Origin: Halobacteriovorax sp. HLS | GTDB taxonomy: Bacteria; Bdellovibrionota; Bacteriovoracia; Bacteriovoracales; Bacteriovoracaceae | Assembly: GCF_004006665.1 (NCBI RefSeq) | Contig: NZ_QOCL01000002.1 | Span: 248,001-312,000, forward strand | Direction: 5' to 3' | Length of the DNA stretch: 64,000 nt | Shown here: positions 1-64,000 of the stretch, in pieces | How positions within the stretch are numbered: the stretch's first letter is position 1 | Layout of the letters: every line of letters starts with the position of its first letter | Notes under the pieces: model-generated | Told to the model about the DNA's origin: nothing | Seen by the model: only the letters and a program-made list of their open reading frames with translations | Databases searched by the model: none | Translations under genes and position numbers: made by a program

Positions 1-825
1 TATGTTTCTGTAAATCAATCACAAGGAAAGATTGATAAATATGTTACTAGAAAAAGAGCAGAAATAAATGATTGGGTTATTGTAAAAAAAGATCAGTCTA
101 ATACTAAAAACTTAAATAACCTTCCATATGACCAAGATTCAAAAAATGATTTTAAATTTGGTAAGCTAGGGACAGCAGCGATATTTGCGACACTTGGTAG
201 TGGTAAGATTTCTAGTTCAACTGGTTCAGATACTCGTAATATGAGTGGTACTCTCTTTGGAGTGAATCTTGATGTGGAAGTGTGGGCCACGCGTAATATT
301 TGGACTAGTTTCGAATTGGGAGCAAAGTTTGGAACATATTCTAAAAGTAGCGGTAATTTAACAACGAATGAAAACTCCGCAGCAAATAGAATTCTCAAGT
401 TAAAAGTAGGATATAAATATCTTCCATTAGGTTTCTTTTATGGGCCACAGTTAGATGGCTATGTAGGCTACGCAGGATATAACTATGGTGTTGACTCTCA
501 AGTTGGAGACAGGATCGGAGAAGTTTCATTTAACGGATTATTATTGGGAGGAAGAGGCTCAATACCTATAATGAAAAAATTTAGGGCCTATCTAGGTATT
601 GAATTTATGCTCACGTCTAGCTATACAGAGGAAGTATTTCTATATGGTCAAGATGAAAGTAGTAAGCATTACAGCATTGAACTTGGAACAAGTTATGCTT
701 ATAGTCCAAATATGGCGATCGAAGGTGGAGTTGACTTTAATAGTAATGAAGCAGAGTTTGCTGGTGGTGAATCATTATCTTTCAAAGACACTAACTTTAA
801 AGCAGGTGTAAGGTTTAATTTTTAA
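1..825 (+). CDS. Outer-membrane beta-barrel protein, C-terminal part (5' end outside window)
   Basis: The reading frame is open from the first base of the window, so the gene begins upstream and the ATG at 241 is internal. The visible 274 residues start with a short non-barrel stretch (about residues 1-50) and continue as alternating aromatic and small residues typical of transmembrane beta strands. The last residues are FKAGVRFNF, an aromatic terminal residue of the kind recognised by the BAM machinery. The stop codon abuts the ATG of ligA, so the two are probably co-transcribed. The layout resembles the protein at 40090-41076. The specific role is unknown. Confidence 0.75.
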   Translation, partial: YVSVNQSQGKIDKYVTRKRAEINDWVIVKKDQSNTKNLNNLPYDQDSKNDFKFGKLGTAAIFATLGSGKISSSTGSDTRNMSGTLFGVNLDVEVWATRNIWTSFELGAKFGTYSKSSGNLTTNENSAANRILKLKVGYKYLPLGFFYGPQLDGYVGYAGYNYGVDSQVGDRIGEVSFNGLLLGGRGSIPIMKKFRAYLGIEFMLTSSYTEEVFLYGQDESSKHYSIELGTSYAYSPNMAIEGGVDFNSNEAEFAGGESLSFKDTNFKAGVRFNF

Positions 826-2703
826 ATGAATAGAGTTGAAGAATTAGAAGCACTTATAGAAAAGCACAAGATCTTATACTATCAAGGTAAAGCCGAGATA
901 GAAGATCACGTTTACGACTCTCTAGAAGATGAGTTACGTGAACTAAAACCAAATAGTTCAATACTTCAAGCAGTTGGGTCTGTTACTACTGGCAATGCCA
1001 AAGTGAAGCATGACCATAAGATGTTGAGCTTAAATAAGACTTATAAATATGATGACTTAGTTGCTTGGAGCGAAAATAGAACGATTATTTCTATGTATAA
1101 AATAGATGGGATGAGTTGTTCATTAATCTATGAAAAAGGACAGCTTGTAATGGCCAAGACTAGAGGTGATGGTACCTTTGGTGAAAATATTACGGCCAAG
1201 GCACAATGGTTAAGCTCAATTCCTAAGGCAATTGATTTGAAGGAGCGGATTGAAGTTCGTGGCGAGATCTATTGTGAAGAGGCAAGTTTTTTCCATTTAT
1301 CAGATGAAATGGTATCGCTAGGTTTAGACAAGCCTACATCTCAGAGAAATATAGTTGCCGGTATAATCTCTAGAAAAGATCACGTTGAGCTCTCTAGACA
1401 CTTATCTTTTACCGCTTTTGAATCAATCTATGAAAATAATATAAATACAGAACATGAAAAAATGCTGGCTCTTAAAAAGCTTGGTTTCAATATTCTAGAC
1501 TATGTCGTTCATAAGAGTGAAAGTACGATTAAAGAGACGATAGAAGATGCAAAAGTATTCATGGCAGAAGGTGATTATCTTATTGATGGAATTGTTTTTA
1601 GTTTTGATGATTTAAAATGGCATCGTGAAATGGGAGAAACTGCCCATCACCCACGTTACAAAATGGCCTTTAAGTTTCAAGGTGAATCAAAAGAGACAAA
1701 GATTAATGAGATTGCGTGGGGTGTTTCTCGAAATGGTATATTGACGCCAGTAGCGAATGTAGAGCCTGTAGAACTAAGTGGAGCTACAATATCAAGAGTA
1801 ACTCTACATAATTATGGTCTTGTCCGACAGTATGAACTTAAGAAAGGCGATACCATTGAAATAATTCGCTCTGGTGAAGTTATTCCAAAGTTTTTATCAG
1901 TAGTCACATCAGCAGAGAATCAATTTCAGGTTCCTGAAAATTGCCCTAGTTGTGATGAATCAGTTACCGTTGAAGATATAAGACTTGTCTGTAAAAATGA
2001 AACCTGTCCTGCAATCATAAAAGAAAGCATCTTAAATTTTATTCAAAAGATTGGAATAGATGATCTTAGTAGTAAAAGATTGGATGAATTAATTAACTCT
2101 AAGCTTATTACTAAAATATCAGATCTTTACACCATAAATGAAGAACAGTTAATGAGTCTTGATAAGGTTCAGCAGAAACTGGCCGATAAATTGATATCTT
2201 CTATTAATAAAAGCAAGAATGTAGAACTAGTTAATTTTCTAGCAGCATTAGGCATAAGTGGTGGTGCGTATAATAAATGTGAGAAAGTTATTTTTGCTGG
2301 TTATAATACACTTGAAAAGATCAAGTCTCTAACGGTTGAAAAGCTTGAGCAGATTGATGGTTTTGCAAATAAGTCTGCAACTGAGTTTATAACATCTCTT
2401 AACTCGAAACTAGATCTAATTGAGCAATTAGAAGAAGTAGGATTTGTATTTGAAGAGGTGGAAAGAAAGCAAACTGAGATTTCGAATAAGAAAATTTGTA
2501 TCACAGGTTCTCTTTCAGAGAAAAGATCAGTTATAGAGGCAAGTATTCGCGATGGTGGAGGTGTAGTTGTAAGCTCTGTCTCAAAGAATACTGACTTTTT
2601 GTTAACAAATGATAAAACAACTAACTCGAGCAAATTAAAAAAAGCCTTAGAGCTTAATTTAACAATAATCAATGAAGAGGAATTAAAAAAGATTCTTAAC
2701 TGA
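826..2703 (+). CDS. ligA: NAD-dependent DNA ligase, divergent and short (625 aa)
   Basis: Joins nicked DNA using NAD+. The adenylation domain carries the active-site lysine in KIDG (Lys92), followed by the expected TRGDG-type motif. An OB-fold region follows, then a four-cysteine zinc finger (CPSC...CKNETC, around 370-395), helix-hairpin-helix repeats, and a C-terminal BRCT domain (about 548-625). At 625 residues it is shorter than typical LigA (about 670). The usual SPTQRVG segment before the catalytic domain is replaced by an unlike sequence, so it may be an accessory second ligase or simply a divergent lineage form. The ATG directly follows the upstream stop. It converges with the globin gene, with an 8-bp overlap. 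Confidence 0.9.
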   Translation: MNRVEELEALIEKHKILYYQGKAEIEDHVYDSLEDELRELKPNSSILQAVGSVTTGNAKVKHDHKMLSLNKTYKYDDLVAWSENRTIISMYKIDGMSCSLIYEKGQLVMAKTRGDGTFGENITAKAQWLSSIPKAIDLKERIEVRGEIYCEEASFFHLSDEMVSLGLDKPTSQRNIVAGIISRKDHVELSRHLSFTAFESIYENNINTEHEKMLALKKLGFNILDYVVHKSESTIKETIEDAKVFMAEGDYLIDGIVFSFDDLKWHREMGETAHHPRYKMAFKFQGESKETKINEIAWGVSRNGILTPVANVEPVELSGATISRVTLHNYGLVRQYELKKGDTIEIIRSGEVIPKFLSVVTSAENQFQVPENCPSCDESVTVEDIRLVCKNETCPAIIKESILNFIQKIGIDDLSSKRLDELINSKLITKISDLYTINEEQLMSLDKVQQKLADKLISSINKSKNVELVNFLAALGISGGAYNKCEKVIFAGYNTLEKIKSLTVEKLEQIDGFANKSATEFITSLNSKLDLIEQLEEVGFVFEEVERKQTEISNKKICITGSLSEKRSVIEASIRDGGGVVVSSVSKNTDFLLTNDKTTNSSKLKKALELNLTIINEEELKKILN

Positions 2704-3151
2704 CCTTTTTATAATTTGGATCTTTAAAATCTAGTATGACGTCTGTGAAATACCTTTTTTCACAATCACTAATACTATTTTTAACAATACCACTTTTAAA
2801 GGCCTCATCAATTTTTGTCCACTTATCAATAAGTTCTTGAGAAGCATCAGCTTGTTTGAGTGATTCGAGTAGGAGCTTGTGTCTTAATTCAAATAACTCC
2901 TCTGAAATCATCATATTTTTGTGAGTTGGTATTGGCATTCTTCCGCAATAGTCTTTTGGGCCACCTAGAGCAGAACTCATAAAGTCTACTTGCTGAGATT
3001 CAATAATTTTCTGATCTATATGCATGAAATACTTTCCAATCCATTCATGTTCATAGATCTTATCGTAGAAGATCTTTGCAATTTTCTCTAACATTACTTT
3101 ACCACCAAGTTTTTCAAACTCAGGGTATTGGTCCTTAAGAGGCTCGTTCAT
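2696..3151 (-). CDS. Truncated haemoglobin (group I / TrHbN-like)
   Basis: A 151-residue 2-on-2 globin. It shows the family run FYDKIY with the B10 tyrosine (Tyr29), a distal-site Gln54 in QQVDF, the ALGGP turn (61-65) and proximal His77 in PTHKN. Tyr-B10 with a distal Gln is the arrangement of TrHbN proteins that oxidise nitric oxide to nitrate, so NO or oxygen chemistry is the likely role (inference). A charged tail of about 25 residues follows the globin fold. The start overlaps the end of the upstream globin gene by 17 bp, so translation of the two is probably coupled. Confidence 0.88.
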   Translation of the reverse strand: MNEPLKDQYPEFEKLGGKVMLEKIAKIFYDKIYEHEWIGKYFMHIDQKIIESQQVDFMSSALGGPKDYCGRMPIPTHKNMMISEELFELRHKLLLESLKQADASQELIDKWTKIDEAFKSGIVKNSISDCEKRYFTDVILDFKDPNYKKVS

Positions 3152-3536
3152 AATTGATAACTCCTCTTTTCATTTGTTTAGAAATGTAGTCTATTATTGC
3201 ATTCCAATTCATTTCAATTTCAGAATTCCATTGTTGAGCATAGGTTTTTTCTAATGCGTACAAGAAGGAATTCTTAGCAAGTTGATAGTGTCTATTTGTT
3301 ACTTCGTAGCACATGTGTCGTACGCCTAAGTCTTCAAAGTATGGATCAAGATCTGAGATATTATTCTTATATTCTAAGATAGCTCGGATTGATTGCTTAA
3401 ACTCAAATTTTTGTTTACCAATTTCTGTATTTCTAAAAATATGTGAAACTTCAAATGTTTGTTCGAAGAAATGATCATAGAAGAATTCTACAAAGAGGTC
3501 TAAATTTTGAAGTAAATGGTCGCTATTAAGGTTCAT
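3135..3536 (-). CDS. Single-domain globin (flavohaemoglobin/Vgb-like haem domain)
   Basis: A 133-residue 3-on-3 globin without a reductase domain. Visible landmarks are Tyr20 (B10), Gln42 (E7) and the proximal histidine His74 in DLGVRHMCYEV, followed by the typical HY...LYALE...W...W helices G-H. These residues match NO-detoxifying globins. It is the first gene of a two-globin unit, overlapping the truncated haemoglobin by 17 bp. A near-perfect inverted repeat abuts its ATG (see 3537-3562). The secreted PLD-like gene lies 66 bp upstream on the same strand. Confidence 0.85.
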   Translation of the reverse strand: MNLNSDHLLQNLDLFVEFFYDHFFEQTFEVSHIFRNTEIGKQKFEFKQSIRAILEYKNNISDLDPYFEDLGVRHMCYEVTNRHYQLAKNSFLYALEKTYAQQWNSEIEMNWNAIIDYISKQMKRGVINYERAS

Positions 3537-3562
3537 ACAGACCTATCGAGAAATAGGCCTGT
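3537..3562 (-). promoter_or_regulatory. Inverted repeat abutting globin start codon (operator or translational hairpin)
   Basis: On the minus strand the two 10-nt arms ACAGGCCTAT and ATAGGTCTGT are separated by six bases (TTCTCG). They pair perfectly if one G-U pair is allowed. The 3' arm ends directly at the ATG and contains the only Shine-Dalgarno-like bases (AGGT). The element could therefore mask the ribosome binding site in RNA, or act as a 26-bp palindromic operator. Position and pairing are seen; function is inference. Confidence 0.5.
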
Positions 3563-3602
3563 AAAATTAGCGTAGATGATTTTCTTTAGAAAAAATTGAG
3601 AA

Positions 3603-5036
3603 TTATCTTGGGCAACCCCAGAAGCTTTTCTTTACAAAGTCATAGTAGAGGCAGTCTCTTTTTCTATATAAGCCGTTGAAAATGCCCGACGCAACTTTTG
3701 AAATCTTAGATCTTAATGCTTTAACCTCTTTCCAACTTAGTGAAATAGCTTCTTTAGAGTGAAGTGGGATAGATGAGTCGCCTTTAAGTGTAGTAAATAG
3801 ATTGAGTACTTCTTGGTCTGGTAAATCCTGTTCAGTTCTGTTCCAGCTCCATTGATTATCAAACTCTAATTTGAACTCTTTAAATAGTTTGGAGTTTACT
3901 AGGCCGTTATAGAAAACCATGTTATCAAATTGGTTGTGCTCAGCTGTTTTACTTAAGTTATATGATCCTGAGATTAGAGTAGTTTTAGAGAAGTCTTCTT
4001 CGTCATAATCTACGATAATAAATTTATGATGATTAAGTAACCAGTGTCTTGGAGATGGTGAGATTGAATAGAACTTAACTCTCACTGGAGGTGTAAGCTT
4101 AGAATTGCCAGGAAGTGATTTCCAGTCAGCTACAAATTGTGGAGTCATTTCTTTATTATTAATATTCGTTTTAAATTCTTGATTATCTACTGCGAGTTTA
4201 ACTTCTACTCCACGCTTAACTGCGCGAATAAGAGCATCAGAAATCGCTTTAATATTAAAATGATTTAATGAAAGAAGTATATTTTTATTAGCGTTATCAA
4301 TTTTACCAATAATTGCATCTCTAACTTGCCATGTTTGCTTAGAGGTTCCACCTATCCTACTAAGAGAAATATACTTTCCTGATTTATAGGCACTTGAAGT
4401 TGGCTTATTTTCTTTAATGCTGAAGTTCATAGAACTACTATATAGTCGTGTTTCAGTATCTGCAGGAAGATTGGTATTTGAAGAAGAAGCCATTTTTGGA
4501 GCAATTCCTTCTTGGGCCGTGAAAATATCCTTTGCTGAGTTCCAAAGGATTACAAACTCCTTATTGAATTGTGTTAATAGAGTTTTACCTTGAGGAGATT
4601 TATTATCATGGTAAATAAAATTCTCACTATATCTAGACTTTGCTCCATTAGACATATTGGCCGAAGAGTTGACTAGGAAACTTCCATCTATAATGAAAAA
4701 TTTCTCATGCATATTCATCTTCGCAATTTTAAGGTGTGCGCCTAGCTGTTCAAGCTCAGTGGCTACTTTCTTTATCGAGTCTTTTTTAGCTAGACTAGGG
4801 TGTAGAACAATTTTAACTTCACTACCATTTGCTAGTGCTTCTTTAAAAGAGTCTGTTATTCCCTTGTCAGACCAGGAATAGATTGTCGCGTATACAGATT
4901 TATTAGAAGACTTTACTTTGTCATAAATAATTTCAAATGCTTCTGTACCTTCATGCGGAGAGAACTTTGAATAAAAGTCTTTAGCAAGACTTGAAAGAGA
5001 TAATGTACATATAAAAAGAAAAATTAATGTCTTCAT
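3603..5036 (-). CDS. Secreted phospholipase D-like protein with two HKD motifs
   Basis: The protein has 477 residues with a clear Sec signal peptide (MKTLIFLFICTLSLSSLAKD). It has two complete HxKxxxxD motifs, HEKFFIID (His110) and HHKFIIVD (His336), each followed by the S-N segment of the phospholipase D superfamily. Both half-sites are intact, so it should be catalytically competent as a phosphodiesterase, transphosphatidylase or nuclease; the substrate cannot be read from sequence. The signal peptide points to the periplasm or export, and in a predatory or lytic organism prey lipid or DNA would be plausible targets (inference). It is divergent from radA. Confidence 0.85.
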   Translation of the reverse strand: MKTLIFLFICTLSLSSLAKDFYSKFSPHEGTEAFEIIYDKVKSSNKSVYATIYSWSDKGITDSFKEALANGSEVKIVLHPSLAKKDSIKKVATELEQLGAHLKIAKMNMHEKFFIIDGSFLVNSSANMSNGAKSRYSENFIYHDNKSPQGKTLLTQFNKEFVILWNSAKDIFTAQEGIAPKMASSSNTNLPADTETRLYSSSMNFSIKENKPTSSAYKSGKYISLSRIGGTSKQTWQVRDAIIGKIDNANKNILLSLNHFNIKAISDALIRAVKRGVEVKLAVDNQEFKTNINNKEMTPQFVADWKSLPGNSKLTPPVRVKFYSISPSPRHWLLNHHKFIIVDYDEEDFSKTTLISGSYNLSKTAEHNQFDNMVFYNGLVNSKLFKEFKLEFDNQWSWNRTEQDLPDQEVLNLFTTLKGDSSIPLHSKEAISLSWKEVKALRSKISKVASGIFNGLYRKRDCLYYDFVKKSFWGCPR

Positions 5037-5152
5037 ATTTCACCTATTAAAACGCAATATAGTAATATTAGTTATTAATAATAAACGCTGTTTTTCTATA
5101 TAATTTTGCTGCATATGGCAAAAAATATTATTGAATATTGAAGGAATTACCT

Positions 5153-6532
5153 ATGGCCAAAAAGAATTCAACTATTTATACGTGCTCTGGATGTGGTTAT
5201 CAGACGGCTAAATGGATGGGGAAGTGTCCAGATTGCCAAGAGTGGAATAGTTTTGAAGAGGAAACTTACGCTTCAAAGGCCGAAATGAAGGCGATGACTA
5301 CAGTTTCAATGAAAGATGGTGCAACACCAAAGAAGATATCAGAAATAGAAACTGAGACATATTCTAGAAATAAAACTGGAATTGGTGAGTTCGATAGAGT
5401 CTTAGGTGGAGGACTAGTACCGGGAAGTTTAATTCTTATCGGAGGAGAGCCAGGAATTGGTAAATCAACATTGCTAACTGAACTTCTTGCAAAACTCTCA
5501 AATATAAATCCTAAAGATGGAATTTTGTATGTCTCTGGCGAAGAGTCTGTTTCACAAGTTGCCGAAAGGTCTAAGAGGTTGGGCCTAAAGGATGCTAATT
5601 ACTACATTTATAATGAAACTAACTGGCAACGTGTACATCAACAAATTAAGAAAATTAAACCAACATTTATGGTTTTAGATTCGATCCAAACAACTACTTC
5701 CTCTGATATTCCTTCGGCTCCAGGAACAGTGTCTCAAATTAGAGAAGTTACTTATCAGCTTATGAATCATGTTAAAGCAAATGGAATTACTTGTTTCATT
5801 GTTGGTCATATTACAAAAGAGGGCTCAATTGCCGGACCTAAAATCCTTGAACACATGGTTGATACTGTCGTCTATTTCGAAGGAGATCAGTTTGGTCACT
5901 ATCGTATGCTAAGAGCGATTAAAAATAGATTTGGTAATACAAATGAAGTTGGAATATTTGAGATGAAAGAGAATGGGTTGAAAGAAGTAGCTAACCCAGC
6001 TCAGTATTTTCTAGATGAAAACCTCGATAAGACAGCAGGACGTAGTCTGAGCTGTATTAATGAGGGTTCAAGACCATTATTTGTTGAAGTTCAAGCACTA
6101 GTAGTTGAGAATAATTTTGGTAACGGCAGAAGAACTACTCAAGGAATTGATAATAATAGATTAGCAATGCTAGTTGCTGTAATCGAAAAATATATGAATT
6201 TACCAATGAGCGCTAATGACATATACGTAAATGTTGTTGGAGGAATGAAGTTGAAAACAAGAGATACTGATCTAAGTGTTATTGCTTCACTATTGAGCTC
6301 TTTCAAAAACTCGTCCTTAGATAATCAAACAATTTTTTTGGGAGAAGTAGGACTTACAGGTGAAGTTAGAAGTGTAAGCCACTTTGAAAAAAGACTTAAA
6401 GAGATGGAGCAACTAAACTATAAAAAATTAGTAACTTCTCAAAAACTGGCTAAAGAATATAAGTCAAAGTCTAAAGTAAAAATTATTGGCATTAAAAAAG
6501 TTACTGAACTCTATGATCTATTTAAAGAATAG
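5153..6532 (+). CDS. radA: DNA repair protein RadA
   Basis: A branch-migrating, RecA-like ATPase of recombination repair. It has an N-terminal C4 zinc finger (Cys11, Cys14, Cys25, Cys28), Walker A GEPGIGKST (98-106), the RadA-specific KNRFG motif (257-261) and a C-terminal Lon-protease-like domain. I chose the ATG at 5153 because AAGGA lies seven bases before it. A TTG at 5138 would place that Shine-Dalgarno inside the gene. It is monocistronic and converges with glpK; a long palindrome covers its stop codon. Confidence 0.95.
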   Translation: MAKKNSTIYTCSGCGYQTAKWMGKCPDCQEWNSFEEETYASKAEMKAMTTVSMKDGATPKKISEIETETYSRNKTGIGEFDRVLGGGLVPGSLILIGGEPGIGKSTLLTELLAKLSNINPKDGILYVSGEESVSQVAERSKRLGLKDANYYIYNETNWQRVHQQIKKIKPTFMVLDSIQTTTSSDIPSAPGTVSQIREVTYQLMNHVKANGITCFIVGHITKEGSIAGPKILEHMVDTVVYFEGDQFGHYRMLRAIKNRFGNTNEVGIFEMKENGLKEVANPAQYFLDENLDKTAGRSLSCINEGSRPLFVEVQALVVENNFGNGRRTTQGIDNNRLAMLVAVIEKYMNLPMSANDIYVNVVGGMKLKTRDTDLSVIASLLSSFKNSSLDNQTIFLGEVGLTGEVRSVSHFEKRLKEMEQLNYKKLVTSQKLAKEYKSKSKVKIIGIKKVTELYDLFKE

Positions 6533-6541
6533 ATCATAGAG
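6509..6541. terminator. 14-bp perfect palindrome between convergent radA and glpK
   Basis: Arms CTCTATGATCTATT (6509-6522) and AATAGATCATAGAG (6528-6541) with the loop TAAAG form a perfect 14-bp stem. It covers the radA stop codon and is followed by an AT-rich stretch rather than a clean T-run. A terminator or 3'-end stabilising hairpin is likely; efficiency is uncertain. Confidence 0.55.
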
Positions 6542-6549
6542 ATATTTAT

Positions 6550-8031
6550 TTAATAAATAGTTTTAATTATTTTAGACCACTTCTCTTTTTTCATTTTGTA
6601 GTGCTCTATCTCATCAGCTTTAGGTTGAAAAAACTTGTCTTCCTTCCACATATCGAGAACTTTAGATTTATCAATAATTTTTGAACCAATAGCAGCTGCT
6701 AAGGCGGCGCCATATGCTGTCGTTTCGATTATTCTTGGCCTTATTATTTTTAAGTCAGAAACTGTTGCCTGAATTGTCATCAGTAAATCATTTGCAACAG
6801 CTCCACCATCAACTCTGAGCTCATCAATCTTATGGCCAGTGTCTGCTGACATGGCAGTTATTAAGTCATTTATTGATAGACACATTCCATCTAGGCAGGC
6901 CCTCGCGATATGCTTATCACTTGTATCTCTTGTTAGGCCAACTATTGCTGCCTTGGCCTCAGAATTCCATTGTGGGGACCCTATACCTGTAAAAAATGGA
7001 AGAAACATAACGTGTTCCATTTGACTTAGGTCTTTTACTTGAGCAGCTAGGCCTTCAATGTCCGAGCTATTTTTAAATAAGTGTAAGTTATCCCTTAGCC
7101 ATTGAACAGCAGCTCCACAAATATAAGTACTTCCCTCAAGTGCATAATAGGCCTTTCCATTTTCTTTGTAAGCTACAGTTGTTAACAAACCATTATTTGA
7201 ATATTTAATTTCATTGCCTGTATTGAGCAACATGAATGCTCCAGTACCATAAGTACATTTCATGTCACCCTTTGTAAGTCCGGCTTGTCCAAATAAAGCA
7301 CTTTGTTGGTCCCCTAAGATTCCAGAGATTTGTATCCCGTCGTCAAGAAAGTCTAAACCCTGTGTGTGTCCAAAATTACTAAAAGAATCACATATGCTTG
7401 GTAAAGTAGTTTTTGGAACCTCAAATAGCTCTAATAGTTCATTATCCCATTGACAGGTTTTTAGATCCATCAGTAGTGTTCTTGAAGCATTTGAAGCTTC
7501 AGTTTTATGAGATGTGTTACCAGTTAACTTATAAAGAATGAAAGTATCTATCGTTCCAAATAATAAATCATCATTCTTTGATGCCATCTTAACAGCGTCG
7601 TTATGATTTAAAAGCCATCTCATTTTTGTTCCAGAAAAATATGAATCAATTTTTAATCCAGTTTTTTCCTTTATATAGTTTTCTTTAGAAGAGAGTGATT
7701 CACAAAATGACGAAGTTCTTCTATCTTGCCATACAATAGCTTTTGCCAGAGGCTGTCCTGCCTTGTTGAAGGCACAAGTTGTCTCTCTTTGATTTGTTAT
7801 ACCAATACACTTTATATCTTTTGAAGAAATTGAGTTCTTTGTTAAGACATCTGTTATTGTTCTTTTTATTGTGTTCCAAATGTCATTAAGATCGTGTTCA
7901 ACCCAACCTGGTTTTGGAAAATGTTGTGTAAATTCACAGTTAACCTTGTCAATAAATTCTAATGAATCAGCATTAATCAATACTGCTGTTGTACCAGTAG
8001 TACCCTGGTCAATTGAGAGTATATAACTCAT
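6550..8031 (-). CDS. glpK: Glycerol kinase
   Basis: Phosphorylates glycerol to glycerol-3-phosphate in the cytoplasm. The 493 residues match the FGGY kinase family from end to end. The N-terminal phosphate-binding DQGTTGTTA is present. So are GWVEHD, the WQDRRT segment, GDQQSALFGQ in the second domain and the C-terminal DGGAVAND ATP-binding motif. A good ribosome site (AAGGAAG) precedes the ATG. No glpF or glpD is adjacent, so it stands alone. It may feed glycerol released from phospholipids into central metabolism (inference). Confidence 0.96.
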   Translation of the reverse strand: MSYILSIDQGTTGTTAVLINADSLEFIDKVNCEFTQHFPKPGWVEHDLNDIWNTIKRTITDVLTKNSISSKDIKCIGITNQRETTCAFNKAGQPLAKAIVWQDRRTSSFCESLSSKENYIKEKTGLKIDSYFSGTKMRWLLNHNDAVKMASKNDDLLFGTIDTFILYKLTGNTSHKTEASNASRTLLMDLKTCQWDNELLELFEVPKTTLPSICDSFSNFGHTQGLDFLDDGIQISGILGDQQSALFGQAGLTKGDMKCTYGTGAFMLLNTGNEIKYSNNGLLTTVAYKENGKAYYALEGSTYICGAAVQWLRDNLHLFKNSSDIEGLAAQVKDLSQMEHVMFLPFFTGIGSPQWNSEAKAAIVGLTRDTSDKHIARACLDGMCLSINDLITAMSADTGHKIDELRVDGGAVANDLLMTIQATVSDLKIIRPRIIETTAYGAALAAAIGSKIIDKSKVLDMWKEDKFFQPKADEIEHYKMKKEKWSKIIKTIY

Positions 8032-8055
8032 AAGATCTTCCTTATTTAAAAGAGT

Positions 8056-8319
8056 TTATCTTAATTCTATGTTAGTTGGGGTTGGCTTTGCAATGGCCTT
8101 TACAGTTCCTAGCCATCTCTGTGCAATGGAATTATTCATACCTTTGAGCATACCAAATGATAGTAGAACCATTGTTAATAGGATGAAAAGAAACTCTATG
8201 AATGCTTGACCATTATCATTGACTAATAGATTCGTACTGGCCATATTGGCTTCAACAGACTGTTCCAACTCTAGTTGCTGGGCATGGAATTCTTGCTTAA
8301 ATATATCTGAGTTATGCAT
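8056..8319 (-). CDS. Small TadE-like / pilin-type membrane protein
   Basis: An 87-residue protein. After about 35 polar residues comes NDNGQAFIEF followed by a hydrophobic helix (FLFILLTMVLLSFGMLKG). A glycine, then a glutamate before a single membrane helix, is the pattern of TadE-like proteins and type IV pilin-like leaders. The second methionine (residue 26) is an alternative start that would give a more usual short leader. No tad operon is visible nearby, so the assignment rests on this motif alone. It lies immediately upstream of glpK on the same strand and is divergent from the thioredoxin gene. Confidence 0.55.
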   Translation of the reverse strand: MHNSDIFKQEFHAQQLELEQSVEANMASTNLLVNDNGQAFIEFLFILLTMVLLSFGMLKGMNNSIAQRWLGTVKAIAKPTPTNIELR

Positions 8320-8354
8320 TATAATAATGCTAGTGTAGGTGGGCCGGAGTCACA

Positions 8355-8909
8355 ATGAAGAAATTTTTTCCAATTTATCTATTATTCATCACTTTATCTG
8401 TTGTTACAGTAGGGCAGATGATGTTTAACTGGCTTGATTTAAAGGCCGGGTCAACAAATGTTGAGAAAAAAGTTTTTTCCCACTATGAGTCTCTTTATTC
8501 TCAATTAGAGTTATCTGATATCTCAGGCGAAAAAATTAAGCTAAAAGAGTTAAAGAGTCCTATTGTAATATTGAACTTTTGGGCCACGTGGTGTCAGCCA
8601 TGCTTAGAAGAGTTTCCATCAATTGTGGCATTAAGAAATAAATACACTGAAGATCAAGTTCGTGTTCTTGGAATTAATCAAGATGACGAAAAGCAAATAA
8701 TAAATATAAAAAAAGCAGTTAAGAAGTTTAATCTAAATTTTTCTAATATTGCTGATGTTAACGGATCGATATTAGAGAAATTTATGATTTCTGCTATTCC
8801 AGTTTCTATTATCTACCACAATGGCAAAGTAATCGAAGTGTCTAATGGGGCCAAAGATTACTCTTCTGAAGAGGTCATTGAGAAATTTAACTCTCTACTT
8901 AAACTTTAA
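8355..8909 (+). CDS. TlpA/ResA-type membrane-anchored thioredoxin
   Basis: The protein has 184 residues with an N-terminal signal anchor (about residues 4-24) and a periplasmic thioredoxin fold. The active site is WATWCQPC (Cys80, Cys83), followed by the LEEFPSI helix and a cis-proline region (SAIPVSII). This is the TlpA/ResA pattern, whose members reduce disulfides in periplasmic proteins, often for cytochrome maturation. It sits alone between the pilin-like gene (divergent) and the Kazal lipoprotein (convergent, 4-bp overlap). The partner is not evident. Confidence 0.85.
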   Translation: MKKFFPIYLLFITLSVVTVGQMMFNWLDLKAGSTNVEKKVFSHYESLYSQLELSDISGEKIKLKELKSPIVILNFWATWCQPCLEEFPSIVALRNKYTEDQVRVLGINQDDEKQIINIKKAVKKFNLNFSNIADVNGSILEKFMISAIPVSIIYHNGKVIEVSNGAKDYSSEEVIEKFNSLLKL

Positions 8910-9271
8910 GGACAAGCGCCAGGTTTTACAATAGTCGCGCGTTCTTTATTCATCTCACATTCATTATCATATTGTTTAGGAATGGGCATAACTTGTGTAC
9001 AAAGCATACCTTCGGGGCAAGCTTGCATAGGAGGAGTCGCGCATACTGGACCTGAGTTAGGATTACATTCGCACTTTCCTATTTCGAAAGTGGAGACTCC
9101 TTTACACTTTGCGAGGCAAGGATTGTCATAAGTAGTTCCGTTTGAACAAACAGGGTTGAATTCAAAGGTACAATTGCATTGCGACTGTACACTAGAAGTT
9201 TTTTTTATTTCACTATTAAATAAACAGGAAGTGAGAAGAAATAGTATTATTAAGAAGTAGTTCTTACTCAT
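8906..9271 (-). CDS. Lipoprotein with Kazal-type protease inhibitor domains
   Basis: A 121-residue protein with a lipobox (LLTSC, Cys16). A classic Kazal module spans about 32-67: CNC...NPVCSNGTTYDNPCLAKC. A second, degenerate module (about 69-120) keeps GPVC, a QYDNEC segment and the final GAC but has an inserted loop with two extra cysteines. Kazal domains block serine proteases by a rigid exposed loop. A surface-anchored copy could shield the cell from its own or prey proteases (inference). The gene begins 17 bp after hutI and is probably the last gene of that operon. Confidence 0.8.
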   Translation of the reverse strand: MSKNYFLIILFLLTSCLFNSEIKKTSSVQSQCNCTFEFNPVCSNGTTYDNPCLAKCKGVSTFEIGKCECNPNSGPVCATPPMQACPEGMLCTQVMPIPKQYDNECEMNKERATIVKPGACP

Positions 9272-9288
9272 CGATCATTAAACTCTAA

Positions 9289-10503
9289 TTAGTTAATACT
9301 AAAGTTAGTTCCCCAGTTGTAAGTAATCTTATCAATATGATTTACATCAAAGATGCTAAAGCGAGGGGCTAAGCCTTCTTGAATAGCGCCTTGATTTTTG
9401 AGCCCAAGTGCATGAGCAGCGTTGAGTGTAATTGCGCTCCATAGGTGAGCAATATTCATTTTGTAGTGTGGTGCTGCTATTGAAGCGATCAATATAACAT
9501 TATCACAGTGACATGATCCAGGATTATAGTCAGATGCGATAGCAACCTTAACACCGGCGTCAAAAAAAGCTTTAGCATCTGCTTGTGGCTTTCCAAGAAA
9601 GAAACCTGTTCCCGGTAAGAGAGTTGCAACAGTTGATGAATTGGCGAGGGCCTCGATTCCATCCTGTGAAGTCATTAGTAAGTGGTCAGTACTAAGAGCA
9701 CCATTTTTAGCCGCAAGAATAGCGCCTTTATTGTCTTGAAACTCATCAGCATGGCTTTTAACTCTAATTCCTAGAATACTTGCAACATCAAAAAGTTGTT
9801 GAGTATCAACTTCGTCAAAATATCCACTTTCGTGAAAAATATCAACAGCATCAATAATGTGCAATGGAGCTAGCTCTTTTAGAAGAGGAATAACTACTTT
9901 ATTTAAATATTCGTTTGAACTTGAATACTTCGCAGGAACAGCATGAGCGGCCATAAATGTATTTATTATTTGTACTCTTCCTTTAAAATGGCTTTTTAAT
10001 TTATCAATAATCAACGAACATTCTTTTTCTTTTTCATAATTTAGGCCATATCCACTCTTTACTTCTATCGTGCCAACTCCATAAGAGTGAATCTTTTCAA
10101 CTCTTGAGATGGCAAGATCAAGAAGCTCTTTTTGAGTTAAATTATTGGTAGATTTCATAGTTGAAAGTATTCCACCTCCAGCATTTGCAATCTCTTGATA
10201 GTCAGCACCATTTAGTCGCATTGAGTACTCATTCGAGCGATCACCGCCAAATACAAGGTGAGTGTGGGAGTCAACAACTTCAGGAAGTAAGACTTTTCCA
10301 GTAAAGTCTTCTGTTGATATTCCAGCATAATCTGCTGGAAGGTCTGTATGAGGACCAACCCACTTAATTTCATTTGAATCAAAGACAATGGATGCATTTT
10401 CAATAATAGATAGATCTTCGCTGCTAAGGTTTCTACCATCCTTTACAAGTGCTCCTTGAAGAGTGACTATTTGAGAAAAATTAGTAAATGCCATTAAACT
10501 CAT
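9289..10503 (-). CDS. hutI: Imidazolonepropionase
   Basis: Third enzyme of histidine degradation; opens 4-imidazolone-5-propionate to N-formimino-glutamate. The 404 residues show the amidohydrolase metal site DSHTHLVFGGDR, a KSGYGL segment, HADEF, the STDHLL stretch and the late ASDYNPGSCH motif, all typical of HutI. AGGA precedes the ATG, giving a good ribosome site. It follows hutH by 8 bp. No hutU or formiminoglutamase gene is in the window, so the rest of the pathway must be elsewhere. Confidence 0.95.
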   Translation of the reverse strand: MSLMAFTNFSQIVTLQGALVKDGRNLSSEDLSIIENASIVFDSNEIKWVGPHTDLPADYAGISTEDFTGKVLLPEVVDSHTHLVFGGDRSNEYSMRLNGADYQEIANAGGGILSTMKSTNNLTQKELLDLAISRVEKIHSYGVGTIEVKSGYGLNYEKEKECSLIIDKLKSHFKGRVQIINTFMAAHAVPAKYSSSNEYLNKVVIPLLKELAPLHIIDAVDIFHESGYFDEVDTQQLFDVASILGIRVKSHADEFQDNKGAILAAKNGALSTDHLLMTSQDGIEALANSSTVATLLPGTGFFLGKPQADAKAFFDAGVKVAIASDYNPGSCHCDNVILIASIAAPHYKMNIAHLWSAITLNAAHALGLKNQGAIQEGLAPRFSIFDVNHIDKITYNWGTNFSIN

Positions 10504-10511
10504 TTGATATC

Positions 10512-12056
10512 CTAGAATAATTCTTTTATATGTTCTGAGGCCGCCTGTGTAATCTCAGTCGAAGAGATAAGCTTCTTTATATTTTCCATGTCTTTATAAA
10601 AGATTCGGTCTTCTTCAATTGGAGGAACGTGTTTACGAATAAGTTTGTGTACAGCTTCAATCGCAGGAGATGATTTTAAAGGTCTTTGAAAGTCCATAGC
10701 TTGAGTGTTGCAAAGAAGTTCAATACCAAGAACAGTTTTTGCATTATCAATAACCTCGTGAAGCTTTCTTCCAGATGTTACTCCCATTGAAACATGATCT
10801 TCTTTATCGGTAGAGGTTGGAATACTGTCAACCGAAGCTGGATGGCATAAGTATTTATTTTCAGAGGTTAGTGCAGCAGCAGTTACATGAGCAATCATTA
10901 AACCTGAGTTTAATCCAGAGTTCTTAGTTAAAAATGCAGGTAAATCTGAAAACGTAGGGTTCATCATTTTTTCTATTCTTCGTTCACAAATATTACAAAT
11001 TTCCGCTACACCCATTGCAAGATAATCCATTGCAAAAGCAAGTGCTTCACCGTGAAAGTTTCCGCCGCTAACGACATCATCCTCTTCTAAGAAGATGAGA
11101 GGGTTGTCTGTAACAGAGTTTAGCTCAATAGAGATAACCTCTCTTGCATGCTTTAGGGTTTGTCTACAAGCTCCATGCACCTGAGGAACACACCTCAAAG
11201 AATAAGGGTCTTGCACTTTTCCACAATCATCATGAGAATCTTTAATTTCTGATCCTTCTAATAAATTATTTAAGTTGTTACAACACTCGATTTGACCAGG
11301 GTGAGGCTTAAGCATAGTTATGCCACGGTGGTATGCTCTGCTTGTTCCTTTGACTCCATCAAGAGTCATGATTGCACTAATGTCAGCAGTTTTCATTATA
11401 TTTTCAGCTTCAACAACGGCGCAAGCTCCTAAAGCCGCCATAACTGCAGTTCCATTTATAAGTGCAAGGCCATCTTTAGGTCCAAGTACTGCAGGAGCTT
11501 TTGAGATCTGGTCAATTGCAAATGCCGAGCTTACGTGTTTCCCATCATAAATAACTTCGCCTTCACCGATAAGAGCAAGAGCAATATGTGAAAGTGGAGC
11601 AAGGTCACCAGATGCTCCAACTGATCCTTTTTCAGGGACTATAGGAATTATATCGTTATTAATAAAATCAACTAGAAGCTGAACAATCTCTGGTTGGATT
11701 CCAGAGAAACCAGAGATTAAACAATTTGCTCTAAGTACCATTATCGCTCTAGTAATTTCACGAGAAAAAGGTCTTCCAGTTCCTGTGCAATGGGACCTGA
11801 TTAGGTTTATCTGTAGAGTAGCAAGCTGCTCTTTCTTTATATGCATATTCGAAAGCGCGCCAAAACCTGTATTTATACCATAAACAGGGTCGCCCTTTTC
11901 AACGATACTATGAACATAGGCACGTGCTTCTTTCATTTTCACGAGTGCTTTGTCACATATTTTTACCTGTGTGTTTTTTGGTTTTGCAAATGCAATGTGA
12001 TGAACTTGTTCTATCGTTAATGATTGTCCGTTTAAAACGATTTCGTTAATAGGCAT
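10512..12056 (-). CDS. hutH: Histidine ammonia-lyase
   Basis: Converts histidine to urocanate and ammonia, the first HUT step. The Ala-Ser-Gly triplet (148-150, in GSVGASGDLAPLSH) cyclises to the MIO electrophile of this family. The YGINTGFG segment (around 59-66) and the FHGEALAFAMD and QEDHVSMG-like (KEDHVSMG) blocks are present. Its 514 residues match the usual length. It is placed 1 bp after rpe and 8 bp before hutI, so its expression is probably tied to the upstream def-fmt-rpe genes, an unusual setting for a catabolic gene. Confidence 0.96.
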   Translation of the reverse strand: MPINEIVLNGQSLTIEQVHHIAFAKPKNTQVKICDKALVKMKEARAYVHSIVEKGDPVYGINTGFGALSNMHIKKEQLATLQINLIRSHCTGTGRPFSREITRAIMVLRANCLISGFSGIQPEIVQLLVDFINNDIIPIVPEKGSVGASGDLAPLSHIALALIGEGEVIYDGKHVSSAFAIDQISKAPAVLGPKDGLALINGTAVMAALGACAVVEAENIMKTADISAIMTLDGVKGTSRAYHRGITMLKPHPGQIECCNNLNNLLEGSEIKDSHDDCGKVQDPYSLRCVPQVHGACRQTLKHAREVISIELNSVTDNPLIFLEEDDVVSGGNFHGEALAFAMDYLAMGVAEICNICERRIEKMMNPTFSDLPAFLTKNSGLNSGLMIAHVTAAALTSENKYLCHPASVDSIPTSTDKEDHVSMGVTSGRKLHEVIDNAKTVLGIELLCNTQAMDFQRPLKSSPAIEAVHKLIRKHVPPIEEDRIFYKDMENIKKLISSTEITQAASEHIKELF

Positions 12057-12057
12057 T

Positions 12058-12711
12058 TTAGCTCCTTAAGCTTTCTATTTTTGCTGAGTATGAAGATGGA
12101 CCATCTTTAAAGATATAAGATCCAGCAACGAGATTATTTGCACCAGCTTTAATTAGTTTATGAGAGTTTTCTTTATTAACACCACCATCTACTTGAATAA
12201 CTAAATTAGGGTGTGATGAATCTTTAAGTTTTTTAAAATATTTTATTTTGGAATAGGTGTCTTCTATAAAAGACTGTCCACCAAAACCAGGCTCTACAGA
12301 CATAATAAGAATGAGATCTATTTCTCTTAGAATTTCATCTGTAATCAATGAGCATTCTGTGTTTGGCTTAATAGAAATACCAACGCTAGGGTAGTACTCT
12401 TTAGCTTTTTTGATAAGAGAGAGTGGGTCTGTTGTTGCTTCTAAATGAAACGTGAAGTTATGAATTTCAAAGTCTTTGAAGGTGTTGATGAAGAACTCAG
12501 GATTGCTAACCATAAAGTGAGCATCTAGCTTAATTTTTGTTTTCTTAGAAATTTTTTCAACAATAGGGTGACCAAATGTTAAGTTTGGAACAAAGTGTGA
12601 GTCCATTATATCAAGATGAAACCAAATATTCTTAAAATTTGAAAAATGTCCTAGTTCACTTTCAATATTTAAAAAGTCGCAAGCTAGTAATGATGGAGAT
12701 ATGGTTGTCAT
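12058..12711 (-). CDS. rpe: Ribulose-phosphate 3-epimerase
   Basis: Interconverts ribulose-5-phosphate and xylulose-5-phosphate in the pentose phosphate pathway. The 217-residue TIM barrel has the family start SPSLLACDF, the metal-binding HLDIMDSHFVPNLTFG and DAHFMV segments, MSVEPGFGGQSF and the phosphate-binding VDGGVN...GANNLVAGS. It lies 7 bp after fmt and 1 bp before hutH. Confidence 0.95.
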   Translation of the reverse strand: MTTISPSLLACDFLNIESELGHFSNFKNIWFHLDIMDSHFVPNLTFGHPIVEKISKKTKIKLDAHFMVSNPEFFINTFKDFEIHNFTFHLEATTDPLSLIKKAKEYYPSVGISIKPNTECSLITDEILREIDLILIMSVEPGFGGQSFIEDTYSKIKYFKKLKDSSHPNLVIQVDGGVNKENSHKLIKAGANNLVAGSYIFKDGPSSYSAKIESLRS

Positions 12712-12718
12712 ATTAGTC

Positions 12719-13660
12719 CTAATTTATCGTAAATTCAGTTGTTGAGTTCTTTAACCCGTTTAATAGAGAAGAGTCTGTACAACGTTTCTTCCCCTCGAGC
12801 TGGACATCGACTAGTCTAAGTGTGCTGTCTTTACATCCAATAACAAGATTTCCTTCACTGGTATCGACCACTCCACAATCTAAGTCTTTTAATGATTTTT
12901 GTACTTTAAATACTTTTAATCTCTTTCCATTTAACTTACACCAAGTTCCTGGCCAAGGAATTAGGGCCCTAACTCTATTGTGAATCTCTTCATAATTCGA
13001 TTCAGAAAAATTTAAAAAGCCATCTTCCTTTTTAAGGGTAGGTGCAAATGTTGCTTTACTATGATCTTGTTGTTCAAAAGTGACGTTATTATTTTGAAGG
13101 TCATATATGAATCTATTTAAAGAGAGCGCTGCTTGAAATTTTAGTCTGGTGTAAAGTTGTCCACCTGTTTCATTCTCATTAACTTCTATAGGATCAGAAA
13201 GAACTAGATCTCCAGCGTCCATTTGTTTGACCATTCTTTGAATGCTAACACCAGTTTCATTATCGCCGTTTAGTAGAGCGTATTGAATTGGTGCTGCTCC
13301 TCTATATTTAGGTAACAATGAAGTATGAATATTATAAGAGCCCAGAGTAGGTAATGATAAAACCTTAGAGCCTAAAAATTGTGCGAAAGCGAGTACAACA
13401 AAAGCATCGATCTTTAATTTCGAAAGGGCTTCTAGTGCTTGCTCGTCCTTATTAATATTTTCTGTTTGTATAAGCTCTAATTTATGATTCTTCGCAAATT
13501 CTGCAACAGGGGGGGATTGGAGCTTTTGGCCACGGCCAGCAGGTCTGTCTGGCATAGTTATAACCGAGACAATATTCACACTTGGATGATTCAATAGCAT
13601 TTCTAATGTTGGAACAGAGAAATCAGGTGTTCCACAAAAAACGATATTAAGTTTTTTCAT
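12719..13660 (-). CDS. fmt: Methionyl-tRNA formyltransferase
   Basis: Formylates initiator Met-tRNA using 10-formyl-THF. Diagnostic segments are FCGTPDFSVPTLEML at the N-terminus, MPDRPAGRGQKL, and the catalytic NIHTSLLPKYRGAAPIQ block. The C-terminal anticodon-recognising OB-fold includes ALIPWPGTWC. Length 313 is standard. It follows def by 1 bp; the def-fmt pairing is widespread and supports both assignments. Confidence 0.96.
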   Translation of the reverse strand: MKKLNIVFCGTPDFSVPTLEMLLNHPSVNIVSVITMPDRPAGRGQKLQSPPVAEFAKNHKLELIQTENINKDEQALEALSKLKIDAFVVLAFAQFLGSKVLSLPTLGSYNIHTSLLPKYRGAAPIQYALLNGDNETGVSIQRMVKQMDAGDLVLSDPIEVNENETGGQLYTRLKFQAALSLNRFIYDLQNNNVTFEQQDHSKATFAPTLKKEDGFLNFSESNYEEIHNRVRALIPWPGTWCKLNGKRLKVFKVQKSLKDLDCGVVDTSEGNLVIGCKDSTLRLVDVQLEGKKRCTDSSLLNGLKNSTTEFTIN

Positions 13661-13661
13661 A

Positions 13662-14255
13662 TTAGAGACCTTTTTTCTTCTTCTGTTTCAGAAATTTTTT
13701 CTTAAGTAGGTTTTGTTTTAGCATGCTCAGTCTTTCAAGAAAAACAATTCCCTCAAGGTGATCATTTTCATGTTGAATACAAATAGATAATAACTCATCA
13801 GCATCAATTGAGTGATGGTTTCCATCTATATCTTGATAGTCTACAGTTATTGTTTCAAATCTTTTAACTTCTTCATATATTCCTGGAACACTTAAACACC
13901 CTTCTTCATAGAGGGTTTCACCTTGAGTATTTTTAATAACAGGATTGATGAATATCATTGGTTTAAAATTAGAGAGTTTATACTCAACAGTGTCATCTGC
14001 CTTGGTAATCTCTTCTCTATCATAGTCGATATCCATAACAAATAATCTAATGCTCTCTCCAACTTGTGGTGCCGCTAGACCAATGCCTGGAGCTTTATAC
14101 ATGGTATAGAGCATATTCTTGCAAAGGAGCTTTAGCTCATCATTAAATTCAGTAACTGGTAGTGCTACTTTTTTTAAAACTGGAGCTGGATAGGTTTTTA
14201 TTTGAAGGAGTTCACCTTCTAGTTTGTAGTTCTCTAATATATTTGAATTTTCCAT
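13662..14255 (-). CDS. def: Peptide deformylase
   Basis: Removes the N-formyl group from nascent proteins. All three signature motifs are present: GIGLAAPQVG (57-66), EEGCLSVPG with the metal cysteine (Cys120), and QHENDHLEG (161-169) with the two metal histidines and catalytic glutamate. At 197 residues it has a basic C-terminal tail (LLKKKFLKQKKKKGL), longer than the core enzyme. It heads the def-fmt pair and starts 32 bp after the glycosyltransferase gene. Confidence 0.95.
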   Translation of the reverse strand: MENSNILENYKLEGELLQIKTYPAPVLKKVALPVTEFNDELKLLCKNMLYTMYKAPGIGLAAPQVGESIRLFVMDIDYDREEITKADDTVEYKLSNFKPMIFINPVIKNTQGETLYEEGCLSVPGIYEEVKRFETITVDYQDIDGNHHSIDADELLSICIQHENDHLEGIVFLERLSMLKQNLLKKKFLKQKKKKGL

Positions 14256-14287
14256 GAGCCCTTATAGCATGGGTGCGACGCGTAAGT

Positions 14288-15910
14288 CTACTTCAAGGGC
14301 TTGTTTTTTAAGAGGTAAACAGTGTCTTTAAGTATGGCAATATCATTATTTTTCAAGGCCTTAGAGATATCTTTTGCCTTAGAGCCACGTTTCCATACTT
14401 TCCAGGTAGTTACGACATCAGTTAACTTTTTCAAATTGAGTTGTTCATAAGTATTTCTATGAACAATATAGAAGTGATTATTTTCAATAATATACTGTCT
14501 AATTGTTTGATCATTAAGCCAGTCGACCTTTCTTTCTAGGGCTTCTTCTATGAAGTAGGGCTTTCTAACTAATGCGCCGACTTGTTTATTACCAATTGTT
14601 TTTATTACAGCTTCAGGAACATATGGAAGAATGAAAGATGGAATGAAAATATTCCAAACATTACCTATGATAAAGAAGCTAATTAAATACTTATTTAATA
14701 GCTTCTTACTGCGAAGAAAATAATAAGATCCAATTAATAGAAGAACACATGTTGTGATGACTTTAATAGTAAGACTTATTGAAGAGTTCACTTCTTTGAA
14801 AATGAGTAGGCATGCAAATGCTACTGAGGTGATAACCATAAGTGTTGATAAAGTTATATTAGCTAGTCTAATCATACTTTTTCTTTTTGAATTTAAGGCA
14901 TAACTAGTCAGCAAGATGTAATTAATAATTAAGAAAAATATTAGAGACGGCATCGCGTAGTGATGTGAACGTTGAGATGGAACTAACCATAATAAAAAGA
15001 AGACAAGGAAATTACATATTGAAAAAAGTAAGAATGAGTCTTTCTTTATTTCTTGAAAGTGGTCTTTAAATTGAGAGATAGTTGTTGGTAAGTAGAGTGA
15101 CCAAGGCAGTGAAAATATAAGCAATCCTTGAAAAACGTGTCTCATCGGATATGGCCTAGCTTGAAACTTACCCATGTTTTCTCTAAGAAAGAAGTAGTCA
15201 AAGAATGCATTTCCATATTGCAAGTAGCAAATAAAGAACCAGACTGAACCAAGAAGTAATCCGACGAAAGACCAGTTAAAGACCTTTTTAAACTTTATAA
15301 AGTTTATTCCATTTAAGTATGAGTCTACAATTAAGAATAGTCCGCAGCCTCCTGTGGCCATGACTAGAGAAACTGGACCTTTAACAAGTATCGATAATGC
15401 TAAGAAAATAGAACCTATCCATAAAGAATACTTTTCATCTTTAAGATATAAGTAAAAATAAAGTGACGCTAAGGTAGTTAAAGTAGTTAAGGGCATCTCC
15501 ATCATAAATATTCTTGAATACTTAAACATACCGACTGTCGCCAAAATAAAAATAAAGATATTTAGAAATGGAGTTCTAATAAGTGAAGATACCTTCTTAG
15601 AAATCAAGAAGATGGTTGAAATTGAAAAAAGAACTATAATTAGACGAGATGTGAATATTCCTGGACCACCTGCAAAGAGATATCCAATATGTGCCATCCA
15701 AAACTGCAGAGGTGGCTTGGACCAGTGGTCCATTTCATTATATTGAGGAACAAGAAATGACTTCATCTCATACATTTCTTTGGCGATCTGGAGATAAAAT
15801 CCTTCAGTTCCCTGGCGAATGGCATCTAGATTACCAATACCCCAAGAATAAAGCATGAATACGATAAATAGAATAATATATTTAAAGAGATCTTCATGTT
15901 TAATTTTCAT
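14288..15910 (-). CDS. ArnT-like (PMT/GT83 family) membrane glycosyltransferase
   Basis: A 540-residue polytopic protein with about 11-12 hydrophobic helices. The N-terminal periplasmic loop has the family pattern RQGTEGFYLQIAKEM...HWSKPPLQFWMAH, equivalent to the E-R-Y...KPPL-W region of ArnT and related enzymes that move a sugar from an undecaprenyl carrier to lipid A or another acceptor. The usual acidic-arginine pair near residue 35 is GTEGFY rather than xxExRY, so it is a variant. The start overlaps the permease stop by one base. Modification of lipid A or LPS is the likely role (inference). Confidence 0.75.
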   Translation of the reverse strand: MKIKHEDLFKYIILFIVFMLYSWGIGNLDAIRQGTEGFYLQIAKEMYEMKSFLVPQYNEMDHWSKPPLQFWMAHIGYLFAGGPGIFTSRLIIVLFSISTIFLISKKVSSLIRTPFLNIFIFILATVGMFKYSRIFMMEMPLTTLTTLASLYFYLYLKDEKYSLWIGSIFLALSILVKGPVSLVMATGGCGLFLIVDSYLNGINFIKFKKVFNWSFVGLLLGSVWFFICYLQYGNAFFDYFFLRENMGKFQARPYPMRHVFQGLLIFSLPWSLYLPTTISQFKDHFQEIKKDSFLLFSICNFLVFFLLWLVPSQRSHHYAMPSLIFFLIINYILLTSYALNSKRKSMIRLANITLSTLMVITSVAFACLLIFKEVNSSISLTIKVITTCVLLLIGSYYFLRSKKLLNKYLISFFIIGNVWNIFIPSFILPYVPEAVIKTIGNKQVGALVRKPYFIEEALERKVDWLNDQTIRQYIIENNHFYIVHRNTYEQLNLKKLTDVVTTWKVWKRGSKAKDISKALKNNDIAILKDTVYLLKNKPLK

Positions 15911-17016
15911 TAACCGGCCAATTTTCTATTTTTTGAAAAAATAATTATAAGTAAGACTGTAAATAGAGCAGGCACTGAGAATGTTGCGACCAAAGGAGAT
16001 AACTTTGCATTATTCCCAAGCTCTAGTAGGTATGAATATATAAGCCAGTATAAAATGGTAAAAAAGAAGACAAGAGCGATATTATTTCCAAAAGAGCTGC
16101 TTCTTCTATTTGGATTGAATATTGATACAGATGCTAAGATGGTAAAAATAATACAAATGATTGAGTTAGAAAATTTATCATAAAATAAAACCATATATTC
16201 ACTTATGTTTATTCCACTACTTTGAAGCTGTTTGATGTATTGCCATAAATTGAATATGTTCAAAATTGTAATATCGGCTTCAATCTGACTAAGGTCATCT
16301 GGTGTCTCATTAATATTAACTGGAATCTTTGAAAGATTCTCAATTTTTGGAAATGATTTTTGGTTGAGCTTCTTTAAACTAGATTGTTTGTCAGATACCC
16401 ATAAACCATTTTGATATGAAACTTTATTAATAGTTTCTATTTCCTCTAAATATGAATCAACTGATAGTCTATAGAGACTAACATTGAAAATCTCCTTCTT
16501 TACCGAGTCATAATTTGTAAAAGAGATGAAGTAATCGTCAGATTTATACCACATCTTTCCAGAGCCGATAGTTGATGATTTAAGGCCCTGACTACGTAGA
16601 TTTCGAAATTTATGAGATGAGCCCTGAATAAATGTTTCTCTATGAGACTTAACAAAAGGCCCTACAAATGAAGTCGTTGCAAACTGTATAAAGGTTACCA
16701 GCAGTGAAGCAAGAGTGAGGTCGATTATATAGTTCTTACGAGAGTATCCGGCAGCGAAGATTGCTGTTAGTTCGCTTCTAGTTTTTAACTTATTGATACT
16801 AAAAAGTGATGCCATAAGGCAGGAAACAGGAAATATTTTATTTAAGTAATCAGGGATTTCAATAAAGTGATTTATTACGACTTCAAGAGCTGTTACATTA
16901 CCTCGCAGAAAGCCTGAGATTAAATTCGCAACAGAGATTAGTAAAAAAAGTGCAATCACTGCACCTGCGAAAAAACGAAACCATTCTTTTAAAATTAACT
17001 TCCGTATAATATTCAT
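15910..17016 (-). CDS. LptF/LptG-family LPS export permease
   Basis: A 368-residue membrane protein. Three N-terminal helices come first, with the family's coupling segment (FSINKLKTRSELTAIFAAGYSRKNYI). A periplasmic beta-jellyroll region of about 170 residues and three C-terminal helices follow. This is the YjgP/YjgQ (LptF/LptG) architecture, which extracts LPS from the inner membrane together with LptB. Only one such permease is here, so the partner must be elsewhere. It overlaps both neighbours by a single base, so tight translational coupling with the CFI-box protein and glycosyltransferase is likely. Confidence 0.85.
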   Translation of the reverse strand: MNIIRKLILKEWFRFFAGAVIALFLLISVANLISGFLRGNVTALEVVINHFIEIPDYLNKIFPVSCLMASLFSINKLKTRSELTAIFAAGYSRKNYIIDLTLASLLVTFIQFATTSFVGPFVKSHRETFIQGSSHKFRNLRSQGLKSSTIGSGKMWYKSDDYFISFTNYDSVKKEIFNVSLYRLSVDSYLEEIETINKVSYQNGLWVSDKQSSLKKLNQKSFPKIENLSKIPVNINETPDDLSQIEADITILNIFNLWQYIKQLQSSGINISEYMVLFYDKFSNSIICIIFTILASVSIFNPNRRSSSFGNNIALVFFFTILYWLIYSYLLELGNNAKLSPLVATFSVPALFTVLLIIIFSKNRKLAG

Positions 17017-17720
17017 TAAATAATCTTTACAACTTTGGTGATAAACTTCAGTAGAGGTCTAATTATTAAAGTATTTATAAAATTAGAGGTTTTTGGATAT
17101 TGCTCAAATTTATCAACTAGTAGTGGCGATAAAGTATAGTAATACTCTGTGAATGCATAACCTATTTTAGTTTTTACAATTTTAGTTTTAAATTCACGCA
17201 GCTCATTTGTAACAGGATGATCGGTTCCAAAGCTATAGGTTGCGATAAAACACCCTTTCGAGTCTACTTGAATTCTTTGGTAAGCATTCTGAAAAGCCTT
17301 TAGGTTATGGGCTTGTTTTCTCTTGATAAACTTCTTCATCATTTGGGCATTTATATGCTGATATTTATAACCTGTAGAAAATTTAACAAATTGATCAAGA
17401 CACCTAAGAGACTCTGATTGAAGATTAGGGGACCTATCATAGGCCTTTGCTAAGTCCCAATAAGAATGGCTTATTAAGAGTAGCTCTGAGATTTCTTTCT
17501 CAGCATCAAATAGACTTGGAGAAAGTTTGTCCTCAGTTGTTTTAAAATAATTTGCAAGAATATTGAGATACATTGAGTACCTCTCAACTGCTTTAGGAAT
17601 ATCTCCCTTGGCAACGTAATCACGAGCTTGTTTAAGTGATTTTAGTCTTTCGCGATATGCCTTAAGTATTGACTCCGGTCTTTTCTCTTCAGGCGTTTCT
17701 TCTGGTGTTTTGTTGACCAT
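17016..17720 (-). CDS. CFI-box (CxxATxxxG) domain protein of unknown function
   Basis: The 234 residues start with a charged, TPR-like helical region (about 15-130). They then show KGCFIATYSFGTDHPVTNELREFKT (around 157-180, described by its key residues C-F-I-A-T and H-P), the CFI-box motif that occurs near the C-terminus of many bacterial proteins. A hydrophobic C-terminal segment follows. The motif's biochemical role is not known to me. It overlaps lptG-like by one base and follows the barrel protein by 3 bp, so it probably belongs to the same envelope unit. Confidence 0.65.
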   Translation of the reverse strand: MVNKTPEETPEEKRPESILKAYRERLKSLKQARDYVAKGDIPKAVERYSMYLNILANYFKTTEDKLSPSLFDAEKEISELLLISHSYWDLAKAYDRSPNLQSESLRCLDQFVKFSTGYKYQHINAQMMKKFIKRKQAHNLKAFQNAYQRIQVDSKGCFIATYSFGTDHPVTNELREFKTKIVKTKIGYAFTEYYYTLSPLLVDKFEQYPKTSNFINTLIIRPLLKFITKVVKII

Positions 17721-17723
17721 TAA

Positions 17724-18611
17724 TTAAAACCTGTAGGAAAGTGAAAATGATGTTTCTTGAATTTTTTCACCTTTTTGCTTCAAAAAGTCATCTTCTTCGA
17801 GCTTGGAGTTTTTTAGTGCAACATCTACAGTTAGTTTAGGTTGAACCCAGCTAACTCCAGCACCGCTCCCTCTTTCTTTTAGTGCTTTATCACGGTAAGT
17901 ACCAAATCGAAGGAAAAAGCTGTCTAGAAACTTAACTTGAGCTGCTGTTTTCCACACTAATGACTCAGATAAACCTGTTTTATAATCGGCACCACCATCT
18001 AACATTAGAGAAATGATATCTTGGAATACATACTGAAATCCTAATAAGACTTTTGAGTCTTGTGGTCTTTCACGCAATGGGTCTATAGCGACAATTCCCA
18101 TTGTAAAACTTGGAGATAAAAGTCTAGTTACTCCTAGAGTAAACTTCTTATACTTCTCTTTCGTCGCAACAAGGTTCTCGTCTAACACCTCTTCTTCTAT
18201 GTGTTGATAACTTACTCCAAACGACGACGTTTTTCCCATCGCTGAAGCCATTGAACCACCAATAGTTTGTCTATACTCTTGTCCTTTCGTTTGTTTAGTA
18301 TAGGCAACAGCACCCTTAAGGGCACCTTTTGTGTCTGCAGCAATAAAGCTCATTGCATCAGACTTAGAAGTGCCCTGATTGTCTTGTGTTTGCTCTGTAT
18401 TTACTTTTTGAAAATAGAATGTTGATACATTAAAGAATGTTATAGCAGCAGGATTTAGAAAAATTGATTCCTCAACTAATAATGATCCTACACCAGCACC
18501 AGCTGTAGACTTTAATCTTGTTGTTTCATACTCTAAAATTCTTCCTTGTGCACTAAATACAAAGAGAAGACAGATGGACATGAGTGGTAATTGTGATAAT
18601 CTTAGAGTCAT
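17724..18611 (-). CDS. Outer-membrane beta-barrel protein
   Basis: Start placed at the ATG ending at 18611, which gives a clean signal peptide (MTLRLSQLPLMSICLLFVFSA). A longer frame to 18746 would run into galU on the other strand. After the signal comes GVGSLLVEESIFLNPAAI, the NPA-type segment found near the start of many FadL/PorV-like barrels. Regular amphipathic strands follow, ending FSLSYRF with a terminal phenylalanine. About 295 residues. First gene of the long minus-strand block and divergent from galU with only about 37 bp between. Cargo unknown. Confidence 0.75.
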   Translation of the reverse strand: MTLRLSQLPLMSICLLFVFSAQGRILEYETTRLKSTAGAGVGSLLVEESIFLNPAAITFFNVSTFYFQKVNTEQTQDNQGTSKSDAMSFIAADTKGALKGAVAYTKQTKGQEYRQTIGGSMASAMGKTSSFGVSYQHIEEEVLDENLVATKEKYKKFTLGVTRLLSPSFTMGIVAIDPLRERPQDSKVLLGFQYVFQDIISLMLDGGADYKTGLSESLVWKTAAQVKFLDSFFLRFGTYRDKALKERGSGAGVSWVQPKLTVDVALKNSKLEEDDFLKQKGEKIQETSFSLSYRF

Positions 18612-18648
18612 ATTTTTTCCAGTATAATGTTTACTTAAGGATAGTATA

Positions 18649-19533
18649 ATGAATATTCGTAAGGCCGTCATCCCTGTTGCAGGGAAAGGCACTAGGTTTT
18701 TACCAGCAACAAAACAAATACCAAAAGAAATGATTCCAATAATCAATATTCCTATGATTCACTACTCTGTAATGGAAGCAGTTAAGTCAGGTATTGAACA
18801 GCTCGTTTTTGTTACCTCTACTGGTAAAGAATCTATTGAGAACTACTTCGATAGAAATATGGAACTTGAAGGCTTTCTTGAGAAAAATGGTAAGTTAAAG
18901 GAATTGGAGCTTATTAAGGATATTGGCACTAAGATTGAAGTCATTACTGTTCGTCAAAAAGAACAGTTAGGACTTGGACATGCTATTAACTGTTCTAGAA
19001 GTGTGATTGGAAACGAAGCATTTGCAGTCATCTTAGGCGATGACCTTGTTCTAAGTGAAGAACCTGTAACGAAACAATTAGCAAAAATCTCTGCTCAAAA
19101 TGATAATAAATCTGTAATTGGTGTCATGGAAGTCCCAAATAGTGAAACATTTCGCTATGGTATTGTTGATGGTGACTTTTTAAGTAGTGACGCTAGAACT
19201 TTGCATATGAAGGCAATGATTGAGAAACCTCTGCCTGAGAACGCTCCAACCAATTTGGCGACGCCTGGCCGTTATATTTTAACACCTGAGATCTTTGATT
19301 GCTTAGACCGTATCCCTCGTGGTGTTGGTGGTGAATATCAACTAACTGATGCTATTAATATGCTTGCAGCACAAGATAAGGTTTATGCTAATATATTTAC
19401 AGGTGATAGATTTGATACTGGAAATATTGAAGGCTATCTAAATGCCACTGTAGAGTTCGCTTTAAGAGACGAGGCAACAAAAGAAATGATGATAAATATT
19501 ATTAAAGATAAAGTATCAAAATATGGAATATAA
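18649..19533 (+). CDS. galU: UTP-glucose-1-phosphate uridylyltransferase
   Basis: Makes UDP-glucose for polysaccharide and LPS synthesis. The 294 residues contain the nucleotidyltransferase signature AVIPVAGKGTRFLPATK, then PKEMIPI, ILGDDLV with the metal aspartate, and GGEYQLTDAI near the active site, all typical of bacterial GalU. AAGGA precedes the ATG. It is followed with overlapping or adjacent start by an unknown secreted protein, so they form an operon. Confidence 0.95.
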   Translation: MNIRKAVIPVAGKGTRFLPATKQIPKEMIPIINIPMIHYSVMEAVKSGIEQLVFVTSTGKESIENYFDRNMELEGFLEKNGKLKELELIKDIGTKIEVITVRQKEQLGLGHAINCSRSVIGNEAFAVILGDDLVLSEEPVTKQLAKISAQNDNKSVIGVMEVPNSETFRYGIVDGDFLSSDARTLHMKAMIEKPLPENAPTNLATPGRYILTPEIFDCLDRIPRGVGGEYQLTDAINMLAAQDKVYANIFTGDRFDTGNIEGYLNATVEFALRDEATKEMMINIIKDKVSKYGI

Positions 19534-19534
19534 A

Positions 19535-20530
19535 ATGAAAGTGTTTTTAGTTTTTTTCTTTTTAGTTGTTAATACTTTTGCAAGTGTTCCAAGTGTGGAA
19601 GGACTATTTAGAAATCCTAATAGTCAAGATATAGATGGAAATCTTGTTGTGATTACGGCATCGATACAAAAAGAAAAGCTTGAAGAAGAGGAAACTCAAA
19701 GTGCGCCAAAGTATCTAAAATTCTTGTTTGGACTTGAAGAAGAGAAAGTTCAATTTCTACAAGTTGAGTACTCCGAAGGCAAGATGGATAAAAAGAATGT
19801 AGTGAGCACTCTTTATTTGAAGAACTTCTTAGATAAAGTAAAAAATGATGAATTATTAGAAAGAAATATTTTTTACTCATTACTTATGATGTATGGCCTC
19901 AATAAGTCTGATGGAATATCGGGAGTTTTAAAAAAACATTCGTCTAATTTTATTTCTAATAAAGACTCTTTAAATAAAGATAAAGTGGAACTCTATGATA
20001 GATATAAGAGATATCTTCTCGCTATTCGTAATGATGAAACAATCAAGGATCAGTTGAACTCACCAATGGAAAGTGAGGATGAAGAAGAAAAGAAAAAAAT
20101 CTCTGAAATAAAGTCTAAGAGTATGTATGAGCATAATGATGTTCTATCTCTTGAAAAAGAAGGAAGGGAGTTTGTATTAAATCTAAAGCTTGATGGAGTT
20201 AGTGCAAAGTTTACTAACGAAGAACATAGACTCCTGAGCTTAAAAGTAAATAAGGGAACAAGTGAAGTTGAAACACACTTTTCTGACTATATTCTTTTTA
20301 ATGGAAGACATGAACTACCAAAATTTGTTCAACTTAAAGACCAAAGTAAGGCTGTTTATAGAATTAGATTTCTTGGTTACAGTGTGTTGAATAGCACAAA
20401 TGAAACTTTCTCTAAAAGAGCGCTCCAATATAAAGAAATAGAACTAGAAAATAAGAAAAATGCTCCAAAACCAGAGGCCGAGGTTCAAGAAAAACAGCAA
20501 CCAGAGTCTAGACCTATTATCATCTACTAG
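19535..20530 (+). CDS. Secreted protein of unknown function, downstream of galU
   Basis: Begins with a signal peptide (MKVFLVFFFLVVNTFAS) if the ATG at 19535 is used, one base after the galU stop; the alternative ATG at 19523 adds four residues (MEYK) and overlaps galU. The mature part is about 315 residues, highly charged and rich in Glu and Lys, with a mixed alpha/beta second half and a Pro-rich C-terminus (KNAPKPEAEVQEKQQPESRP). I recognise no domain. Coupling to galU hints at envelope polysaccharide but this is weak. Confidence 0.7.
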   Translation: MKVFLVFFFLVVNTFASVPSVEGLFRNPNSQDIDGNLVVITASIQKEKLEEEETQSAPKYLKFLFGLEEEKVQFLQVEYSEGKMDKKNVVSTLYLKNFLDKVKNDELLERNIFYSLLMMYGLNKSDGISGVLKKHSSNFISNKDSLNKDKVELYDRYKRYLLAIRNDETIKDQLNSPMESEDEEEKKKISEIKSKSMYEHNDVLSLEKEGREFVLNLKLDGVSAKFTNEEHRLLSLKVNKGTSEVETHFSDYILFNGRHELPKFVQLKDQSKAVYRIRFLGYSVLNSTNETFSKRALQYKEIELENKKNAPKPEAEVQEKQQPESRPIIIY

Positions 20531-20540
20531 AGTAAAAACA

Positions 20541-20580
20541 GCCTGTTAAGTGTTTGATTTGACAGGCCTTTAAGCCTTTT
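20541..20580 (+). terminator. Candidate terminator after the galU operon
   Basis: GCCTGT (20541-20546) pairs with ACAGGC (20562-20567) around a 15-base loop. A second short pairing AGGC/GCCT follows, leading into CCTTTTATT. The long loop makes this a weak candidate. Confidence 0.35.
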
Positions 20581-20657
20581 ATTCAAGTAAAAATAAAATT
20601 CACCGATTAGTTTGATTAGATAGAACTATTTTATCGTAAAGGTAATTGGGAATTTTT

Positions 20658-22583
20658 ATGAAATCGAACAAAAAAATGTTACTTCTACTTGCTATTTCTA
20701 TGGCGTCACCTTGGCAGCTCGCTAATGCAGGGGCTCTTGATGATATTGAGATTGTAAACTCTGCAGGCTCGGGGAGTTCTGGAAGCTCTGGTACAGTAAA
20801 TAATGATTCAGCGACAAGCAATATTGAAGTTTCTGAAATAGATTCTTCAAGCGTTGAAAATAAAAATTGTCCTGAGACTTTAGAAAAGAATAATGTACTT
20901 AGTATGAGAGTACTCAAGTATATGAGTGGAGGAGTTCTCCCAAAAATAACTCCACATAACGATAAGCAATTTAAAATTTCACTAGAATCGTTTCCTGCAA
21001 AGTGTGTCACTCTACAGGTAAATAGAATACTTGATGAAGATAATAATCACATTTTTAGATTCGTAAACACGAAAGACTATGCCAGTGATGGATCAGATTT
21101 CATTGAAGGAAAATCTAATATTCCGACGACAATGGAAGGCAAGTTTGCAAGTTGTTTGAAAAAACACTACGGTGAAAAGGATCCTTCATCAGGAAAGTAT
21201 AAATTTGATATGAATAGTTCAAAGCTATCAAACTCTACTTCATTCATGAGTCTACACTCTGATTTAGATAAGAATAAAAGCTCTAGAATATTATTTGCAA
21301 GTCCTTCTAATGTAAAAAATGATTACTTCACCTATGATACTAAGGTTATAAGTGACAAAAATGAAATCTGGAAATGTTCTTCTGTACAAGCTTATGGAGA
21401 CAGTAGCGAAGACGCTAAGAAAGAAGGATATACTGCAAGAAGAATTTATCGCTCTGAAGCTGATAAGCAATGGGAAAGAGCTAGAGCCGCATGTGAAATT
21501 GCTAAAGACGGTGATATTTACGCAATCAAAAGACTTATTGATAAAGATACTGGAAACAGATCTGACCTTCAGCAAAAAATTAAAGAAGTTTATTTAAAAC
21601 TAATTGAGAAAAACATTGCAAGCGATGCAGATGCAATTCGCGAAAAAATTGAAGAAAAACTTCAGAAAATAACAAAGTACGATAATGCTTTTAGTAAAGG
21701 TGATAAGAAAAAAGCTGCAGTTCTTGCTAAGGAAATAGCGGCATTATCTAGAGAGTATGACGAGAAAGTCATTAAGCCTTCACGTGAAGTTTTAGAAAGT
21801 GCTCATGCAGAATATGAAAACTTAAGTGAGGATGATATTGATTCTCCAAGAAGAGAAGTTTTAGAAACACGAATCGAAACAATAACAGAAAAGCTTGCAG
21901 AGTTTAGTGATGTTGATATGGTTGATGGTGTTGAAGTTATGAAGATCCATAATAAATCTAAGGCCGGGGAATCACTATTAAGAGCTTCGAAAGGTTCTGA
22001 ATACTTATCTAGAGCTTGTTTAGACTGTGAAGAACAAATGGATTTCGAAGATGTTGATGATGCTTTAGCCGCGAGAATTAAGAAGTTTAAAAAGTCAGAT
22101 AAGAGAGACTGGAGCTTTGTTTCTCAAGCAGCAAGAGGTAAAGAGACGCCACTTTATTTAACTAGAAAGCTTTATGATAATTCTCAAAATAGCATGAGAA
22201 CAGCATATTCTAACTACCAACAAAATGAGCAAAAGCAGTATCAGCAATACTGTGCTTCAAGTATGTTTGGTGGAATGAAGAACCCTGTTAGATGTCAATA
22301 TTTTCAAAACTCTGCTGGACAGAGACAGAGAATGTTTCAAAGTAAAATGAGCAGCATGCAAAGAGATATGGAAGGTTATAATCAGAAGTACTCGTACTAC
22401 CAATCTTACTATGATGGTGCCCAAAGGTACTTATCAGAACAAGATAGAGATATCGCGTCAGTAGGACCAGGCGGTAGCGTTTATGATAGTTTTGATATTT
22501 TAAGAGGAACTACAGGTAACCAATCAGATATGTATAATATGGGGATGCCTCAGTTTGCGGCTCCACTAATGACACCGAGATAA
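20658..22583 (+). CDS. Large secreted coiled-coil protein of unknown function
   Basis: ATG at 20658 is chosen over the TTG at 20646 because GGGA sits just upstream and the signal peptide (MKSNKKMLLLLAISMASPWQLANA) starts there. The mature protein has a Ser/Gly linker (GSGSSGSSG), a cysteine-containing N-terminal domain and a long charged helical region likely to form coiled coils (about residues 290-420). The Gln/Tyr-rich tail (QQNEQKQYQQY...) carries paired cysteines. About 641 residues. No family recognised; a structural or adhesive envelope protein is possible. It ends at a strong hairpin shared with the convergent porin gene. Confidence 0.7.
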   Translation: MKSNKKMLLLLAISMASPWQLANAGALDDIEIVNSAGSGSSGSSGTVNNDSATSNIEVSEIDSSSVENKNCPETLEKNNVLSMRVLKYMSGGVLPKITPHNDKQFKISLESFPAKCVTLQVNRILDEDNNHIFRFVNTKDYASDGSDFIEGKSNIPTTMEGKFASCLKKHYGEKDPSSGKYKFDMNSSKLSNSTSFMSLHSDLDKNKSSRILFASPSNVKNDYFTYDTKVISDKNEIWKCSSVQAYGDSSEDAKKEGYTARRIYRSEADKQWERARAACEIAKDGDIYAIKRLIDKDTGNRSDLQQKIKEVYLKLIEKNIASDADAIREKIEEKLQKITKYDNAFSKGDKKKAAVLAKEIAALSREYDEKVIKPSREVLESAHAEYENLSEDDIDSPRREVLETRIETITEKLAEFSDVDMVDGVEVMKIHNKSKAGESLLRASKGSEYLSRACLDCEEQMDFEDVDDALAARIKKFKKSDKRDWSFVSQAARGKETPLYLTRKLYDNSQNSMRTAYSNYQQNEQKQYQQYCASSMFGGMKNPVRCQYFQNSAGQRQRMFQSKMSSMQRDMEGYNQKYSYYQSYYDGAQRYLSEQDRDIASVGPGGSVYDSFDILRGTTGNQSDMYNMGMPQFAAPLMTPR

Positions 22584-22613
22584 AAAAAAGCTCCTTTCGG
22601 AGCTTTTTTTTTA
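22583..22613. terminator. Bidirectional intrinsic terminator
   Basis: Stem AGCTCC / GGAGCT with loop TTTC, flanked by an A-run on the left and a run of nine T on the right, so it works in both directions. It serves the convergent genes ending at 22583 and 22611; the T-run runs into the porin gene's stop codon. Confidence 0.9.
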
Positions 22614-24092
22614 GAATTCTATTGAAGATCTAAGCTGTAGAGCAAATGAGTTATCTGCAGAGTTTTTAGCAGAAGGATCATTTGTAAAAGCATAGTAGTC
22701 GCCTGCGAAAAGGTAGCCTAAAGAACCACCAACAGTAACTGCATTATTCCAATGATAGTCAAAGTTTAAGTCAATCTCTAAACCTAAGTCGTCTGATTGA
22801 GTATCTGCCGCTGTGAAGATAGTGTTATTCGTGTGATTGTACGAACTTGTTCCGCTCTTTGCAGTTTCATTGGCCTTTGCCCAAATTAGAGCTGCAACCC
22901 ATGACCACTTATCAGAATTATATTGACCAGCAACCTTGATGTAGTTCGCGTTAGTTATATATGAATCATATAAATATTGTGAACGATCACTTACTGCTGC
23001 TAAATTATATCTAAAAAGAAGATTAGCAATTTGGTAGTTAGGATTTAAGTACATAGCATCATAACTAGATGTTGAGCCATCATGTCCACTTACTGATCCA
23101 AAGTCTAGCGCAACTTTCCAAGAGTCAGATAATTTATATTCTGTTTCAAAAATAAATGACTTAGAGTTAATTTTAGTATTTGTAGTATTATAAACCTTTC
23201 CTAGGTCACCACTTAGGATTGGAACTTCTGCTTGAAATTTGAAATTTCCAAAAACCTTTTTAAAGTAAATATCAGTAATAGTAACGCTTGTTTCCCCTAA
23301 TGAATAAGTACTGCCGTTATTAATAGCATCAGTATTAGAACTATTGTTAGCGCTATAACTTTTTTTCTTCGAGTAAAGGATTCCAAAAGCAATATCTCTA
23401 TCTACGTTATCGTAAACAAGACCTGCTCCAAGTTCAGTTGCTTTGGCAGGCTTAGAAAAAGAGTCTGTAGAGTCAATCTTTGCCCAAAATGGTTCAAGGT
23501 GAAAACTTCCAATCTTAATCTTTGCAGTGATCCCATCTCTAGTATAAGTATGACGGTCCCATGTACCATCTCCGGCATTTACGAGAGCACCAAGTCCCCA
23601 GTTACTTGAATGACGACCAATAACATATGTTGCAGTATCAGAGTATAGCTCCATGAATGCCTTGTTGATAACAAGTCCATTTGAACCACTTGATTTATTT
23701 TGAATATATAGAGCGTTTCCAAAACCATTGCTTGTTTTTCCCTCTACAACGCCATCATCACCTAGAAAACCACCTCTTCCATAACCAGAAGTAAATTCTG
23801 CTTTAAAGCTTGCTAAGTCATTTACTATTAAGTGAGGATTGAGCCTAAAGATATAACTTTGAAAAGAGGCTTTATTTGTACCATTAGCAAAAGGCATCTC
23901 TTGAGAACCTGGGTTCGCAGTGCCCATTGGCTTATTTGGTGTTGTACCTTTAATTCTTGTGTAATTATCGATCATTGTTGTATCGACACCAAAGGCACCA
24001 TGCCAATCGATTGGCAGAGCAAATGCTGAGCTTGTTGCTAGAGTAGCAAAAGCAGTTATTTTTAAATAATTTGATATTTTATTGTGTAGCAC
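22611..24092 (-). CDS. Porin-like outer-membrane protein
   Basis: The 493 residues have a signal peptide ending ATSSAFA before LPIDWHGAFG. Many alternating strands and glycine/aromatic-rich loops follow, with C-terminal FALQLRSSIEF (terminal Phe). The start LPIDWHG resembles a mature N-terminal strand of a large monomeric or trimeric porin. Segments such as YVIGRHSSNWGLGALVNAGDG recall carbohydrate-type porins, but the substrate cannot be assigned. It is monocistronic and shares its terminator with the upstream coiled-coil gene. Confidence 0.75.
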   Translation of the reverse strand: MLHNKISNYLKITAFATLATSSAFALPIDWHGAFGVDTTMIDNYTRIKGTTPNKPMGTANPGSQEMPFANGTNKASFQSYIFRLNPHLIVNDLASFKAEFTSGYGRGGFLGDDGVVEGKTSNGFGNALYIQNKSSGSNGLVINKAFMELYSDTATYVIGRHSSNWGLGALVNAGDGTWDRHTYTRDGITAKIKIGSFHLEPFWAKIDSTDSFSKPAKATELGAGLVYDNVDRDIAFGILYSKKKSYSANNSSNTDAINNGSTYSLGETSVTITDIYFKKVFGNFKFQAEVPILSGDLGKVYNTTNTKINSKSFIFETEYKLSDSWKVALDFGSVSGHDGSTSSYDAMYLNPNYQIANLLFRYNLAAVSDRSQYLYDSYITNANYIKVAGQYNSDKWSWVAALIWAKANETAKSGTSSYNHTNNTIFTAADTQSDDLGLEIDLNFDYHWNNAVTVGGSLGYLFAGDYYAFTNDPSAKNSADNSFALQLRSSIEF

Positions 24093-24193
24093 TAAATTTC
24101 TCCCATAGGATACATTATATGAATAAATGAATTACTCATGATAATATATGAAAAATCGAAATGAAGTCAAAAATGTAGAGGAATAGTTGGTTA

Positions 24194-26098
24194 ATGCTGC
24201 GACATATTAAATTGTTTTTTTTAATTCTATCAATAATTGTTACGATATTCTCTATTATTGCTTCTGTTTTTATTATTAGGACAATTGGAGATATTCCAGT
24301 TTTTAGAATTAACTCGATAAAAGAAGTTTCTCTACTAAGTAATAGTGATGTGTTAATCGATAGTGATACGCAGATAAATAGAGAAGATTTGAAGGACTAT
24401 TGGCAACTAACCGAAAGCGCTTTAAGCTTCGAAGAGTTTCTTCAGATAAATAAAGATTCAATTTCAGTTATAAAAAATAAAATCCTAGTTTCGAATCAAG
24501 TTCAATTACCAAAAATTGCTAAAAATGAATGTGAGTATACCTATTGCTATCAAAGACGTTTACCTTTTGGTCAAATGCCATCCGTTTTTTGGAAAGGACT
24601 AATTGGCATAGAAGACTCTAGATTCTTAGAACATTTTGGAATTGATATAAAATCTATCTTTAGAGCGATTGTAACAGATATTAAAGAAATGAGGCTTGCC
24701 CAGGGCGGTTCAACCCTCACTCAGCAGCTTGTTAAAAATTTGTATTATACAAACGAAAAATCATTTAGCAGGAAAATAAAAGAAGTTATTGTTGCTATTT
24801 ATATAGAAACGAAGTTTTCAAAAGAAGACATTATATCATCATATTTTAATGAAGTTTTTTGGGGGAGTTTTAACGGAATTAGAATTAAAGGGTTATATTC
24901 TGCGAGTATGATTTATTTTGGAAAAAAGCCCAACGAAATAGAGCCTTATGAGGCTTCAATTTTGATAAGTTTACTGAAGGGTCCATACTTCTATGCCCCT
25001 ATTAAATATACCGATAGGCTGAAGCAACGTGCGAATGTTGTTTTTAAAAAGCTCATATCAGAAGGATTGTTTAGCAGTAATGTAGATAATGTTTGGTCTG
25101 AGCAGGAGTGGTCAGCGTGGATTAGTGAGTTAAAAGAAAGAACGCTAAACAATAGACTCTCTCCTCTTGCTTATATTTCTTCACAATCTGATGAATCTAA
25201 AGGTCTCAATTTCTATGAGCAATTTATTCTAGTTAAAAGTTCTTTTTCTGTTTTAGAAGAAATATCTAAGAGGTATCCAAACGAAGACTTGGGTATGAAG
25301 ATTGTGATGGGTAATCTAAAAAATAAGAACCTATTTACTTATTATTCGAAATGGGAAAGAGACAAGTTAAAAGCGACAAGTATCGAAAGACACTCTGTGG
25401 GTAGTACGCTTAAGCCTCTTTTTTATACACTACTTTCTTATTTTGGTGTCGGCTGGAATGATGAGGTTGAAACTGGACCAGTTACATTAAAGCTAGCTTC
25501 AGGGGACTGGACTCCAAGAGAGTCACATGTCGTAAGTGAGGAAATGACGAGTGTTGGTAAGGCCTTGCAGGAGTCTTTGAATAGACCTCTCATTAGGTTG
25601 GCTGAAGAGAATGATTTTCAAAAGCTCGAAGAGAGTTCTTTGGCCTATTTGCCTACATTAAAAACCCCTCTTGCACAGTATCCAGGACAATTACTAGGTG
25701 CCATTGAATTATCAACTTTTGAACTCTTTGAAGTGTATAAGTCTTTATTTAACAAAGAGTGTGAACTTGTGAAAAGTGGAGTTAAGAGTTGGGATGACAC
25801 AGTTCTCCATGTTCTCAGCGACCCAACTAAGACAACAATTAGAAAGTTAATAACAGCGAACCTTAGTAAATTAAACTTCTTTGGTAAAACAGGAACTTCT
25901 AATAATGGTTATGATAATTGGTTTGTCTTTTATGATGGATGGAATCTAGGGGTCATCTGGACAGGCGTAGATAGTGATAGAAGTGGAAAAGGCCTAAAGC
26001 TATATGGTGGAACGACTTCTTTTCGGGTTTTTCAGGAATTTTTATTGTCTAGAGGTAGGAGATTAGGCGAGTTAGGCTGTGAAAAAAGTGAATTATAG
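24194..26098 (+). CDS. Class A penicillin-binding protein (transglycosylase/transpeptidase)
   Basis: The 634 residues open with an N-terminal membrane anchor (about 5-28). The GT51 domain has the catalytic EDSRFLEHFGID (Glu140) and QGGSTLTQQLVKN (170-182). The transpeptidase domain has S404-T-L-K, S461-L-N and K565-T-G-T, so both active sites look complete. It polymerises and cross-links peptidoglycan on the periplasmic face. The transpeptidase domain is compact, so the protein is shorter than PBP1A/1B and nearer PBP1C in size. It is divergent from the porin gene and is followed by tRNA-Gln. Confidence 0.9.
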   Translation: MLRHIKLFFLILSIIVTIFSIIASVFIIRTIGDIPVFRINSIKEVSLLSNSDVLIDSDTQINREDLKDYWQLTESALSFEEFLQINKDSISVIKNKILVSNQVQLPKIAKNECEYTYCYQRRLPFGQMPSVFWKGLIGIEDSRFLEHFGIDIKSIFRAIVTDIKEMRLAQGGSTLTQQLVKNLYYTNEKSFSRKIKEVIVAIYIETKFSKEDIISSYFNEVFWGSFNGIRIKGLYSASMIYFGKKPNEIEPYEASILISLLKGPYFYAPIKYTDRLKQRANVVFKKLISEGLFSSNVDNVWSEQEWSAWISELKERTLNNRLSPLAYISSQSDESKGLNFYEQFILVKSSFSVLEEISKRYPNEDLGMKIVMGNLKNKNLFTYYSKWERDKLKATSIERHSVGSTLKPLFYTLLSYFGVGWNDEVETGPVTLKLASGDWTPRESHVVSEEMTSVGKALQESLNRPLIRLAEENDFQKLEESSLAYLPTLKTPLAQYPGQLLGAIELSTFELFEVYKSLFNKECELVKSGVKSWDDTVLHVLSDPTKTTIRKLITANLSKLNFFGKTGTSNNGYDNWFVFYDGWNLGVIWTGVDSDRSGKGLKLYGGTTSFRVFQEFLLSRGRRLGELGCEKSEL

Positions 26099-26110
26099 AC
26101 TAATAGGGTC

Positions 26111-26139
26111 TTGTCAAAAGTTTGATAAGTGAGTATATT
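26111..26139 (+). promoter_or_regulatory. Sigma-70-type promoter for tRNA-Gln
   Basis: TTGTCA (26111-26116), a 17-bp spacer and TATATT (26134-26139) lie about 21 bases before the mature tRNA. Spacing and match are good; it could also serve prs downstream. Confidence 0.6.
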
Positions 26140-26160
26140 CTTGATAATTCTGAAATATGT

Positions 26161-26235
26161 TGGGCTGTCGACAAGTGGTAAGTCATCAGATTTTGATTCT
26201 GACATGCGAAGGTTCGAACCCTTCCAGCCCAGCCA
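26161..26235 (+). tRNA. tRNA-Gln (anticodon TTG)
   Basis: Cloverleaf of 75 nt: acceptor TGGGCTG pairs with CAGCCCA, the anticodon arm is TCAGA-TTTTGAT-TCTGA with TTG at 26193-26195, and the T loop is GGTTCGAACCC-type. CCA is encoded (26233-26235). It sits between the PBP gene and prs on the same strand. Confidence 0.95.
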
Positions 26236-26259
26236 TCTTTTTCTTGATGGGAGAAAAGT

Positions 26260-27204
26260 ATGAAGCGTATGGTATTAGTTTCCGGCTCTTCAAACCCGAA
26301 GCTTGCTTCTCAAATCTCCCAGTTCCTTGATGTCTCCTTAGTTGATCCACAGTTAGTACGTTTCGCAAATGGTGAAATTTATTGTGAAATTGAAAAGAAT
26401 GTTCGCGGAGCAGATGTATTTGTCATACAGTCGACGAGTGCTCCGGTAAATGATCACGTTATGGAATTACTTATAATGATTGATGCTCTAAAGAGAGCTT
26501 CTGCGGCTTCAATTACTGCAGTTATTCCTCATTATGGTTACTCTAGGCAAGATCGTAAGGCATCTCCAAGAACACCAATCTCTGCAAAACTTATAGCTGA
26601 TATTTTAACTGCTGCAGGTGCCACTAGAGTGATCACAATGGACTTACATGCGAGCCAGATTCAAGGCTTTTTTAATATTCCATTTGATAATATCTACGCT
26701 TCACCGGTACTTTTGGACTACATCAAGAAAGAAATATTTAATGAAAATTCAATTTTCGTATCGCCAGATGCTGGTGGAGTCGAGAGAGTTCGTCACTATG
26801 CTAAGAAGTTGAAAGCAGATATTGCTATGATTGATAAGCGTCGAACAGGAAAGAATATTGCGAAGGCCATGAATATTGTAGGTAATGTTGATGGCAAAGA
26901 ATGTATCATAATAGATGATATGGTAGATACGGCAGGAACACTTATTGAAGGCTGTCGTGCACTTAAGGAAAATGGAGCAACTAAGGTCTATGCTTGTGTT
27001 ACTCATCCAGTGTTTTCTGGCCCTGCCTTAGAGAGAATTGCGAGCTCTGAAGAACTCGATAGAATAATTGTAACCGATACCATTCCTCTCGTTGATGAAG
27101 CCACAGGTATTAATAAAATACATGTGTTAGATACTGCAGAGATTTTGGCCAAGGCCATTCATAGAACTTTTAATAACGATTCAGTAAGTTCTCTATTTAT
27201 TTAA
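26260..27204 (+). CDS. prs: Ribose-phosphate pyrophosphokinase
   Basis: Makes PRPP from ribose-5-phosphate and ATP for nucleotide, His and Trp synthesis. The 314 residues show FANGEIYCEI, the flexible-loop YSRQDRK segment, VITMDLHASQIQGFF with the catalytic histidine, and the PRPP-binding CIIIDDMVDTAGT. GGGAG precedes the ATG. It lies 24 bp after tRNA-Gln and 11 bp before pth, so tRNA-prs-pth-ychF probably form one transcript. Confidence 0.96.
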   Translation: MKRMVLVSGSSNPKLASQISQFLDVSLVDPQLVRFANGEIYCEIEKNVRGADVFVIQSTSAPVNDHVMELLIMIDALKRASAASITAVIPHYGYSRQDRKASPRTPISAKLIADILTAAGATRVITMDLHASQIQGFFNIPFDNIYASPVLLDYIKKEIFNENSIFVSPDAGGVERVRHYAKKLKADIAMIDKRRTGKNIAKAMNIVGNVDGKECIIIDDMVDTAGTLIEGCRALKENGATKVYACVTHPVFSGPALERIASSEELDRIIVTDTIPLVDEATGINKIHVLDTAEILAKAIHRTFNNDSVSSLFI

Positions 27205-27215
27205 TCAGGTGAATA

Positions 27216-27785
27216 ATGACTAAGTTAATTGTAGGGTTGGGAAACCCTGGTTCAGAATATAAGAATACGCGACATAATATTGCTTGGGATGTTTTAGAGA
27301 AACTATCATTCTTTAATGATCTAACATGGCTTCAAAAGAATAAAGGTCTTTGCGCTACAAAAGATATAGACGGTGAGAAGTTTATCTTTCTTATGCCGCA
27401 AACCTATATGAATCTAAGTGGTGAGTCGGTTGCGCCTTTTGTAAATTTCTATAAAGTTGCACTGGAAGATATATTAGTCATTCACGATGAGTTGGATTTA
27501 GACTTTGGTACTGTTGCTTATAAAGATGGTGGTGGGCTTGCTGGTCATAATGGCCTTAAATCTATTGCTCAGTGCTTAGGAAATCAGGGGTTTAAGAGAC
27601 TTCGTGTTGGTATAGGTAGACCAGTTCATGGGTCAGTAAGTAGTTGGGTATTGTCAGGATACCATGGTGAAGATAAAGACTTCATAGATAAATATTTAGA
27701 AGAATCTGCCAAGGTCGTAGAAACTTATATTGAAAGAGGTTTTCAAAGTGCGGCAAGAAGTTATAGTAAGAAGAAATTAATTTAA
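27216..27785 (+). CDS. pth: Peptidyl-tRNA hydrolase
   Basis: Releases tRNA from peptidyl-tRNA dropped by ribosomes. The 189 residues start with VGLGNPGSEYKNTRHNIAW, carrying the catalytic histidine, and continue with MPQTYMNLSGE, DELDLDFG and GGGLAGHNGLKSI. All active-site residues are present and the length is standard. It is placed between prs and ychF; the prs-pth-ychF order is common in bacteria. Confidence 0.96.
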   Translation: MTKLIVGLGNPGSEYKNTRHNIAWDVLEKLSFFNDLTWLQKNKGLCATKDIDGEKFIFLMPQTYMNLSGESVAPFVNFYKVALEDILVIHDELDLDFGTVAYKDGGGLAGHNGLKSIAQCLGNQGFKRLRVGIGRPVHGSVSSWVLSGYHGEDKDFIDKYLEESAKVVETYIERGFQSAARSYSKKKLI

Positions 27786-27797
27786 AAGGAAATAAAT

Positions 27798-28907
27798 ATG
27801 GCATTAAACTGTGGAATCGTTGGGCTTCCAAACGTTGGGAAATCAACAATCTTTCAAGCGTTGACTTCAGCACCTGCTGAGGCAGCAAATTACCCTTTTT
27901 GTACAATTGAACCAAATGTTGGGATTGTAAGTGTCGCTGATACTCGTTTAGATCAGATTACGAAATTGATTAAACCTAGTAAGACCATTCCAACTGTTGT
28001 TGAATTTGTAGACATTGCAGGTTTAGTTAAAGGAGCTAGTAAGGGTGAAGGACTTGGAAACCAGTTCTTAGGTCATATTAGACAGGTTAACGCAATTATT
28101 CATGTTGTAAGATGCTTTGATGATGGTGATATTGTTCATGTTCACGGAAGAATTGATCCAACTGATGATATTGAAACAATTAATATCGAGTTAGCTCTTG
28201 CTGATGCAGAGGTTGTTACTAAGAAGCAACAAAATTTGCCAAAACTTATGAAGAATCAAAATAAGGATATTTCGAGTAAAGCGAAAGCAATTCAACCAAT
28301 TTTAGAAAAACTAGAAGCACACTTAAGTGAAGGTCTCGCTGCAAGAATTTTTGAAATGAGCAAGGACGAAAGAGAACTAGTTTCTGAGTTGAACTTGATA
28401 ACAATGAAAGACGTTCTCTATCTATGTAATGTTGATGAAGATGGAGTTAGCGATGATAACGAATATGTAAAAAGCGTTAAAGAGTTTGCTTCTAAAGAGG
28501 GAGCACAAGTTAGTGTTATCTGTGGGAAGTTAGAATCTGAAATTGCTTCACTTGAAACTGAAGAAGAGAAGAGTGAATTTCTAGAGGCCGCAGGCCTTGA
28601 GCAATCAGGACTACAGGTTCTAACTAAGACCGCTTACGAAATGCTTGGACTTAGAACCTACTTTACTGCTGGTGAAAAAGAAGTGAGAGCTTGGACTTTT
28701 AAAGCCGGAGCAAAAGCGCCACAAGCAGCTGGTGTAATCCATACTGATTTTGAAAGAGGCTTTATTAAGGCCGAAATTTACCACTGTGATGATTTATTTG
28801 CTCTTGGATCTGAGCAAAAAGTCAAAGAAGCTGGAAAGTTTAGGATTGAAGGAAAAGAGTATGATGTCAAAGATGGTGACATCATACATTTTAGATTTAA
28901 CGTTTAG
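27798..28907 (+). CDS. ychF: Redox-regulated ATPase YchF (Obg-related)
   Basis: An Obg-family P-loop NTPase with ATP preference that binds ribosomes and takes part in stress responses. The P-loop is GLPNVGKST (9-17), then DIAGLVKGASKGEGLGN for switch II. NVDE replaces NKxD in G4, explaining ATP rather than GTP use. The C-terminal TGS-like domain ends DIIHFRFNV, the invariant YchF terminus. AAAGGA precedes the ATG. It converges with slt, overlapping 11 bp. Confidence 0.96.
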   Translation: MALNCGIVGLPNVGKSTIFQALTSAPAEAANYPFCTIEPNVGIVSVADTRLDQITKLIKPSKTIPTVVEFVDIAGLVKGASKGEGLGNQFLGHIRQVNAIIHVVRCFDDGDIVHVHGRIDPTDDIETINIELALADAEVVTKKQQNLPKLMKNQNKDISSKAKAIQPILEKLEAHLSEGLAARIFEMSKDERELVSELNLITMKDVLYLCNVDEDGVSDDNEYVKSVKEFASKEGAQVSVICGKLESEIASLETEEEKSEFLEAAGLEQSGLQVLTKTAYEMLGLRTYFTAGEKEVRAWTFKAGAKAPQAAGVIHTDFERGFIKAEIYHCDDLFALGSEQKVKEAGKFRIEGKEYDVKDGDIIHFRFNV

Positions 28908-30954
28908 AATTTAAACTAACATAAAAACTGTCTTCGAGAGATTTCTCGAGGACAGATTTATTTGATAACAAGTTATAAAAGAAAATATTTCTATAGATTA
29001 ACTTCACATACTTTCTGGTTTCTTTAAAAGGTATAGATTCAATAGTTACCATTGGATCCTCTGTAATAAAGATATCTTTTCTCCATCTCCTTACACGACT
29101 TTCTCCGGCATTATAAGCAGATAATGTATAAATTAAATTACCGTCATACATTTTTAATAAACGCTTAAGATAGTTGATTCCTATTCTAATATTTACATCA
29201 GGTCGCTTAAGGTGAGAGGTCTTAACATTCTTCTTATATTGTTTTGCTGTGGCCGGCATCAATTGCATAAGTCCACGAGCCCCTACATGTGACTTCGCTC
29301 TTGGATTAAAAGCAGACTCTTGTCTAATAAGGGAGAGAACCACAAGAGGATCTATTGTAGAATCAATCTTTTCAATTTTATTTAAGTATTGAAATGGAAA
29401 TAAGTTTCTTATTGTAAAGGCATCAAGTTCAAAATGTTCCTTATCAAGAGATTGATGCACGAGCTTGAAAGAGTGAAGGTACTTTTTCTCTTTCGTAAAC
29501 ATATTAACAAGTTTAACCACGAGATGTTTTCTAAGTTCTTTATTGTCTATCTTCTTGCTAGGAGATGTGAAAACGTACGCGGAGTCTCTTGAAATTATTT
29601 CTGAGATTTCATTATTAGAGAAAGAGTCGTAATTTTGATCAAGCCATAATGAAAGACGCTTCATGGAGGCAACGAAATTTGGAGAATATTTATTACTTCT
29701 TGGTATTTCTGGGGAGTTCTCTTCAGAATACTTGTTAAGTAACTTCTTCTTATCTTCAACATCAAATATATCTAGTAATTTCTTATAAGAAATTATGGCA
29801 TAGAAATTTAATGGAGAGGATTCTGTTAAAGTCGTAAATAAGTGCTTACTTAATTCCTCTTCACCATTTTTATAAAGTGTGTAGGCAATCCAAAATTTAA
29901 CTTTAGAATTATACTTGTCGTAATTTTTGATAAGCTTGAATTGTTCAATTGTAGTTACGGCCTTGGAAAACTTTCCAAACAATATATTAGACCATAGTAA
30001 TTGGAATATTGTCTCATCTAGCTGATCGTTAGTTGCTATAGTTAGTGCGTACTCAAAGAAGAAGCGAGCTTTTTCTGGGTCTTGTTTGTAGAGAAAACTT
30101 TTTCCAGCAGTAAGGATAGATATCCAGGCCCTCTTATCATCAATATATTTTTTATTTGAATCGAAGAAGGTTACGAGTTGTTGTCCTTTTTCGTAGGCCA
30201 GGTTTATATCACCTGTCTTAACCGATTTTCTAAAGTCAGAACGAATAGCATAAAATTCCTTCGTAAAATAGTTTTTCTCGGATGAGTCCTTTAATCCTGC
30301 ACTTTGTACATAGTTAGTAAGCTCAGTCGAAATTTTAATATATTTTAAGTGGCCAGAATTAGGCTTAAATTTATTTTCTAAATATTCTTCAGTCATAAGT
30401 TCTGAAATGAGCTTATGAAATTCAGATTGAGGATTAATTCTCGATAAATACCTAATAAAATCCTTCTTATGTTGTCCTTTAAGGTAATAAGGAAGCGCAA
30501 ACTTTAGATAGGTTAGATTTTTAAATGTTATTGATGAGTTTTCTTTAGCGTTAGTTACATTCTTCAAAAACTGAGAACGACAGTAGTTTTCTAAGTATTT
30601 AAATGTTCTTTTAACGAGATCAGGATTGTCAGATTGACCTTTGCTCTTTGGTAGACATACTTTGTGGAAAGTCTCAGCTCTTAGTTTTCTATTTTTGTAA
30701 AAAAGATTTAGTTCATCCATTAAAGGAGCATATTCTTTAAAAGCTGTAGATTTTTTAAAGTTATTTTTCATAAGTCTAACAGCTACTCGGTCGAATTTGT
30801 TTTTCTTAATTCCTTTGTAGAACTGGTAGAAAGATTTAGAGAAACGAGTATCGTATTTGTTAGTGTTTAAGGAAAAATCAAGATTTGTTTTTTTGGCAGC
30901 ATTACTTGTTATCGAAAATGATAATAAGATTAGCGTTGTTAAAATTCTTAACAC
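28897..30954 (-). CDS. Soluble lytic murein transglycosylase (Slt type)
   Basis: The 685 residues start with a signal peptide (MLRILTTLILLSFSITSNAA). A long alpha-helical superhelix (about 30-530) and a C-terminal SLT domain follow. The catalytic glutamate is Glu546 in RQESAFNP, followed by GARGLMQLMPATA and YNAGESRVRRW. The layout is that of E. coli Slt70, which cleaves glycan strands to 1,6-anhydro-MurNAc products; the amgK/murU-like genes at 42826-44752 could reuse the sugars. It is preceded by a HAMP-like membrane protein gene 36 bp upstream. Confidence 0.92.
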   Translation of the reverse strand: MLRILTTLILLSFSITSNAAKKTNLDFSLNTNKYDTRFSKSFYQFYKGIKKNKFDRVAVRLMKNNFKKSTAFKEYAPLMDELNLFYKNRKLRAETFHKVCLPKSKGQSDNPDLVKRTFKYLENYCRSQFLKNVTNAKENSSITFKNLTYLKFALPYYLKGQHKKDFIRYLSRINPQSEFHKLISELMTEEYLENKFKPNSGHLKYIKISTELTNYVQSAGLKDSSEKNYFTKEFYAIRSDFRKSVKTGDINLAYEKGQQLVTFFDSNKKYIDDKRAWISILTAGKSFLYKQDPEKARFFFEYALTIATNDQLDETIFQLLWSNILFGKFSKAVTTIEQFKLIKNYDKYNSKVKFWIAYTLYKNGEEELSKHLFTTLTESSPLNFYAIISYKKLLDIFDVEDKKKLLNKYSEENSPEIPRSNKYSPNFVASMKRLSLWLDQNYDSFSNNEISEIISRDSAYVFTSPSKKIDNKELRKHLVVKLVNMFTKEKKYLHSFKLVHQSLDKEHFELDAFTIRNLFPFQYLNKIEKIDSTIDPLVVLSLIRQESAFNPRAKSHVGARGLMQLMPATAKQYKKNVKTSHLKRPDVNIRIGINYLKRLLKMYDGNLIYTLSAYNAGESRVRRWRKDIFITEDPMVTIESIPFKETRKYVKLIYRNIFFYNLLSNKSVLEKSLEDSFYVSLNSKR
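28928..28963 (+). terminator. Terminator of the prs-pth-ychF unit
   Basis: Arms CTGTCTTCGAG (28928-28938) and CTCGAGGACAG (28945-28955) pair with one G-U around the loop AGATTT, then ATTTATTTG. It lies inside the 3' coding end of the convergent slt gene. Confidence 0.55.
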
Positions 30955-30990
30955 AAATGACCTCCTGTCATTAATGTATTAAAGACTTAA

Positions 30991-31563
30991 TTAATACAAA
31001 GTGTGATATCTCTTCTGAATCTCATCTAGTTTAAGATTGATTTCATCGAGAACCACTTTTTTATCTTCAGGAACAACCATACTAAGATTGTTGATATATG
31101 AAGAGACCTCACTCAGATAGACCATATCTTTCTTATAGTCTTCTTGGATCACTTCAAAAGTATCGTTAAAGTCGTCGGCGAGTTCCGTAAAGTAATCACC
31201 GTTCCTGAAGTATAGTTTACCATTACCTTCACGGTCTCTAATAGCGGAAAGATATTTCTGCACCTTATAGATTGGACCGGCAATTTTATGGCTAAATAAT
31301 AGACAAGCAATGAATGTTATGGCCGTGAAACCCACTTGAAAAAGGGCCAATACAACCATGAGATTATTCTTGTAAGTAGTCATTTTTAATGCCATTTCAG
31401 GTGAGTTTGCAGAGGCTTGCTCTACAAGCTTCGTCACGAGATCAAATACTGTTAATGGATAAAAAATACTAGAGATAAATAAGAATAAGCACACAAGTAT
31501 GCTAAATTTAATCTGAAATTTTGGATTTATTAAAATAATACTTCTTTTATATGGTGTAGCCAT
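30991..31563 (-). CDS. Two-helix membrane protein with HAMP-like segment
   Basis: The 190 residues have two transmembrane helices (about 18-40 and 68-90) flanking a short periplasmic loop. A cytoplasmic stretch follows, SHKIAGPIYKVQKYLSAI, which looks like the first HAMP helix (P-I-x-x-V/L pattern). The remainder is helical and acidic. There is no kinase, cyclase or methyl-accepting output domain, so this is a HAMP-only protein that may signal through partner binding. It precedes slt on the same strand. Confidence 0.6.
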   Translation of the reverse strand: MATPYKRSIILINPKFQIKFSILVCLFLFISSIFYPLTVFDLVTKLVEQASANSPEMALKMTTYKNNLMVVLALFQVGFTAITFIACLLFSHKIAGPIYKVQKYLSAIRDREGNGKLYFRNGDYFTELADDFNDTFEVIQEDYKKDMVYLSEVSSYINNLSMVVPEDKKVVLDEINLKLDEIQKRYHTLY

Positions 31564-31733
31564 TTAGTCGATTCCTTCCAACGAAAATTGCCAAAGTACA
31601 TATATGATATAAGAGATTAGCATCCTGTACCAGAATTATTTATATATGACCAAAACACTCAACAATAGAAACTTCTAACTTTCTTAACCGAATTTTTAGG
31701 GATATAAATATATATACAAAAAATGAGGTTTAT

Positions 31734-32891
31734 ATGAGTGATGATATTAAGAATTTAATTGGAACAATAGCTAATCCTGCAACAGGTAAGACGCTTGGCG
31801 TTGAGGGACGAGTTAAAGAGGTTATTGTTAATGATGATGCTGTAACAATTAAGTATGATCGAGAAGATATTTCTCCAATGCAAAAGAGAACAATTGAAGA
31901 TTCTATCTATGGTCTTTTAAAAGCAAATTTTGATGAAGATAATATTACAATAATGACAGTTTCAAAAAACTCTAAAGATGTACTTACTCAAGAAGATCGT
32001 CCTAAGAGAGAAGCTCCACCTAAGCAAGAGCAAGCACATGTTCACGCTGGACACGGTCCTACAGGCCAGGCCAAGAAGAGAGTGCCTGGAGTAAAGAAAG
32101 TACTTGCAGTATCTTCTTGTAAAGGTGGTGTTGGAAAATCGACAGTATCTGTAAACCTAGCAATGACTTTAAAAAATCAAGGACATAAGGTAGGTCTTCT
32201 AGATGCGGATATTTATGGGCCTTCATTGCCTATGCTACTTGGTCAACGTGCAGCAAAGCCAATTGCAAATGATAATAAGAAAATAGTTCCAGTCGAGACT
32301 CACGGCCTAAAATTTATCTCATTCGGTTTATTCGTTGAAGAGGGTGATGCCGTTATTTGGCGTGGTCCTATGTTAGGTGGGGTCTTGAATCAATTTCTTT
32401 TTGATGTTGATTGGGGAGAGCTAGACTATTTGATAGTTGACCTTCCTCCAGGAACTGGAGATATGCAACTTAGTATGGTCCAGGCAACTGAAGTAGATGC
32501 AGCAATTGTTGTTTCAACTCCTCAACAAGTAGCAATTCTTGATACTAAAAAAGGTATCAAAATGTTTGAGAAGATTAATATTCCAATCATTGGAATGGTT
32601 GAAAATATGAGCTACTTCGTCCCTGATGATAACTTAGATAAGAAATACTTTATATTTGGAAGCGGTGGAGTTAAGGCCGCATGTGATGAATTATCAACGA
32701 GCTTTCTAGGTGAGATACCAATGGAGATAGCCTTAAGAGAATCTTCTGATGAAGGAGTTCCTTATATGTCTCAGTCCGAGTATGAAGGTAGACCGGTATG
32801 GAAGGCCTACATGGAGCTTGGGGCACAGGTTCATAAACACATGGAAGCAAAGGGAAAGAAAGGCTTTTTTTCCAAGATCTTAGGTAAATAG
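31734..32891 (+). CDS. Mrp/NBP35-family P-loop ATPase lacking the CxxC motif
   Basis: The 385 residues comprise an N-terminal MIP18/DUF59-like domain (about 5-85), a His-rich linker (HVHAGHG, 102-108) and a deviant Walker A CKGGVGKST (129-137). DADIYGPSLPML, DLPPGTGD and VENMSYF follow as in ApbC/Mrp, an Fe-S cluster carrier. In the family, VENMSYF is usually followed closely by CxxC, which holds a bridging cluster; here the sequence is VPDDNLDKKYFIFG with no cysteines. Fe-S transfer by the usual mechanism is therefore doubtful. It is followed by a DUF4388 gene in an operon. Confidence 0.88.
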   Translation: MSDDIKNLIGTIANPATGKTLGVEGRVKEVIVNDDAVTIKYDREDISPMQKRTIEDSIYGLLKANFDEDNITIMTVSKNSKDVLTQEDRPKREAPPKQEQAHVHAGHGPTGQAKKRVPGVKKVLAVSSCKGGVGKSTVSVNLAMTLKNQGHKVGLLDADIYGPSLPMLLGQRAAKPIANDNKKIVPVETHGLKFISFGLFVEEGDAVIWRGPMLGGVLNQFLFDVDWGELDYLIVDLPPGTGDMQLSMVQATEVDAAIVVSTPQQVAILDTKKGIKMFEKINIPIIGMVENMSYFVPDDNLDKKYFIFGSGGVKAACDELSTSFLGEIPMEIALRESSDEGVPYMSQSEYEGRPVWKAYMELGAQVHKHMEAKGKKGFFSKILGK

Positions 32892-32900
32892 GATTATACT

Positions 32901-33437
32901 TTGTCATTACTTGGTACTATTGAAGAACAGACAACCTTCGGATTTACGGGAAGAATTAATATTCTAAATCGTAACACTGGACAATTCTTAGGCTTAGTCT
33001 TGATAGCGGATGGGTTGATTGTTGATTCTCGATATGGAGGATTAACAGGAGAAAAGTCTTTATACGTTGCCCTGTTTGACGATATGGAGCATACACCTTT
33101 AAAATTTATAGTAGAACCAGAAGTTGTGACACAAGAGCAGAAAGAATTTGGCCTTTCGTTTGATGAGTTTAAGATAACTTCACAAAAAAATTATCAGAGG
33201 CATAGAGAGTCTAAGTCTCTCAAGCCACCTCTTCACTTAAAGCTAATTTTAAATGGAGATTTTATATCAAAAGGGGATACTGTTTCTGAAGAAGAGTTTA
33301 AAGTAATGGCCACCTTGACGGAGTATTCAAGAGTGTCCGATATTTATAATAATTGTAAGCTCTTTGATTTTGAGGTCACTCAAGCATTAGTTTCTTTAAG
33401 AAAGAAAGGTGCGGTTAAAGTAATTAGTAATAGTTAG
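32901..33437 (+). CDS. DUF4388 (PATAN-like) domain protein
   Basis: Starts at TTG 32901 with AGGA seven bases upstream overlapping the previous stop. Residues 3-60 read LGTIEEQTTFGFTGRINIL...GLVLIADGLIVDSRYGGLTG, the pattern of DUF4388/PATAN domains found in delta-proteobacterial regulatory and gliding-related proteins. The C-terminal half (about 95-178) resembles a winged-helix (VSDIYNNCKLFDFEVTQALVSLRKKGAVKVI). The 178 residues suggest a cytoplasmic regulatory adaptor. Operon with the Mrp ATPase and the small downstream gene. Confidence 0.65.
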   Translation: MSLLGTIEEQTTFGFTGRINILNRNTGQFLGLVLIADGLIVDSRYGGLTGEKSLYVALFDDMEHTPLKFIVEPEVVTQEQKEFGLSFDEFKITSQKNYQRHRESKSLKPPLHLKLILNGDFISKGDTVSEEEFKVMATLTEYSRVSDIYNNCKLFDFEVTQALVSLRKKGAVKVISNS

Positions 33438-33459
33438 AAATATAAAACTGGAGAATTGT

Positions 33460-33651
33460 TTGAAAACACAAGAACACAACAAGGGTGAACTTAAAGAATT
33501 ATCTGTATCTGTTGAAAAAGATGTCGTTGAGGCATTTGAAAGAATGGCAGAGAACACTGGTTACAACTTAGAAGATCTAGTTGTAATTGCTTTAAAGAGA
33601 TTTAGAGCTAGTCACAGTGACTTCGAAGGAAAAAAGATGCCTAATGAGTAA
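33460..33651 (+). CDS. Small ribbon-helix-helix-like protein
   Basis: A 63-residue frame starting at TTG with GGAG six bases upstream. LKELSVSVEKDVVEAFERMAENTGYNLEDLVVIALKRF has the beta strand plus two helices of RHH DNA-binding proteins (residues 12-50). It could be a small transcription factor; there is no toxin partner, so an antitoxin role is not supported. Last gene before a strong terminator. Confidence 0.65.
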   Translation: MKTQEHNKGELKELSVSVEKDVVEAFERMAENTGYNLEDLVVIALKRFRASHSDFEGKKMPNE

Positions 33652-33663
33652 TTAGTTGTCTCG

Positions 33664-33690
33664 ATTAAGGGGTGTTTCTACCCCTTAATT
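33664..33690 (+). terminator. Intrinsic terminator of the mrp operon
   Basis: Perfect 10-bp stem ATTAAGGGGT / ACCCCTTAAT with loop GTTTCT (33674-33679), followed by TACTCTTTTTG. Located 13 bp after the RHH gene. Confidence 0.85.
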
Positions 33691-33982
33691 ACTCTTTTTG
33701 AGCTCAAATTTCCTTCATTTTCGTCAAAACTACAGTCACTATCTAACAAATACCTCTTAATACTACCGCTAAGAACCAGTTCCCAGTCTCATGTAACTAT
33801 CTGAATTTATTTATTTAGAATCCCCTAGATTTTCTCTTAAGGCCGAAAATAAAGCATACAATTTTTATACAGGCCGTTTAATATTTTTACACCTTCATTT
33901 TCAAGTCATAATTATCTCATCTATTTTCAGTTAGTTATGTCTCCCTGTGGCTTAAAATCTTGCAGAATTGATACTTAATGCA
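33691..33982. other. Non-coding region upstream of a sigma-54 promoter
   Basis: About 290 bases without a credible gene, AT-rich. It contains two copies of CCTTCATTTTC (33712-33722 and 33892-33902), 180 bp apart, that could be activator sites for the sigma-54 promoter just downstream. Nothing else is recognisable. Confidence 0.4.
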
Positions 33983-33998
33983 TGGCACGGTACTTGCT
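33983..33998 (+). promoter_or_regulatory. Consensus sigma-54 (RpoN) promoter
   Basis: TGGCACGGTACTTGCT is a full match to the sigma-54 consensus TGGCAC-N5-TTGCW, with invariant GG at 33984-33985 and GC at 33996-33997 exactly ten bases apart. Transcription would start near 34009, about 20 bases before the ATG at 34030, which has its own GGGAG. An NtrC-type activator is encoded at 50567-52063, though a direct link is not shown. Confidence 0.85.
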
Positions 33999-34029
33999 TA
34001 TATATAAGTACGAACATCGGGAGAAGATT

Positions 34030-35202
34030 ATGAAGTCACTACTGACTCTTAAAGCATTAACAGGATTCTTAACAGCAACTACTGTAGTAGTTGGTATTAA
34101 AGGCGTACAAGATGCGAACTTTAATTCAAATGAATTCATGAATCAAACAAAGGTTGAGATTGTGCAACGTTTAGATGATCAAGATGTTGTAAGATATGTA
34201 GCTTCAACAGAAGCAGCGAGACCGGCGGTTCAATACTTACCAATCAATGACCAGAACTCTTCTATAATTAATGGAGAATGGGAAGTAAGAAGAATTCAAA
34301 ATGAAAATAATGAAGTTGTTTTTGAAGCTAATAGTTCTGAAGAATATGTACCAATGAACTTTAACTTAATTGGTACTTCACTTGTAAAGATTAGCGGTGA
34401 AGAAGAAATGAATTTCAGAGTATCTTATTTAGATGAGAGTGGAAGAACTATCGCGCTATTTAGACAGTTCGGAAAAGGTTATGAAATTTTAGAAGCTGTA
34501 AGAGTTGTTAAGGCCGTTGAAAAGAAATCTGAAGTAATCGCTCAAGCTACTGTTAAAGAAGAAGTAAAGGAATCAAAGAATGGAGTACTCATTTCAGAAG
34601 TACAAGACTTAGTAATTGAAAGTGCTCTTCACCCAGTAAAAGATCCTAATATTTTACGTGGTGAAGTTGTCTCAGGAAATATTGTAGTAGATACAAACTT
34701 GATAGAGGAATTAAACGTTGTTGTTGGTATCGGTAAGAACTATGAGCAGCCACTAAGCTTCTTAGGTGGAGCTGAGATTAAGGCCGGAGGTCAGTTTTCT
34801 GCTGAAACAAATCATGGTGAAGTTACAGGTATAATAACTAATAATGGAAAAGATGGGTTTAGAATCAGATTTGCGACAGGGCCTCTTCAAGGTGCAATGT
34901 TAAACTTTGTATCTGAAGCTAAGTTAGATCAAATGGCTGCTCAACTTGAAGAGTCACAATTATTACAGCAAGAAGCTAGAGAGTTAACTTCTGATCAGAT
35001 CGAAGTTGTTGAAGAGCAAAACGAAGCAGAGTTCTCAAGATCAGCTGGTGTAGAAGGTGAACAAAATATATATGAAGTAAGTGAAGAAGAAGTTGAAGAG
35101 GAAGAAATTGTAGAACCAGAAACAGAAGAAGAATTTGCAAGAATAACTGAAGAAGTAGGGTTTGACTTTACTCAACCAAAAAGAGCGCCAGCTTCAAAAT
35201 AA
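34030..35202 (+). CDS. Sigma-54-controlled exported protein of unknown function
   Basis: The start is set at the ATG at 34030: GGGAG lies upstream, and the ATG at 33982 falls inside the sigma-54 promoter before the transcription start. The protein of 390 residues has a hydrophobic N-terminal export segment (about 5-25), a beta-rich first domain, and a second beta domain containing VKDPNILRGEVVSGNIVVDTN. The C-terminal third is very acidic (EVSEEEVEEEEIVEPETEEE). No family recognised. Its own promoter and terminator-bounded position make it a single-gene unit under conditional control. Confidence 0.75.
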   Translation: MKSLLTLKALTGFLTATTVVVGIKGVQDANFNSNEFMNQTKVEIVQRLDDQDVVRYVASTEAARPAVQYLPINDQNSSIINGEWEVRRIQNENNEVVFEANSSEEYVPMNFNLIGTSLVKISGEEEMNFRVSYLDESGRTIALFRQFGKGYEILEAVRVVKAVEKKSEVIAQATVKEEVKESKNGVLISEVQDLVIESALHPVKDPNILRGEVVSGNIVVDTNLIEELNVVVGIGKNYEQPLSFLGGAEIKAGGQFSAETNHGEVTGIITNNGKDGFRIRFATGPLQGAMLNFVSEAKLDQMAAQLEESQLLQQEARELTSDQIEVVEEQNEAEFSRSAGVEGEQNIYEVSEEEVEEEEIVEPETEEEFARITEEVGFDFTQPKRAPASK

Positions 35203-35206
35203 TATA

Positions 35207-36379
35207 TCAATAAGACTTTAGAAGTTGATAGGTATTAAAGAATATTTTTTTAAAATCTTCGTTACGTAACCGATCAACTTTCTTCGTCTCTCGAAAAAAA
35301 TCTTTTAAATTTGCACTAACATTATCCATCTGAAGATGCGTATTAATGCTAAGAACTTTCCTAAGTAAAGGTCTTATTTTCTCACTCGATTTGAAGTCAA
35401 GCACAAGAGAATATAACTCTGCTTGCAGAATTGCCTTCAGCTTCTTAGGCAATATTTGAATATTGTAGTAGGTTGGGTTTGTTACTAAGTAAAATTCAAT
35501 TCCATGAATTATACTAAGAGGACTTTTCTCTATATAAGTCAAAATCTCTCTTATATCGAAAATATTTAAAATGCTAATAGTCACCTGGTATGCACAAGGA
35601 ATGCTAGAGGATGAGACTAATTCGATATTATCTTCATAGTCTTTAAAGATAACTCCTGCTCTAATATATTCTCCCTTTTTACCTACTCCATCTAAAGAAA
35701 TATTGAGACTTAAGTTCGGAAGCGACTTCGATATACTTATAAGTCTGACTATTGAAGATGTAGGGATGCTCAAACTTGTACTGATCGTTACATTGCACTC
35801 ATTATTAGTACCAATTAAATTTTCTAGTAACGTAAAAATCTGCTCTTGTATGAGAGGTTCCCCTCCAGAAATTACTAAGGAGTTTAGAGTTTTAGAAACC
35901 TCCAATAATTCATTAAATTGTTTTTCAGATACTTCTGAATAAGTATGGATTTCTCTTCGAAGTTTATCACTATCTTTATTCCACATAGAACTTAAGAAGC
36001 TGGAGCAAGTACGACAGCTCTGATTGCATAAGTTTGAAAGAGAGATTTCAAGATGTTTAATATCAGACAGTTTTCGATCTTCATCAGTAAAGGAAATCAA
36101 AGGATAATTACTATTATAATCTAATCTCTTACTATTGATTCCACTTACTTCTTGAGAAGAACAGAGGTTACATATCTCTATAGACTCATTATTTAAAAAT
36201 GCTTGTCTATAATTTTTAAGGGCAGTGCTATTAATAGTTTCAAGAATTGACTGCTCATTCCAGTTACCAATCTTTACAGAATTCATTGTATTGCTACAAA
36301 GTGAAAAACTTCTATCCACATTAATGGATAATGATATCCATGGAGCACTACAGTGATAAGATATTTTATTCGTTGTCAT
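35207..36379 (-). CDS. Twitch-domain radical SAM protein
   Basis: The 390 residues have an N-terminal SPASM/twitch-like cysteine set first: CSAPW with Cys10, Cys28, then EICNLC with Cys70 and Cys73. The radical SAM core follows, with the SAM-binding cluster motif CNQSCRTC (Cys118, Cys122, Cys125) and an ISGGEP-like VISGGEPL segment. The order (accessory cysteines before the core) fits the twitch-domain radical SAM family. Such enzymes modify peptides or carbohydrates, but the substrate is unknown. No precursor peptide or transporter is adjacent. Confidence 0.85.
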   Translation of the reverse strand: MTTNKISYHCSAPWISLSINVDRSFSLCSNTMNSVKIGNWNEQSILETINSTALKNYRQAFLNNESIEICNLCSSQEVSGINSKRLDYNSNYPLISFTDEDRKLSDIKHLEISLSNLCNQSCRTCSSFLSSMWNKDSDKLRREIHTYSEVSEKQFNELLEVSKTLNSLVISGGEPLIQEQIFTLLENLIGTNNECNVTISTSLSIPTSSIVRLISISKSLPNLSLNISLDGVGKKGEYIRAGVIFKDYEDNIELVSSSSIPCAYQVTISILNIFDIREILTYIEKSPLSIIHGIEFYLVTNPTYYNIQILPKKLKAILQAELYSLVLDFKSSEKIRPLLRKVLSINTHLQMDNVSANLKDFFRETKKVDRLRNEDFKKIFFNTYQLLKSY

Positions 36380-36412
36380 TATGTAAGTATAAGAGAGAAT
36401 TCATGTAAATAG

Positions 36413-36436
36413 AAAAAAAAGCCACCCGAAGGTGGC
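36413..36436 (-). terminator. Terminator of the acd-etfBA operon
   Basis: Stem GCCACC / GGTGGC with loop CGAA (36421-36436). On the minus strand it is followed by eight T (36413-36420). It lies just past the etfA stop. Confidence 0.9.
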
Positions 36437-36443
36437 CTTAGTA

Positions 36444-37400
36444 TTACATGATCTTTTTAAATTCTTCAGTAAGGATCGGAACAATTTGAAATAAATCTCC
36501 AACAATTCCATAATCAGCTTTAGTGAAGATAGGAGCATCAGGATCAGTGTTAATTGCAACAATACACTTAGATGTTCTCATTCCCGCTAAATGTTGAATA
36601 GCACCAGAAATACCACAAGCAATATATAAAGAAGGAGCAACAGTTTTACCTGTTTGTCCTACTTGCATCGAGTGCGGAGCATATCCAGAATCAACTGCCG
36701 CTCTAGAAGCACCAACTGTTGCTCCTATTGTATCGGCTAGCTCATCAAGAATTTTGAAGTTTGCAGCTTCTTTCATTGCTCTACCACCTGAAACGATAAT
36801 ATTTGCTTCAGTAAGGTCAAGCTTTTCAGAAGCACCTTTAATAATTTCTTTTATTGCAGCTCTAATTTCACCAGCACTTACAGAAGCATCTGCAGCTGAA
36901 CCAGCAGCAGCATTTTCAGAAGTAGGCATTCCTAGAGCGTTTGGTCTAACAGTAACGAAGTGAGGCTTAGGCCCTTCTATTTCAACTTTTGCTAAACACT
37001 TACCCGCAAAAAGTGGTCTTGTTCCAGCGAAAGTTCCACCATCCATTGTAAAGTTAGTTACTTCAGAGGCCATCCCTGCATCAAACATTCCAGATAGTCT
37101 TGGAAATAGATCTTTTGCTAAAGAAGTAGAACCAGCGAAAACGTAATCATATCCACCATTGCCGATGAACTCTTTAAGAGCATTTGCATAACCCTCTGGA
37201 GAATACTTGTCTAAATTATCACCTTTTAGAGAGTGAATATTTGCAGCACCAAACTTTGCTAATTCTGCAACTGCTCCAGCTGGAACTTGTCCAACAGCAG
37301 CAACATCAACATCATTACCGGCGAGCTTTCCTAAAATTTCATATGTAACAGACTTTACATTATCAGATGTAATTTCTGTAAAAACTAATACTTTTGCCAT
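36444..37400 (-). CDS. etfA: Electron transfer flavoprotein alpha subunit
   Basis: The FAD-binding subunit of the ETF heterodimer, taking electrons from acyl-CoA dehydrogenases. The 318 residues carry the alpha-subunit signature near the C-terminus: GASRAAVDSGYAP, VGQTGKTVAP, GISGAIQHLAGM, ADYGIVGDL. Last gene of acd-etfB-etfA, 10 bp after etfB. Confidence 0.96.
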   Translation of the reverse strand: MAKVLVFTEITSDNVKSVTYEILGKLAGNDVDVAAVGQVPAGAVAELAKFGAANIHSLKGDNLDKYSPEGYANALKEFIGNGGYDYVFAGSTSLAKDLFPRLSGMFDAGMASEVTNFTMDGGTFAGTRPLFAGKCLAKVEIEGPKPHFVTVRPNALGMPTSENAAAGSAADASVSAGEIRAAIKEIIKGASEKLDLTEANIIVSGGRAMKEAANFKILDELADTIGATVGASRAAVDSGYAPHSMQVGQTGKTVAPSLYIACGISGAIQHLAGMRTSKCIVAINTDPDAPIFTKADYGIVGDLFQIVPILTEEFKKIM

Positions 37401-37410
37401 TGTTAACTCC

Positions 37411-38199
37411 TTAAATTACTTTTGCTTCATTTCTAAGAAGCCCGACTACTTCAGCAACAATTCCTGCTTGCGCAGCTTCATCCATTGCATCAAACTTTTT
37501 CCCAGCTGGTTTCTCTGGTGGAAGTTGGAAGTTAGAGTATTTAACTCTTCTGTCTTCATTAGTAACACCAACGTCAGCAAGAGAGTGTTGCGCAAGTGGC
37601 TTTCTCTTTGCTTTCATAATACCAGGTAAAGAAGCGTATCTTGGTGTGTTTAACCCTTTGTTACAAGCGATTAAAACTGGAGCAGTTACTTCGTAAACTT
37701 CGAGGGCTCCACCTTCAACTTCTCTTTTAAGAGTATAGGTACCACCAGCTTCTTCACATCCTACAACAACAGATACTGAAGGAATATTTAACATTCCTGC
37801 AAGCAGTTGAGGAACTTGAAGACAGTCATCATCGATTGCTTGTTTACCTGTGAAGATAACGTCCGCACTCTTTCCAGACTTTTCAATAGCACCTTTTAAA
37901 GCTTTGGCAGTCATGAATGAATCTAGATTGTCGTCAGACTCAACTAGAATTGCTTCATCGGCTCCCATTGCTAGTGCAGTTCTTAGGGCTTCAGTGTCTT
38001 TTACACCTCCAACTCTAACAACAGTTACTGTTGAACCACTGTTTGCTTGCTTAGTTAAAAGCGCTTGCTCTACAGCGAATTCGTCATAAGGGTTCATAAT
38101 CCACTTGATCGAAGTTGTTTCGATAAATGTTCCATCACCGTTAGGTGTGATTTTTGTTTCCGTGTCCGGAACTTGTTTTATACAAACAAAGATATTCAC
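37411..38199 (-). CDS. etfB: Electron transfer flavoprotein beta subunit
   Basis: The AMP-binding partner of EtfA. The 262 residues start MNIFVCIKQVPDTE and include NPYDEFAVEQAL, MGADEAILVE, GKQAIDDD and the recognition-loop region RYASLPGIMKAKRKPL near residue 190-205, where acyl-CoA dehydrogenases dock. Gap of 2 bp to the dehydrogenase gene, so the three genes are one operon. Confidence 0.96.
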   Translation of the reverse strand: MNIFVCIKQVPDTETKITPNGDGTFIETTSIKWIMNPYDEFAVEQALLTKQANSGSTVTVVRVGGVKDTEALRTALAMGADEAILVESDDNLDSFMTAKALKGAIEKSGKSADVIFTGKQAIDDDCLQVPQLLAGMLNIPSVSVVVGCEEAGGTYTLKREVEGGALEVYEVTAPVLIACNKGLNTPRYASLPGIMKAKRKPLAQHSLADVGVTNEDRRVKYSNFQLPPEKPAGKKFDAMDEAAQAGIVAEVVGLLRNEAKVI

Positions 38200-38201
38200 G
38201 T

Positions 38202-39350
38202 TTAGCTCCTTGAAAAAATTTCTTTAGCAATTACTAATCTCTGTATCTGAGATGTCCCTTCATATATTTGAATAAGCTTGGCATCTCTCATGATCTTTTC
38301 TACTGGATACTCGTTGGAGTAGCCATACCCCCCAAATACTTGAACGGCATCAGTTGTTACCTCCATGCACATGTCTGCACTAAATGCTTTAGCGTAGCTT
38401 GCCAGTTTTGTGTTTGGCATTCCTTCGTCTAAAAGCCATGCTGACTTGTGAACAAGTAACCTTGCAGCTTCAACTTTCATGGCCATATCGGCAACCATCA
38501 TTTGGATTGCTTGGTGATTAGCTATGACAGTATTAAACTGTACTCTTTCTTTAGCATATTTAATAGCATGGTCCAATGCACACTGCGCTCCACCCACTGC
38601 GCTAGCAGCAACCATCGGGCGCGAGTGATCAAGAGTTTTCATGGCAATTTTCCAGCCCTCTCCTAAGTTTCCAATTAAATTTTCTTTAGGGATTCGCACA
38701 TTATTAAACGTAACGGCCCTGGTATCAGAACTTCTATGACCCATTTTTCTTTCTTTAGCGCCTATCTCTAGACCTTCTGCATTTTTATCATCTAAGACAA
38801 TACAAGAAATACCTTTATGTTTAAGAGAAGGGTCCGTAGTGCAATAAATAACAAATAAATCAGCGTAACCTGCATTTGTTATCCACATCTTTTGACCATT
38901 TAGTATATAGTGATCACCATCTTCTCTTATCGTTGTTTTAATTCCCGCAGCGTCTGATCCATTTCCTGGTTCAGTTAAACAAAACGAAGCCATTTTATAA
39001 GATTCAGTAAATGGAGTTAAGAATCTCTTTTTTTGCTCATCATTACCTGCAATTGCGATTGGAAGTAAAGCAAGGTCATTTGCCATAAGAGTTGTATTCA
39101 TTCCTAAACAACCATAGGCTAAGGCCTCAGTAATAATCATGGAGTCTAAAGTTGTAAATCCTGTTCCACCATACTCTGGAGCAATGCATGTGTTTACAAG
39201 TCCTAGTTCCCACGCCTTCGTGAGAATATCCATTGGCATTTTTCCAGACTCATCGAATTCATTTGCTTTAGGCATCATTTCGTTTCGAGCAAACTTCATT
39301 GCCATTTCATATATTTCTTTCTGTTCACTAGAAAGTTCAAAACTTGCCAT
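38202..39350 (-). CDS. Acyl-CoA dehydrogenase (short/branched-chain type)
   Basis: Oxidises acyl-CoA to enoyl-CoA with FAD, passing electrons to ETF. The 382 residues show CLTEPGNGSDA, MWITNAGYADLF, RPMVAASAVG and VQVFGGYGYSNEYPVEKIMRDAK. The catalytic glutamate is Glu364 in IYEGTSQIQ, as in short-chain and butyryl-CoA dehydrogenases. Together with etfBA and IcmF it would support short or branched acyl-CoA oxidation from amino acids (inference). A strong promoter precedes it. Confidence 0.94.
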   Translation of the reverse strand: MASFELSSEQKEIYEMAMKFARNEMMPKANEFDESGKMPMDILTKAWELGLVNTCIAPEYGGTGFTTLDSMIITEALAYGCLGMNTTLMANDLALLPIAIAGNDEQKKRFLTPFTESYKMASFCLTEPGNGSDAAGIKTTIREDGDHYILNGQKMWITNAGYADLFVIYCTTDPSLKHKGISCIVLDDKNAEGLEIGAKERKMGHRSSDTRAVTFNNVRIPKENLIGNLGEGWKIAMKTLDHSRPMVAASAVGGAQCALDHAIKYAKERVQFNTVIANHQAIQMMVADMAMKVEAARLLVHKSAWLLDEGMPNTKLASYAKAFSADMCMEVTTDAVQVFGGYGYSNEYPVEKIMRDAKLIQIYEGTSQIQRLVIAKEIFSRS

Positions 39351-39396
39351 TGTTGCGTCCTTGCAAATTGGTGAGCATTAACTAAGTATGCTAGAA

Positions 39397-39425
39397 ATTA
39401 TATGAGTAATATAGATGCTGGTCAA
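39397..39425 (-). promoter_or_regulatory. Sigma-70-type promoter of acd-etfB-etfA
   Basis: On the minus strand TTGACC (39420-39425), a 17-bp spacer and TATAAT (39397-39402) are a near-consensus promoter about 46 bases before the dehydrogenase ATG. Confidence 0.8.
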
Positions 39426-39447
39426 TCAGGGAAGTGTTTAATTTACT

Positions 39448-39909
39448 TTAATCTAACGGAAAAGCTGAGTTGTTAAACTTTGTAGTAAAAGTGAAGTGTT
39501 TTTGTAGAATACTGAAGTACGGAAGCTCCATTAAAGGAAGAACAATAAAGCTTCTATCGAAAAGTCTTGGATGCGGAAGTAGGATATGTGGGTCAGTACT
39601 TGTACATAATTCATAAAAGAGAATATCTATGTCGATTATTCTGGGACCCTTGGGAACACCTCTTAGCCTACCGAGTTCTTGTTCAATTTTAAGAGCAATG
39701 CTCATGCACTCACTTGGAGATATTTGAGGTTTCTCAAACTCTAAAACCTGATTTAAAAAATCTGGTTGATTTTCATAGTCCACTGCTTCTGATGTATAGA
39801 CTCTGCTCTTTGATTTTAATGTGAAGTACTTTTCAAGGTGAGAGATAGCGTTACTAAGATTGTCTCTAGTTTCACCAATATTACTTCCTATTGCTATAAT
39901 GAGTGACAT
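39448..39909 (-). CDS. folK: 2-amino-4-hydroxy-6-hydroxymethyldihydropteridine pyrophosphokinase
   Basis: Adds pyrophosphate to the pterin in folate synthesis. The 153 residues show IAIGSNIGETRDNL at the start, YENQPDFLNQVLEF, and the signature GPRIIDIDILFY. HPRLFDRSFIVLPLMEL completes the family pattern. The start ATG overlaps the stop of the LptM-like lipoprotein gene by one base. Confidence 0.95.
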   Translation of the reverse strand: MSLIIAIGSNIGETRDNLSNAISHLEKYFTLKSKSRVYTSEAVDYENQPDFLNQVLEFEKPQISPSECMSIALKIEQELGRLRGVPKGPRIIDIDILFYELCTSTDPHILLPHPRLFDRSFIVLPLMELPYFSILQKHFTFTTKFNNSAFPLD

Positions 39910-40100
39910 TAATCATCTACTTCTTCTTGATTATTACTTTCTTTTTTCTTTATCTGGGTTTTGTTTAACTTTCCGTCTTTAAGGTAAGGGGAGACAAATG
40001 ATGGTACCTCCGTTCCTTTTGGTGCCTTAGGAGGACCTTTTACACCACATGATGAGCAGACAAAAATAATAGAAATAAAAAATAATACTTTAAAATTCAA
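39909..40100 (-). CDS. Small LptM-like lipoprotein
   Basis: About 63 residues. The lipobox is VCSSC followed by GVKGPPKAPKG, the CGxKGP pattern of LptM (formerly YifL), a lipoprotein that assists LPS transport assembly at the outer membrane. No ATG is available. TTG at 40100 with GGA upstream gives a compact signal peptide; TTG at 40112 would add four residues. Either start lies inside the 3' end of the upstream barrel gene, so the two are translationally coupled. Confidence 0.65.
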   Translation of the reverse strand: MNFKVLFFISIIFVCSSCGVKGPPKAPKGTEVPSFVSPYLKDGKLNKTQIKKKESNNQEEVDD

Positions 40101-41076
40101 GACTGAATCCAACGTTCATAATATCTGAGCCTAGATCAGCACGAACAAACCACCCTGGTACAAGTCTTTTTAAAACACTAACACCAAAAACAAGTTGATT
40201 CTTTTTAAGGTCTTCCACTAATTGAATTTCTCGATCAAGTTCACCTTCGCCCGGAGTGTATCCATCATTTGGATCATCAACTCCAGCCTGAGGACTTGAT
40301 GCATTTATCATTTGAAACCCGATATAAGGTTGAACATAGGAAAAGAATGGCGCGGCAACAGTGTACTTAGCTCTTATCGTGAGGTTTGTGAGCTTAGTGT
40401 CTAGGGAAGGTGCTGGGTAATCATTAATTAAATTTTGACCATAGCTAAGCTCTGCCCAAATATTATCATCAACTTGGTACATCCACATTCCATTTAGGTG
40501 AGTGTAGCGTTGAGCTGAACCATCATTATTGAGGGCCTCAAGAAGACCAACATTTAATGATACGATATTATCCGTTTTTATCGCCCTTTTAGAGTTAGAC
40601 TCTAGCGAGAGGTCATCCTCAAGTAGAGTTCCATTATAAAGGTCTTCTTCTTCCTTAATCAGGCTTGCATCACTTTCTTCTTTTTCTTCGGCTTTTTTTG
40701 CCCCGAACATACTGTCATCACCTCGAATGATTTGAATTTCAAGGTCATTTCTAAATAATTTAAACAAGTCTAGAGAATAAATTTTTATAATTTTAATGCC
40801 AGCAACTCTATTAACAGACTTAGCTACAATCGCTCTTGCTGCAAGCTGTCCGTTTAAAACTATCGTTATAAAGTCGCCTTTGTAGAAAGACTCATTTTCA
40901 TTGGTGATTATATATGTTCTTTTAGAAGCAGAGACACGGTTTATTTTCTCTGTAACAAGCTCTGAGGCCATTTGATTAGCTTCAGAGTTTTCATTGAAGT
41001 CATCAATTACTGATTGCGCAAAGGTTACTCGTACAAAAAGAATAAAAAGAATAATAAATCGCATAGTGATATTCAT
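40090..41076 (-). CDS. Outer-membrane beta-barrel protein with N-terminal globular domain
   Basis: The 328 residues have a signal peptide (MRFIILFILFVRVTFAQ; the ATG at 41064 is an alternative start). A small beta-rich domain of about 100 residues follows, with YKGDFITIVLNGQLAARAIVAKS and LEIQIIRGDDS, then an acidic linker and a barrel ending IMNVGFSLEF. The domain order resembles the gene at the window start. It heads a unit with the LptM-like lipoprotein and folK. Function unknown. Confidence 0.7.
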   Translation of the reverse strand: MNITMRFIILFILFVRVTFAQSVIDDFNENSEANQMASELVTEKINRVSASKRTYIITNENESFYKGDFITIVLNGQLAARAIVAKSVNRVAGIKIIKIYSLDLFKLFRNDLEIQIIRGDDSMFGAKKAEEKEESDASLIKEEEDLYNGTLLEDDLSLESNSKRAIKTDNIVSLNVGLLEALNNDGSAQRYTHLNGMWMYQVDDNIWAELSYGQNLINDYPAPSLDTKLTNLTIRAKYTVAAPFFSYVQPYIGFQMINASSPQAGVDDPNDGYTPGEGELDREIQLVEDLKKNQLVFGVSVLKRLVPGWFVRADLGSDIMNVGFSLEF

Positions 41077-41269
41077 CTATAAAATTGTACCTTTTGATGA
41101 TGAGATTTGTAATAGAGAAATTTCTATTTCTACAAAATGTGCCCATATAATGTGTGAAACAAGATATTTTATTTATGGTTGGCTAATTTTGCCACGCCTA
41201 AGTGCTTGAAATTTATAGGTCTAAAATAGTCGATGATATATGTAAAAAAAATTTAACTACTTGATATAA

Positions 41270-41297
41270 TTGTCCGAATAGATATTTAGTACATAAT
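41270..41297 (+). promoter_or_regulatory. Possible promoter of the LysM lipoprotein gene
   Basis: TTGTCC (41270-41275), a 16-bp spacer and CATAAT (41292-41297), about 33 bases before the ATG at 41330, which itself has AAGGGAG upstream. The match is moderate. Confidence 0.4.
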
Positions 41298-41329
41298 TCT
41301 AAAGTATATTAGATATCAAGGGAGAATAT

Positions 41330-41986
41330 ATGAAGATTTCAAAAGTTTTACTTGTTCTAGCTTTACTCACACTAGGGGTAAGTTGTTCAAGCAAGAGAAA
41401 GAAAGATGATGCTAGTAAAACAGCAGATATCTCAACTGAAGTTAGTGCTGAAGATGCAGACTTCATTGTAGATTCTGAAGATGAAAACTTACTTGAAGAT
41501 AATTTTCTTGACGATAATAACTCAGTTGTTGAAGAGGTTGCTTCGTCTGAAGCACCAGCACAGGTTATGGAAGAAGGCGCACCTATGATGGAAGAGAGTT
41601 CTTCAATCGCAATTGCGGCCGGTGGTGAGTATACAGTACAAAAAGGTGATACTTTAATGTGGATAGCATTTAAAGTTTATGGTGATTATAGAAAGTGGCA
41701 AACACTTTCATCTATTAATAATGGCATCTCAGAATCAAGCCTAAGAGAGGGAATGACTCTAAGACATGATTCTCCTGGGTTTAATTACAACCCTCAGGGA
41801 CTTCCACACTTAATCAAAACTGGTGATACTCTTGGAACAATTTCAAATGAAAAGTACGGTACACAAAAAAGATGGAAAGAGATTTGGGATAATAATAAAG
41901 AAATGATTCATGACTCAAATTTAATTTTTGCAGGATTCACACTTTATTACCTTCCAGATAGAGATATCGCATCAGAAGACATCTAA
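41330..41986 (+). CDS. Lipoprotein with two LysM domains
   Basis: The 218 residues have a lipobox (LGVSC, Cys19) and an acidic, disordered linker (about 25-95). Two LysM modules follow: YTVQKGDTLMWIAFKVYGDYRKW (about 101-145, key residues GDTL) and LIKTGDTLGTISNEKYGTQKRW (about 161-212). LysM binds the glycan of peptidoglycan, so this protein should tether the outer or inner membrane leaflet to the wall. It is followed by a strong terminator. Confidence 0.88.
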   Translation: MKISKVLLVLALLTLGVSCSSKRKKDDASKTADISTEVSAEDADFIVDSEDENLLEDNFLDDNNSVVEEVASSEAPAQVMEEGAPMMEESSSIAIAAGGEYTVQKGDTLMWIAFKVYGDYRKWQTLSSINNGISESSLREGMTLRHDSPGFNYNPQGLPHLIKTGDTLGTISNEKYGTQKRWKEIWDNNKEMIHDSNLIFAGFTLYYLPDRDIASEDI

Positions 41987-42007
41987 TACATATTAGAACA
42001 TAATTTG

Positions 42008-42034
42008 AAAAAGGCCCTCGCAAGAGGGCTTTTT
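42008..42034 (+). terminator. Intrinsic terminator after the LysM gene
   Basis: Stem GCCCTC / GAGGGC with GCAA tetraloop, flanked by an A-run and TTTTT. It lies upstream of the next ATG at 42053, excluding a TTG start at 42005 for that gene. Confidence 0.9.
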
Positions 42035-42052
42035 AGTATATATACTTTAGGA

Positions 42053-42829
42053 ATGAAAAAATATTTATTAATATTAACCTTATTAACAATTAGCTCTTGC
42101 GCTCTATTTAAGAAAAGCGAATTCTCTTTTAGCTCTAGTCTTTCACAAACCAAAGATTCTGAGTATATAAGTCAGCTCTCTTCTTTAACTGATGTCTATC
42201 TGAAAACAAGTGGTGTAAATAAGATTAGATTAACTAAGAAGAGTAAGAAATATTTAAACTCTCTGTATATAAAGATACTTTCAAACAACAAGCTTCTTCT
42301 TAAAGAATTTTATGAACCAAAGTTTTACGTCATAAATTCTTCTCTCCCGTTTTATTTCTCACTACCTAAGGCGCAGTTTTTTTTCTCAAGTGGATTAATT
42401 CTAAAATATGTGAAAAATGAAGAAATGTTCTTTGCTTCTTTTGCAAGTGAAGTGGTTAAGAGTCAAAGAAATATATATCCAAAAAACCTAATTATTCCAA
42501 AAGGTTTCATTACTAGTGCTGACATTTTAGGCCTAGTGAGATTACCTGTAGAAGTGAAGTCTGAAGTGAATAAGTGGACTTACCATGTGATAAAGAGATC
42601 TGGACATGACCCTTATGCCTATTTGATTTGGCTCCAAAGCCTTAATAAGAATACACTCGATTTTTCAATTTTATATGGCAGTACTCAAGATATTACAAAA
42701 GAAGAGCAGCTCTTTAAGAGCTTTATATCAAAGATTAAATCAGAGGAATTTGAGTTTTCAGAAAGAAGGAAAAACTCTTCACAAAATTTTTATTCTTTTC
42801 TAAGGGAAGTTAAAAGAGGTGCGCGATGA
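42053..42829 (+). CDS. M48-like lipoprotein lacking the HExxH zinc site (pseudoprotease)
   Basis: Start set at ATG 42053, which gives a lipoprotein signal (TLLTISSC, Cys16). The earlier TTG lies before a terminator hairpin. Residues 90-140 follow the M48/BepA pattern: FYVINSSLPFYFSLPKAQFFFSSGLI then KNEEMFFASFASEVVKSQR. Where active enzymes have HExxH this protein has S132-E-V-V-K136, so both zinc histidines are gone. A chaperone, adaptor or substrate-binding role is likely rather than proteolysis (inference). It overlaps the amgK-like gene by 4 bp (ATGA). Confidence 0.7.
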   Translation: MKKYLLILTLLTISSCALFKKSEFSFSSSLSQTKDSEYISQLSSLTDVYLKTSGVNKIRLTKKSKKYLNSLYIKILSNNKLLLKEFYEPKFYVINSSLPFYFSLPKAQFFFSSGLILKYVKNEEMFFASFASEVVKSQRNIYPKNLIIPKGFITSADILGLVRLPVEVKSEVNKWTYHVIKRSGHDPYAYLIWLQSLNKNTLDFSILYGSTQDITKEEQLFKSFISKIKSEEFEFSERRKNSSQNFYSFLREVKRGAR

Positions 42830-43857
42830 AACCAGAGGATAGTGAGAGACTTCTCATAACTGAGCTATTTGAAAATAGTCAAAGAAGAATAGATTCATTG
42901 AAAGAAAATGAAGTCGTTGAAGTTGTAAAATTAACAGGAGATGCTTCGACTAGAAGATATTACAGAATTGTAACGAAAGATTGTAATTATGTATCATGCT
43001 TATCAGAGGTTCATGAAGATATTGAGAAAAGTGATTTTACGATTGTTCAAAAAGTATTACATCATAACTTAATTAGAGTTCCACAGATAATCGATCAAAA
43101 TTCGAAAAAGGGGTATATGCTACAAGAGGATCTGGGTAACCTTACTTTCTTGTCATATATTTCTTCTATAAGTTCTACTGAGAAAATATTCGAAGAGTAT
43201 AAAAAGGTCGTCGATACACTCATTAAAATTCAGAGTATTCCAAGAGAGAGTGAGTATAATTGGGGAAAGTTGAGCTTTGATGTTGAAAAGCTGATGTTTG
43301 AAATAAACTTTACGAAAAAGTTCTTTGTTGAGAAATTTTTAAATGCAAAACTTTCACGTGAAGAATCTGTGATTTTCGAAAGAATAAATATGAAGATAAT
43401 AAATGAAATTACTTCTAAAGATATGGTCCTAAACCACAGAGATTTTCACTCTAGAAATATAATGGTTAAGGAAGGTGAATTTGTATATATTGACTTTCAA
43501 GATGCTAGACAAGGTGTTCCTCAGTACGATCTCGTTTCATTATTAGAAGATTGCTATTTTCAAATATCAGAAGAAAATATTGAAAAACTGAAGATGCATT
43601 ATTTTAACTCCTTCTTAAAAAATACCTCTAAGGATCAAACTAGTTATGAAGAATTTAGTAGGATTTATGATTTAATGACAATACAAAGGTCACTAAAAGC
43701 GATAGGAAGCTTTTGTTATATTTATGAGACAAGAAGCGACATTCGATACGTAAAATATATTGGATATGCTTTTGAGAAAGTACGTAATAAACTCAGACTT
43801 TTTCCAGAGTATGAAGCTCTTTATAAATTATTAGTGAAAGTATATTATGCAAGTTGA
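42826..43857 (+). CDS. amgK: AmgK-like cell-wall sugar kinase
   Basis: The 343 residues follow the aminoglycoside phosphotransferase fold. The N-lobe has LTGDASTRRYYRI, then QEDLGN. The catalytic loop is NHRDFHSRN (His204, Asp206, Asn211), and IDFQDARQG carries the metal aspartate (Asp223). Together with the adjacent nucleotidyltransferase this matches AmgK-MurU, which phosphorylates MurNAc/GlcNAc at C1 and converts it to the UDP-sugar, bypassing de novo synthesis. The neighbouring order supports the call. Overlaps both neighbours. Confidence 0.8.
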   Translation: MKPEDSERLLITELFENSQRRIDSLKENEVVEVVKLTGDASTRRYYRIVTKDCNYVSCLSEVHEDIEKSDFTIVQKVLHHNLIRVPQIIDQNSKKGYMLQEDLGNLTFLSYISSISSTEKIFEEYKKVVDTLIKIQSIPRESEYNWGKLSFDVEKLMFEINFTKKFFVEKFLNAKLSREESVIFERINMKIINEITSKDMVLNHRDFHSRNIMVKEGEFVYIDFQDARQGVPQYDLVSLLEDCYFQISEENIEKLKMHYFNSFLKNTSKDQTSYEEFSRIYDLMTIQRSLKAIGSFCYIYETRSDIRYVKYIGYAFEKVRNKLRLFPEYEALYKLLVKVYYAS

Positions 43858-44752
43858 TAATGTCTTAATTTTGGGGGCTGGATTTGGAACACGAATGGGA
43901 CCTGTTGGTGAACAGTTACCAAAGCTACTTTGGCCAATATTTGAAAAATCACTTTTAGAGCTCCAAGTTGATTTTGCAAAAAGATTCGCAAGAAATAATA
44001 TCTACATTAATACTCACTATCAGGCTGACTTGATACATGATGAGATAGCTAAGAAAAACTTAGAGGTAATTGCTCTATATGAAGAAAGTATATTGGATAT
44101 TGGTGGTGGAATTCATAATTGTGCAAACGAAATTGGATATGAAGGAAACTTATTAATTCTAAATGGAGATCAATTTTTATTTGCCGATGAAGATGCAATT
44201 GAAAAAATGATATCTAGCTCTGAGTCTTTCGTTTCAACGCTACTAGGGCTAGAAGTTGAGCCTGGGTCAAACTATAACAGGTTAGTTATTGAAGAAAACT
44301 TATTAAAATCTATAGAAAAGCCAAACGATGTTGAAGGTACATATCTAACGTACAGTGGAGTTAGTATTATTAATTTGAATCTACTAAAAAAAACTAGTGG
44401 CTATTCAAAGTTCTTCGACACTGTAGCTAATTTTGAAAAAGAAGCTGTGAAGGTTATCGTTCCTGAAGAATTAGAGTATGCAGATTTTGGAACCTGTAAA
44501 AGGTATATTGAAAGCATGAGAAAGGTTCTATCGGGGGATAGCTTTGAGATGAGAAGTTTTCTACTAGCAAATAAAGCTTATGACAGAAAGAAGCAAAATA
44601 CAGCTAAGCTTTGTTATGATTGTAAGGGGGAAATGTTTAGCATAAACCTTACTGGAAAAGAGATTCAAGGTACAGGCGCCATTGTTATTGAAAACTCTAA
44701 AAAACCTGCTCCAAAAGATAGTGTTGTGATGGGAGAGCTTATAAGCTACTAA
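43847..44752 (+). CDS. murU: MurU-like sugar-1-phosphate nucleotidyltransferase with C-terminal extension
   Basis: The N-terminal part (about 1-225) is a nucleotidyltransferase: LILGAGFGTRMG, a LPKLLWPI lysine segment, DIGGGIHNC and LNGDQFLF with the metal aspartate. It overlaps the kinase gene by 11 bp, as expected for an AmgK-MurU pair of peptidoglycan recycling. Typical MurU is about 225 residues; this one has roughly 75 extra residues including KLCYDCKGEMFSINLTGKE. The extension is not recognised and might be a regulatory or oligomerisation domain. Confidence 0.75.
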   Translation: MQVDNVLILGAGFGTRMGPVGEQLPKLLWPIFEKSLLELQVDFAKRFARNNIYINTHYQADLIHDEIAKKNLEVIALYEESILDIGGGIHNCANEIGYEGNLLILNGDQFLFADEDAIEKMISSSESFVSTLLGLEVEPGSNYNRLVIEENLLKSIEKPNDVEGTYLTYSGVSIINLNLLKKTSGYSKFFDTVANFEKEAVKVIVPEELEYADFGTCKRYIESMRKVLSGDSFEMRSFLLANKAYDRKKQNTAKLCYDCKGEMFSINLTGKEIQGTGAIVIENSKKPAPKDSVVMGELISY

Positions 44753-44955
44753 TCGTCCTTTTCTATTAACTTTATACAGTCAACAGGACAAACTTCAATA
44801 CAAATTGAGCATAAGGTGCAAGACCAAGTTTCTACAGCATATGTATTCTTATATTTTAAAATTGCATCTTCTGGACATATTAGTCTACAAGCGTCACAGG
44901 ATATACATCTATTGTTAATTTCTAACTCTGGTGTCATATAAGTATTATGACTCAT
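44749..44955 (-). CDS. 2x[4Fe-4S] ferredoxin
   Basis: 68 residues with two cluster motifs: CISCDACRLICPEDAI and CTLCSICIEVCPVDCI. This is the bacterial 8Fe ferredoxin pattern, carrying low-potential electrons in the cytoplasm. It converges with murU-like, overlapping 4 bp. There is no obvious partner oxidoreductase nearby. Confidence 0.9.
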   Translation of the reverse strand: MSHNTYMTPELEINNRCISCDACRLICPEDAILKYKNTYAVETWSCTLCSICIEVCPVDCIKLIEKDD

Positions 44956-45032
44956 TTCAACTTATAAATAGTGATTGAAAATATTACCCCATTAAGACTA
45001 GAATAAGCTTAATTAGGTAAAAAGAGAATAAT

Positions 45033-45746
45033 ATGAAAATACTAAAGAGAAATTCTAATATCATTAATATAATAATTTTTCAGTTATTTTCAGTCATATA
45101 TCTTCATGTTCTCTATTCACTTGTTGACGGTTACTCTTCTTTGGATCTAGCAACAATAAATCGCTCTTTAGAGGGAAATCTAAGCTTTATTGGCCTATGT
45201 CTCATAAATATCCTTTTCATATTCATGGTTAAGAAAATCTCTTTAAAAGTCCTAATCGTTACTTCAGCTACAGCTTCGACTATATCTTTTCTACTATTTC
45301 TTGAGAGTTTTAATAAAACTATATTGCTTTATAATTTGCTCTACATCGTTATTTCATACTTTTTTTGCATGATTTGGAAATTAGAGCTAAATGAAGCTTG
45401 TTACAATTCTTTCTTTGATAAAAAAATATTGCGTCCTTTAGGCTTGAATGATGTGAGTGTTAAACTACATGAAGTCGTAGGAGATAGGGCCTCAACAGGA
45501 GTAATTACGAACTGGACTGTCGATACACTCTTTGTTGCTACTGAGGAAGTTAAGAGGCTTAGTGGAGAGGTAGAAGTCGAAATACTGTATAAAGATACAA
45601 ACTTCTTTTTTCGAGGCATCACTGTGACCTCTAATGCTCATGGTGTTGGAATTAAAACTTTAAATGAGAAAAAAGAGACCACTCTTAATTGGTTAGATTT
45701 CTATGATATAATCACGGATAGAGGAATTACCCCCACTTATTTGTAG
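45033..45746 (+). CDS. Membrane protein with possible PilZ-like C-terminal domain
   Basis: 237 residues with four hydrophobic helices in the first half (about 10-30, 47-66, 72-92, 97-118). A soluble beta-rich domain follows, with RLSGEVEVEILYKDTNFFFRGITV and NAHGVGIKTL and a terminal NWLDFYDIITDRG. The GVGIK-type strand is compatible with PilZ but the N-terminal RxxxR part is not clear, so c-di-GMP binding is only a suggestion. Followed 12 bp later by a lipoprotein gene. Confidence 0.5.
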   Translation: MKILKRNSNIINIIIFQLFSVIYLHVLYSLVDGYSSLDLATINRSLEGNLSFIGLCLINILFIFMVKKISLKVLIVTSATASTISFLLFLESFNKTILLYNLLYIVISYFFCMIWKLELNEACYNSFFDKKILRPLGLNDVSVKLHEVVGDRASTGVITNWTVDTLFVATEEVKRLSGEVEVEILYKDTNFFFRGITVTSNAHGVGIKTLNEKKETTLNWLDFYDIITDRGITPTYL

Positions 45747-45758
45747 AGGAAAAGGCAC

Positions 45759-46235
45759 ATGTCTAAGATTGTTTTAATTCTATGTACCCTGTTGTTAAGC
45801 TATGGATGCTTCAAAGAAAAAGGCGCTCAAGAAGTACTTAGAACATATATTGAAGGACGCTTTAGAGGTGACTTTGATCGTTTAGAAGTGGCCGAGTTTC
45901 TTAATGGAGAGATGAAAGAACGAGTAATGGCAATGACTGACGAAGATTTCTCTTCGTACTCAGACCTTTCTTCATTTAAAAAGAAAAAATTCAGTGTTAC
46001 CTATGAAAACTGTTCTATTGATAAGTGTTTTATCACATATATTATTAGTTATGATCAACTGAAAGAGTCGAAGGATTTCTTTAGAGTAGACTCTAAAAAG
46101 ATAGCAGAAATGAGTAAGGTTGAAGATAGCTGGAAGATTGAAAAAGTAACAAATGTGAAGAGCTACTTAGAATCTAAAGACCCTTTAGATATTGAATCTA
46201 AAGGTACTGAGGATACCTCAGGATCATCTAAGTAG
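45759..46235 (+). CDS. Small lipoprotein of unknown function
   Basis: 158 residues with a lipobox (LLSYGC, Cys17). The mature part is alpha+beta with a pair of cysteines (ENCSIDKC) and a charged Ser-rich tail. The pattern of a helix followed by antiparallel strands would fit an NTF2-like fold, but this is not certain. Probably co-transcribed with the preceding membrane protein. Confidence 0.6.
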   Translation: MSKIVLILCTLLLSYGCFKEKGAQEVLRTYIEGRFRGDFDRLEVAEFLNGEMKERVMAMTDEDFSSYSDLSSFKKKKFSVTYENCSIDKCFITYIISYDQLKESKDFFRVDSKKIAEMSKVEDSWKIEKVTNVKSYLESKDPLDIESKGTEDTSGSSK

Positions 46236-46299
46236 TCGTAATTACTGAATCCTGACTAGAAAGCTAAAGTTATCCCCTTCTATAACCGATATTTTTACT

Positions 46300-46809
46300 A
46301 TGAAATTATCAAATATAGAAGATTCAAATATTCTTGGGGCCCTTGTTGAAGAGACTTATAAAGGTGTTGAAGACGTTGAACAGGCCAATAAAGTAGACCT
46401 TAGCACATACTTTGAGATGAAAAGCGGAAGTATTGAAGATACTTTCGAAGATCATATTATCGAAGATACAATGATTAAAAGAGGTGTAACATTCTCTACT
46501 CTTAATTATTGTGAACAGACTTCCTGCTTTAATTTTGAACTAAATGAACAAATCTTTTCATGTCCGAGTAATTGGGGACAGTTTACAAAACTATTTCAGC
46601 TAAAAGAAAATGAGTACTTTTCAATGATTAATGAATTTAATAGTGAATTATTTGTTGAGAATCTATTTAGTGATTTTGTTCGTTATGATTATGAGTCTAT
46701 TTGCTTTGTGGGGCATGGAAAAGCTTTTTTGATATTTTTGCCTAAAGGTAATCAAGATATTCTAGGTTGGCTTAAGAAATACTGCGAGGTAAGTGACCTC
46801 GCAGCGTAA
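46300..46809 (+). CDS. Conserved-looking protein of unknown function
   Basis: 169 acidic residues without signal peptide or membrane segment; CEQTSCFNF holds two close cysteines and the C-terminus is VGHGKAFLIFLPKGNQDILGWLKKYCE. No domain recognised. The 3' end of the gene is embedded in a 9-bp perfect hairpin. It is placed after the lipoprotein with 64 bp between. Confidence 0.6.
   Translation: MKLSNIEDSNILGALVEETYKGVEDVEQANKVDLSTYFEMKSGSIEDTFEDHIIEDTMIKRGVTFSTLNYCEQTSCFNFELNEQIFSCPSNWGQFTKLFQLKENEYFSMINEFNSELFVENLFSDFVRYDYESICFVGHGKAFLIFLPKGNQDILGWLKKYCEVSDLAA
46782..46804. terminator. Hairpin at the 3' end of two convergent genes
   Basis: CTGCGAGGT (46782-46790), loop AAGTG and ACCTCGCAG (46796-46804) form a perfect 9-bp stem inside the last codons of the gene ending at 46809 and 12 bp before the end of the convergent gene. 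No T-run on either strand, so it may stabilise mRNA ends or terminate weakly. Confidence 0.4.
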
Positions 46810-46815
46810 TATATT

Positions 46816-47655
46816 CTACGATAAAGACGCGTAATAATTCTTTAGCATCAGTGCATCTTCTTCAAGATTTGGGCTGTTGCAGATAATGTATCCACCGCAG
46901 TTAAAATCTTTCAGACTTTTTAAAAGATCTTTCCAGTTAAAGTCAGACTTCTCTAGGTTAAGGTGTTTTAAGTCACCTTTAGAGTTAGAACTTATTCCTG
47001 AAATATGAATATGCATATTAGATAGTGCTGTTTCACCAATCTCTTCTTTAATTCTTTCTAAGACTTCTTTAAATTCAGGTTCTGTATTGTAGAGTCCTGT
47101 TCTCGCATATAGGTGAGAAAAGTCCATACAAGGAGCACATGAAGAAACATTCTTAGTTAATGAGATTAGCTCATCAAGAGATCCAAATTGACTTGTTTTA
47201 CCTGTAAGTTCTGGTCTAAGTTCAATTTGAATATCTAGTCTACTAAGTCTTTCTTCAATAACATTCATACTCTTTTCAACAAGGTCAAAAACGTCAAAAG
47301 GCGAATCTTTCATGTAAAAAGCAGCGTGAAAAGTCATTGATTCAGCACCACAAAGATCAGAGATTTTTGCAGTTTGAATAATTCTTTCAATAGATGAATC
47401 AATCTTGTCTTGTTCTCTAGCATTTAAATTAATGTAGTAAGGACCATGAGAAGTTAATGGAACACCTAGTTCGTAAGAAACTTTTCTAAGTGCTGAAGAA
47501 ACTTCTTCCTTCATTCTTACACCATGAGCAAATTCTAGTTGCATACAGTCTAGGCCAAGAGCATGAATCTGCTTTACACCTTCAATAGGATTATTTTTCT
47601 TTTGTGTACTATTAGGAACGCCTGCAGTACCGAACAATAGCTTATTAGCTTGCAT
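46816..47655 (-). CDS. Xylose-isomerase-like TIM-barrel protein (AP endonuclease 2 family)
   Basis: The 279 residues show the AP-endonuclease/xylose-isomerase barrel: a QLEFAHGVRM strand, TSHGPYYINL (the endonuclease IV HxPYxIN-type segment), FHAAFY, IELRPELTG, and CMDFSHLYART, followed by HIHISGI. These match metal-binding strands of endonuclease IV, though ligand spacing is not identical. It might process abasic sites or act on a sugar. A good ribosome site (AGGAGATATA) precedes the ATG. Confidence 0.65.
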   Translation of the reverse strand: MQANKLLFGTAGVPNSTQKKNNPIEGVKQIHALGLDCMQLEFAHGVRMKEEVSSALRKVSYELGVPLTSHGPYYINLNAREQDKIDSSIERIIQTAKISDLCGAESMTFHAAFYMKDSPFDVFDLVEKSMNVIEERLSRLDIQIELRPELTGKTSQFGSLDELISLTKNVSSCAPCMDFSHLYARTGLYNTEPEFKEVLERIKEEIGETALSNMHIHISGISSNSKGDLKHLNLEKSDFNWKDLLKSLKDFNCGGYIICNSPNLEEDALMLKNYYASLS

Positions 47656-47730
47656 TATATCTCCTGTGTGCTTTTAAAACTTTATCGAAAAGTTGTCATA
47701 TCACAAATAAGAACCAGACATAAGTCGCTG

Positions 47731-47780
47731 TGCGAAATTCCCTTTATTAATAGGGGTTTACCGCCTTATTTGCGAAATTC
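47731..47780. repeat. Direct repeats TGCGAAATTC in the divergent intergenic region
   Basis: TGCGAAATTC occurs at 47731-47740 and 47771-47780, exactly 40 bp apart, in the 216-bp gap between the divergent TIM-barrel gene and the M48-like operon. The second copy extends to a small palindrome CGAA-A-TTCG. Spacing near four helical turns suggests binding sites; function is unproven. Confidence 0.4.
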
Positions 47781-47871
47781 GTTAGTTGTGACTGGGTGAG
47801 TTATATCCCTAATAGGAATTCTTGTCTATAATTTCTAGTAAAAGGTGTAATAATGTAAGCATAAAGCTTCT

Positions 47872-48645
47872 TTGTTTGATTCTAATATGTTGATTTTACT
47901 AGGACTTCTTGTTTTTCTATATTCTGTGATAAGTGCTTTAGGCTTCATAATGTTGCCAGCATTTGGTGAGATTTATGCTTCATCTCTATTAAGTCTCGTC
48001 ATTATATTCGCTTTTATTTTTGGTGATAAGATTTTACTAGGGTTTATGCAGGCAAAGTTAAACACCAGGCAAGATGATCTTAATTATGAGCTTTCAAATG
48101 TGGCTCTAAAATTTTCAATTCCAAGAATTAGCCTATATGTTTCAAAAAGAGTTTCAGGATGGCATGTTTTAGATAATTCTTTTGCTAGTCCCTCGATTAT
48201 AATTAATCCAAATACAGTAGAGTCTTTAAACAAAGAAGAGCTTAACTCTCTTTTCAGTCTTGCTTGTTTCAAAATTAAATCAGGAGAAATACGTCGTAAG
48301 AGTATTTACTTAACTCTTTTTTCAGTTGCTTTATTGCCTCTAGCTGTTTGTGACTTTTTAGATAGAATGAGATTATCTGTTATATCAATTCTTATTAAGT
48401 CCATCTTGATGCCAATTATCTTATTAAAAAGCTCAGTTATAGATAATAAACAAGTCGAGGCTTCACTTATGGAAGACTTCTACAAGCTTTATCCGTTGAA
48501 GCATGCGGTGAGTGGTGCAACTTTTAAGTTAAAACAGAATAGGGCCTATGCAGGAAATCTATTATTAGATCTATGTATTGAAACAATTTCCCTTACTGAA
48601 CAAGAGAGTAAAGAAAAGTTATCATACTATATAAGAACAACTTGA
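47872..48645 (+). CDS. M48/HtpX-like membrane protein lacking the zinc motif
   Basis: 257 residues. Four hydrophobic helices surround a soluble domain with an M48 signature: ISLYVSKR...LDNSFASPSIIINPNTVESLNKEELNSLFSLACFKIKSG. It aligns with HtpX, where PNAFA and HExxH occur; here D-N-S-F-A is kept but the HExxH position is C132-F-K-I-K136, so zinc binding is lost. TTG 47872 is used; ATG 47887 is the alternative, and neither has a clear ribosome site. It heads an operon with a CHASE2 kinase and sigma-54 regulator, so it may sense or relay an envelope signal (inference). Confidence 0.65.
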   Translation: MFDSNMLILLGLLVFLYSVISALGFIMLPAFGEIYASSLLSLVIIFAFIFGDKILLGFMQAKLNTRQDDLNYELSNVALKFSIPRISLYVSKRVSGWHVLDNSFASPSIIINPNTVESLNKEELNSLFSLACFKIKSGEIRRKSIYLTLFSVALLPLAVCDFLDRMRLSVISILIKSILMPIILLKSSVIDNKQVEASLMEDFYKLYPLKHAVSGATFKLKQNRAYAGNLLLDLCIETISLTEQESKEKLSYYIRTT

Positions 48646-48662
48646 TAACTTTTGGATAAGCA

Positions 48663-50549
48663 TTGATTAAAGAAAAATCAAAGAAGTTTCTCAACTTTGA
48701 TAACTCAAAAATATACCCTTTTATATTTACAGTAATATTTATTATTGTGCTTTTCCAATATTCATTTTCATCATTAGAGTCGATATTTTATGACTTGAGA
48801 ATAAAGTTCGACTGGGGAATATCACATCAAGATGAAATTGTTCTAATTACAATGGATGAAGAAAGTGACCAGTTTTTAGGAGAAAGTTATCCCTATACTT
48901 ATGCTTCTCATGAAGGTCTTGTAAAAAAACTAATAAAGGATAGTCCAAGATCAATTGGTTATTTGGTTGGAATGCTAGAGCCGGATTCTGATAGAGAAGA
49001 CTTAGCATTGTATAAATTTAAAAAAGAGATAAAGTCCTTTCAATCAGGTGGGGGGGTCTTTAGATTCGGTACCAATATGGATGATTGGGATGAGCATCTA
49101 CCACCTACTGACTTAAAAGACCTTGGGTATTCCCTTGCGCTTTTAAATGTAGATAATGCAACATTTGCGAAAGACGATATAAGCCGTAGGGCCTTGATTA
49201 ATATTTCTGGGGAAGAGTCATTTCATTTATGGATGGCTAATAAATATAGGGCCACACGAGGTCTTGAGGCCCTAGATGCAACTTCTATTCAAGGTTCTTA
49301 CTACCTTCAAGAAGCAGATGCTACATTCGCGCTATTTAGATACTACACAAGTCCTGTGTCCAAAAAAGCTAAAATAAAGAGAATACCTTTTCATAGGGTG
49401 CTTGTTGGAAACTTTCCAAAGGGTTTCTTTGAAGACAAGATTGTTTTAGTTGGACCAAGTTATATTTCTAATACTAATGACACTGTCTTAACACCGTTTA
49501 ATAGAGAAGAATATACTTCCTCAAAACTTGCTATTCATGCTGTTATCATTGAAGCATTTATGCAAAACAAAACAGTTCTGCAAATTCCAAAAGATGTCTC
49601 TTATGTGATTGCGATTCTTGTCGCTTTATTCTTGTCTATTATTATAACTAAGATGAGACCAACCACCGGCTTGGCCATGACATTATCCATTATGTTTGGA
49701 ATTATATTTCTAGCATATTTTCTGTTCTCTCTTCTTGGTCTTTGGTTATACATAACTCATATTGTACTAACAGTCTTTGTTGTTTACTATATCTGGGTTC
49801 CATTTAGGGCCATTGGAGAATATCAAAGACGCTATGCTATTCAAGAAGAAACAAAATTATTAAAGAAAGTAGAAAACTTAAAACAGAACTTCATCTCATT
49901 AATGAGTCACGACTTAAAAACACCTGTTGCAAAAATTGCAGGAATGGCCGATGTTATGAAGCAAAAGAATTCAAGTAATATTGAATTAACAAAAGGACTT
50001 GACTCTATAATCGTTGCGACAAAAGAATTAAATAAATTTATATCTTCTATCTTAGATTTAACAAAAGTCGAGTCTAGAAATATTTCACTCAATATGGTTT
50101 CCAAAGATATAAACACAATATTAGAAAGTACTGTAGAAGGATTACGTTATGAGGCATCTACAAAGAATGTTAATGTTGTTCAGGATCTTGCACCTTTGTA
50201 TCCAATTGAGTTTGACATAAATTTAATGAAGCGAGTTTTTTCAAACCTCGTTGAAAATGCTATTAAATACTCTGGAGAGGGATCTGAGGTATTAATTAAA
50301 ACTACTGATGATGAACAATGGGTCTATATCTCAATTAGTGATAATGGCGTTGGAATTCCTGCTGAGGAAGTAGAATATATATTTGAGAAATTTTATCGGG
50401 TAAAGAATGACGCAAGTCACTCAATTAAAGGAACCGGTCTTGGTTTATATCTGGTAAAATACTTTGTAGAGTTACATGGTGGAACTATTTCTGCTGAATC
50501 AGAACTTGGAAATGGAACTACATTTAATATAAAATTAAAGAATCAATAA
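48663..50549 (+). CDS. CHASE2-domain sensor histidine kinase
   Basis: TTG start with GGAT upstream. The 628 residues begin with a helix (18-36), then an extracytoplasmic CHASE2 domain (about 40-305; ESIFYDLRIKFDW, ISRRALI, FEDKIVLVGPSY). Three membrane helices follow (about 312-380). The cytoplasmic kinase has the H-box ISLMSHDLKTP (phospho-His416), NLVENAIKYS, DNGVGIP and GTGLGLYLVKY. CHASE2 binds an unknown extracellular ligand. The neighbour 17 bp downstream is an NtrC-type response regulator, the obvious partner. Confidence 0.93.
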   Translation: MIKEKSKKFLNFDNSKIYPFIFTVIFIIVLFQYSFSSLESIFYDLRIKFDWGISHQDEIVLITMDEESDQFLGESYPYTYASHEGLVKKLIKDSPRSIGYLVGMLEPDSDREDLALYKFKKEIKSFQSGGGVFRFGTNMDDWDEHLPPTDLKDLGYSLALLNVDNATFAKDDISRRALINISGEESFHLWMANKYRATRGLEALDATSIQGSYYLQEADATFALFRYYTSPVSKKAKIKRIPFHRVLVGNFPKGFFEDKIVLVGPSYISNTNDTVLTPFNREEYTSSKLAIHAVIIEAFMQNKTVLQIPKDVSYVIAILVALFLSIIITKMRPTTGLAMTLSIMFGIIFLAYFLFSLLGLWLYITHIVLTVFVVYYIWVPFRAIGEYQRRYAIQEETKLLKKVENLKQNFISLMSHDLKTPVAKIAGMADVMKQKNSSNIELTKGLDSIIVATKELNKFISSILDLTKVESRNISLNMVSKDINTILESTVEGLRYEASTKNVNVVQDLAPLYPIEFDINLMKRVFSNLVENAIKYSGEGSEVLIKTTDDEQWVYISISDNGVGIPAEEVEYIFEKFYRVKNDASHSIKGTGLGLYLVKYFVELHGGTISAESELGNGTTFNIKLKNQ

Positions 50550-50566
50550 TTGAAAAAGGATTTTGA

Positions 50567-52063
50567 ATGCATAGAGTACTAGTTGTAGATGACGATAAGG
50601 TTTTACAAGACTCAGTCAAACAAGCACTAGAGTTTCACCACTTTAGAGTAGACACGGCAGATAATGGAAAAGAAGCTCTGAGCGCTGTTTATAAAGAAAA
50701 GTACGATCTAGTTGTAATGGATGTAAATATGCCTGAGATGAGTGGAATTGAAGCCCTCGTCGAAATAAAGAAATATGACCCTTCTATTATTGTATTAATT
50801 CTCACAGCATATTCTAATGTTGGAGATGCTGTTAAAGCCGTAAAAGAAGGTGCATATAATTATCTAGAAAAGCCAATATCATCTGAGAATCTAGTTGCTC
50901 TTATTAAGAGAGCATTAAAAGCAAGGAGCTTAGTTGAGACATCAGTTTTTTCTGCTCCAACCTTATCTTTAGGGCAAGGTGATGATCAGTTTGTTGGTGA
51001 GTCCGATGTCATGCAAAAGGTTTTTGGAGTTATAAGTAAACTAGCTCAGGTAAATACTCCAGTTCTTATTCGTGGTGAGTCTGGTACAGGTAAGGAACTT
51101 GTTGCAAGGGCCATTCACTATAATGGACCTAGAAAAGATGATAAATTTGTAACCATAAATTTAGCTGCAATTCCGGATAACTTAATTGAGTCTGAACTTT
51201 TCGGTCACGAAAAAGGGGCTTTCACTGGAGCAAGTGAGAGAAAGATAGGTAAGTTTCAATACGCTGACGGTGGGACTATATTTTTAGATGAAATTGGAGA
51301 TGTATCTCCTACAATGCAAGTTAAGCTTCTTAGAGTTTTACAAGAAAAGTCTTTTACACCGATTGGATCTAATAGAGATATTAAAGTTGATGTAAGAGTT
51401 ATTGCGGCTTCTCATAAGCCATTTGAAGAAATGATTAAAGAAGGGGACTTTAGAGAAGATTTATTTTACAGACTAAATGTCCTACCTGTTTATCTTCCAC
51501 CTTTAAGAGAGAGAAAGTCTGATATACCATTTTTAATAGATTATTATGTGACTTACTTTAATGGTATTCATAATTTAGATATGAAAGGTTGCGTACCTGA
51601 CGCTTTAAAAGCTTTAACGAATTATAGTTGGCCAGGAAATATTAGAGAGCTTAGAAATGTTATTGAGCACGCTTTTATCATTGAGTCTTCTGAACAAATA
51701 AATATTTCATCTCTTCCTGATTCTGTTAAGAAGTCTGCAAATATAGCTGCGGAAGCAGAAGAGTCGGAAGATTCAAGTGTTCAAATCGACTTTGCTGGTA
51801 TTCAAAACTCTGTAGTTGATAGAGCTATTGGAGATAATGAAATTAGTAAGTACTCTTTTGCATTTGCAACTGTAACTGAAGAAAATGAAATAAAAATGGA
51901 TTTCCAAGTTGCGAAGGATCTTTTTGAAAAAGAATTCATTATTCACGCTTTAAAGCTTAATAAGGGTAAAATTAACCAGACAGCGCTCAAAGCAAATATT
52001 CCTAAGAAAACGCTACTTAGAAAAATAGAAAAGTATGAAATTAATCCAAAATCGTATTATTAG
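50567..52063 (+). CDS. Sigma-54-dependent NtrC-family response regulator
   Basis: The 498 residues have a receiver domain with phospho-acceptor Asp52 (VVMDVNMPEMSG). The AAA+ domain has Walker A GESGTGKE (170-177), the sigma-54-contacting GAFTGA (217-222) and DEIGD. The C-terminal Fis-type helix-turn-helix ends KINQTALKANIPKKTLLRKIEKY. All residues for ATP use and sigma-54 contact are present. A linker of about 90 residues before the HTH is longer than usual. Probably phosphorylated by the CHASE2 kinase. A sigma-54 promoter is in this window at 33983. Confidence 0.95.
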   Translation: MHRVLVVDDDKVLQDSVKQALEFHHFRVDTADNGKEALSAVYKEKYDLVVMDVNMPEMSGIEALVEIKKYDPSIIVLILTAYSNVGDAVKAVKEGAYNYLEKPISSENLVALIKRALKARSLVETSVFSAPTLSLGQGDDQFVGESDVMQKVFGVISKLAQVNTPVLIRGESGTGKELVARAIHYNGPRKDDKFVTINLAAIPDNLIESELFGHEKGAFTGASERKIGKFQYADGGTIFLDEIGDVSPTMQVKLLRVLQEKSFTPIGSNRDIKVDVRVIAASHKPFEEMIKEGDFREDLFYRLNVLPVYLPPLRERKSDIPFLIDYYVTYFNGIHNLDMKGCVPDALKALTNYSWPGNIRELRNVIEHAFIIESSEQINISSLPDSVKKSANIAAEAEESEDSSVQIDFAGIQNSVVDRAIGDNEISKYSFAFATVTEENEIKMDFQVAKDLFEKEFIIHALKLNKGKINQTALKANIPKKTLLRKIEKYEINPKSYY

Positions 52064-52072
52064 GAAATAAGA

Positions 52073-52588
52073 ATGGATAGAATTTGGAAAATGTCTCTAA
52101 TGATTGTTGGAGTGATTTTACTTGATCAATTCACAAAGGGTGCTATTCAACAAAACTTTAGGCTTGGAGAATCGCTTGCAGTTATTCCTGGATTTTTTAA
52201 TTTAGTTTATGTTCAAAACTCTGGTGCTGCATTTGGAATGGGAGCTGGAGCAGGGGACTTTATTCGAATAACTTTCTTTTTGATCTTACCTACGATTGCA
52301 TGCTTATGGCTTTTGTGGCTTATATGGACGACGAGGCACACTAGTGCTTGGCTGTGTACTACTTATAGTTTGATATTTGCAGGAGCGGTTGGAAATCTGA
52401 TAGATAGATACTCGCTTAAATATGTTGTTGATATGTTCGATTTTTATATTGGAACTAAGCACTTTGCTGCTTTTAATATTGCAGATAGTGCAATTAGTAT
52501 TGCAGCGGTGATGTTAATTATAGATTTTATATATTTTGAAAAAATGAGAAAGTCTAAAGAGTTACAGGTAGAAAAAAAGGAAGCTTAA
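52073..52588 (+). CDS. lspA: Lipoprotein signal peptidase (signal peptidase II)
   Basis: Cleaves the signal peptide of diacylated prolipoproteins in the inner membrane. 171 residues, four helices, with LDQFTKGA, VQNSGAAFGM, a GNLIDR segment and the catalytic aspartates in VVDMFDFYIG and FNIADSAI. Nine bp after the regulator, thus likely in its operon. Many lipoproteins in the window depend on it. Confidence 0.95.
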   Translation: MDRIWKMSLMIVGVILLDQFTKGAIQQNFRLGESLAVIPGFFNLVYVQNSGAAFGMGAGAGDFIRITFFLILPTIACLWLLWLIWTTRHTSAWLCTTYSLIFAGAVGNLIDRYSLKYVVDMFDFYIGTKHFAAFNIADSAISIAAVMLIIDFIYFEKMRKSKELQVEKKEA

Positions 52589-52604
52589 AGCTTCCTTTGT
52601 TTTT
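52576..52604 (+). terminator. Terminator after lspA
   Basis: AAAGGAAGC (52576-52584) pairs with GCTTCCTTT (52590-52598) around a five-base loop, then GTTTTT. The stem overlaps the lspA stop codon. Confidence 0.85.
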
Positions 52605-52609
52605 GAAAA

Positions 52610-53032
52610 TTATTCTGCAACTTCCTCTTGTACAACATCTTCAACTCCGTGGAGTTTATTAAGTTCTACTAAGTTGTCTTCAGTAACATAGAGGGCCGAC
52701 TTCAAAGTCTCGCTACCCCAAGCTATGAAAGCATCGTCAGAGTTATACATTGTAATAGTTTCCCAAGGACAATCTTGAGAACAGTTCTGACAACCAATAC
52801 ACCTTGCTAAGTCTATTTCTACAGTTTGTCTAAATTCAGGGTTTTCGCTCACTGGTCCAGGAACTAGCTCGATCGAGTCAACAGGACAACCTGCAATACA
52901 AACCTCACAGCCAGTACAGCCACTTTGGTGCACTACAGCAAGTAGTTTAGGTGGTTTTTTACCCTTTCTAAGCGGCTTTTGTCTCGCTTCGTGAAATGGA
53001 TTCTCTAATATTACGGTTCTTTCATCGTTCAT
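52610..53032 (-). CDS. 2x[4Fe-4S] ferredoxin-like protein
   Basis: The 140 residues have a basic N-terminal segment (RQKPLRKGKKPPK). Two cluster motifs follow: CTGCEVCIAGCPVDSI and CIGCQNCSQDCPWETI, the arrangement of 2x[4Fe-4S] electron-transfer subunits. The C-terminus (about 100-140) is acidic and not recognised. No partner oxidoreductase is adjacent, although icmF is divergent from it. Confidence 0.82.
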   Translation of the reverse strand: MNDERTVILENPFHEARQKPLRKGKKPPKLLAVVHQSGCTGCEVCIAGCPVDSIELVPGPVSENPEFRQTVEIDLARCIGCQNCSQDCPWETITMYNSDDAFIAWGSETLKSALYVTEDNLVELNKLHGVEDVVQEEVAE

Positions 53033-53107
53033 TATAAACGCCTTTTCATCATATATTCAGTTTCAAGCCTTAATAATAGCCTAAAAACTAATCAGTATAA
53101 AGAGATT

Positions 53108-53135
53108 TTGCAACCTCTGGTTTATACGATATATT
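53108..53135 (+). promoter_or_regulatory. Possible promoter of icmF
   Basis: TTGCAA (53108-53113), 16-bp spacer, TATATT (53130-53135), upstream of icmF. Overlapped by a direct repeat CCTCTGGT at 53114-53121 and 53137-53144 (see findings). Confidence 0.4.
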
Positions 53136-53188
53136 CCCTCTGGTGTAAATTGACTATGTGTTAAATATAATTTATGGAGATGACGTTT

Positions 53189-56100
53189 ATGGAACGTTTA
53201 AGATTCGTGACAGCGGCCAGCTTATTTGATGGCCACGATGTATCAATTAATATTATGAGAAGATTGCTTCAAGCGAACGGGGTTGAGGTTATACATCTAG
53301 GACATAACCGTTCTGCAAAAGATGTTGTTGATGCTTGCTTACAAGAAGATGCAAATGCTGTGGCCCTTAGCTCGTACCAGGGCGGTCATAATGAATATTT
53401 TGCTTATATAAGACAATTGTTAGATGAAGCGGGTGCTAAGGATGTAAGAATCTTTGGTGGCGGCGGAGGAGTTATTACTCCAAGTGAAATAAAAGCATTA
53501 CACGAGAAAGGTATAACAAGAATTTATTCTCCAGAAGATGGAATGAAGCTAGGTCTTGAAGGAATAATAAAAGATATGATCGCAAGATCAACTTATTCAA
53601 CTATTAAAGACCATGACTTTTCAGGATTGAATAACTCAAGTTTTAACAAGCTCGAAATAGCAAGAGCAATTACTTATATAGAAGACAGTGGAAAAATTCC
53701 TGTAGAAGCTAAGAGCAAGAACACATCTGTTTTAGGTATCACAGGAACTGGTGGAGCAGGTAAGTCTTCTTTAATAGACGAAACACTACTGAGATTCTAT
53801 AGACATTACCCGGATAAAAATATTGCCCTCATTTCTGTTGATCCAACAAAGAAAAAAACTCAGGGAGCTTTACTAGGGGATAGAATTCGTCTTGGTAGCT
53901 CGAGCTATGATAATTTCTATATTCGCTCACTAGCGACAAGAAACTCTAATACTGAGCTATCTCCACAGATTGAAAATGTAATTAATTTTTTAAAAACTCA
54001 AGACTTCGATTTGATAATTGTTGAGACCTCTGGAATTGGACAGGCCTCAGATGCAATTACAAAAATTGCAGATAAGTGTATTTATGTAATGACTCCTGAG
54101 TATGGAGCGGCAACTCAATTGGAAAAAATTGAAATGCTTGAACAAGCTGACTTCATAGTTTTAAATAAGTTTGAAAAACCAAGATCAGAAGACGCACTAA
54201 GGGATATTAGAAAGCAGTATAGACGTAATCACCAATTATTCGCAGGTCATCCGGGGGCTCCTACTGATGATGAGCTACCTGTTTTTGGAACAATGGCTTC
54301 GCAGTTTAATGACTCTGGAGTAAATGCTCTCTTTCACGAAATTGCAAAAACTTTTGAATTTGACATGAGTGAGGTGGACTCTATTATTAGAGAAAGAGCT
54401 CCAATAAATAAAACGAAAATAATCGCACCAGAGAGAAGTTTATATTTAAGAGAAATTTCATCTACTTTAAAAAATTATAACCAAAGTGCCAGGGAAAATT
54501 TTCTATTACTACAGGATTATGAAGCAATTTTAAAGGCAAGTGAGATTCTCCCTGAAAATAAAGATTTAAAAGAAAAATTGGAAGAAGTTAAACTTAAAAT
54601 TCCAGCTGAGGTTTTTAAAGAGTTAGAGCTATTTCAATCAACGGTTGATCAATATAAAGCAGGTAGTTTTTCATATACTGTAAGAGGTCGCGAGATTAAA
54701 GTTCCTACAAAATTTGAGTCCCTTTCAGGATCAAAGATTTCTAAAGTAGCTTTTCCTAGACTAGAGTCTATATCTGAAAAATATAATTTTATTAAAAAGG
54801 CAAATCTACCTGGTTTCTTTCCTTACGCTGCAGGAATCTTTCCTTTTAAAAGAGCAGACGAGGACCCTAAGAGAATGTTCGCTGGCGAAGGTGGTCCTCT
54901 TAGAACGAATAAGAGATTTCATTATCTTTCTGAAAATGACCCTGCGAAGAGACTTTCGACAGCTTTTGACTCAGTTACTCTCTATGGAGAAGACCCTGAT
55001 GAGAGACCTGATATTTTTGGTAAGATAGGTGAAGCCGGGGTTTCAATAGCAACGCTAGATGATATGAGAGATCTTTTTAAAGGATTTTCTCTTATTGACC
55101 CTATGACTTCTGTTTCAATGACTATTAATGGTCCTGCTCCAATTATTCTTGCGATGTATATGAATACGGCCATGAAGCAAGCTTTAAGTGAAGATGAATT
55201 TTGGAATGACGAAAAGAGAATGGAGATTATGCGGCAGGTTCGCGGAACTGTTCAAGCCGATATCTTGAAAGAAGATCAAGCTCAAAATACTTGTATTTTC
55301 TCATTAGAATTTGCTCTTAAACTTATGGGTGATGTGCAGGAGTTTTTCTGTAAAGCTGCAATTAAGAACTATTACACAGTTTCAATAAGTGGATATCACA
55401 TTGCTGAAGCTGGAGCTAATCCAATCACACAGTTAGCATTCACTCTCTCTAATGGATTTACTTTTGTTGAATATTATTTATCTAGAGGTATGAGTATAGA
55501 TGACTTTAGTGGAAACTTATCTTTCTTTTTCTCTAATGGGTTAGACCCTGAGTACACAGTTATTGGTCGTGTTGCGAGAAAGATTTGGGCAGTTTGTATG
55601 AGAGATAAGTATGGTGCTAATACTAAGTCACAAATGTTTAAATATCATATTCAAACATCAGGTCGATCACTACATGCACAAGAAATTGACTTCAATGATA
55701 TTCGTACAACGTTACAAGCTTTCTTGGCCTTAAGTGATAATTGTAATTCTCTTCATACAAATGCATATGATGAGGCGATCACGACTCCTACTGAAGAATC
55801 TGTAAGAAGAGCGATGGCAATTCAAATGATTATTAATAGAGAGTTTGGATTGAATAAAACTGATAACCCTATGCAAGGTTCATATATTTATGAAGAGCTT
55901 TGTGAAATTGTCGAAGAAGCTGTTCTTGCAGAGTTTGAACGAATCTCTGATAAGGGAGGAGTTTTAGGTGCAATGGAAAGTATGTACCAAAGAGGTAAGA
56001 TTCAGGAGGAGTCTTTGTATTATGAGACTTTGAAGGATAATGGACAACTTCCTATTATAGGAGTGAATACATTTATTGCAGATGATATTGATGCTCAGCT

Positions 56101-56344
56101 TAATCAGGAAATTGAAATTTCAAGATGTTCTGATGAAGAAAAGAATGAACAAATAAATAGATTAAATAATTTTAAGCAAAGAAATAAAAATGAATCTAAG
56201 AAAGCTTTAGAAAGTTTAAAAGTCGTTGCTTTATCTAATGGAAATATTTTTGAAGAACTTTTATCTACAGTTAATTATTGTTCGTTAGGAGAAATTACAA
56301 ATGTTCTATATGACGTAGGTGGAAAATATAGAAGGAATATGTAA
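53189..56344 (+). CDS. icmF: Fused isobutyryl-CoA mutase (IcmF)
   Basis: Adenosylcobalamin enzyme interconverting isobutyryl-CoA and n-butyryl-CoA, with built-in chaperone GTPase. The ATG at 53189 is preferred because GGAG lies eight bases before it; 53174 has none. About 1051 residues. The B12-binding domain has LFDGHDVSINIMRR (His16). The MeaB-like G domain has GITGTGGAGKSSL, and NKFE where most G proteins have NKxD. The mutase barrel has YAAGIFPFKRADEDPKRMFAGEGG. The stop overlaps the start of the adenosyltransferase gene, which supplies the cofactor. Confidence 0.94.
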   Translation: MERLRFVTAASLFDGHDVSINIMRRLLQANGVEVIHLGHNRSAKDVVDACLQEDANAVALSSYQGGHNEYFAYIRQLLDEAGAKDVRIFGGGGGVITPSEIKALHEKGITRIYSPEDGMKLGLEGIIKDMIARSTYSTIKDHDFSGLNNSSFNKLEIARAITYIEDSGKIPVEAKSKNTSVLGITGTGGAGKSSLIDETLLRFYRHYPDKNIALISVDPTKKKTQGALLGDRIRLGSSSYDNFYIRSLATRNSNTELSPQIENVINFLKTQDFDLIIVETSGIGQASDAITKIADKCIYVMTPEYGAATQLEKIEMLEQADFIVLNKFEKPRSEDALRDIRKQYRRNHQLFAGHPGAPTDDELPVFGTMASQFNDSGVNALFHEIAKTFEFDMSEVDSIIRERAPINKTKIIAPERSLYLREISSTLKNYNQSARENFLLLQDYEAILKASEILPENKDLKEKLEEVKLKIPAEVFKELELFQSTVDQYKAGSFSYTVRGREIKVPTKFESLSGSKISKVAFPRLESISEKYNFIKKANLPGFFPYAAGIFPFKRADEDPKRMFAGEGGPLRTNKRFHYLSENDPAKRLSTAFDSVTLYGEDPDERPDIFGKIGEAGVSIATLDDMRDLFKGFSLIDPMTSVSMTINGPAPIILAMYMNTAMKQALSEDEFWNDEKRMEIMRQVRGTVQADILKEDQAQNTCIFSLEFALKLMGDVQEFFCKAAIKNYYTVSISGYHIAEAGANPITQLAFTLSNGFTFVEYYLSRGMSIDDFSGNLSFFFSNGLDPEYTVIGRVARKIWAVCMRDKYGANTKSQMFKYHIQTSGRSLHAQEIDFNDIRTTLQAFLALSDNCNSLHTNAYDEAITTPTEESVRRAMAIQMIINREFGLNKTDNPMQGSYIYEELCEIVEEAVLAEFERISDKGGVLGAMESMYQRGKIQEESLYYETLKDNGQLPIIGVNTFIADDIDAQLNQEIEISRCSDEEKNEQINRLNNFKQRNKNESKKALESLKVVALSNGNIFEELLSTVNYCSLGEITNVLYDVGGKYRRNM

Positions 56345-56940
56345 TGACTAAGAAATCTAATGTTTATACAAAGAGTGGGGATAAGGGAACGACTGGACTC
56401 GTTGGGGGAAGTCGTGTCTCTAAAGCTGATGAGAGAATTCATATCTATGGAGAAGTTGACGAACTAAACTCACACTTAGGTTTGGCAATTTCTATGATAG
56501 AGCAAAGTTCATTAGAGGAAGTTCGCAAGGAAGTTAGCTTCTTAAAGGGAATCCAATATTACCTTTTTGTTATAGGTTCTAACTTTGCTTGCGAAAAAGA
56601 AAATAGAGATAAATTTTCTATTCCTAAAGTAAGCGAACTTGAAATATCAACTCTTGAAAACAACCTTGATCGTTTAGATTCTCAGCTTGAAGGTCTCAAG
56701 TACTTTGTTCTTCCTGGCGGACATGTCATTTCTAGTCAGTTCCATATTTGTAGAACAGTTTGTAGAAGAGTTGAGCGAGCGGCAACACATTATGAAACAC
56801 ATAATGTTGGAGAGCTTCCAGAAGAGATATTAAAATATATTAATAGACTCTCGGACTACTTTTTTGTTTTATCACGCTTTGTAAATATGACGAGTAAGAA
56901 TAAAGAGATCTATTGGATTCCCGGTAATCCTATTTCTTAA
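56344..56940 (+). CDS. Cob(I)alamin adenosyltransferase (PduO type)
   Basis: Makes adenosylcobalamin from ATP and cob(I)alamin. 198 residues, PduO-type: YTKSGDKGTTGLVGG, HIYGEVDELNSHLG, LPGGHVISSQFHICRTVCRRVERA. The TAATG overlap with icmF shows coupled translation and supports delivery of the cofactor to that mutase. It converges with the FHA gene, overlapping 11 bp. Confidence 0.94.
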   Translation: MTKKSNVYTKSGDKGTTGLVGGSRVSKADERIHIYGEVDELNSHLGLAISMIEQSSLEEVRKEVSFLKGIQYYLFVIGSNFACEKENRDKFSIPKVSELEISTLENNLDRLDSQLEGLKYFVLPGGHVISSQFHICRTVCRRVERAATHYETHNVGELPEEILKYINRLSDYFFVLSRFVNMTSKNKEIYWIPGNPIS

Positions 56941-57610
56941 AAATACCTTTAATTTTAGACCCAAGAGACTTCTTGCTTTTTTTGGGTCTATCTATTTTTA
57001 TCATCTTTGTACTGCCTGTTGATTCTTCAAGGTCAATTTGACGTTCAGACTCAAGGCCTACCTGTGTATTAGAAACTGTGGATCTATTTTTAACTTTATT
57101 TGCGATTCTCTGCTTTAGAGCTTCCTCTCTATTTAGTTGTTTAGGTCGCTCTAATTCTTCTTTGTGAGAGGCATCTTGTCTCTGTTGTTCTTGCTCTTTT
57201 CTGGCTTTCACAACTTCCGAAGGTTTAATCCCTTTCTTTTTTTCCGGAGTTAAATTTACAAATTTTATTTGAGATGTAGGTTCATCCCTTGTAAGAACTT
57301 TCTTTTCTTTCGGAGACAATTCACTTGGGTCAATATAGATTTCACATTCTCCAATTTTGATAACATCATCGATCATTAGATGAGAGTCCATGATCTTACA
57401 GTCATTTAAAAATGTACCATTAGTCGAATCTAAATCTTTTACTAAGACTCTCGATTGTTGATTTACAATAAAGGCACAGTGTTGTCCTGAACACATACCA
57501 TCTGCGATCTGAACAGCACACTTGCTGCTTCTTCCAAGAAGTAATGGTCGAGAAGTAAGCTTCGCTTTTCTTATTGTTTCGCCTTCTCGTATAATCAATA
57601 CTATGGGCAT
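56930..57610 (-). CDS. FHA-domain protein
   Basis: The 226 residues start with an FHA domain (about 1-95): RPLLLGRSSKCAVQIADG...SGQHCAFI...VKDLDSTNGTFLN. It binds phosphothreonine peptides. The rest is charged and disordered, with a lysine-rich end (RPKKSKKSLGSKIKGIFKK). A regulatory adaptor to a Ser/Thr kinase is likely, but no such kinase is in the window. GGAG precedes the ATG. Confidence 0.85.
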   Translation of the reverse strand: MPIVLIIREGETIRKAKLTSRPLLLGRSSKCAVQIADGMCSGQHCAFIVNQQSRVLVKDLDSTNGTFLNDCKIMDSHLMIDDVIKIGECEIYIDPSELSPKEKKVLTRDEPTSQIKFVNLTPEKKKGIKPSEVVKARKEQEQQRQDASHKEELERPKQLNREEALKQRIANKVKNRSTVSNTQVGLESERQIDLEESTGSTKMIKIDRPKKSKKSLGSKIKGIFKK

Positions 57611-57742
57611 ATAATCTCCAACTTTTATTGTAATTCAGCTTTTGAAATTGAACAAATATTGAATTAATGAGCATTTAATTCTTTAGTGTTGTATGATAAA
57701 AACTGAGGATATAACTAAAATATACTATAAAGTGGTGATTTT

Positions 57743-58084
57743 ATGAGTGAAATAAGTCAAATAGTTGAGTTAACTGATAAGGCAATTGATCATATTGCTG
57801 AAATTTTCGCTAAAGAAAACAAGGGTTTAGACTATGGTCTTCGACTTGGTGTCGTGGGCGGTGGATGTTCGGGTTTGAATTACAGTATTGATTTCGGACA
57901 AGTTAAAGATAATGACAATATCATCGAATTTTCATCTTTTAAGGTATTTATTGACCCTAAATCATCTATTTATCTAAAAGGTGTAACGCTAGATTATAAA
58001 GACGGACTAAATGGAAAGGGCCTCGTTTTTGTAAACCCAAATGCCAAAAATACGTGCGGTTGTGGTGAATCCTTCTCCGTTTAG
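57743..58084 (+). CDS. IscA/ErpA-family Fe-S assembly protein
   Basis: 113 residues with the three A-type carrier cysteines: GGGCSGLNYSI and the C-terminal NTCGCGESF. Inserts or carries Fe-S clusters. It lies 10 bp before the YgfZ-TPR gene; YgfZ also works in Fe-S enzyme maturation, so this pairing is functionally sensible. Confidence 0.9.
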   Translation: MSEISQIVELTDKAIDHIAEIFAKENKGLDYGLRLGVVGGGCSGLNYSIDFGQVKDNDNIIEFSSFKVFIDPKSSIYLKGVTLDYKDGLNGKGLVFVNPNAKNTCGCGESFSV

Positions 58085-58094
58085 TGAGTAATTA

Positions 58095-59618
58095 ATGAAA
58101 ATATTTGATCTTTTTGTAGAAGGACGTGTTGGTCTCTTTAGTGAACATAATGTTTATAAAGTTACTGGTGCAGATAGAATAAAGTTTTTTCAAGGTCAAA
58201 CTACTAATGATCTTATATCTCTTGAAAATGGATCTTTTCATCTAAATTCTAGAGTTGATAGAACTGGAAAGGTTCAATTCTTCTTTCTTACTTTAAAAAG
58301 TGAAGACTCTCTATATTTAATTTTTGATAACTCTATAGCTTCTGAGTCCATTGATGAGTTTAATAAATTTATTATAATGGATGAAGTTGAAATTGTTGAA
58401 CACTCGCAGAAAGTATATTTTTCCATTGGGCATTCGAGCTTGAGCTCTTCTCATTTTGAAGGTTTTCTCTTTGGGTTACCTGCATTTATTTATCTTAATG
58501 ACTTAGAAACAAAGGTTCCAACAATTTCTGCTTCTGAAATTTCTAGCGTTGCAAGCTTTACAGGATGGCCAAGATTAGGAGTAGATGTTTTACAAGGTCA
58601 GCTCATTAATGAAACACGCTTAGATGAGTTAAGTGTAAATTATAATAAAGGCTGCTTTTTGGGACAAGAGACTGTCGCAAAAGTACATAATGGAAGAGGT
58701 GCCAGTTACGGTCCCATGCGCGTAATCTCAAAATCAACAACGAGTCTATCTCTTGGTCCATTTGAAATTGATGGTCGAAAAGGTGGCGCAATAATCGCTG
58801 TTGAAGATGGGTTTTACTTTGGAAAAGTATTTCGAGAGTTTAGATTAGAGAATAAAGTATTCACATTAACTCAAAATGATAGAAGTATTGAGTGCGAGTT
58901 TGAAGCTTATAAAAACCAATTCACGAAAGATGAGTTTGCAAAAGATCTATATCACTATGCCGTTGAGTTATTTCAAAGTAATAAAGAGGAAGAGGCGATT
59001 TTATATCTGATGTCTGTCATCAAAGTTGCCCCCTCTTTTGCTGACGCATACGAAGCTTTAGGTGTTATCTATGGAAGGCAGTTAAAGTTTGAAGAGGGGA
59101 TTGAATTGATGAATCAATTGCTATTGGTTGATGAAGATTCTGTTTTGGCCCATACAAATAAATCTCTTTATTTAATGAACCTTGGCAAGATTGAAGAAGC
59201 TGAGGAAGAAAAAGGGCTCGCTACAGTGAAGTCATTTGCGATGTATGGCAAAGAAGCTAAGAAGAAAAAGCAAGATGACGAAGTCCTCAAAGAAAAGAAT
59301 GAGCAAATGCTTCAAAGAGAAAGTATGTTTAAGCAGGTGTTAGAAATAGACTCTGTAGATACAATTGCTAATTATGGCATGGCAGATATTTTTTTCTTTA
59401 GAAAGGAATATGAGAAATCCAAAAAGCATCTTGAAGTTGTCTTGTCTGAAGATGATAAGTACTCAATGGCCTATTTATTGTTAGGTAAAAATTTAGAGCT
59501 TTTAAATAATACTACAGAAGCACGAGAAGTTTATAAGAAAGGTATTCAGGTAGCTAGTGCAAAAGGTGAGCTAATGCCTGCAAACGAAATGCAGGCACGG
59601 CTAATGAAGCTATCTTAA
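58095..59618 (+). CDS. YgfZ/GcvT-like protein fused to TPR repeats
   Basis: 507 residues. The first 280 follow YgfZ, the folate-dependent protein needed to maintain some Fe-S enzymes: FFQGQTTNDL near the start and the family signature YNKGCFLGQETVAKVHNGRG. From about 300 on there are TPR-like helix pairs (ADAYEALGVIYGRQLKFEEG, SMAYLLLGKNLELLNN). Plain YgfZ is about 325 residues, so the TPR extension is extra. It follows an IscA-type gene. A role recruiting client Fe-S proteins is inference. Confidence 0.85.
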   Translation: MKIFDLFVEGRVGLFSEHNVYKVTGADRIKFFQGQTTNDLISLENGSFHLNSRVDRTGKVQFFFLTLKSEDSLYLIFDNSIASESIDEFNKFIIMDEVEIVEHSQKVYFSIGHSSLSSSHFEGFLFGLPAFIYLNDLETKVPTISASEISSVASFTGWPRLGVDVLQGQLINETRLDELSVNYNKGCFLGQETVAKVHNGRGASYGPMRVISKSTTSLSLGPFEIDGRKGGAIIAVEDGFYFGKVFREFRLENKVFTLTQNDRSIECEFEAYKNQFTKDEFAKDLYHYAVELFQSNKEEEAILYLMSVIKVAPSFADAYEALGVIYGRQLKFEEGIELMNQLLLVDEDSVLAHTNKSLYLMNLGKIEEAEEEKGLATVKSFAMYGKEAKKKKQDDEVLKEKNEQMLQRESMFKQVLEIDSVDTIANYGMADIFFFRKEYEKSKKHLEVVLSEDDKYSMAYLLLGKNLELLNNTTEAREVYKKGIQVASAKGELMPANEMQARLMKLS

Positions 59619-59622
59619 TTAT

Positions 59623-61044
59623 TTATTTTGGTCCGTAATGCTGGCGCTTTTCTTTGAGAGTCGCGATCAACTCACTAACAATTAGTGAATTCTCTTTATC
59701 CAGGTTATTAATAGTATCTTGAACATCACTTTTATAAGACTTTATAATTTTAATAACACCATTAATAAGATCATTACCAAAGTCTGTAACTTTGTCGTTT
59801 TCGTATGCATGTTTTAAATCTGTAAAACAGTATTCGAGCATTAGGTACTCTTCGACAAAACGGCGAGATATCTTATTTTTTTGTTCGTTACTGAAATTAT
59901 ATAATTGTGTTTCTTGTTTGTTTAGATTCGCGAAAAGTTCAAGCGCCCAGTAGAACGTAAATGTTGCGTGGTAAATCCCTCTAATAGGTCTTAGAGCTTT
60001 TCTCCAAGGCGAGTAGTAGATCTTGTCATCATCTTCATTGATAACTTCTTCGAAGTTTAAGAATGTATTTAAATAGTGATGTCCATTCTCATGAAGAAGA
60101 TCATCAAGTAAGTCAATAAAGTCTCTTTCAAAGATATTAATACATGAGTAACCTGGAAGTTGTTGTTGAGAATAGCTTACAATGCCAGGCTCATCTATTG
60201 GAATTATTGTATGAGTAAAGTTGGCAAATGTATTATAGAGGTTTGGGGCAACGTCATTGATGACATCTAGTGCTAGGTTGATATTAGCTTTGATCTCATT
60301 AATAGTATTAAACCCTTTTTCACAATTCGGTAATACATGTAGTTCTTTATCAGTGCGCTTGATTGGAGGTAGTCCTTCAGTAATAATATATCTAATATCA
60401 TCTTCTAAAAAAATAAGATTCTCATGTTTGTTAACACCAACGACAGGTAGAGTTGGAAAAGTACTACAGGCAGGCTCTAGCCTAACTAATGAGTTGCTTT
60501 TTCCGAGATAGAGGCATTGTTCATTATCGCCTTTTTCAGGAGTGGCTTTGTAGATATAACTTTCTTCTCCCAATAGAGGGTTCTTAGATATATTTAAATA
60601 GAAAAAAGAGATAATTTGATTTTCAATTAGAGGTTGTAAAATTTTAGAGCTTTCCACTAATGACTTACCATCTGAGTTTAGCTCTAAGAAGCTTTCTGCA
60701 AAGTCACTGTCATTCCAGAAGTTAAATATCTCGTCTTCAATTTCATTAAACTCAACCTGATCCCCTGAATTGGTCTCTGATAGTTCATCATGTAACTGAA
60801 TAAGATAAATTGAATTTTCCATTAAGTTTGACCAATAAAAATTTAGATCAGTATATTCATTTAAGGCCTTGTCGTTAATGATCTCCTTTAGGCGATCTAA
60901 AAAACCTTCACTAAAAGATTCACTCGTATAGCCAGAGTTTAAATCTTCTCGAATATCTTGCAAAAGTTCCGCGTAGCTTTGCTTAACATTATCTTTAATC
61001 GTCGATTGAAATGAGTTTGAAAATATATTTTCTGGTGTAATCAT
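59623..61044 (-). CDS. HExxH-motif protein, putative alpha-ketoglutarate-dependent peptide beta-hydroxylase
   Basis: 473 residues. The conserved core is DDLLHENGHHYLN (His318, Glu319, His322), then YYSPWRKALRPIRGIYHATF (around 344-362). HExxH followed by S-P-W-R...RP-x-x-G-x-x-H is the pattern of the HExxH motif family (TIGR04267). Some members are Fe/alpha-ketoglutarate peptide beta-hydroxylases in RiPP pathways. The first 260 residues are helical and not typical. No precursor peptide, transporter or radical SAM gene is adjacent. GGAG precedes the ATG. Confidence 0.72.
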   Translation of the reverse strand: MITPENIFSNSFQSTIKDNVKQSYAELLQDIREDLNSGYTSESFSEGFLDRLKEIINDKALNEYTDLNFYWSNLMENSIYLIQLHDELSETNSGDQVEFNEIEDEIFNFWNDSDFAESFLELNSDGKSLVESSKILQPLIENQIISFFYLNISKNPLLGEESYIYKATPEKGDNEQCLYLGKSNSLVRLEPACSTFPTLPVVGVNKHENLIFLEDDIRYIITEGLPPIKRTDKELHVLPNCEKGFNTINEIKANINLALDVINDVAPNLYNTFANFTHTIIPIDEPGIVSYSQQQLPGYSCINIFERDFIDLLDDLLHENGHHYLNTFLNFEEVINEDDDKIYYSPWRKALRPIRGIYHATFTFYWALELFANLNKQETQLYNFSNEQKNKISRRFVEEYLMLEYCFTDLKHAYENDKVTDFGNDLINGVIKIIKSYKSDVQDTINNLDKENSLIVSELIATLKEKRQHYGPK

Positions 61045-61185
61045 GAAGTCTCCAATAGAGATTTAGTATCCTATCGTTCGTTATTATGTAAATAGAATTG
61101 AAATTTTACAGAGTTAAAATTGGACGTAAATACGTAACGTACAGAATGATTAATATGAATTTACATGGATTGATTAAGAAAAAAA

Positions 61186-61260
61186 TGGCTGGGATGGAGG
61201 GATTTGAACCCACGACCAATAGATTAACAGTCTACTGCGCTACCACTGCGCCACATCCCA
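61186..61260 (-). tRNA. tRNA-Asn (anticodon GTT)
   Basis: 75-nt cloverleaf on the minus strand. Acceptor TGGGATG pairs with CATCCCA, the anticodon loop is CTGTTAA with GTT, the T arm is complete and CCA is encoded (61186-61188). Seven T follow the CCA on the minus strand. Confidence 0.95.
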
Positions 61261-61278
61261 GTATTTTTTAGTATTATA

Positions 61279-61307
61279 CTTATAATTGTATCCAGCTTTT
61301 TTGTCTA
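61279..61307 (-). promoter_or_regulatory. Sigma-70-type promoter of tRNA-Asn
   Basis: On the minus strand TAGACA (61302-61307), 17-bp spacer, TATAAG (61279-61284), about 19 bases before the mature tRNA. A second TATAAT-like block lies just downstream. Confidence 0.5.
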
Positions 61308-61456
61308 GAGATTTTTTTTGAATTTCTAGTAAATAAAGTAAGTTGGAATGATGGGTATCTGTTAACTTCCTGTATTTACATAGAAGTGGAGGATATCACT
61401 CAAGTTTGTTCAATTATTGCCGATAAGAATACTAGGTCTATTTGTAAGGATATATA

Positions 61457-61972
61457 ATGCAAGCAAAGAGTTTTCTATTAAGTACCATTCTACGTGTGCT
61501 AACTCCTGAGGAAATCAGTGACTTAACAACGACTTCAACTGGTGACAGAAGAGTATCTCTTACTGATATTATTAATCAAAGACTAGATGGTGTAGGTCAC
61601 GACTTTGGAGATCCTGAGAAGATGGCCAAAATTCTTCCGTTTAAAAAGACTGAAGAAGATGAGGAAGTTTTAGAAGAAGTCATCCCAACATTTTGTGGTC
61701 TAAGATCGCAAGAGTTTATAGAGCGATTTTTCATTCGTAAAAAGCTTACTGATACCGCTGTTGATAGTGAAGGAAATCAAATTGAAACATCCTCTTTTAT
61801 TTTCAATGAGAAGGATCGTTTTGCTTACTCACAATCTAAGCTAAAACAAAGAGAAGTTTTGGGTCTATATAGGCAAAATGCCGCGGTCGATGTAGATCAG
61901 GTAAGGGCCTTAAAAGATGATTTATCTCAATCGGCCCATACCGGAGTTCTAGTAAATAAGAAGCAGTATTAA
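61457..61972 (+). CDS. Protein of unknown function
   Basis: 171 residues, cytoplasmic in appearance, ATG preceded by AAGGA. It contains LLSTILRVLTPEEISDLTTTSTGDRRVSL with many Thr/Ser, a charged acidic stretch (KKTEEDEEVLEEV) and a basic C-terminus (HTGVLVNKKQY). No domain recognised. It converges with astD, overlapping 4 bp. Confidence 0.6.
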   Translation: MQAKSFLLSTILRVLTPEEISDLTTTSTGDRRVSLTDIINQRLDGVGHDFGDPEKMAKILPFKKTEEDEEVLEEVIPTFCGLRSQEFIERFFIRKKLTDTAVDSEGNQIETSSFIFNEKDRFAYSQSKLKQREVLGLYRQNAAVDVDQVRALKDDLSQSAHTGVLVNKKQY

Positions 61973-63489
61973 GAACTCAATCCTACAATTGAATTAAGAT
62001 CAACTTTTTCTTCTTTTAAAATTTCTAAGCTTGCTTGCTGATAAACACATGCATCTATCGTAGTTACTGCCGCAGGGTGGTAGTTTCCAGAATTTTTAAC
62101 ACCACCAAACGGTAGTCTTGAGCTAGCACCAACTGTAGATCTATTAAGGTTTACATAACCATGGTCTAGGTCTCTTAAGCATTGTTCATAAATTGAATGA
62201 GTGTTTGTAAATACAGATGCAGCAAGACCATACTCAGTGCTGTTGGCTATTTCAATTGCTTCATCAATTTCATCATAAGGAATAAATGTACAATTTGGTC
62301 CGAAGATTTCGCTAGTTAAAAAGTGACTATTAGGATCCCATTTTTGTGCGATATGAATCGAAGGGCTCACGTAGTAGCCTTTATATTTCTTTTCAAGTTG
62401 CTTTCCACGCATTACTTCTGTTAATCCCTCACGTTTGGCCATACCTACAAATAGAATATAGGAGTCGAGTGCTTTTTGATCAATTAGAGGGCCCATGAAA
62501 GGAGTTTCTTCATGCTCAATTGGATGGTCGACAATAATCTTCTTTGCTAGAGCATGAAATTTGGAAACAAATTCATCCATTATACTTCTGTGAATTGGAA
62601 CGATTGCGGTACTGGTGCATCTTTGACCAGTAGTTAAAAAAGAACCTTTGATAAGTTCAGCTAGGACATAGTCCATATCAATATCATGATGAACAATTGC
62701 AGGATTTTTACCTCCTAGCTCAAGGGAAACTAGTTTCCCTAAGTCTTCATGAGTTTGTTTTAATATATTTTTACCTATGTCTTTTGAACCAGTGAAGAAG
62801 ACACCCTTAATACTTTTACTCTTGAGTAGCCTTCTTGCAATTTCTCCATCGCCTTGTACCAAGTTAATTACACCACTTGGGAAACCTGAAGAGGCAAGGC
62901 ATTCGAACATGAGTTGAGCAGAGTAGCACGTTTTTTCAGAAGGTTTGAAAATGACTGAGTTCCCTGCAATTAAAGCACTTGTTATTTGTCCATTGGCTAA
63001 GTGGCATGGGAAATTGAAAGGACCTATTATAAAGCATGGCCCAATTGGTTTATAGTGAATATACCCATTTGTTGCGGGCATGATTTCTTCATAGATTTTT
63101 GATTTCACTCTAGGTAGAGAATCACTAATAGTTACATCAATCTTTGCAATTAAAGCACCAGCTTCTGTTAAAGCTTCCCAGTAAGGTTTTCCCATTTCGA
63201 GAGAGATGGCCTTAGCGATTTCTTCTTTCTTGTTCTTTAATTCTTCTTGGTATCTTTTTAAGCATTCTATCCTTTCTTCGATACTTGTTTTTTTCCAAGT
63301 ATCAAATCCCTTTACGGCCGATTCAAGAATTGAGTCCACATGGCCATAGTGTAGTGGGCATTTCCATAGAATTTGATCTGTGTTTGCAGGAGAAGTTCTA
63401 GTTATCCACTTTTCAACTGAGTCGGCACCAGTTGTTGGAGGTTGAATAAATTCATTATTAAAAAAATTACCTTTCAATTCATAAGTCAT
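61969..63489 (-). CDS. astD: N-succinylglutamate 5-semialdehyde dehydrogenase
   Basis: NAD-dependent fourth step of the arginine succinyltransferase pathway. Start set at ATG 63489 with AGGAG upstream, giving 506 residues; a frame to 63525 has no ribosome site and overlaps astA. Shows HYKPIGPCFIIGPFNFPCHLANGQI, LELGGKNP and the catalytic cysteine in TTGQRCTST. Similarity to general aldehyde dehydrogenases means specificity rests on the astA neighbour. Confidence 0.9.
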   Translation of the reverse strand: MTYELKGNFFNNEFIQPPTTGADSVEKWITRTSPANTDQILWKCPLHYGHVDSILESAVKGFDTWKKTSIEERIECLKRYQEELKNKKEEIAKAISLEMGKPYWEALTEAGALIAKIDVTISDSLPRVKSKIYEEIMPATNGYIHYKPIGPCFIIGPFNFPCHLANGQITSALIAGNSVIFKPSEKTCYSAQLMFECLASSGFPSGVINLVQGDGEIARRLLKSKSIKGVFFTGSKDIGKNILKQTHEDLGKLVSLELGGKNPAIVHHDIDMDYVLAELIKGSFLTTGQRCTSTAIVPIHRSIMDEFVSKFHALAKKIIVDHPIEHEETPFMGPLIDQKALDSYILFVGMAKREGLTEVMRGKQLEKKYKGYYVSPSIHIAQKWDPNSHFLTSEIFGPNCTFIPYDEIDEAIEIANSTEYGLAASVFTNTHSIYEQCLRDLDHGYVNLNRSTVGASSRLPFGGVKNSGNYHPAAVTTIDACVYQQASLEILKEEKVDLNSIVGLSS

Positions 63490-63497
63490 ATTTTCTC

Positions 63498-64000
63498 CTA
63501 AAGTGGAATTGCATTGATAATGCATTTTTCTGTTAAGTTATAGTCTTGCAATTCTTCCTGTGATGTTAGAAATTTTCCTTTTTCTATTTTTCCAACAACT
63601 CTAATTGCACAAAATTCTTTTTGCTCATCTGCACTAACGAGAAAGTTTGAACAGTCTTTCTTGTCTAGTTCTTTGTTAAAATGAATTGGGCCAGAGAACA
63701 GATTTTTTACAGGTTCAATTTCTGTTAGCTTCGCTCTATAGTGAGGGCCACCATCGAAAGGATCAACCTCTTTAGTGTACTTAAATCCGATAGACTCAAG
63801 CATTCTTTTAACCGGAAGGGTATCTTTTCCAACTTTTCCAATAGCATTTCTAGCTTCAAGTGGAAGTAGTGTTTCATAAATAGTATCAGAAGGGTAAAGG
63901 CTTAGAATAAACTCTTTGTTGCTGCGACTTAGAAGGTCGGCATCTTGGTAGTCCATGTTAAGAAAGCGTCGACCAATAGCTTCCCAAAGAGGGGAGTGCC
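63498..64000 (-). CDS. astA: Arginine N-succinyltransferase, C-terminal part (cut by window end)
   Basis: The frame is open to the last base, so the start lies beyond the window. The visible 167 residues read SPLWEAIGRRFLNMDYQDADLLSRSNKEFI at the start (key residues W-E-A, G-R, N-K-E-F-I). They go on to YPSDTIYETLLPLEARNAIGKVG and FDGGPHYRAKLTEI, which match AstA. It catalyses succinyl transfer to arginine, the first AST step, and precedes astD by about 8 bp, forming an operon. The methionine at 63956 is internal. Confidence 0.88.
   Translation of the reverse strand, partial: HSPLWEAIGRRFLNMDYQDADLLSRSNKEFILSLYPSDTIYETLLPLEARNAIGKVGKDTLPVKRMLESIGFKYTKEVDPFDGGPHYRAKLTEIEPVKNLFSGPIHFNKELDKKDCSNFLVSADEQKEFCAIRVVGKIEKGKFLTSQEELQDYNLTEKCIINAIPL

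Follow-up and report, generated by a model that had tools for sequence, protein, structure and literature searches.

The enzymes of the aKG-HExxH family that have been characterised, as far as they were found here, all come from RiPP clusters and act on leader-bearing RiPP precursors. Thus, PflC and PosC β-hydroxylate Gln (PMC12636437), PesO β-hydroxylates Pro (PMC13060819) and BipH carries out a hydroxylation in biphenomycin assembly (PMC12707348), while hydroxylation of Asp, His and Phe is also reported for the family in work cited in PMC12636437 and PMC13060819. PflC/PosC, PesO and BipH, placed in the aKG-HExxH family by their authors, have a precursor gene and further tailoring genes in their clusters. 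In the 64,000-nucleotide stretch of the Halobacteriovorax sp. HLS genome analysed here (the window), an initial annotation placed an open reading frame in the same family and described it as an orphan, with no such genes around it. This raises the question of whether the gene really belongs to the family and, if so, what its product acts on.

The proposal that the reading frame encodes a peptide β-hydroxylase is borne out by both profile and fold. The NCBIfam model TIGR04267 (aKG-HExxH-type peptide β-hydroxylase), for which a failed match had been named as grounds for abandoning the assignment, recognises the 473-aa protein with 67.4 bits and an E value of 1.5e-18, the curated cut-off being 40 bits. 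A profile search of the whole 3.84 Mb genome returned this ORF as the sole TIGR04267 match, at 70 bits. The ORF is a member of the aKG-HExxH family (TIGR04267 / IPR026337). A Pfam scan of the protein gave no family above the cut-offs, and an OGFOD2-like match below threshold (E 0.025) is attributed to chance, since the fold of the hydroxylase is different. Among solved structures searched with phmmer, ChlH (PDB 8s5f; 6e-10) and SjiH (PDB 22nu/22ob; 5e-6) are the only relatives that score well by sequence.

Table 1. Positions, in window coordinates, of the hydroxylase gene, its parts and the other features discussed in the text.
Feature	Position	Strand	Details
aKG-HExxH-type peptide/protein β-hydroxylase ORF	59623-61044	minus	ATG start, 473 aa
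N-terminal region, residues about 1-250	60295-61044	minus	helical bundle then β-rich segment (secondary structure of the model)
HENGHH, metal-binding HExxH motif, residues 318-323	60076-60093	minus	invariant in 36 orthologues
SPWR...R..RG..H signature after the HExxH helix, residues 345-359	59968-60012	minus	orthologue alignment
tRNA-Asn(GTT)	61186-61260	minus	ARAGORN; immediately upstream of the hydroxylase gene
Conserved 171-aa protein	61457-61972		in most loci transcribed away from the tRNA-Asn/hydroxylase unit
Twitch-domain radical SAM gene	35207-36379		NF033640, 270.7 bits

The AlphaFold model of the hydroxylase, computed from an alignment of 36 orthologues, has a mean pLDDT of 93.8 and a pTM of 0.91. 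Comparison with the PDB using VIA-align gives Z 23.3 over 296 residues for the HExxH domain of ChlH (model residues 1-438) and Z 22.6 over 359 residues for SjiH (model residues 1-461), the likeness covering nearly the entire chain, including the N-terminal region, which is variable in sequence and has a fold common to both relatives. The next-best PDB chains are unrelated helical proteins (Z ≤8.7), and a viral structure library, searched at E 0.001, gave no match to the model. The HExxH domain of ChlH (ChlBH), an Asp/His β-hydroxylase from Chlorogloeopsis, has the HExxH motif and a SPWR...LRP..G..HA block as in the hydroxylase; however, ChlH is described in PMC12636437 as belonging to a radical-SAM fusion with a RiPP precursor as substrate, whereas the protein studied here lacks both a radical SAM domain and a nearby precursor. 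SjiH, which its depositors named a radical SAM core protein, has in common with the hydroxylase the whole-chain fold, the HExxH motif and PWRK.LRP, but the two proteins are only 13% identical and SjiH has Gln at the position of H359.

Both motifs on which the annotation relied, HENGH and SPWR...RP..G...H, are present, the former at residues 318-322 (window 60093-60079) and the latter within the signature listed in Table 1. The HENGHH stretch aligns with the HExxH of ChlH, and PWR...LRP is common to the hydroxylase, ChlH and SjiH. S345, P346, W347, R348, R352, R355, G356 and H359 are invariant in 36/36 aligned orthologues and P353 nearly so, the remainder of the HExxH plus SPWR...RP..G..H block being invariant. 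Altogether, 31 positions do not vary across the 36 orthologues, every one of them in the catalytic half, and they cluster in VSxSxQxLPGxSxIN...RD...DD..HENGHH, in SPWR...R..RG..H and in R..EE. Comparisons inside the genus give dN values of 0.15-0.30, against a dS that exceeds 2 or has reached saturation; the hydroxylase is therefore under purifying selection. The active site is intact and invariant, and the gene is vertically inherited.

The family surveyed, one of predatory bacteria, comprises Bacteriovorax/Halobacteriovorax and relatives (129 genomes). Orthologues, nearly always in single copy, were found in 89 of them; adding G062, where the N-terminal 28 codons of the gene lie at a contig end, brings the number to about 90. 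G062 had been considered a loss within the genus, a reading rejected on account of this fragment. The loci in named genomes belong to Halobacteriovorax, Bacteriovorax and other Bacteriovoracaceae, plus one Nitrospira. About 39 of the 129 genomes lack the gene, which is thus not essential across the family, although some of these absences could be assembly gaps like that of G062. In L201 and L202, two of the genomes lacking it, ygfZ runs directly into the tRNA-Asn, followed by the next gene; these are clean losses of the hydroxylase gene alone.

Of the 41 loci compared with wide flanks, 38 have the gene downstream of a tRNA-Asn and on the same strand, while in one subclade (L078, L089 and L098) it is found alone at a different site. 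The typical order begins with astA/astD-like genes of arginine catabolism, the divergent 171-aa protein, the tRNA-Asn and the hydroxylase gene, and continues with ygfZ-TPR, an IscA-like gene, an FHA protein, a cobalamin adenosyltransferase and icmF. The gap between tRNA-Asn and hydroxylase gene is 142 nt in the window and 7-127 nt in most relatives, so that in some loci a separate promoter would hardly fit; this spacing makes it likely that both are carried on one transcript. The tRNA-Asn of the window has a single close match in its own genome. The 171-aa protein gives no Pfam or NCBIfam match, and it was rejected as an obligate partner or substrate because genomes without the hydroxylase keep an apparent counterpart at that position.

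None of these surroundings has the look of a RiPP locus. No precursor peptide, leader-binding protein or exporter lies near the hydroxylase gene, whose neighbours are housekeeping genes. When short ORFs of 20-90 aa within 4 kb were clustered across the 41 loci, no conserved small ORF appeared; the clusters obtained were translations of the tRNA gene and pairs among close relatives only. Since housekeeping synteny is conserved family-wide, no such small ORF lies within 4 kb and the two losses examined affect this gene alone, the hydroxylase gene does not belong to any local RiPP cluster. The initial description of the gene as an orphan thus holds within 4 kb in its 41 relatives, and the setting outside known RiPP clusters, put forward as new, is indeed unusual: that of a stand-alone member conserved throughout a lineage. 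The distant radical SAM gene mentioned with it is also real; it carries a twitch domain and ends 23 kb from the hydroxylase ORF. No peptide substrate evidently adjoins it.

The explanation that we favour, and which seems reasonably likely, is that the protein is a stand-alone Fe(II)/α-ketoglutarate β-hydroxylase whose target would be a side chain in some endogenous protein or peptide with its gene at another locus. An intact active site and the lack of a local peptide are most economically explained by a single-gene hydroxylase with an endogenous, unlinked protein as substrate. From the characterised relatives we infer iron/α-ketoglutarate chemistry, and from the distribution of the gene an unlinked substrate of housekeeping type. 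Taking into account that the gene is old, single-copy and stand-alone behind tRNA-Asn family-wide, its product probably has a protein of the cell itself as substrate. In the mechanism proposed, the iron would be held by the two His of HExxH, the oxidant would be produced from α-ketoglutarate and O2, and the whole-chain fold shared with ChlH and SjiH would position the substrate by a stretch of extended peptide; expression would probably be coupled to that of the upstream tRNA-Asn. If this explanation is true, a stand-alone, vertically inherited member present throughout a lineage would extend the use of the fold to general protein hydroxylation. A single gene with clean natural losses would offer, in addition, a simple genetic system for finding the substrate.

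Among the alternatives, the one that survives best, although we regard it as rather unlikely, is that the protein tailors a RiPP precursor encoded at some other place in the genome, perhaps together with the twitch radical SAM protein encoded in the window. It agrees with the activities established for PflC/PosC, PesO and BipH (PMC12636437, PMC13060819, PMC12707348), and another contig of the same genome has an MNIO gene with an adjoining small precursor-like ORF. This MNIO gene (L205:1202-2765) is preceded by a 93-aa, secreted-looking, Cys-containing ORF and followed by a 159-aa ORF, a locus resembling a small MNIO-type RiPP cluster. However, the hydroxylase gene is stand-alone and syntenic across the whole family with no conserved small ORF close by, and its in-place, single-copy inheritance differs from that of RiPP clusters, which are typically patchy.

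A ribosomal or an envelope protein is a possible target of the hydroxylase. In Escherichia coli, RoxA/YcfD hydroxylates the β carbon of uL16 Arg81 (PMC4295552), and it might be supposed that the present enzyme does this job, or a similar ribosomal modification, with a different fold. Only the proposed task, β-hydroxylation of an endogenous protein, would be alike: RoxA/YcfD (PDB 4ccl) has a JmjC cupin fold and a sequence unrelated to the hydroxylase, in which the Pfam scan found no match to PF08007, the JmjC_2 cupin domain of RoxA/YcfD. The question of whether the two genes exclude each other was posed before scanning. RoxA was searched for with PF08007 and then with an alignment of 17 RoxA-like proteins, one of which matches both E. 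coli YcfD (7e-38) and the R. marinus enzyme (4e-56). RoxA was found in 21 of the 129 family genomes, and the genomes searched elsewhere in the phylum yielded none; therefore, RoxA cannot be regarded simply as the enzyme of the common ancestor, which weighs against the two being equivalent.

Within the family, RoxA is rarer where the hydroxylase is present (5 of about 90 genomes, against 16 of the 39 without it; G062 has a RoxA gene), with Fisher p values of 2e-6 uncorrected, 0.01 for high-quality genomes and 0.02 by genus. On a tree of 60 genomes built from 21 proteins of the ribosomal operon, dependent evolution of both genes was favoured over independent evolution with a likelihood ratio of 10.7 (p about 0.03 by chi-square), a value reached in 0 of 200 simulations (bootstrap p 0.005-0.01). 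A near mutual exclusion of moderate strength is thus observed after tree correction, lending only moderate support to a ribosomal target. It has to be noted, however, that p rises to 0.07 when one large clade is left out, and that a control trait, an unrelated JmjC class, gives p 0.02 with a positive association, opposite in sense to that of RoxA; clade-level habits can therefore yield such signals. Moreover, five genomes have both genes and many have neither. The Arg81 loop of uL16, EVRMGKGKG, is nearly invariant in all genome classes, which fits this proposal, but for the same reason the uL16 sequence was discarded as a discriminator; among ribosomal proteins of the operon region, no column passed the filter for separating genomes with the hydroxylase from those without it. 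Although both enzymes would share β-carbon hydroxylation as their chemistry, equivalence with RoxA is improbable and should be taken as a testable lead and not as a finding. The fuller proposal, in which an aKG-HExxH enzyme would serve predators as a ribosomal-protein oxygenase interchangeable with RoxA, its expression tied to a single tRNA-Asn, is slightly less probable still.

It is very unlikely that the protein is a zincin-type metalloprotease, in spite of its HExxH motif, of a zincin-like core in common with these proteases (M1 aminopeptidases, Z 6.0-6.5) and of the hydrolytic cleavage of a truncated substrate by its relative PflC (PMC12636437). The Z scores of the hydroxylases are three to four times higher and their matches extend along the whole chain, and the SPWR...R..RG..H block, specific to the family, is invariant. 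An ordinary zinc-protease fold, which had been named as an outcome that would overturn the annotation, is therefore not what is seen, no zincin exceeding Z 6.5 against about 23 for ChlH and SjiH. That the gene might be a functionless relic of an element integrated at tRNA-Asn can be practically dismissed: its position directly 3' of a tRNA gene is a usual kind of integration target, and three genomes without the hydroxylase (L198, L203 and L204) have other genes in that spot, but no integration scar was found in the window, which has no second copy of the tRNA-Asn 3' end with three mismatches allowed, and the gene is under strong purifying selection with an invariant active site.

Two further observations concern HExxH proteins in other genomes. 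The Nitrospira homologue (L175:8053-9726) is a 557-aa protein encoded divergently from a gene at 5958-7406 that was labelled NFACT/RqcH-like by eye from its sequence. In two genomes of one genus, a second, short HExxH protein of 261 aa (L178:7628-8413 and L179:7473-8258) adjoins an epimerase-like gene and a secreted-looking protein composed of repeats such as SESRVEILSGDQRNIN, and these repeats could be a multi-site substrate.
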